From: a virus
DNA: 22,574 nucleotides
IMG/VR virus record: IMGVR_UViG_3300037360_000175
Span: 1-22,574 of that record
Direction: 5' to 3' (one strand)
Within the stretch, counting starts at the first letter, position 1. Each line of letters opens with the position of its first letter. The notes below the pieces were generated by a model. The model saw nothing but the letters and a program-made list of their open reading frames with translations. It searched no databases and had not been told where the DNA came from. The position numbers and the translations under genes were made by a program. Below, piece by piece: positions 1 to 22,574 of the stretch.

Positions 1-1693
1 CGGCTCCCGGTCCTACGAGTCCTGTAAAGCCTTGGAGTCCCGTGCTTCCTTGGGCTCCTGCCCCGCCCGTGCCTCCAGTAGGCCCCGTCAAACCAGTAAG
101 GCCTTGTAGTCCCGTTAGACCTTGCAGACCAGTGCCTCCTTGGGCTCCTACCCCGCCCGTTCCTCCTGTAGGTCCTGTCAAACCAGTATTACCTTGTAAT
201 CCAGTTTTCCCTTGTAATCCTGTTAAGCCTTGAAGCCCTGTTAATCCCTGAAGACCTGTTAGACCTTGCAAACCTGTAAAGCCCTGGACTCCTGTGAGGC
301 CTTGTAATCCTGTTAAGCCTTGAAGCCCTGTTAATCCCTGAAGACCTGTTAGTCCTTGTAATCCTGTAAAGCCCTGGACTCCTGTGAGGCCTTGTAATCC
401 TGTTAAGCCTTGTAATCCTGTAAAGCCCTGGACTCCTGTTAGACCTAGTCCTTGGACTCCAGTTCTTCCTTGGACTCCAGTGAGGCCTTGTAATCCTGTT
501 AAGCCTTGAAGCCCTGTTAATCCCTGGACTCCTGTATTACCTTGAACCCCCGTGAGGCCTTGAAGACCCGTGAGGCCTTGAAGCCCTGTAAGACCTTGTA
601 TGCCTTGTAGTCCTGTGTTTCCTTGTATGCCTTGAACTCCTGTAGGGCCTTGTAAACCTGTAGGGCCCTGTAATCCTGTAGTACCTTGGACTCCGACACC
701 TGTAAACCCTTGAGGCAATATAATAGCACTTATGTTTCCCGTGGCATCGGTCACAACCATTCTCTGGCCAGGTCCAGATAGGTTTTGGAGTTGAACAGAA
801 CTCACCACATTTAAAGACCCAGTAACATCCGCGGTTCCAGAAAATACGACACTTGACCCGGACACGGTCATTGGCGAGTTTACGTAAGTAGAGCCATTGC
901 TTACCGGTATATAGGTATTAGAAACCAAAGCTCCTGGGCCAGTTATACCCTGTAGACCTGTTATACCTTGCACTCCGGTGGATCCTGTAAAGCCTTGCGT
1001 GGACCCTGCACTAATCTGGACCCATACTCCCGTTCCCGTGGTCCCTGCAAATAGGGCACCATCCGTTTCCTGGAAAAGTAAAACAGGCTCGGGAGGACCT
1101 AACGGAGGGTAGTAGGTTTGGTCAAGAAAATTTGCAAGTCCCGTGATACCTTGGACGCCTTGTATTCCTTGGACACCAGTTCCACCAGAAACCGAGCCCG
1201 CGGAAATCTGCACCCAATGGTCGGATCCTGCTACGCCGGCAAATAAAGCTTGGTCTTGCTCGTTGTAAAGTAATTCCGGTGTCACTCCAAGTGACGGGTA
1301 CGGTGTTTCGTCAAGAAAATTTATGGCTTGGGTTAAACCAGTGATGCCTTGCAACCCTGTCTGACCTTGAGCTCCGTCAGCCCCGTCAGCCCCGTCAGCC
1401 CCGTCAGCTCCAGCAGCTCCAGCTGGCCCTTTAGATCCTGCTGGTCCAGCGGGACCCGGAACCCCCAGACCGGTATGGCCTTGAACGCCGGTAGGATTTA
1501 AAGCTACCGAAGTATTCAAAGTGTTAACATTATCGTAAATGTCCGCAAAGAAAGCCTGCCATGGGCGTTTTACGGAGCCTGTGGTATTCCCTCCAGCATC
1601 ACTTTCGACAATATCAGTTCTGTTCGGAGGCGGTCCCAGTTTTGGGACCGTGACCGCGGCGGGATTAGAAGGTTTTTTCTTTAGTGATGCCAA
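1..1693 (-). CDS. Collagen-like phage fibre protein, 3' end beyond window
   Basis: This frame is open for 564 codons from a TTG start and runs off the left edge. An in-frame TAG lies four codons upstream of the TTG and the first in-frame ATG is far downstream, so TTG (1693-1691) is the only sensible start. AGAGGAA sits 2 bases before it and overlaps the tailspike stop codon. The N-terminus is Lys/Pro-rich and is followed by a WQAFFADIYDN segment, possibly a virion anchor. A short collagen stretch with GAD repeats follows, then two copies of a 42-43 residue module ending WVQISAGS (residues about 126-167 and 189-231). After a non-collagen segment (residues about 265-328) comes a long Gly-X-Y tract from residue 329 to the edge, dominated by GLQGLT and GVQGFT units, with Thr frequent in the Y position as in other phage and bacterial collagens. 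It is probably a trimeric rod acting in adsorption, next to the tailspike. The receptor-binding tip is not seen. Confidence 0.85.
   Translation of the reverse strand, partial: MASLKKKPSNPAAVTVPKLGPPPNRTDIVESDAGGNTTGSVKRPWQAFFADIYDNVNTLNTSVALNPTGVQGHTGLGVPGPAGPAGSKGPAGAAGADGADGADGADGAQGQTGLQGITGLTQAINFLDETPYPSLGVTPELLYNEQDQALFAGVAGSDHWVQISAGSVSGGTGVQGIQGVQGITGLANFLDQTYYPPLGPPEPVLLFQETDGALFAGTTGTGVWVQISAGSTQGFTGSTGVQGITGLQGITGPGALVSNTYIPVSNGSTYVNSPMTVSGSSVVFSGTADVTGSLNVVSSVQLQNLSGPGQRMVVTDATGNISAIILPQGFTGVGVQGTTGLQGPTGLQGPTGVQGIQGNTGLQGIQGLTGLQGLTGLQGLTGVQGNTGVQGLTGLQGLTGLQGLTGVQGRTGVQGLGLTGVQGFTGLQGLTGLQGLTGVQGFTGLQGLTGLQGLTGLQGLTGLQGLTGVQGFTGLQGLTGLQGLTGLQGLTGLQGKTGLQGNTGLTGPTGGTGGVGAQGGTGLQGLTGLQGLTGLTGPTGGTGGAGAQGSTGLQGFTGLVGPGA
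211..390 (-). repeat. 90-bp tandem duplication in collagen tract
   Basis: Bases 211-300 and 301-390 match at 87 of 90 positions, with differences at offsets 53, 59 and 62. The unit encodes 30 residues (ten Gly-X-Y triplets), so the duplication keeps frame. Shortened copies of the same unit follow at 391-440 and about 481-530, showing repeated gain and loss. It lies wholly inside the collagen-like gene. Confidence 0.9.
1001..1318 (-). repeat. Duplicated 42-43 residue non-collagen module
   Basis: Two copies, at 1193-1318 and 1001-1129, each begin with FLD and end with WVQISAGS. They share about 25 of 42 residues, including ALFAG near the middle. A short collagen linker separates them. The divergence points to an older duplication than the 90-bp one. 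The fold is not recognised. The WVQIS ending resembles small beta modules often seen in phage fibres, which is inference only. Confidence 0.8.
1371..1406 (-). repeat. Four 9-bp repeats encoding Gly-Ala-Asp
   Basis: Four tandem 9-bp units (GCTCCGTCA once, then GCCCCGTCA three times on the plus strand) encode consecutive GAD triplets in the first short collagen segment. A 9-bp unit changes length without breaking frame or Gly periodicity. Confidence 0.85.
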
Positions 1694-1700
1694 GTTTCCT

Positions 1701-4574
1701 CTATGCTATTAGTAAGTTTATTGACTGAGGGGCTATACTATACACATAATTACTCCCTAAAGGAGTTTCTTCCCACGTAGATGAGACCATTGATTCTGCA
1801 CCGCTGTATGTGCGGACAAAGGGAGTCAAAATCTGCCACTGCGTACTATCCATGGATATCGCACCTGGCATCGGATTTACCCCATCTTGACTATACCCGT
1901 AAATCATAAATGGCAACATACCCCGCCGGCCCCCCCTCGCGGCAGGAACAAAAGGGAAAGAGGTCTGGTACACCGTCCAGCCTGTATACGTTCCAGCACC
2001 CGTCGAACCGGTCAAATTAGCTGTCAAAACTCCTGTTCCAAAATTATAATTGGTTACTGTACCTGTCATAGTTACCGTTGGATCACTGAGGGCTACAGCA
2101 TAAATGGACTGCCCAAGACTAATGGAATTAAGTCCAGCTCCTACTTGAAAACTCGCTGGAGACTGCGGGGAATCAATCGTGTCTGGAGCCGATAAGGGGT
2201 TGCATGAGCTGAGGTATACAGTTGTTGGCGAGGACTGAGTTGTCATATCAATTTGTGGAAAGCTAATCGTCGTCATTTTTAAAAATGTCTGGTATGTCAA
2301 GGTAGATGTCGTATCTACGGTAGTGCCATTTAGCGCCACTTTATAAGACACAGGAGGAGTAATAACAGCCGCTGTTCCAGAGACTGTTATTGCGGGGATA
2401 TTTAACCCGTTCGCATCAAGATGTCCGTATTCTTGCCCTAAATTTCCCCAATAAAACCGGCCCTGGACTGGGTCACGCTCATCCCAAGTATAAGTATCCG
2501 TTCTCGGACTAACATTGGTATTATCATAACCTGCGGAAGTATGTATTCGTGATAGATTATTTATATTGTTAACCGTTACAAACTGCCTGCTCCATAAATT
2601 CACTGCATTTGATGGAGACCCACAGGCTGTCACTAAAGTGCTCAACCCATCCGCACGGTCTAAAGGGTTATGCACAATAAACTGGGCCTTTCCTTGATCC
2701 GAACTGTCAACCGCGGAGTAATCTCCAACAATTTCCTTGAAGGTCTTATAAGCGGTCGAGTCCAGGAACGCTTGCCCGGTCTGATACCCATCCGCTAAAT
2801 GATATGCTTGCCCCGAATACCCCACAACCTGGTTATTTTCAATGTTTCCAGGCAATACGGAGCCTGAATTCTGACTGTAAATGCCCCAGCCCTGGGTCAC
2901 GACTGAAGGACCTTGATAAATCGAGTTGTTCGAGACCAACACATAATTATTGACGGATGAAGAAATATAGATTCCATATATTAAATTCGTCCCCGTCGTC
3001 ACGGAAATATTATTGCCCGTAACAATTGAATTTCCTATCACTGTATTGTTGATTTCAATACCGGTTTCTTGGGGGTCAACGCACTGGTTATTTGTTATTG
3101 AGTAGTTTGAGCCATATACGGAAATGTCCTTCATCGAATCATAAATTATGTTGCTATCAATCATCCAGTTATTGGCATTCTGAATAGAGATTGCAACACC
3201 CGTACAGTTATATAAAGAGCACCCCATCACTTTTCCAGAAGTCATGGCGCCCGTGGCGATTATTCCAAGAAAAGCATTGTATATAACGGAATTACGTACG
3301 ATGTTGCCTGACCCACTCTGGTCAAAGCAAACACAATACCCCGTAGGAGAGGCGTTTCGAATCGTGCAATTTTCTATGATAGCGTTAAAAGTCTCTAAAT
3401 AAATTATGGTCTGGGCGGTAGCTGAACCATCAATTATCAAGTCCCGGAGCACAGGTCCGCGTAGTCCGCCAACCCCATCCGCCATCTGAATAAAAGTCCC
3501 GGACGAGCCAATGAACTGTAAGTTAGCCAGATACTCTTCATTGGCAGGATTGTTTTCATCGTCTGTTTCAAAAGGCTGACTTCCCTTTAAATTTATCCCC
3601 CCGTGAGTAGTAGGAATACTTATAGCATTACAATAATATTTTTTTGACGAATTAAAAACAACCCACATCCCGGTCGAGCAAGAATTTATCGCCAATTGTA
3701 TAGGAGCGGTATCGTCCGTCGTTATAGTATCATTGAGGAAACTTCCATCCCCTTTTGCTCCGAACCATTCGGGCTTAACCTCAATAATACCATAAAGAAC
3801 TGGAGCAGAACCGCCAGATCCTACATAGAAATGCTGGAAATCGTCTGAGGGGGACGCATGAACAGTCGGCTGAATAGCCGTATTCCACTTTAACCCGCCA
3901 TTGGCGCTGAATACAATGTCCGAGGCCAGGGCCGGCTGAGTTATATAAAAAATTCCATTAATGTAAAGATAAAAATTGTTGTTACCAGAAACGAATGCAT
4001 CCGCGGCCTCGACCGCGCCCGTGTCATCGTTTACCCCGTCCCCCACTGCTCCGTACATAAATGGCGAAACATAACCATTCAACTCAAGGACCCATCGTCC
4101 GGTCACGGACGGACTCGGGGCGATATATACTCCTCCATCGTCTGCCTGAGTAGAGGCCGCGTTCCAGTAATAGGTTCCGCCGCCGCCATCCCCGACAGTG
4201 TTATACCCCAGGGTGGTCACGGCTAAAGAAGACCCGGGAGCTAAAGATCTGAGGCCCGCCGGTCCTTCGAGGGTAGCAATCAAGTTATACCCGGCCACGG
4301 CTGAGCCAATGTTGTCAACGGTCCAAAGGACGTTCCCCATTTGGTCTTGCAAGACAAATTTATATAACCCTGGTGAAAGCCATACGTTAGCAGAACCCAT
4401 TCCGTCCAGGATCACGGGATTTGTATTTGCTCCAATACCTGTCGAGTCAACATAAGTGCTTTTTGGGGTTGTAGTTCCAGCGATATAAGTGAATAGCTGT
4501 CCAGCAACGAGAGGTTGACCAGCACTGTTCCAGTAGAAAAACTTCGGACTTGGACTTAATACGGTTGTAGTCAT
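1701..4574 (-). CDS. Tailspike with head-binding domain and right-handed beta-helix
   Basis: This 957-aa protein is a probable trimeric tailspike that binds, and may cleave, host surface polysaccharide. Residues 1-95 look like a P22-type head-binding domain (SAGQPLVAGQLFTYIAGTTTP, then a WLSPGLYKFVLQD segment). Two pectate-lyase-3 style entry motifs follow, GAVGDGVNDDT at 175-185 and EWFGAKGDG at 269-277 with DDTAPIQLAI at 287-296. Residues about 370-590 hold short Asn-rich rungs such as NCTIRNAS and NNSIYQG, typical of a parallel beta-helix. Residues 600-957 are probably the trimerisation and distal domains and are not recognised. No catalytic residues can be assigned. The ATG overlaps the TGA of the upstream gene (ATGA) and has AAGGA about 8 bases before it, suggesting coupled translation. 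The gene ends 7 bp before the collagen-like gene, so both fibres are likely co-made. Confidence 0.88.
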   Translation of the reverse strand: MTTTVLSPSPKFFYWNSAGQPLVAGQLFTYIAGTTTPKSTYVDSTGIGANTNPVILDGMGSANVWLSPGLYKFVLQDQMGNVLWTVDNIGSAVAGYNLIATLEGPAGLRSLAPGSSLAVTTLGYNTVGDGGGGTYYWNAASTQADDGGVYIAPSPSVTGRWVLELNGYVSPFMYGAVGDGVNDDTGAVEAADAFVSGNNNFYLYINGIFYITQPALASDIVFSANGGLKWNTAIQPTVHASPSDDFQHFYVGSGGSAPVLYGIIEVKPEWFGAKGDGSFLNDTITTDDTAPIQLAINSCSTGMWVVFNSSKKYYCNAISIPTTHGGINLKGSQPFETDDENNPANEEYLANLQFIGSSGTFIQMADGVGGLRGPVLRDLIIDGSATAQTIIYLETFNAIIENCTIRNASPTGYCVCFDQSGSGNIVRNSVIYNAFLGIIATGAMTSGKVMGCSLYNCTGVAISIQNANNWMIDSNIIYDSMKDISVYGSNYSITNNQCVDPQETGIEINNTVIGNSIVTGNNISVTTGTNLIYGIYISSSVNNYVLVSNNSIYQGPSVVTQGWGIYSQNSGSVLPGNIENNQVVGYSGQAYHLADGYQTGQAFLDSTAYKTFKEIVGDYSAVDSSDQGKAQFIVHNPLDRADGLSTLVTACGSPSNAVNLWSRQFVTVNNINNLSRIHTSAGYDNTNVSPRTDTYTWDERDPVQGRFYWGNLGQEYGHLDANGLNIPAITVSGTAAVITPPVSYKVALNGTTVDTTSTLTYQTFLKMTTISFPQIDMTTQSSPTTVYLSSCNPLSAPDTIDSPQSPASFQVGAGLNSISLGQSIYAVALSDPTVTMTGTVTNYNFGTGVLTANLTGSTGAGTYTGWTVYQTSFPFVPAARGGRRGMLPFMIYGYSQDGVNPMPGAISMDSTQWQILTPFVRTYSGAESMVSSTWEETPLGSNYVYSIAPQSINLLIA

Positions 4575-5971
4575 TTTAATTTCCTTCTTCGAATCGGCAG
4601 ATTTATGTTCCCCAGAGTAAGTGCTTGACCCCTCTGTTTAAGTTCGTTTATAAGCTGATTATTAGCCATCCAATCATCGTAAGTCTGTTTCGCATCAGCA
4701 ATTGCACGCTCATTACTACCCACAGGAGCCTGGGAGGCCTGAGAAGTCCCGCCCGGCCCAGCCAAGGTCTGCTGCCCTGAAGTAGGATAGGGCGTCGGTG
4801 GTTGCTGAGGAGACATGGCGCCCATGACCATACGAGGATTTTCAGGTAATTTTTGTTGCTGGGCTTGGTATGCCTGGGCATACATGGTAGCCAAAACATC
4901 ATTGGGTTTATTACTGAGCTCTAACTGGTGCGCAGGTATATCTAAAGGTTGCTTAGTTATGATATTTTGAGAGTTAATCGGAACTGAAGACGCTAACACC
5001 CTGTTAAAATCCCGCAAAGTCTTCCACTGGTCTCGGATCTCGGGATTGGCCGAGGACGACACCGCCGCATCTATTTGTGTTCTCACCAATTGCGCGACCG
5101 AGGCCTGGGCCTGGGCTTGTAAAGCTTGGTCCATGTTATTGGAATTTAAAGACTTAGCCGGTACGGCTAAAGCCTCGAGCCTTTGCTGAACCGCGGGGAA
5201 GGGCATTGTATTCCACTGTTGAACGGTAGGAATCAAGGCCTGGACCAAGGCCGCGGCCTTGGGCGGAGTATCGGGAGCCTTTGAGTAGTTGGTTAAGGTA
5301 TCAACAATAGGTTGAGCTTTAAATACTTTAGAAGGATTAGCCGTTGTAACTTGGGCTAAAGTAGTCTGTTGTGCGGTCTTGTTCGAGACCGCGGCCTGGG
5401 CCTCGGAAACAGGCGGTTTAGGAGCGGGTTGCTCAGGAGCTGGTGGTTTATTTACTTTTGTTTCAACCACGACGCTCTTTGAAGCCGCATCAGATTTTTT
5501 AGCATCTATCAAAGCCTGGGGAGTCTGGGTAGCTGGCTCGTATACTTTTTTACCGGTATCCTGCTGAACTGCTACCGTTTTTGAGGAAGGTTCCATAGAC
5601 CCATTACGAAAAACAAGGCGTCCTGTTCCGCCTGATTCTGAAATGGCGCCTACTATTGCCTTTTTTTGCTCCGTATCATCTAATGGAGCAGCAGGACCCA
5701 TGGCCGCGCCGGACGGCGCCGGAGCCGGGTTAATTTCTGATTGAGGCGGAGGAGGAGTTCGCATAACGTGTGTGACCGGCTGTAACTGCCCCAATGTCGG
5801 TAGCGACGGGCTATTGTTCTGAACATTAAAAATATTCGCTGTATCAGCAGGGGCTGGTTGTTGGGGCGCCACCAGTTGCTGTTTAAGTGTGTCAACCGTA
5901 TTAGACAAATGAGCAATAACCTCTTTCATAGAATATCCTGAGTCTAGTGCGGCTTTAATATCGTACGGCAT
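4571..5971 (-). CDS. Pro/Ala/Gln-rich putative internal virion protein
   Basis: This is a 466-aa protein of unknown function. Its N-terminus, YDIKAALDSGYSMKEVIAHL, resembles a short helical motif found near the start of many phage ejection or internal virion proteins (family knowledge, not searched). A short coiled-coil-like helix follows. Residues about 40-240 are disordered-looking and rich in Pro, Ala and Gln. A more helical part (about 240-370, with QALQAQAQASVAQLV) and a Pro/Gln-rich stretch come next. The C-terminus ends in a basic RRRKLK. No signal peptide or membrane segment is evident. TAACAATG joins it to the 1011-aa gene (2-bp gap), with GGAGA as ribosome binding site, and its stop overlaps the tailspike start. 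Its place between ejection proteins and tailspike suggests a virion component carried with the DNA, but a tail-assembly role is equally possible. Confidence 0.8.
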   Translation of the reverse strand: MPYDIKAALDSGYSMKEVIAHLSNTVDTLKQQLVAPQQPAPADTANIFNVQNNSPSLPTLGQLQPVTHVMRTPPPPQSEINPAPAPSGAAMGPAAPLDDTEQKKAIVGAISESGGTGRLVFRNGSMEPSSKTVAVQQDTGKKVYEPATQTPQALIDAKKSDAASKSVVVETKVNKPPAPEQPAPKPPVSEAQAAVSNKTAQQTTLAQVTTANPSKVFKAQPIVDTLTNYSKAPDTPPKAAALVQALIPTVQQWNTMPFPAVQQRLEALAVPAKSLNSNNMDQALQAQAQASVAQLVRTQIDAAVSSSANPEIRDQWKTLRDFNRVLASSVPINSQNIITKQPLDIPAHQLELSNKPNDVLATMYAQAYQAQQQKLPENPRMVMGAMSPQQPPTPYPTSGQQTLAGPGGTSQASQAPVGSNERAIADAKQTYDDWMANNQLINELKQRGQALTLGNINLPIRRRKLK

Positions 5972-5973
5972 TG

Positions 5974-8900
5974 TTATCTCCAGAAAGAATCTAATGGAGG
6001 ACGAGTATCATTTTGTCTTTTATTATTATTATTTACCATTTTGCCAAGAGTTTGCACGCCCTTGCCTACAGCGACTGCTGTGCCCCCAGTAATTGAAGCC
6101 ATGGCCGGAGCGGATCTCAAGATGCTTTTTACACCTGGATTAAAAGAGCCATTATTCGCGATCGCGGACTTTATTTGATTTTCAGAGAACGGTATATAAG
6201 TATGAGACTTAACCCCCATGGTATTATGCACTTCGTGGTCTTCAAAACCGAATCCATCATAATTCTTTTTAATGTAGCGTTCCAGGCCTGGGGACTTTTC
6301 CATCAGGCCCATAAGTGGCCGCAAGTGCTCGGGTAGGAAAGAGCCCACAAAGTCGGGACCTCCGGCAAACCCATGAGATTGCAGAACCTTATTTATAGTA
6401 CCCCAATCATCTTTACTTTTAGTCTTCATATCGTACACGATATCCCTGATGTCTTTTTCCTGCTGTTTCAGCGTTTTTATTGCCAAGCCACGGAACCTCA
6501 AATCTTCTTCTTTTTGGCTCGTAGGTATTTTGTCCAATCGCTCTTGGTCATAAGTAGGGTGCTGTTTTTTATAAAAATAATCAATTGACTTTTGATAGTC
6601 TTTGGCTCTTTGAGCAAGTCCTTCTTTATCTGTAAGGGCGTTTGTTAGATTATTTATATCTCCCTTAAACATGTCGGACAATGATGTTTTTTCTGTGACT
6701 GGATTCCTGATATTTAAGTAAGCAGGTGTCACATTTGATTGGAAACTTGGCTTATGGTATTGCAAATCTCTCAAGGGGGCCCCATAAACAGCATATCCGT
6801 CCGAAACTTCTGGGCTGTCTGTCCAAAAAGAGTGCCCGAGAATTCGGCCGCGCTCGGCCTGTGGGAACTCTCCGCTTTTTGGAACATCTGGCATTGTTCT
6901 GCCGTTTGTCACTATCTTAGGCTGACCGTTTTCATGAACAACTTTACTTGCGGTTTCAGGAGATTTTTCCCAGTCCCCAAAAAAGTTCTTGAATTGGGGG
7001 GTCTTTTGCTGGGCCATTTGAGCTTCAGATCCACCGATTGCTCCAGAGGGCTTACCACCAAATATTCTCTTCCAAAGTGGCCGGTTTATTTCTTTTAATT
7101 TAGCTTCGTATTTCGACTTTAGCTCCTGTAGATTTCTGGCCTCTATTGTGAGTCCTTCCCCATTAGATTTACCTTTTTCCGTTATTGTAATTGAGTGATA
7201 TGGCTCAGTTTTTCCCTTTATACCGGGAGCCCCCCCTGTATATTCGGCTTTAATACCTGTCTTATCTATGAACTCTCTTACAATATTTCCTCCTAATTTT
7301 TCATTTGGATAGATAAGTTCAGGATTTACTGATTTAAGAACTTGAGTTGCTCCGCCGGGGGTGTATGGCGGTTTGGGCCATGCTCCGACGGGGATGTATG
7401 GCGGTTTGGGCCATGCTCCAGCATTCGGGTTTGGTCCTGTTCCGCCACCCATATTTGGATTCGGCTGAGGACCTTGCGGATTCCAATTAACCGGCGATTG
7501 ACCAACGGGGGGCAACATAGGCTTTTCCGCAGGCGTCAACACATCTCCCACTTTGCTCACCCCACGACCAAGATTCATCAATGTCGATGCTGCCCGTCCC
7601 TGATTTAAAGCTGCCTGACCTAGCTCTCGGACAGCGATCGTGCCAGCAATCGCCGGAATAGACGCAGGATGTGCCAGAGCAGTTCCCATTCCTCCCAGGA
7701 CCTCTGTGCCTCTTATAAGCGCATTAAAGGGGGAGGGTTTCTTGGATAACGCATTTTCCAGGGCATCCTGGGCAAATTTGATATCCCGGGCCTCGAGATT
7801 AAGTTTCCCGGCCTCAGGGACATAGCCATTAATCTTTTTTATAACCCCACTCTGGAAAGAATCATACATGGCCTCTTTAACCGGATCAAGCGATGGGTCA
7901 TAATGCTTGTATTTGGCCCCAATTGATCGCTTTACATCCACCAAATCCGTAGGGGATAGCTTATCTGGATCAATGTTCTTGGCTTTTAATTCATCTATGA
8001 TATCAGAATGAATGTTATCGATGACTTTTTTGGCCGCAGTCCGCTCTCCAGCACGAATCTCACCAGGTATGCCGGCTTTTACATCCTCAACGATTGATTT
8101 CAGCGTTGTAGTTTCACCAGGATTTTTCTCGGCATATTGCTTAATCAAGTCATCTGCTTGAGTCCATTTATCTTTAAAGGCATCCTTTGCATTTTGGAAG
8201 GATGCCTTATACCCTAACGGACTGTCCAGTTTGTAATCTTTTATGGTATTTCCGATATTGGCCTCGGCCTGAGTATATTCAGGAGCAATTTTACCTGCAA
8301 GGGATTTGGTAATTCCTAGTTGTCCGGTATAGACCGTTTTTCCAAGGTTTGTTGCCGCCTTCCCTGTAGCAGATAGCATTCCAGGTACTTTACCCACAAA
8401 GGGCAATAAATTCAAGGCAGATTGCACATCTGGATTTCCAAGAACATTTTCTGCTGTTGACGCCACTGCCGTTGCCCCAGGGATTTTATTCGCGGCCACA
8501 TTATATAAGGAACCTAAAGTCGTAGTGCTAGGGATGCCTATCGAGCCTGGACCTATAGCTCCAATAGTAGAAGCAGCATCTTGGGCCATGGCCTGAAGAG
8601 GAACCATTCCAAGATTATAAAGGTTTCCCATAGCCCCTCCAGCCAACCGTAGGGGCACTTGACCGATCGCTTTGCCTATGCTTATCAAGGAAGGATGTTC
8701 AGGCAGGGTTGCACCTTCCTGCACATTTTGCAAAGACTGCTGAAACTGTTGAGCATAAGTTTGCGGAATACGTGAAACAGCAGGACTCTCGTCCGGAGTT
8801 CCTTTCGGAACATTTGCTGTCACGTCCGCTGGTGCCGAAGTCATAGGGGCTTGAGGCCCTTGCGGACTCGCGGGAGTTTGAACTAATGCACTGTTATATT

Positions 8901-9009
8901 GCGGATATTTTTGCAATATCCGGGTGGTCAAATCAAGATCATCCATCCCGGAATACGCAGGATATTTCTCTTTAATCTGAGACGCAAATTCATTGATTGT
9001 TAAAGGCAT
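5974..9009 (-). CDS. Large ejection-type protein with ART-like polyvalent domain
   Basis: This 1011-aa protein sits where P22 gp16 does. The N-terminus (FASQIKEKYPAYSGMDDLDL, residues 8-27, with a second KYPQY) matches a motif common in phage internal virion proteins. Residues about 105-225 and 430-480 are Ala/Gly-rich and amphipathic or weakly hydrophobic, compatible with membrane passage. A Pro/Asn/Gly linker (about 495-555) contains the duplicated GAWPKPPY unit. Residues about 673-958 resemble ADP-ribosyltransferase-like domains of polyvalent proteins: FKNFFGDWEKSPETASKVV, then SFWTDSPEVSDGYA, YLNIRNP, YDGFGFEDHE and ENQIKSAIANNGSFNP. The usual YHGT/S motif is replaced by TNGR (701-704), so activity is doubtful. 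A Gly/Ala segment and basic tail end the protein. TAAAGGTTAGCT before the ATG supplies the ribosome binding site. Likely role: injected with DNA, with the C-terminal domain acting on a host target or kept for structure. Confidence 0.8.
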   Translation of the reverse strand: MPLTINEFASQIKEKYPAYSGMDDLDLTTRILQKYPQYNSALVQTPASPQGPQAPMTSAPADVTANVPKGTPDESPAVSRIPQTYAQQFQQSLQNVQEGATLPEHPSLISIGKAIGQVPLRLAGGAMGNLYNLGMVPLQAMAQDAASTIGAIGPGSIGIPSTTTLGSLYNVAANKIPGATAVASTAENVLGNPDVQSALNLLPFVGKVPGMLSATGKAATNLGKTVYTGQLGITKSLAGKIAPEYTQAEANIGNTIKDYKLDSPLGYKASFQNAKDAFKDKWTQADDLIKQYAEKNPGETTTLKSIVEDVKAGIPGEIRAGERTAAKKVIDNIHSDIIDELKAKNIDPDKLSPTDLVDVKRSIGAKYKHYDPSLDPVKEAMYDSFQSGVIKKINGYVPEAGKLNLEARDIKFAQDALENALSKKPSPFNALIRGTEVLGGMGTALAHPASIPAIAGTIAVRELGQAALNQGRAASTLMNLGRGVSKVGDVLTPAEKPMLPPVGQSPVNWNPQGPQPNPNMGGGTGPNPNAGAWPKPPYIPVGAWPKPPYTPGGATQVLKSVNPELIYPNEKLGGNIVREFIDKTGIKAEYTGGAPGIKGKTEPYHSITITEKGKSNGEGLTIEARNLQELKSKYEAKLKEINRPLWKRIFGGKPSGAIGGSEAQMAQQKTPQFKNFFGDWEKSPETASKVVHENGQPKIVTNGRTMPDVPKSGEFPQAERGRILGHSFWTDSPEVSDGYAVYGAPLRDLQYHKPSFQSNVTPAYLNIRNPVTEKTSLSDMFKGDINNLTNALTDKEGLAQRAKDYQKSIDYFYKKQHPTYDQERLDKIPTSQKEEDLRFRGLAIKTLKQQEKDIRDIVYDMKTKSKDDWGTINKVLQSHGFAGGPDFVGSFLPEHLRPLMGLMEKSPGLERYIKKNYDGFGFEDHEVHNTMGVKSHTYIPFSENQIKSAIANNGSFNPGVKSILRSAPAMASITGGTAVAVGKGVQTLGKMVNNNNKRQNDTRPPLDSFWR
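7362..7419 (-). repeat. 33-bp period repeat encoding GAWPKPPY
   Basis: A 25-bp identical string (7362-7386 and 7395-7419) recurs at a 33-bp interval in the Pro-rich linker of the 1011-aa protein, giving GAWPKPPYIPV followed by GAWPKPPYTPG. The near identity suggests a recent in-frame duplication in a flexible linker. Confidence 0.85.
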
Positions 9010-9018
9010 AGCTAACCT

Positions 9019-10470
9019 TTATTTCAAGTTAATTCCAAGTGGATTATTAGGATCTACTGCACCAGGCGCTTTACCAGGCCCTGCAACTGGCGCAGTACCA
9101 CCAGGTCGTTTCTGAGCCTTACCAGGCCCTGTGTAAGAACTTTTAACGGCTTCCGCCATTTTATTCCACTGTTCTGGATTGCGCGATATAAATCCTTTTG
9201 CAGCGGCAGCATACACTCCAAGATTATCGTCCACAACATTATTGTCTATGCTTTTAAAACCCTCAAACATTTTTACCAATTTATCTATAACTGCTGTATC
9301 TTTGTACTGCATCGGCTGACCAGTAACACTTTGAGCCAGTTCCAACCCTTTTTCGTACAAACTGCCGTACATACCTTTTTTAAGCTGTTGCTCGTCTGGA
9401 GACCCTTGCTTCATAACCGACAGAAAGTCTGTTACAGCAGCATCTTTCTGGGTAACGTCAATATCAGGATCTTGCAATAATAACAATGCTCGATCCGATT
9501 TCATATTATTTGTGGCCGCCACGCCCAAAAGAGTTCTTGAAGTAGCGGTAAGTGAATTAATGTGCTGTGCAAGTGTTAAAGCAGTCTTTTCATCGTCTTT
9601 TTCCTGCTGTTTTGGCGCTTTTGCCGCTTTATCCTGTTCGGCCTTTAACCTAAGAGCCTCCTTGGCTCTATCCGCTCGTTCTTTTTCCAACTCGGCTGGC
9701 TTTTGAATCTCTTGCAACTTATATTCATTCTGGTCCACTCCGGACTGCTTTATTCGATCTAAAGTCGCTTGCTGAAAAGAATTTGCCGCAGATACAACTC
9801 CCGTCTGCAAGGCTTGTAATTTTTGCGGATCTACAGGTCCTTGTTCATATCCAGTCGGTTGTCCATTCGCATCCATTATAGGTTGTCCATTCGCATCCAT
9901 TATAGGTTTCCGACCCAATATTGTATTCCAAGTGGCTATATCGCCCGGCGAATGAAAATTACCTTGATGCAATTTCGAAAAAGTATCTATGACCGCGGCT
10001 GCCGTCTCAGGCGTAGCCTTGACCAATAAATTAGCAAAAGTGCTGTTATCATCCAATTGCTGTTGCGTTCGCTCTTTGAAATTCAACTGATCTTGCTTAA
10101 CCTTCGCAGTATTCATCATCGCAGTGGCCCGGTTCTCAGCCGCCTGACCCATATTTTCCCGGTAAGCCCGCATAGCCGCCGCGTTCTCAATAGTCCCCAT
10201 GGTCTCAGGATTAACACCTGCGAGGGACGTACGGCCCGCAGGAGTTAAATTACCCTGCTCATCCATGGCGCCCTGCTGGCCCAAGATCCCCTTGGTCATC
10301 AACGCCTGACGGCGTTGGTCCATCATATTGGCCAAATTTAAGGTCGTGCCCATCTGTTGTTCATATGTTGGCGCAGCCGTGGCCTTGGCCTGACCAGCCA
10401 TCTGGCCAATCGTTATTCCACCATTACTAGCCAAGTCCGACATCTGAGGAAAACCAATTACTTCTGCCAT
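9019..10470 (-). CDS. Probable ejection protein (gp20 position), coiled-coil
   Basis: This is a 483-aa soluble-looking protein with no recognised enzymatic motif. It is Ala/Gln/Met-rich and mostly helical by eye, with long charged helices at about residues 100-145 and 245-300 (LEKERADRAKEALRLKAEQD), probably coiled coil. A perfect duplicated PIMDANGQ lies near residues 189-204. The C-terminal 35 residues are Gly/Pro-rich and ordered structure is unlikely there. Its location between the 467-aa and 1011-aa genes matches the gp7-gp20-gp16 ejection set of P22, though no residue-level similarity to gp20 can be claimed. AAAGGAT precedes the ATG, 10 bp after the upstream stop. It would be packed in the capsid and expelled during infection. 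Confidence 0.72.
   Translation of the reverse strand: MAEVIGFPQMSDLASNGGITIGQMAGQAKATAAPTYEQQMGTTLNLANMMDQRRQALMTKGILGQQGAMDEQGNLTPAGRTSLAGVNPETMGTIENAAAMRAYRENMGQAAENRATAMMNTAKVKQDQLNFKERTQQQLDDNSTFANLLVKATPETAAAVIDTFSKLHQGNFHSPGDIATWNTILGRKPIMDANGQPIMDANGQPTGYEQGPVDPQKLQALQTGVVSAANSFQQATLDRIKQSGVDQNEYKLQEIQKPAELEKERADRAKEALRLKAEQDKAAKAPKQQEKDDEKTALTLAQHINSLTATSRTLLGVAATNNMKSDRALLLLQDPDIDVTQKDAAVTDFLSVMKQGSPDEQQLKKGMYGSLYEKGLELAQSVTGQPMQYKDTAVIDKLVKMFEGFKSIDNNVVDDNLGVYAAAAKGFISRNPEQWNKMAEAVKSSYTGPGKAQKRPGGTAPVAGPGKAPGAVDPNNPLGINLK
9857..9904 (-). repeat. Perfect 24-bp tandem duplication
   Basis: Two identical 24-bp units (9857-9880 and 9881-9904), with four more matching bases after them, encode PIMDANGQ twice in the 483-aa protein. 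No mismatch is present, so the event is recent or the copies are being homogenised. Confidence 0.92.
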
Positions 10471-10480
10471 AATTTATCCT

Positions 10481-11884
10481 TTAATAGTATCCTGGATATT
10501 GCGTTTGACGTTGCGGAGTTTGTTGATACAGTCCTGGATTCAATTGAGTATTAAATGGTATTGGCTGTTGAGTAGGGCCACCTTGATACCCAAAGTTATT
10601 AGCCCATGCTGACCCATAAGGATTCAAGGTCTGATAATTGCTGTAATTAGCCCCCGCCGCCGGATTTAAATTTTCTAAAGTTGCGGGGGGCTGTATAAGA
10701 TTTCCATTGATATCATACCCCGTAGGTTGATTACTCGATATAAAAGATGGATTATACGAAGTATTTATTGGACCTTGTTCAATCCCCGAAGGAGAAGAAG
10801 AGTAATACGGAGGATAATTATTTGTCGGGCCATTTAATTGGCCTTCTGTATTCTGAGGAAGATAGGGTCCATATAATTGATTTACAGTAGTGGGCTCTGA
10901 TGGTCCTTGGTTCCCCATCCCCGACTGATAGTTGTAGTTGGAATTTATATTAGGAACTGCAGTTTTATTAGGATTAGCCAAATCATATATCTGACCAAGA
11001 CTTGTTAATCCACTCTGAACATTAGCACCTATCTGGTTAATGCCCTGAGCCTGGGCCTGACCCGTGCCTATATAGGAATTCGCAAGTCCCGCCCCTAGAC
11101 TTGTATTGATGTTGCTAATTGCATTGGCAGCAGGCTGAGCATAACTTGCTATCTGCTCCTGCATTCCATAGGCCTGTTTTTGCTGGTTGAGTTGGTCCTC
11201 AAAAGTCTGTTGCGCATTCTCCATGCCAATCTTCTGCTGGCCGGCATATTGGTTATACGCCTGGTTCTGAACTTCCTGACCCATGCCCTGTTGCTTCATG
11301 TAATTGCTGAACATGTTCTGATAGTCCTGGGCCGCGAGCCCAGTTCCATACTGTTGCATCGCCTTTAGTGTTGCACCAGAAAGTGCCCCGCCCCCGGCCG
11401 CGGCCGAGTTCTGAATACTATTCAGGCCTTGCTGAAGTTGAAATTGATATCCGGGAGACTGTTGCATATTAAAGTTCTGCAACTGATACTGAGACGGCAA
11501 CCCGCCATTGGCGCCTTGATTGAAGCCCGTACCCAAATTCGAGCCGGGTATGTTCAAGCCATTTTGTGATCCTTGTGCACTATAGGCATAAGGATTAGTG
11601 TTATATTTTCCCGAGGCTACGTTGCTCGCCAGCGTGTTCATGCCCTGGGAGCCTATCCCGTAAATCTGCTGTTGCGGAGCAAGAGCCTGCGTGGCCTGGG
11701 TCTGTAGAGCATTTCGGGCATTGCTCTGGGCTTCCTGCATATCTTGCGAGGCCGCATTACCTGTTAGACCACCAACAATGGCCCCACCCACGGCCCCGAT
11801 CGCAGTCCCCCATCCTGGGAGGATAGATGTTCCTAAGGCAGCTCCACTCGCCCCCCCGCTTAACGCTCCACTTCCTGATGCCAT
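10481..11884 (-). CDS. Glycine-zipper ejection protein (gp7 position)
   Basis: This 467-aa protein starts with a Gly/Ala-rich, weakly hydrophobic stretch (residues about 5-42; SILPGWGTAIGAVGGAIVGG) of glycine-zipper type. Such segments are common in phage pilot or ejection proteins that insert into membranes on delivery. A Gln-rich helical region (about 45-75, and 150-260 with repeated QNQAYNQYAGQQK-like composition) follows. The C-terminal 170 residues are rich in Asn, Tyr, Pro, Gln and Gly and look disordered. There is no signal peptide with a cleavage site, fitting a capsid-packaged protein. It is first of the ejection trio, 14 bp after the gp10-like gene, with AAAGGAA before the ATG. Assignment to the gp7 role rests on position and composition. 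Confidence 0.75.
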   Translation of the reverse strand: MASGSGALSGGASGAALGTSILPGWGTAIGAVGGAIVGGLTGNAASQDMQEAQSNARNALQTQATQALAPQQQIYGIGSQGMNTLASNVASGKYNTNPYAYSAQGSQNGLNIPGSNLGTGFNQGANGGLPSQYQLQNFNMQQSPGYQFQLQQGLNSIQNSAAAGGGALSGATLKAMQQYGTGLAAQDYQNMFSNYMKQQGMGQEVQNQAYNQYAGQQKIGMENAQQTFEDQLNQQKQAYGMQEQIASYAQPAANAISNINTSLGAGLANSYIGTGQAQAQGINQIGANVQSGLTSLGQIYDLANPNKTAVPNINSNYNYQSGMGNQGPSEPTTVNQLYGPYLPQNTEGQLNGPTNNYPPYYSSSPSGIEQGPINTSYNPSFISSNQPTGYDINGNLIQPPATLENLNPAAGANYSNYQTLNPYGSAWANNFGYQGGPTQQPIPFNTQLNPGLYQQTPQRQTQYPGYY

Positions 11885-11898
11885 AATATATTCCTTTG

Positions 11899-13533
11899 TT
11901 ATTTTTCAGCCGTGATATCGGCTACCGCCGATATAAGTACCACTTTATTAGGGTCTGAAACAGTTATTCGAAAGACCCGGTCCCGGGAATTACCCAACCG
12001 AGTGAATTTTAAACGTTCCCTATAAGCTCCTGCTTTGCCTAATTTTTTCCATATCTCATTCTTAAAAGTAAACCCACCATCATCACTGTAAGATAGCATG
12101 GCCTGCGGATCATAGGACTGGTCAGTGGGGGACACAGGATTGGGATTGCCGACACCTCGCTCGAAGTCCACTTCCACCATATTAAAGAAAAGCCTTTTCC
12201 TGTCCTGATGGACGTGCGACCCCGTCCGGACTCTTCTTACTATTTCTCCATTGTCCAAGTAATAACTATCATCGAGAATATATACGTTACCGTTTCTATA
12301 GTCCCCACAGTAAACTTTATCAAGAAAGAAAACATAAGAATTCGCATAGTGCCTGTCCATGACCCCGGTGTTCTGGTTCCATGCACCTCGCTCGTGCCAC
12401 ATCCCTATTTGGTTCGATACGGCTAAGTTTGCATCGTATACCAATGTTCTATTTCCGTTGATAAATGATAAAATATAAAACTGATGCCCTGATTGCGTAT
12501 AGGTGTAACCTATAGCGTCTTTTATGTCCGGCAAACCCTCGGTAATGAAATCTATAGAAGTTGTGGAACATTTTATCGGTGAATAATTTTGAGTCAACCA
12601 TACTTGCCCGTGGCCCTGGGTCGAGCTCCCCAGCCAAAAAAGATATTGACCATTTGATACTACACTGTTGGGAGCAATGGTCCCATTCGAGGTCACCCCT
12701 CCGTGTATCAAGGAGAAGGCCCCGGCCGTGGGTATTGCTGAACTGCTGTAACTGATAGAGCTGCTCCCTGAGTCTTTCCATACTTCGATGGACTGAGTCC
12801 CTATGATCCATAAATCACCGTTCAGCGAAGCTAAAGCGGAGATGTTGTCGGGGAGCGTTTCAGCGGAAGAATAGTTCAGAGGGTCCCAATGAAAACCATC
12901 ATACAGGTTGCTCCAGTAAAATCTCTGGCTATTGAGCTCGTTAACTATAAACTTTCCCCCAAGAAAGCAGACATGTGTGCATTGGGGAAAGTACCCATAC
13001 TGGGGCTCCGTGTATCCGGTCATTATCGTGGGAAAATATCCACCCGTGATCTTGGCCAGTGTATTAGTTGTCAGATTGAACATGTATCCGTTAAAGCCAT
13101 CGACAAACATCATCCCAAGGCCCTGGTACTCCCCCGTGGGGTTGCCATTGGCATCTAAAATGGGCTGGTCGACGCCTATCCCATTGTCCGCAAAATTGAC
13201 CCGGGTATTTCCGCTGTCTTCGATTGTTCCCCACTCCGTTACTTTCCCGTACTGGCTCACCTCGTAGAGTTTGTTCCCCGCCACGTAGAACATGCGGTTG
13301 TTGCTCGTGACAAAGGAACCCCGAACCGCCTTATTATTAGGCAAAGTGCAAAAAAGACGAAGACCGGGCGTGGAGTACAGGACCAATTCCGCCTTCTGCC
13401 GATCAGGGAACTGGTGGCTAGGCCAGTCCACAACTGTCCTGGCCAGTTCCGGATAGAAGTTTATGCACTCTTGGGCATTCACCGCACGAGAGCGACTTTC
13501 GTACATAGGTCCACAAAATCCAAGATCAGGCAT
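11899..13533 (-). CDS. P22 gp10-like packaged-DNA stabilisation / tail hub protein
   Basis: Read from the ATG at 13533 this protein has 544 aa. An in-frame GTG two codons earlier is possible, but the ATG overlaps the upstream TAA as TAATG and has AGGG 7 bases before it, whereas the GTG has no room for a ribosome binding site. The sequence resembles phage stabilisation proteins of the P22 gp10 type: an N-terminal ARTVVDWPSH... STPGLRLF region followed by repeated beta-strand blades (RGSFVTSNNRMFYVAGNKLYEV, YLFWLGSS, FYILSFINGNRTLVYD) of a beta-propeller-like hub. In P22, gp10 binds below gp4, closes the filled head and holds the tailspikes. The order gp4-like then gp10-like is conserved here. 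No tail-needle (gp26) homologue follows; that slot goes straight to ejection proteins. Confidence 0.85.
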   Translation of the reverse strand: MPDLGFCGPMYESRSRAVNAQECINFYPELARTVVDWPSHQFPDRQKAELVLYSTPGLRLFCTLPNNKAVRGSFVTSNNRMFYVAGNKLYEVSQYGKVTEWGTIEDSGNTRVNFADNGIGVDQPILDANGNPTGEYQGLGMMFVDGFNGYMFNLTTNTLAKITGGYFPTIMTGYTEPQYGYFPQCTHVCFLGGKFIVNELNSQRFYWSNLYDGFHWDPLNYSSAETLPDNISALASLNGDLWIIGTQSIEVWKDSGSSSISYSSSAIPTAGAFSLIHGGVTSNGTIAPNSVVSNGQYLFWLGSSTQGHGQVWLTQNYSPIKCSTTSIDFITEGLPDIKDAIGYTYTQSGHQFYILSFINGNRTLVYDANLAVSNQIGMWHERGAWNQNTGVMDRHYANSYVFFLDKVYCGDYRNGNVYILDDSYYLDNGEIVRRVRTGSHVHQDRKRLFFNMVEVDFERGVGNPNPVSPTDQSYDPQAMLSYSDDGGFTFKNEIWKKLGKAGAYRERLKFTRLGNSRDRVFRITVSDPNKVVLISAVADITAEK

Positions 13534-14615
13534 TACCACACCCTATCGCTAAAAATGTTATACCAGGGATTTCCGCGTGTAAGTAAGGCTGAATCGGTGG
13601 CCATGATATCCGGCTGATAATTCGAATCCCTTAAAGCACTTAGGGCCTTTGTGGCCATGGCCTCAAGGTTTGGAACATCTTTACCGAATTCAGGGGCCAT
13701 CTTTACTGCCAGAGAAAGACTCAGTGCATCTTTATATCCAGGAGGCAAACAGACCACGTCCTGGAGGGACGTGAATTTCGTGAATTGATGCCACTGAGAT
13801 ATATTGATTTTATACGCTTTTGTCGGATTCGGCCATATATTCAGAGTTCCATTAGGCCATGAGTGCTCATAGTAAAAGAAGCGAGGATAGGAACTCGTTA
13901 CAGCTTTCTGAAAAATCTGATTCCACCGGTCAGATGTGACCGATTGTAAATCCCAATCGTTATTGTAGCCCGGTGTAGTATCCCTAATAAAGCAAGAAGT
14001 TATCTTAATCGGAGTCATGGTCACAAAATCACAGACCAAGGGATCAGGGCCTATAATGTATGTTTGCTTATTGGCTACTGTAGGGAATAATTGGTTTTCT
14101 ATATAATAACAAAAAGTTTTGTTAACCGTCCACTCTTCAAGCATCCAGTTCAATACCTGTAGAAAGTCTGTCGACTGCTGGGCTTCAGGAGTCTCAGTCG
14201 CGCCGATTACTTGAATCAAACGCATTGCCCTTTTTATGATGTCAATAACATGGGTTTTCGGCAGAATTGTTCCATCATTACATGTCTCGGGAATAACAAC
14301 TTCGAAATTTGCGGTTCCTATGAGCCCAGTCGTGGCCTCGATCGCGGTAACTATGTAGTTCCCCTGGACATCGGCCTGGGCCGTGAGCAAACCGGTTGTG
14401 CTTATAGTACCCCCGCCATTTATGGACCAAGTATAACTATAAATAGTTTGATTGGCCATGGGATTTCCCTGCTGGTCGAGCATAGTGGCAATGAATTGCT
14501 GAGTCGTATTATTAGCAACCTCAGCATTCTGAGGCGTGACTAAAACAGACGTGGCTACAGGAAGAACATCCTTGTAGTAACTTTGGCCATATGTAGTGTT
14601 TCTGCCGTAAGGCAT
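13533..14615 (-). CDS. P22 gp4-like head-completion protein with N-terminal Ig-like domain
   Basis: This 360-aa protein is much longer than P22 gp4 (166 aa). Residues about 120-360 carry the gp4-like part: KTHVIDIIKRAMRLIQVIGA followed by a LQVLNWMLEEW helix, then beta-rich segments, PRFFYYEHSWPNGTLNIWPNP and a C-terminal helical region (LPPGYKDALSLSLAVKMAP). P22 gp4 attaches under the portal to close the packaged head. Residues about 20-108 look like a bacterial Ig-like (Big_2) domain: VLVTPQNAEV, QQFIATMLDQQGNP, YTWSINGGGTISTTGLLTA and a G-Y-VTA strand. This extra domain would be displayed at the neck. GGAGGA lies about 10 bases before the ATG. The 82-bp AT-rich gap upstream (14616-14697) separates it from the glycosyltransferase gene; no convincing promoter is visible there. 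Confidence 0.8.
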   Translation of the reverse strand: MPYGRNTTYGQSYYKDVLPVATSVLVTPQNAEVANNTTQQFIATMLDQQGNPMANQTIYSYTWSINGGGTISTTGLLTAQADVQGNYIVTAIEATTGLIGTANFEVVIPETCNDGTILPKTHVIDIIKRAMRLIQVIGATETPEAQQSTDFLQVLNWMLEEWTVNKTFCYYIENQLFPTVANKQTYIIGPDPLVCDFVTMTPIKITSCFIRDTTPGYNNDWDLQSVTSDRWNQIFQKAVTSSYPRFFYYEHSWPNGTLNIWPNPTKAYKINISQWHQFTKFTSLQDVVCLPPGYKDALSLSLAVKMAPEFGKDVPNLEAMATKALSALRDSNYQPDIMATDSALLTRGNPWYNIFSDRVW

Positions 14616-14697
14616 AATAACTAGTCCTCCATTAAATTATCTTTTAATATCTTCACATATTAATGTATTATAAGGTAAGCTATGATTAAAGCTCACC

Positions 14698-15303
14698 CTA
14701 AACGTGTTCAGCTCGATTGCACAAATCAATATAGACTTTGTACCCGGCCTTTCGAACATCTTGGCAGAATGAAACATCTTCCGTGCATATATCCGCCTGA
14801 TCTCCGACACGGAGGATGTTATTTCTCCACCACGGATACTCCATTGATTCGAAAACTTTAGCTTTGATGAGCATACATCCTGCTCCACACCACAAACATT
14901 CTCGAAGCCCTTTGTCTATTGTCTTGAACCAGTCCTCCCGGCAATAACGGGCCGTTGTCGGGGCCCCCACTATATAATTATCTTGCTCACGAGTCGGATA
15001 AGCGGCCCCTATAACGTCCTTATCTGCTTCAATCAATCTTTTGATTATTTCTGGAGAAAATGCATTATCGTCATCCATACTGAGATAATAATCATAAGGA
15101 AGTTTTTGTTGAATCGGAGCAATGGAATTTTTCGGTTCGGCCATGGAAGCTATGTTGCGGCCACGTACGCAGTGAGTACCTGTAACAATAAAAACTTGGA
15201 AATCTATCTTGCTTTTATCATATGCTTTTAGCGCGTCGATAGTTTCATCAGTTTTTTTTGGCCTTGGGTTTCTAACCGAAGGAATCCCAACTCTGACAAT
15301 CAT
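14698..15303 (-). CDS. GT-A-type glycosyltransferase
   Basis: This 201-aa protein resembles short family-2-like glycosyltransferases. It starts with a beta strand (MIVRVGIPSV) and has a RGRNIA segment near residue 48. The metal-binding motif is YYLSMDDDNAF (residues 72-82, DDD at 77-79). A WCGAGCMLI strand (138-146) follows, then the acceptor-side motif TEDVSFCQDVRKAGYKVYID (174-193), ending with a His two residues from the C-terminus (H200) that could be the last metal ligand. The family role is transfer of a sugar from a nucleotide-sugar donor; substrate is unknown. It is cytoplasmic, with no signal or membrane segment. TAAGGAG lies before the ATG, 9 bp after the 491-aa fibre gene, so it probably modifies that fibre, the coat, or host glycans. 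An A8 run occurs at 15252-15259 near the start. Confidence 0.78.
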   Translation of the reverse strand: MIVRVGIPSVRNPRPKKTDETIDALKAYDKSKIDFQVFIVTGTHCVRGRNIASMAEPKNSIAPIQQKLPYDYYLSMDDDNAFSPEIIKRLIEADKDVIGAAYPTREQDNYIVGAPTTARYCREDWFKTIDKGLRECLWCGAGCMLIKAKVFESMEYPWWRNNILRVGDQADICTEDVSFCQDVRKAGYKVYIDLCNRAEHV

Positions 15304-15312
15304 CTACGCTCC

Positions 15313-16788
15313 TTAGATTGGGTATCTTATCATCCCGTACGCTTGTCGACCCGTGGCTTTGTTCGTCCACGAAGTACCAAAAGATCCGCCCGAACCGCTA
15401 TATAACGTAACAATCGGACTACCAAAGCCTATGCTTGCATAGCATTGTACGTTTGTATTATCATCAAGGGCCGCGGTCCCGGGTTCCGTAATTACAGATG
15501 GCGCCGAGGCCGAGCACGCGACCGGACAAGTGAAGCCAAAAGAAGTTCCCTGTCCCGTCCCTGTCAGGTGGTAATAAACGTCGATATCAGAACCGTGTCT
15601 TTTGTAAAACAAGGCAGAAGATGCAGTCGAAGTTAATCCTACAACGCCGGCATTTGCAAGCCAGTTTACGATCGTACTGTCGGTAAGTACATTGAACCCG
15701 TTAAAAGTTAGAGCCGAGCCCGTAACCGCAACGTTTCCACCAGAAATATTTACCGCGGTAGGACCCTGTATCCCAACCGAACCGCCAGACGCCGAGCAAT
15801 CAACCGAGTAACCATTAAGCCAAAGTGTGTCGGAGCCAGTAATGGCGCTTATCTTGACTTTGCCGGCTGAATCACCGCTTATTTGTACTTCGTGCGGAGA
15901 CCCGTTAAGATCTGGAGGAGATATATTCAGTGCATCATAATTTGAAGGAGTTAAAGTTACGGAGCCCACTGCTCCAGTAATGTTCAAAGTCTGAGAATTT
16001 ACTCCGACCGCGACGTTGGACGGGGAATTTATCGCACAGGCGCCCGAACTTGCATTAAGGGCAACTCTATTACCTTCTAAAGATAAAAGATCTGAGCCTG
16101 TCTGTGCAACAACGTGAATTATGCCGTTTGAATCCCCAGAAATTGTGAGCTGATGTGAGGCATCGTTTGAATCAGAAACTAATAGGGAAAGTGTAGCACT
16201 GTCTATGTTCAATGCATTCCCTGTTTCCATATAAAGAGTATCGGAGTCCCCAGTCATGTCCAAGAATTGTGGCCCCCCAACATTCATGTTAATAGAACTG
16301 CCACTCATTGAAACCACATTAGGCGTAATTATGGACACTACTCCCGCACTGGCATTAAAATTCATATCTAAAGCTTGTATGTTTAAACCATCGGGAGCAT
16401 TACTGCCATTTTTTGCCGTGATTTTAACAAAATTGTTAGAGTCACCAGAAATTATGAGTTGATGGGTACTGTCTGAATTTGTATCCTTAGTCCTTAAAGA
16501 TATTCCCGTTCCAGTGTTATAGGATTCAGCGACCACATTTCCTGAAGGGTCAGAGTATACCGCTGGTATTACATTCACGTCACCATTTCCGTTTACCCCC
16601 GCGGCACCTTTAGATTGGGCAATAAATGACATATAAGACCCGGAGCTATCAGATCTTTTTTGCCCATCAATCGTTCCTACACAAAGAGTTTGCTCAATGT
16701 CGGAAAAATGTCCAATCTCGGTCGAGTCCCAAGGTTCGACAGAATTTGCATCATTGGAATAAAAACCAAGCGGGCTTGTAAACGGCAT
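15313..16788 (-). CDS. Beta-rich repeat fibre protein with C-terminal binding-like domain
   Basis: This 491-aa protein is a probable virion fibre or head appendage. Three repeats begin H-(Q/E)-x-x-ISGDS and run about 42-45 residues (109-153, 212-253, 299-340), each with a K/V-V/I strand, a GS-D-L/N turn and a ASxG-V/A-x-I end. Between them are Ser/Asn/Gly-rich strands typical of triple-beta-helix fibre shafts. Residues about 379-491 (VVGLTSTASSALFYKRHGSD, VYYHLTGTGQGTSFGFTCP, ending RQAYGMIRYPI) look like a compact beta-sandwich found at fibre tips, which suggests ligand binding. AAAGGAGA lies before the ATG. The neighbours are a 114-aa unknown and a glycosyltransferase. It lies between coat and gp4-like genes, not beside the tailspike, so a head or neck fibre is the better guess. 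Confidence 0.75.
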   Translation of the reverse strand: MPFTSPLGFYSNDANSVEPWDSTEIGHFSDIEQTLCVGTIDGQKRSDSSGSYMSFIAQSKGAAGVNGNGDVNVIPAVYSDPSGNVVAESYNTGTGISLRTKDTNSDSTHQLIISGDSNNFVKITAKNGSNAPDGLNIQALDMNFNASAGVVSIITPNVVSMSGSSINMNVGGPQFLDMTGDSDTLYMETGNALNIDSATLSLLVSDSNDASHQLTISGDSNGIIHVVAQTGSDLLSLEGNRVALNASSGACAINSPSNVAVGVNSQTLNITGAVGSVTLTPSNYDALNISPPDLNGSPHEVQISGDSAGKVKISAITGSDTLWLNGYSVDCSASGGSVGIQGPTAVNISGGNVAVTGSALTFNGFNVLTDSTIVNWLANAGVVGLTSTASSALFYKRHGSDIDVYYHLTGTGQGTSFGFTCPVACSASAPSVITEPGTAALDDNTNVQCYASIGFGSPIVTLYSGSGGSFGTSWTNKATGRQAYGMIRYPI

Positions 16789-16799
16789 ATATTTCTCCT

Positions 16800-17144
16800 T
16801 TAAACCGACATATCCGGTGAAATAAGCTTATTGCCGGATATTGTTTTCTTCGGTTCTGGTTGTATATCAGAAAACATTAGTTTTGTTTTTTCCTCATACC
16901 TGGCCAAGCAGGCCTCCGCCCCATTATCAATGGGCGGTTTTATCTCAATTACATCAGCTAATTGCTTCGGGCCTATCCGTTTTCTTGGCCTCATATCCGA
17001 TGCCCGGATCTTGACATTAGTAGGCGGATCGAACTCGATAACGGGCTCATCGGCCTTGCGGATCTTGTCTTCTTCTTCCCGCGAATGAGCGGTTTTCCAG
17101 CCGCCTTCCCGCAGGTAAATACATTTCGGATACTCTGTTCCCAT
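16800..17144 (-). CDS. Conserved-type small phage protein, function unknown
   Basis: This 114-aa hydrophilic protein begins MGTEYPKCIYLREGGWKTAH, followed by an SREEEDKIRKADEP segment. Short phage proteins starting with YPK-(M/C)-(L/I)-Y and a charged helix are common near coat genes, but I know no function. It contains a basic middle (MRPRKRIGPKQL) and a Lys-rich end. There is no membrane segment. AAAAGGAAAAGAATT precedes the ATG and part of this lies in the stem of a long hairpin (17155-17208). The gene is followed 11 bp later by the 491-aa fibre gene, with which it is probably co-transcribed. Confidence 0.75.
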   Translation of the reverse strand: MGTEYPKCIYLREGGWKTAHSREEEDKIRKADEPVIEFDPPTNVKIRASDMRPRKRIGPKQLADVIEIKPPIDNGAEACLARYEEKTKLMFSDIQPEPKKTISGNKLISPDMSV

Positions 17145-17154
17145 AATTCTTTTC

Positions 17155-17208
17155 CTTTTGAGAGGGATTTAATCCAGGCCAGGCCGAGCCTTGTAACCCT
17201 CTCAAAGG
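17155..17208 (-). promoter_or_regulatory. Long hairpin covering the ribosome binding site of the 114-aa gene
   Basis: Bases 17155-17166 and 17197-17208 form a 12-bp stem with one G-T pair. The 30-base loop holds a second small stem (17181-17184 with 17188-17191). On the minus-strand transcript the 3' arm ends with AAAAGG, which is also the likely ribosome binding site of the gene starting at 17144. There is no T-run after the stem in either direction, so it is not a standard intrinsic terminator. A role in masking translation, or in RNA stability or processing, is inference. Confidence 0.5.
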
Positions 17209-17243
17209 ATACAAGAGCAAGGCCCAGACCGGGATTGTTAAAA

Positions 17244-17465
17244 TTAACCGAGAATTCCTTTATTGTGCAATGCAGTTATGATGCTATTAATAGCACCGTA
17301 AGCTACGGCTGTACCATCCGTGCCAATATTAATGGCAGTAATGGCATTAGCCTGTGCGCAAGAAAGTCCATGAAAACCGACCAGAGAGGTCGACGTCTGC
17401 CCAAGAGTATTGCCTGAGGGGCAATCACCCATAACCAGTTGGGTTGAATCTCCACCGTAAGCCAT
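17244..17465 (-). CDS. Small putative head-fibre or decoration protein
   Basis: This 73-aa protein lies directly after the coat gene. The central part, TSTSLVGFHGLS followed by AQANAITAINIGT and ending AINSIITALHNKGILG, follows a pattern I know from short proteins next to coat genes in other phages (T-x-(K/L)VGFxG, then a helix ending in G-I-(I/L)). Those are often annotated as head fibre or decoration proteins, by position more than experiment. Here it would be one such domain with almost no extra sequence. AAAGGA lies 8 bases before the ATG and just downstream of the coat terminator, so its expression depends on read-through. A 99-bp gap with a hairpin follows. Confidence 0.65.
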   Translation of the reverse strand: MAYGGDSTQLVMGDCPSGNTLGQTSTSLVGFHGLSCAQANAITAINIGTDGTAVAYGAINSIITALHNKGILG

Positions 17466-17479
17466 GATTAAATCCTTTG

Positions 17480-17512
17480 AAAAAGTAAAAGGAGGGCGGA
17501 TACCCGCCCTCC
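17480..17512 (-). terminator. Intrinsic terminator after the coat gene
   Basis: Bases 17491-17499 and 17504-17512 form a perfect 9-bp GC-rich stem (GGAGGGCGG with CCGCCCTCC) with a 4-base loop. On the minus strand it is followed at once by TTTTACTTTTT. It begins 7 bp after the coat stop codon. It would cap coat transcripts and reduce transcription of the 73-aa gene and everything after it. Confidence 0.9.
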
Positions 17513-17519
17513 GAGTCGT

Positions 17520-18773
17520 TTACGCACCCAACACGCGGCATGCGAGTTGAGGATACAGCGGAACCCATCCGTAGAGCACATCAAGACGAGCCACGATATT
17601 ATCGTTATTTATATCGTATTGACGGACTAAACGAACGCTGATACCATCCCACACTTCCCGAGCAGCCATATCCACACCCTTCGGAAGCACAAGATCGGCC
17701 GTGGCCAACGCAAATGCATCTTTGTGGTAGATAAGGTTGTTGCTATAGGCAGTTGAGGCAGTCCCAATGAAAGTCAGGGCGGCTCCGTTATCCGGAGAAG
17801 CCGTAACCGTCTGGGTTGCACCACTGGTGATGATGGAAGGAGAAATCGTCAGAGTTGCTGTTCCACCAGCTGCTGTAGTAGCTGATGTAACAACGAACTG
17901 CTGAGCAGTTCCCGTGTCCGCTTTTGTTTCCTGGTTGACCGTGTTAACGGCTGTTCCAGAAGAGAAATAAAACACGTCGCCAGCAACAAAAGTATGACCC
18001 GATGTTGCATAGATCGCAAGAGAGCTTCCCGTTTGTGAACCGGTCGAAGCAGAGGCGTCGCCAGTCGCAAGACGTGACCCAACCGTGAGACGAGGAATGT
18101 TCTGGGAAACCTTAAAGTCCATACCAAGAGCGTTTCCGATTGTTCCTTTTTCGTACTGTTCCGAAAGCACGGATTGAGGATTAAACAAACCGGAAAGTCC
18201 GGCAACACCAGCGGCCTGTGCAAACGGGCTGAGTATGCAATACCGTTCCGATTCAGGAGCGGCATAGTTGCTCAAGTAAGCACTACCATTCAAGAAAACA
18301 CCAGGGGCCTTTGCGGACGAATTGGTCGAATCCGTACCGGCACCGGGTTGTACTCCTGGAACACCAACCGTGTTGTAGACACTGGTGAAAAGCTGTAACC
18401 CATCGTAGTCCATTGTTGAAGCAAGGAGCAAGCCGGCGGGACGAATGTAACGATCGGAGAACTCATCGATCGTCAAGGTTAGATCAGCAGTTGAGAAACG
18501 CATGTCGATATGCTTCTGAGTAGAAACAGTCAACGTTACGTAATCTTCCACAGTGTCCTGAACTGAAAGAGCGGGACCTGTCGAAACCGTATAGCGGTTA
18601 GGCTTACGGATCCTAAGGGACGGACCTATTTTACCGGAGACCGTCGCTCCGGAATTCGCGAAGCTATCATCATAACTTCTGGTTACCGATGAAGCAAAAT
18701 GGAGGCTGTTATGCAGCACCCGAAGGGCCTCGCGGGTAATCATTGTGGGGGTCAGAAGAGAATTGCCAGCCAT
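17520..18773 (-). CDS. P22 coat-like major capsid protein
   Basis: This 417-aa protein has the hallmark N-terminus of the P22 gp5 coat group: NSLLTPTMITREALRVLHNS (residues 4-23), then FASSVTRSYDDSF and a GPSLRIRKPNRYTV strand. The length fits that family (P22 coat is 430 aa). The middle contains an AT-rich beta domain (residues about 225-345: TGSSLAIYATSGHTFVAGDV, FVVTSATTAAGGTATLTIS) that may be an inserted surface domain like the P22 I-domain region. The C-terminus ends in LVRQYDINNDNIVARLDVLYG, a strand and loop region conserved in this family. It forms the icosahedral shell with the scaffold protein encoded 64 bp upstream. AAAGGAAG lies before the ATG, and a strong terminator follows the stop. 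Confidence 0.9.
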   Translation of the reverse strand: MAGNSLLTPTMITREALRVLHNSLHFASSVTRSYDDSFANSGATVSGKIGPSLRIRKPNRYTVSTGPALSVQDTVEDYVTLTVSTQKHIDMRFSTADLTLTIDEFSDRYIRPAGLLLASTMDYDGLQLFTSVYNTVGVPGVQPGAGTDSTNSSAKAPGVFLNGSAYLSNYAAPESERYCILSPFAQAAGVAGLSGLFNPQSVLSEQYEKGTIGNALGMDFKVSQNIPRLTVGSRLATGDASASTGSQTGSSLAIYATSGHTFVAGDVFYFSSGTAVNTVNQETKADTGTAQQFVVTSATTAAGGTATLTISPSIITSGATQTVTASPDNGAALTFIGTASTAYSNNLIYHKDAFALATADLVLPKGVDMAAREVWDGISVRLVRQYDINNDNIVARLDVLYGWVPLYPQLACRVLGA

Positions 18774-18837
18774 TGGAAACTTCCTTTGTTAAAAATTATT
18801 CTTATACCCCCCACCAAAAAACTATAGTGGAGAGCGG

Positions 18838-19698
18838 TTAATAAACTCTGCCTAAATCACGTCTGGCTTTATTACGGTACTTCACGTAATCTTCCATCGA
18901 CATGGACTCCGGATTAACGGTAACCGTAACTCCATTGCTAACCACCGATCGGATCGGGGCGGGAGCTCGGGGTCTAACCGGAGCAGGTGCACTTCTCGGA
19001 TTACTTAATTGAGATTCAATTTTTCCGATTTCAGTGGCAGCTTTTGCAGGATGCATGCCATTAAGCTTTTCCATAATTTCAGGATTCTGAGCCAAGTGAA
19101 AACGGATATCCGGACCTATGTCACTCATCATTATCGCATCCGCAATAATCTGATTCTTAATAGGTATATGCGATGCTTCCGCAATAATGTCGTCATAATC
19201 CGGGTTCTGCTTTCTCAACTCATTTTCCCTTGTCTGAAAAGCCGTTACAGCCGTATTCTGCTGCGTCGCCTGCTGAACTCGTTGCTGAATCTCAGGTAGT
19301 TTCTTCGAGATCTGAAAATCCACCTGTGCCTGAATGTAATCATCGTCACTGGCAAAATTGTCCCGGACCGGTTTCTGCGGTTCCGACGGAGCACCCTCCG
19401 TTTGCTTTCCAGACCTCAAAATCTGCGCTTGCAATGCGAGATTTTGTGCTTCAAGCTCGGCCGCCTTATTCATGAACCTGTTCAAGCGCCTTGCATAGTG
19501 GTCCTCTTTAGGCTTCTTTTCCTCGGGCTTCGGCTGTTCTTCCGGCGACGGAGGTACGACACCACCATCTGTCGTTGTCGGTTGTTGTTCAGCGGAACCC
19601 TCAGGATTCCCTAAAGTCGGTTGCACTACCGGTTCATTCGTTCCCGGAATTTCGAGTGGCTGCTCGGGAATGGTCGGTTCTACATTTGCCTGTTCCAT
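18838..19698 (-). CDS. Scaffolding protein
   Basis: This 286-aa acidic, helical protein lies between portal and coat, the scaffold position. Residues 1-65 are Pro/Glu/Gln-rich and look disordered. A coiled-coil helix covers about 66-96 (HYARRLNRFMNKAAELEAQNL) and another about 120-165 (DYIQAQVDFQISKKLPEIQQ). A further helical part (165-230) and a Pro/Arg linker (235-250) come next. The C-terminus, SMEDYVKYRNKARRDLG, is a basic helix of the kind that binds coat in P22-like scaffolds. Scaffold directs coat assembly around the portal and leaves before or during DNA packaging. TAGGAG lies before the ATG. The 94-bp leader holds three short hairpins. Confidence 0.85.
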   Translation of the reverse strand: MEQANVEPTIPEQPLEIPGTNEPVVQPTLGNPEGSAEQQPTTTDGGVVPPSPEEQPKPEEKKPKEDHYARRLNRFMNKAAELEAQNLALQAQILRSGKQTEGAPSEPQKPVRDNFASDDDYIQAQVDFQISKKLPEIQQRVQQATQQNTAVTAFQTRENELRKQNPDYDDIIAEASHIPIKNQIIADAIMMSDIGPDIRFHLAQNPEIMEKLNGMHPAKAATEIGKIESQLSNPRSAPAPVRPRAPAPIRSVVSNGVTVTVNPESMSMEDYVKYRNKARRDLGRVY

Positions 19699-19723
19699 AA
19701 TAAAACTCCTACGTTATCAACCT

Positions 19724-19789
19724 CAGGATACCGTCCTGGTCGGCCTGGGCCTTATTGGCCCGAAATCTATATATCCTCCGCATAAGCGG
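19724..19789 (-). other. Three short hairpins in the portal-scaffold gap
   Basis: Within the gap between portal stop and scaffold start are three inverted repeats: CAGGA/TCCTG at 19724-19738, GGGCC/GGCCC at 19747-19761 with a 5-base loop, and CCGC/GCGG at 19778-19789 with a 4-base loop. None has a T-run, so none is a clear terminator. They may affect processing or translation of the scaffold message. Each stem is short, so chance remains possible. Confidence 0.35.
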
Positions 19790-19792
19790 GAA

Positions 19793-21982
19793 TTAAAATC
19801 CTTGTTGTGTTCCTTCTTGCACCAAACCACCCTGCTGGACCGCGGACACCGGCGTAGAGGGCACCTGGACCGGCGTCGAAGCTGACTGCTTGGGAAGCGG
19901 AGCCTGTCCTATTTGATGCAGCTTTACCGCCGAATCCACATTCGACGAAATGATATTATGCGACTGCCGCACATGCTCTTGCGCCAAAGCATACTTCGCC
20001 TTCTCAATTTCAGTCTGGGCCTTGACCTCGGTATCGTGTACCTTGGCCTGTATTTCCATCTGCTTGTCCTTAAGCGCTTTCTGTAAATTACCAATAAGTC
20101 CCTGCATCTGAGAATTCTGCTGTTGTAAACCCTGTGCCTGCTGCATGGTCTGCTGATGCGCCTGCATAAGCTTTTGCATGTCCCCGACCACGGCCCGCAT
20201 CTGCTGCTCCTGCATCTCCTGCGTAGACCCCGCCTCGTCCTGACCTATAACCCCATTCATGTTGGGCTGGGCCTGAATAAACCGCTTCAACCGATCGGCA
20301 ACCTCGCCACTTAAAGGATTATCGAGCATCCGCATGATAAGATCAGGTGCCACAGTACCAACAAGTGGTATTTGAGGTAAAACCTGGGCCAAGGTCGTAG
20401 CCGCTTCAACACGTTTAGTTTCATAGCTGGGTCCTATGTCAATAACTACATCATAATTACCCACTGTCATGTCGTAAACACGCCCATCAGGGCCCGGGTG
20501 CTGGGTATTTATGGAAACTATCTTGTCCGTCATGTCCTCGCCCAAACACCTTACCATTCTCTCCCTGTTGTAGAAAATAGGGATTAAATCTATCAAAATC
20601 TTGCCCAAAAGGTGATACCCCCGCGCCAGGTTGTCAATAAAGTGAAAATTGGAGATATCACCTTGGCGTTGTCGAGCAATGATGGCTTTTCCCGAAATTT
20701 CATTTGACTGTGCACCCAAAGAACTATCGTAAATGCCAGATATTTCCTTCATCTGTTGTGCGGATAAAGTGATTCCCTGAAGGAAAGCGCCCTCGACCTC
20801 AACAGAAGGGAGTCTTATGGGCGGAGGAACAGGGGCACCATCGTGAGACAACGGACTATAACGTAAAAAGGGCAAATTCTTTCTGTTAAGCTCTTTCCAT
20901 TCAGGGAATCGCTCAATTTGACCCGCCGCGGCAAGGAATGGGGACTTGGGCGAATTAGCCACCTTCTCAGTATAGGCGGTGAAGAAGTAATTGTAGGACC
21001 TTTGAGGGTCTTTTAAGAAACGGGTAATCGAAATCCAAGTCTTTTTGCCCGTATCGTCCGCGGAAGGTATCTCCGGGCCCATAACCGGTATAATCGGGAT
21101 GTATTTACCAGGCCAGTCCTTCTGTTCAAGAATTTCATTCTCGGACATCAAGTACCACTTGATGGTTTTCTTTACCGAGTCACGTTCATCAACGATTTCG
21201 AGGCCCTTGGGTACTTTCTTCTTGTCATCAATAACCGTTCCGTCGCTCAATTCGTAAATCGTCTTCTTTTCTTGTTCAACATTCCAGTATTCAGCGACAA
21301 AGACATAGTCTTTGCCCTCCCAGTTCGCATCTCCTACCGAACTGGAAGCAAAATTTGCCATTTTTGCCTTGGGATGCTTGAGCTTAAACTCATCTTTTGA
21401 CATCCTGGACCGCACAAAAGCATATTCAGCATCGCTGAAATCAGCATATTTGCACAAATGGACCGGAAAATACACGGAAAAAGGATTCTGTATCCGCTCC
21501 AGGTACAATTCCTGGTTAAAACTGTTATCATCGAGATATTCGGAAAGAACACGGAAATAGCCAATCCCACATACGACTTGGTAAAAAGTTGCATCATCTA
21601 TCGCGGCTTTGGAATTTCCGTTGTTCAAAATGTGTCTTATCATCCCGTCCACGACCTGGGCCGTGTCGGGGTCCGTGAGACTGTCAACAGGACGAATTTT
21701 AATCGTTGGGCGGTTCTGCCTCATATCATTTATGATCCGATAGCAGAATTCCGGGATTTTGTTGTTCGTGAGCACGGGCCGGCGGTCTTCCGTCCGATCG
21801 CGCATGATGGCTTCCGGCCATTGACGACCACCGAAAAAGTACAGGTCCTCCAAGGATTCTTGGCGGGCGGCACTCGTGTTTTCCTGGATCTGGTCAAAAC
21901 GAGCCAAAGCTATTTTCAAGACCTTTTCATCAGGGCTTAGCCCGGTCGTGTTAACTAAAGAGTTTTCTTCGTTTATTGCCAT
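19793..21982 (-). CDS. P22-like portal protein
   Basis: This 729-aa protein is close in length to P22 portal (725 aa) and alike in plan. The N-terminus has the ALARFDQIQENTSAARQESL helix followed by a LYFFGGRQW segment. Residues 85-115 carry NDMRQNRPTIKIRPVD and DPDTAQVVDGMIRHIL, a family signature. The core has QNPFSVYFPV, the wing strands, and YDVVIDIGPSYETKRVEA (a DxGPS motif as in P22). From about residue 587 to 675 a Gln-rich coiled coil (MRAVVGDMQKLMQAHQQTMQ) would form the long portal barrel. Twelve copies form the DNA channel at one capsid vertex. The leader is only 17 bp before the endonuclease gene and carries just a weak GAG about 11 bases before the ATG, unlike every other structural gene here. 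Confidence 0.93.
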   Translation of the reverse strand: MAINEENSLVNTTGLSPDEKVLKIALARFDQIQENTSAARQESLEDLYFFGGRQWPEAIMRDRTEDRRPVLTNNKIPEFCYRIINDMRQNRPTIKIRPVDSLTDPDTAQVVDGMIRHILNNGNSKAAIDDATFYQVVCGIGYFRVLSEYLDDNSFNQELYLERIQNPFSVYFPVHLCKYADFSDAEYAFVRSRMSKDEFKLKHPKAKMANFASSSVGDANWEGKDYVFVAEYWNVEQEKKTIYELSDGTVIDDKKKVPKGLEIVDERDSVKKTIKWYLMSENEILEQKDWPGKYIPIIPVMGPEIPSADDTGKKTWISITRFLKDPQRSYNYFFTAYTEKVANSPKSPFLAAAGQIERFPEWKELNRKNLPFLRYSPLSHDGAPVPPPIRLPSVEVEGAFLQGITLSAQQMKEISGIYDSSLGAQSNEISGKAIIARQRQGDISNFHFIDNLARGYHLLGKILIDLIPIFYNRERMVRCLGEDMTDKIVSINTQHPGPDGRVYDMTVGNYDVVIDIGPSYETKRVEAATTLAQVLPQIPLVGTVAPDLIMRMLDNPLSGEVADRLKRFIQAQPNMNGVIGQDEAGSTQEMQEQQMRAVVGDMQKLMQAHQQTMQQAQGLQQQNSQMQGLIGNLQKALKDKQMEIQAKVHDTEVKAQTEIEKAKYALAQEHVRQSHNIISSNVDSAVKLHQIGQAPLPKQSASTPVQVPSTPVSAVQQGGLVQEGTQQGF

Positions 21983-21986
21983 AAGT

Positions 21987-21992
21987 TATATT
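21987..21992 (+). promoter_or_regulatory. Possible -10 element for the endonuclease gene
   Basis: TATATT lies 7 bases before the endonuclease ATG. With usual spacing the transcript would start at or beside the ATG, giving a leaderless message, which would fit the lack of a ribosome binding site. No good -35 is visible and the region is AT-rich, so confidence is low. Confidence 0.25.
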
Positions 21993-21999
21993 ACTCTAT

Positions 22000-22497
22000 A
22001 TGAAACTGATTCCGCTTACTCAAGGCTTCTCTGCAATTGTTGACGACGACAAATTCGAGTTTCTTTCCCAATGGAAGTGGTATGCCAGAAAAGGCACACA
22101 TACCTGGTATGCAGGAAGATGTGTTAGAGTTTCCAAAACTAAAAAAGTTATTTACATGCATCGTGTTATCCTAAACAACCCTCTTAACGAAATAGACCAC
22201 ATTGACAGTAATGGCCTTAATAATCAACTACATAATCTAAGAGTCACCACAAAAGCCCAAAATCAGTTTAATAGAGGTCTCTCTATGACAAATAAATCGG
22301 GATTTAGGGGCGTTTATTTCAATAAACGTGCTAAAAAATGGTTTGCACGAATTGAAGTTAATAAAAAATGTCATTGGTTAGGTAGTTTCCCCACCGCTGA
22401 AGAAGCCGGCAAAGCTTACGATGACGCGGCTCGACGACTTCACGGCGATTTTTATAAAAATCCATCATTAAAAACTTCTCATTTGACCGGGCTCTAA
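22000..22497 (+). CDS. HNH homing endonuclease with AP2 DNA-binding domain
   Basis: This 165-aa protein is the only convincing plus-strand gene. The start ([20 protein letters not shown], then LSQWKWYAR) is standard for phage HNH-AP2 free-standing homing endonucleases. The HNH fold covers about residues 50-90: MHR with H54, EIDHID with D66-H67, and [14 protein letters not shown]. The AP2 domain covers 100-151: [19 protein letters not shown] and [16 protein letters not shown]. It would nick or cut a homing site in an allele lacking the gene. No ribosome binding site precedes the ATG. The start is 17 bp from the portal start (divergent), and the last 30 bp overlap the 3' end of the minus-strand gene at the right edge. 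Family members often stop soon after HGDF, so residues 152-165 look like an acquired tail. Confidence 0.9.
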
Positions 22498-22574
22498 TTT
22501 GCCCTTGGTCAGGAAAACCTCGCGGTCAACAGACATATCAGGCTTGCTTCCAGCAGCTTCCCAGGCGCCCACCG
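22468..22574 (-). CDS. C-terminal end of an upstream phage gene
   Basis: This minus-strand frame is open from the right edge to a TAA at 22470-22468 and gives 34 residues, from [18 protein letters not shown] to a final MRSF. The other two minus-strand frames are closed in the same stretch. In P22-like genomes the gene before portal is the large terminase subunit, so that is the positional guess, but the residues are too few to recognise. Its end overlaps the endonuclease gene tail-to-tail by 30 bp. Confidence 0.5.

What the first reader, a model, noticed from the sequence alone, without database searches (positions are those of the whole stretch)
6136..6993. ADP-ribosyltransferase-like polyvalent domain on a virion ejection protein, with a changed catalytic motif
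Residues about 673-958 of the 1011-aa protein carry the order of motifs seen in ART-like domains of large phage polyvalent proteins: FGDWEKSPETASKVV, a F-W-T-D-SPEVSDGYA segment, YLNIRNP, YDGFGF, and QIKSA with NGSFNP. Such domains are usually expected in early-injected effector proteins. Here the domain is attached to a protein with gp16-like position and N-terminus, so it may be delivered into the host with the DNA. The usual YHGT/S is TNGR, which argues for lost or altered chemistry. A roughly 150-residue helical insertion (about 775-905) also separates YLNIRNP from YDGF.
Basis: partly seen in the sequence, partly recalled or inferred. Interest (0 to 1): 0.72.

Follow-up and report, generated by a model that had tools for sequence, protein, structure and literature searches.

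The report
Altered ADP-ribosyltransferase cassette on ejection protein
A P22-like virus of bacteria carries, on a protein that it probably shoots into its host with its DNA, a swappable domain from a known enzyme family (ADP-ribosyltransferases) whose key catalytic histidine has become asparagine, yet selection still preserves it; so it may be a binding module or altered enzyme and not a normal one.

Summary
Residues 670-965 of the 1011-aa ORF (window 6115-7002, minus strand) match Pfam ART-PolyVal (43.0 bits, cut-off 31.2) and my own 86-member profile (102 bits). A family-guided AlphaFold model (pLDDT 78, pTM 0.75) finds annotated viral ART-PolyVal structures. The strand-1 histidine is Asn702 (TNGR for YHGT). 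Asn is rare but recurrent there (2 of 39 members sampled without bias; otherwise His). Asp918 is kept. The insertion before it is real: 147 residues against a family median of 32. The ORF is the third of an ejection-protein triplet in a P22-like late module. It has no detectable similarity to P22 gp16, so "gp16-like" is positional. Its N-terminal 40 residues (duplicated KYPxY) open the same-slot protein in 14 other contigs. Against a sister phage, the ART domain is an island of about 97% DNA identity whose edges fall at the domain's edges: a swapped cassette, under purifying selection (dN/dS 0.13). Best reading: an exchangeable effector cassette delivered with the DNA, probably no longer a standard transferase. 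Delivery and activity are inferred, not shown. Virion-packaged polyvalent ARTs and a polyvalent protein in this slot (phage VvAW1) are known, so this is a new variant of a known kind.

The parts
5974..9009 (-). 1011-aa third ejection-slot protein carrying the ART-PolyVal cassette
   Evidence: ORF; position after gp7-like and gp20-like ORFs as in P22
8884..9003 (-). N-terminal 40-aa module (residues 3-42) with duplicated K-Y-P-x-Y, shared by same-slot proteins
7294..8799 (-). middle region (about residues 71-572): linker, Gly/Ala-rich segments, helical part; replaced in the sister phage L014
6115..7002 (-). ART-PolyVal domain, residues 670-965; about 97% DNA-identity island against L014
6898..6909 (-). 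TNGR (residues 701-704) at the family's YHGT strand-1 motif; Asn702 replaces the active-site His
6817..6828 (-). FWTD (728-731), strand-2 aromatic position (family Tyr/Phe/Trp)
6259..6699 (-). insertion (about residues 771-917), mostly helical; family median 32 residues here
6253..6261 (-). YDG (917-919) with the retained strand-5 Asp918
6136..6177 (-). QIKSAIANNGSFNP, C-terminal family motif
5977..6111 (-). C-terminal tail (967-1011), Ala/Gly-rich segment and basic end; diverged from L014 at synonymous sites
9019..10470 (-). second ejection-slot ORF (gp20 position)
   Evidence: position; N-terminal 75 residues shared with L014
10481..11884 (-). first ejection-slot ORF (gp7 position), weak match to phrog_598 'DNA ejection'
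   Evidence: the L016 ortholog matches phrog_598 at 1.7e-12
11899..13539 (-). gp10-like head closure Hc3 (phrog_578)
19793..21982 (-). P22-like portal protein (PF16510, E 5.8e-160)
1701..4574 (-). tailspike-like beta-helix protein

Best explanation
The 1011-aa protein is the third ejection protein of a P22-like phage. Its N-terminal module and the middle region would serve packaging and passage through the tail and envelope. The C-terminal ART-PolyVal domain is an exchangeable cassette meant to act in the host cytoplasm early in infection. Because the histidine that holds NAD+ in this family is asparagine, while the fold, the strand-5 aspartate and low dN/dS are kept, the domain is most likely a maintained but non-canonical ART: either a pseudo-enzyme that binds a host target or an ADP-ribose/NAD-type ligand, or an enzyme with altered or weak chemistry. 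Shown: family, fold (predicted), residue change, slot, cassette boundaries, purifying selection. Inferred: packaging, ejection, cytoplasmic action, loss of standard transferase activity.
For: Family and fold. Residues; H-Y-D active site of the family from Iyer et al. 2017 (PMC5512222). Slot: portal, Hc3 and gp7-like matches in P22 order. The N-terminal module occurs once per phage, at the start of the ORF that follows the preceding (second-slot) ORF at 0-44 bp or a few bases of overlap, in the contigs read. Cassette: about 97% DNA identity from residue about 668 to 971 against about 55% and about 70-78% outside. Selection: 25 synonymous against 13 nonsynonymous changes, dN/dS 0.126, N702/R704/D918 unchanged. 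Same slot, other cargo: L034 has two ART-like stretches with YHG intact, the second scoring below the Pfam cut-off; L016 has another unnamed domain; VvAW1, a P22-like isolate, has a 3640-aa DarB-like polyvalent protein there. P22 E-proteins are ejected, and larger enzymatic E-proteins exist in other phages (PMC8402733).
Against: No virion proteomics or ejection data. No detectable similarity of the chassis to P22 gp16. The PDB fold search gave no ART, probably because the helical insertion dominates. The model was guided by an alignment of the same family; a single-sequence model failed. dN/dS rests on one pair of genomes. Asn at this position recurs in three other members (L007, L107, L115), so it could still be an active variant.
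Confidence: 0.55

Rival explanations
1. A fully active ART with Asn in place of His: it ADP-ribosylates host RNA polymerase or another target on entry, as T4 Alt does.
For: Purifying selection, conserved Asp918 and C-terminal motif; Asn recurs in L007, L107 and L115, always with the Asp kept.
Against: His is otherwise near-invariant (84 of 86); from general knowledge, ART relatives that lack this His (e.g. PARP9, PARP13) are inactive or strongly impaired in NAD+ use.
Confidence: 0.25
2. The domain is a structural or packaging element of the virion, or is removed during assembly, and does not act in the host.
For: It sits inside a virion-module protein; no delivery has been measured; the C-terminal tail continues after the domain.
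Against: The domain swaps independently of the chassis and same-slot proteins carry unrelated cargo, as expected of effectors and not of a structural part.
Confidence: 0.15
3. The domain is a decaying remnant of a lost enzyme.
For: Changed catalytic motif.
Against: About 13 amino-acid-changing substitutions against 25 synonymous in 303 codons, no frameshift, last 60 residues of the domain nearly identical.
Confidence: 0.05

Closest known systems
ART-PolyVal (PF18760), ADP-ribosyltransferase domains of polyvalent proteins (Iyer et al. 2017, PMC5512222)
   Same: Profile match over the cut-off, motif order, predicted fold, strand-5 Asp
   Different: Strand-1 His is Asn; 147-residue helical insertion; on a short-tail ejection-slot protein and not in a very large polyvalent protein
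T4 Alt
   Same: ART domain expected to be packaged and injected (model stated in PMC5512222 and PMC9503650)
   Different: Alt belongs to the R-S-E clade, is a demonstrated active enzyme and is not a conduit-type ejection protein
P22 gp16 (third ejection protein)
   Same: Genomic position after gp7/gp20-type ORFs; short N-terminus, linker, Gly/Ala-rich and helical middle
   Different: No detectable sequence similarity; P22 gp16 (609 aa) has no such C-terminal domain
Vibrio phage VvAW1 DarB-like protein (YP_007518343)
   Same: Polyvalent protein in the third ejection slot of a P22-like podovirus
   Different: 3640 aa, methylase-helicase-LPD38, no ART found
MuF fused to ART or other C-terminal effectors
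   Same: Virion protein with swappable C-terminal enzymatic cargo (PMC9503650)
   Different: MuF is a head/portal-associated protein; no MuF domain was found here

Membership tests
ART-PolyVal (PF18760) | Profile score above the curated cut-off | tested here: met
   34.8 bits whole protein, 43.0 bits domain; cut-off 31.2
ART-PolyVal (PF18760) | ART-type fold | tested here: met
   Predicted only: pTM 0.75, pLDDT 78; 29 BFVD matches at E<=1e-3, several annotated ART-PolyVal, e.g. A0A8S5UGT4 with TMt 0.70. No PDB match
ART-PolyVal (PF18760) | Strand-1 catalytic His | tested here: not met
   Asn702; 84 of 86 members have His, 2 Asn. Therefore filed as a non-canonical member by descent, not as an active ART
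ART-PolyVal (PF18760) | Strand-2 Tyr | tested here: not met
   Phe728/Trp729; but 28 Phe and 7 Trp among 86 members, so weakly defining
ART-PolyVal (PF18760) | Strand-5 Asp | tested here: met
   Asp918
ART-PolyVal (PF18760) | NAD+-dependent transferase activity | not testable with these tools
   needs biochemistry
Podovirus third ejection protein (P22 gp16 type) | Third ORF of the ejection triplet in a P22-like late module | tested here: met
Podovirus third ejection protein (P22 gp16 type) | Sequence homology to known gp16 proteins | tested here: not met
   BLASTP E 0.20, hhalign probability 0.3%, no hit with a nine-member slot profile beyond shuffled decoys
Podovirus third ejection protein (P22 gp16 type) | Present in virions and ejected into the host | not testable with these tools
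   needs proteomics and ejection assay
Polyvalent protein (multi-domain, 2-15 domains) | Several named enzymatic or LPD domains in one protein | tested here: not met
   Only one named domain in 1011 aa

The most novel reading that the evidence does not exclude
The third ejection protein of many short-tailed phages is a general effector-delivery chassis: a 40-residue N-terminal KYPxY tag plus a fast-evolving envelope-crossing part, onto which phages exchange C-terminal effector cassettes with domain-precise boundaries. The window's cassette would be a pseudo-ART that binds, without modifying, a host or defence component.
Probability: 0.3. Interest if true: 0.72.

Novelty: new variant of a known kind. 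Interest (0 to 1): 0.5.

Why it matters
Injected polyvalent effectors are mostly predicted from giant proteins that are hard to study. Here a single, sharply bounded ART cassette sits on a 1011-aa ejection protein, with a natural His-to-Asn change under selection and same-slot relatives that bear intact ART-like domains, other cargo or none. That makes two questions testable: whether short-tailed phages use their DNA-conduit proteins to deliver effectors, and whether some injected ARTs work without transferase chemistry. The KYPxY module gives a handle for finding such proteins across phages.

Tried and rejected
Single-sequence AlphaFold model: pLDDT 35, useless. PDB sequence and fold searches: no ART hit. 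Phage collection tblastn with the whole protein: only partial ART hits, no ortholog. Portal and ART-cassette queries in viral contigs returned one near relative, L014; the Hc3-type query returned L014 plus more distant P22-like contigs, L015-L021. Genome contigs: only two distant ART proteins. Class- and phylum-wide genome searches gave few ART-PolyVal members. Homology to P22 gp16 and gp7 by pairwise comparison: none. Decay hypothesis: rejected by dN/dS.

Full report
What the window is. It is a 22,574-base fragment of a virus record. The minus strand carries a P22-like late module: portal (PF16510, E 5.8e-160), scaffold, coat, small ORFs, an Ad3-like adaptor with an Ig-like N-terminus, head closure Hc3 (phrog_578, E 5.5e-100), three ejection-slot ORFs (10481-11884, 9019-10470, 5974-9009), a 466-aa ORF and a beta-helix tailspike. 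This is the order of P22 genes 1-8-5-4-10-7-20-16-9. The first ejection-slot ORF matches phrog_598 'DNA ejection' weakly (3.1e-4), but its ortholog in relative L016 matches well (1.7e-12).

Checking the observation. The quoted coordinates are residues 673-958 of the 1011-aa ORF and all quoted motifs are present. Pfam finds only ART-PolyVal, above its cut-off. I collected 79 further loci that encode ART-PolyVal relatives and built an 86-member profile. It aligns to residues 670-965 in one stretch with 102 bits. A model from a 56-sequence alignment has pLDDT 78 and pTM 0.75. It retrieves 29 viral predicted structures at E<=1e-3, several of them annotated ART-PolyVal. The PDB search found nothing. 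The structural evidence therefore rests on predictions, and the alignment was of the same family.

Active site. Iyer et al. (PMC5512222) give this family a His (strand 1), Tyr (strand 2), Asp (strand 5) site. In my set the His column is 84 His and 2 Asn; in the 39 members found by a pattern blind to that residue it is 37 and 2. The window and its sister have Asn702, and L007 is a further Asn case. The strand-2 column is Tyr 50, Phe 28, Trp 7, so the window's Phe/Trp is ordinary. Asp918 is kept. The predicted first strand contains IVTNGRT. The helical insertion (147 residues against a median of 32, maximum 105) is a real peculiarity, but shorter insertions occur at the same place (L005, L082, L086).

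Slot and chassis. A sister contig, IMGVR_UViG_3300028653_000055 (L014), has the same gene order with 97-100% identical portal, scaffold, coat and Hc3 proteins. Its slot protein (1148 aa) shares the first 70 residues (61%) and residues 573-1011 (85%), but the middle is replaced. A more distant relative (L016, 54-59% in portal and Hc3) has a 1580-aa slot protein with the same N-terminus and Ala/Gly-rich C-terminal end, but different cargo. The N-terminal module, two K-Y-P-x-Y repeats in 40 residues, was found in 14 viral contigs (including L014 and L016) and in Maribacter phage Panino. It occurs once per phage, and in the loci read it opens the ORF directly after the preceding (second-slot) ORF, with gaps of 0 to 44 bp or a few bases of overlap. 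Cargo differs: two ART-like stretches with YHG intact in L034, the second matching the family profile below the Pfam cut-off, a histidine-phosphatase domain in L033, NlpC/P60 in L029, a bare 569-aa version in L038. Nine slot proteins from other P22-like phages show either a bare helical protein or lysozyme/SLT domains. VvAW1 has a 3640-aa DarB-like protein there. I found no sequence similarity between the window's chassis and P22 gp16 or those nine.

Cassette. Aligned with L014 at DNA level, identity is about 40-60% up to residue 660, about 97% on average from residue about 668 to 971, about 70-78% in the tail 971-1005, then about 99% in the next gene. The island coincides with the ART domain (670-965) to within a few residues. 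That is best explained by exchange of the domain as a unit. Within it, 25 synonymous and 13 nonsynonymous changes give dN/dS 0.126; N702, G703, R704 and D918 are unchanged. So the altered domain is selected for and not decaying.

Mechanism. P22 E-proteins leave the virion with the DNA and form a trans-periplasmic conduit; in other phages ejected proteins include T4 Alt and P1 DarA/DarB (PMC8402733). In T7 the C-terminal part of gp16 is thought to reach the cytoplasm (PMC8954989). By analogy the ART cassette would be presented in the cytoplasm at DNA entry. With the NAD-holding His replaced, standard transfer chemistry is doubtful; a binding role or altered chemistry is more likely. Packaging, ejection and the biochemical role are inferences.

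Known or new. That phage ARTs are packaged and injected is established as a prediction for polyvalent and MuF proteins and shown for T4 Alt (PMC5512222, PMC9503650). My literature searches were limited to the held library and found no description of an ART cassette on a P22-type third ejection protein. I rate this as a new variant of a known kind. Hosts are unknown, and all relatives are from metagenome-derived viral contigs or distant isolates.

Noticed in passing
window 8884-9003; L025-L039: A 40-aa N-terminal module with duplicated K-Y-P-x-Y starts the third ejection-slot ORF in the window, in 14 other contigs and in phage Panino; no Pfam or PHROG name was found for it.
   Followed up: partly
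L136:22982, L137:20599, L138:23371, L147:13638 (N-termini): Other P22-like slot proteins also begin with short, loosely duplicated motifs (FVFEDxxP, LLxxxP, NPFAQF, ITxxDIFG), as if a repeated N-terminal tag were a general feature.
   Followed up: no
L039:8986-9252 and 9168-14657 (Maribacter phage Panino): The KYPxY module ORF is out of frame with the annotated 1829-aa protein that holds an ART-like domain: a frameshift, sequencing error or programmed shift.
   Followed up: no
window 13533-14615: A bacterial Ig-like (Big_1-type, below cut-off) segment precedes the Ad3-like adaptor region in one ORF.
   Followed up: no
L014:9288-10019: The sister phage has an extra ORF containing a GIY-YIG-like motif between the adaptor and Hc3 genes that the window lacks; looks like a homing endonuclease.
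   Followed up: no
window 22000-22497 (+): 165-aa plus-strand ORF resembling an HNH/AP2 homing endonuclease, upstream of the portal gene.
   Followed up: no
window 2-1693 (-): Collagen-like protein with long runs of G-L-Q-G-L-T repeats, at the edge of the fragment.
   Followed up: no
L034:7744-10593: Same-slot protein with two ART-like stretches with YHG motifs (the second below the Pfam cut-off, the first seen by eye); a natural comparison for the altered domain.
   Followed up: partly
L041, L042 (Crassvirales cr85_1, cr271_1): ART-PolyVal domains sit near the C-terminal ends of large proteins, one annotated as an RNA-polymerase subunit.
   Followed up: no
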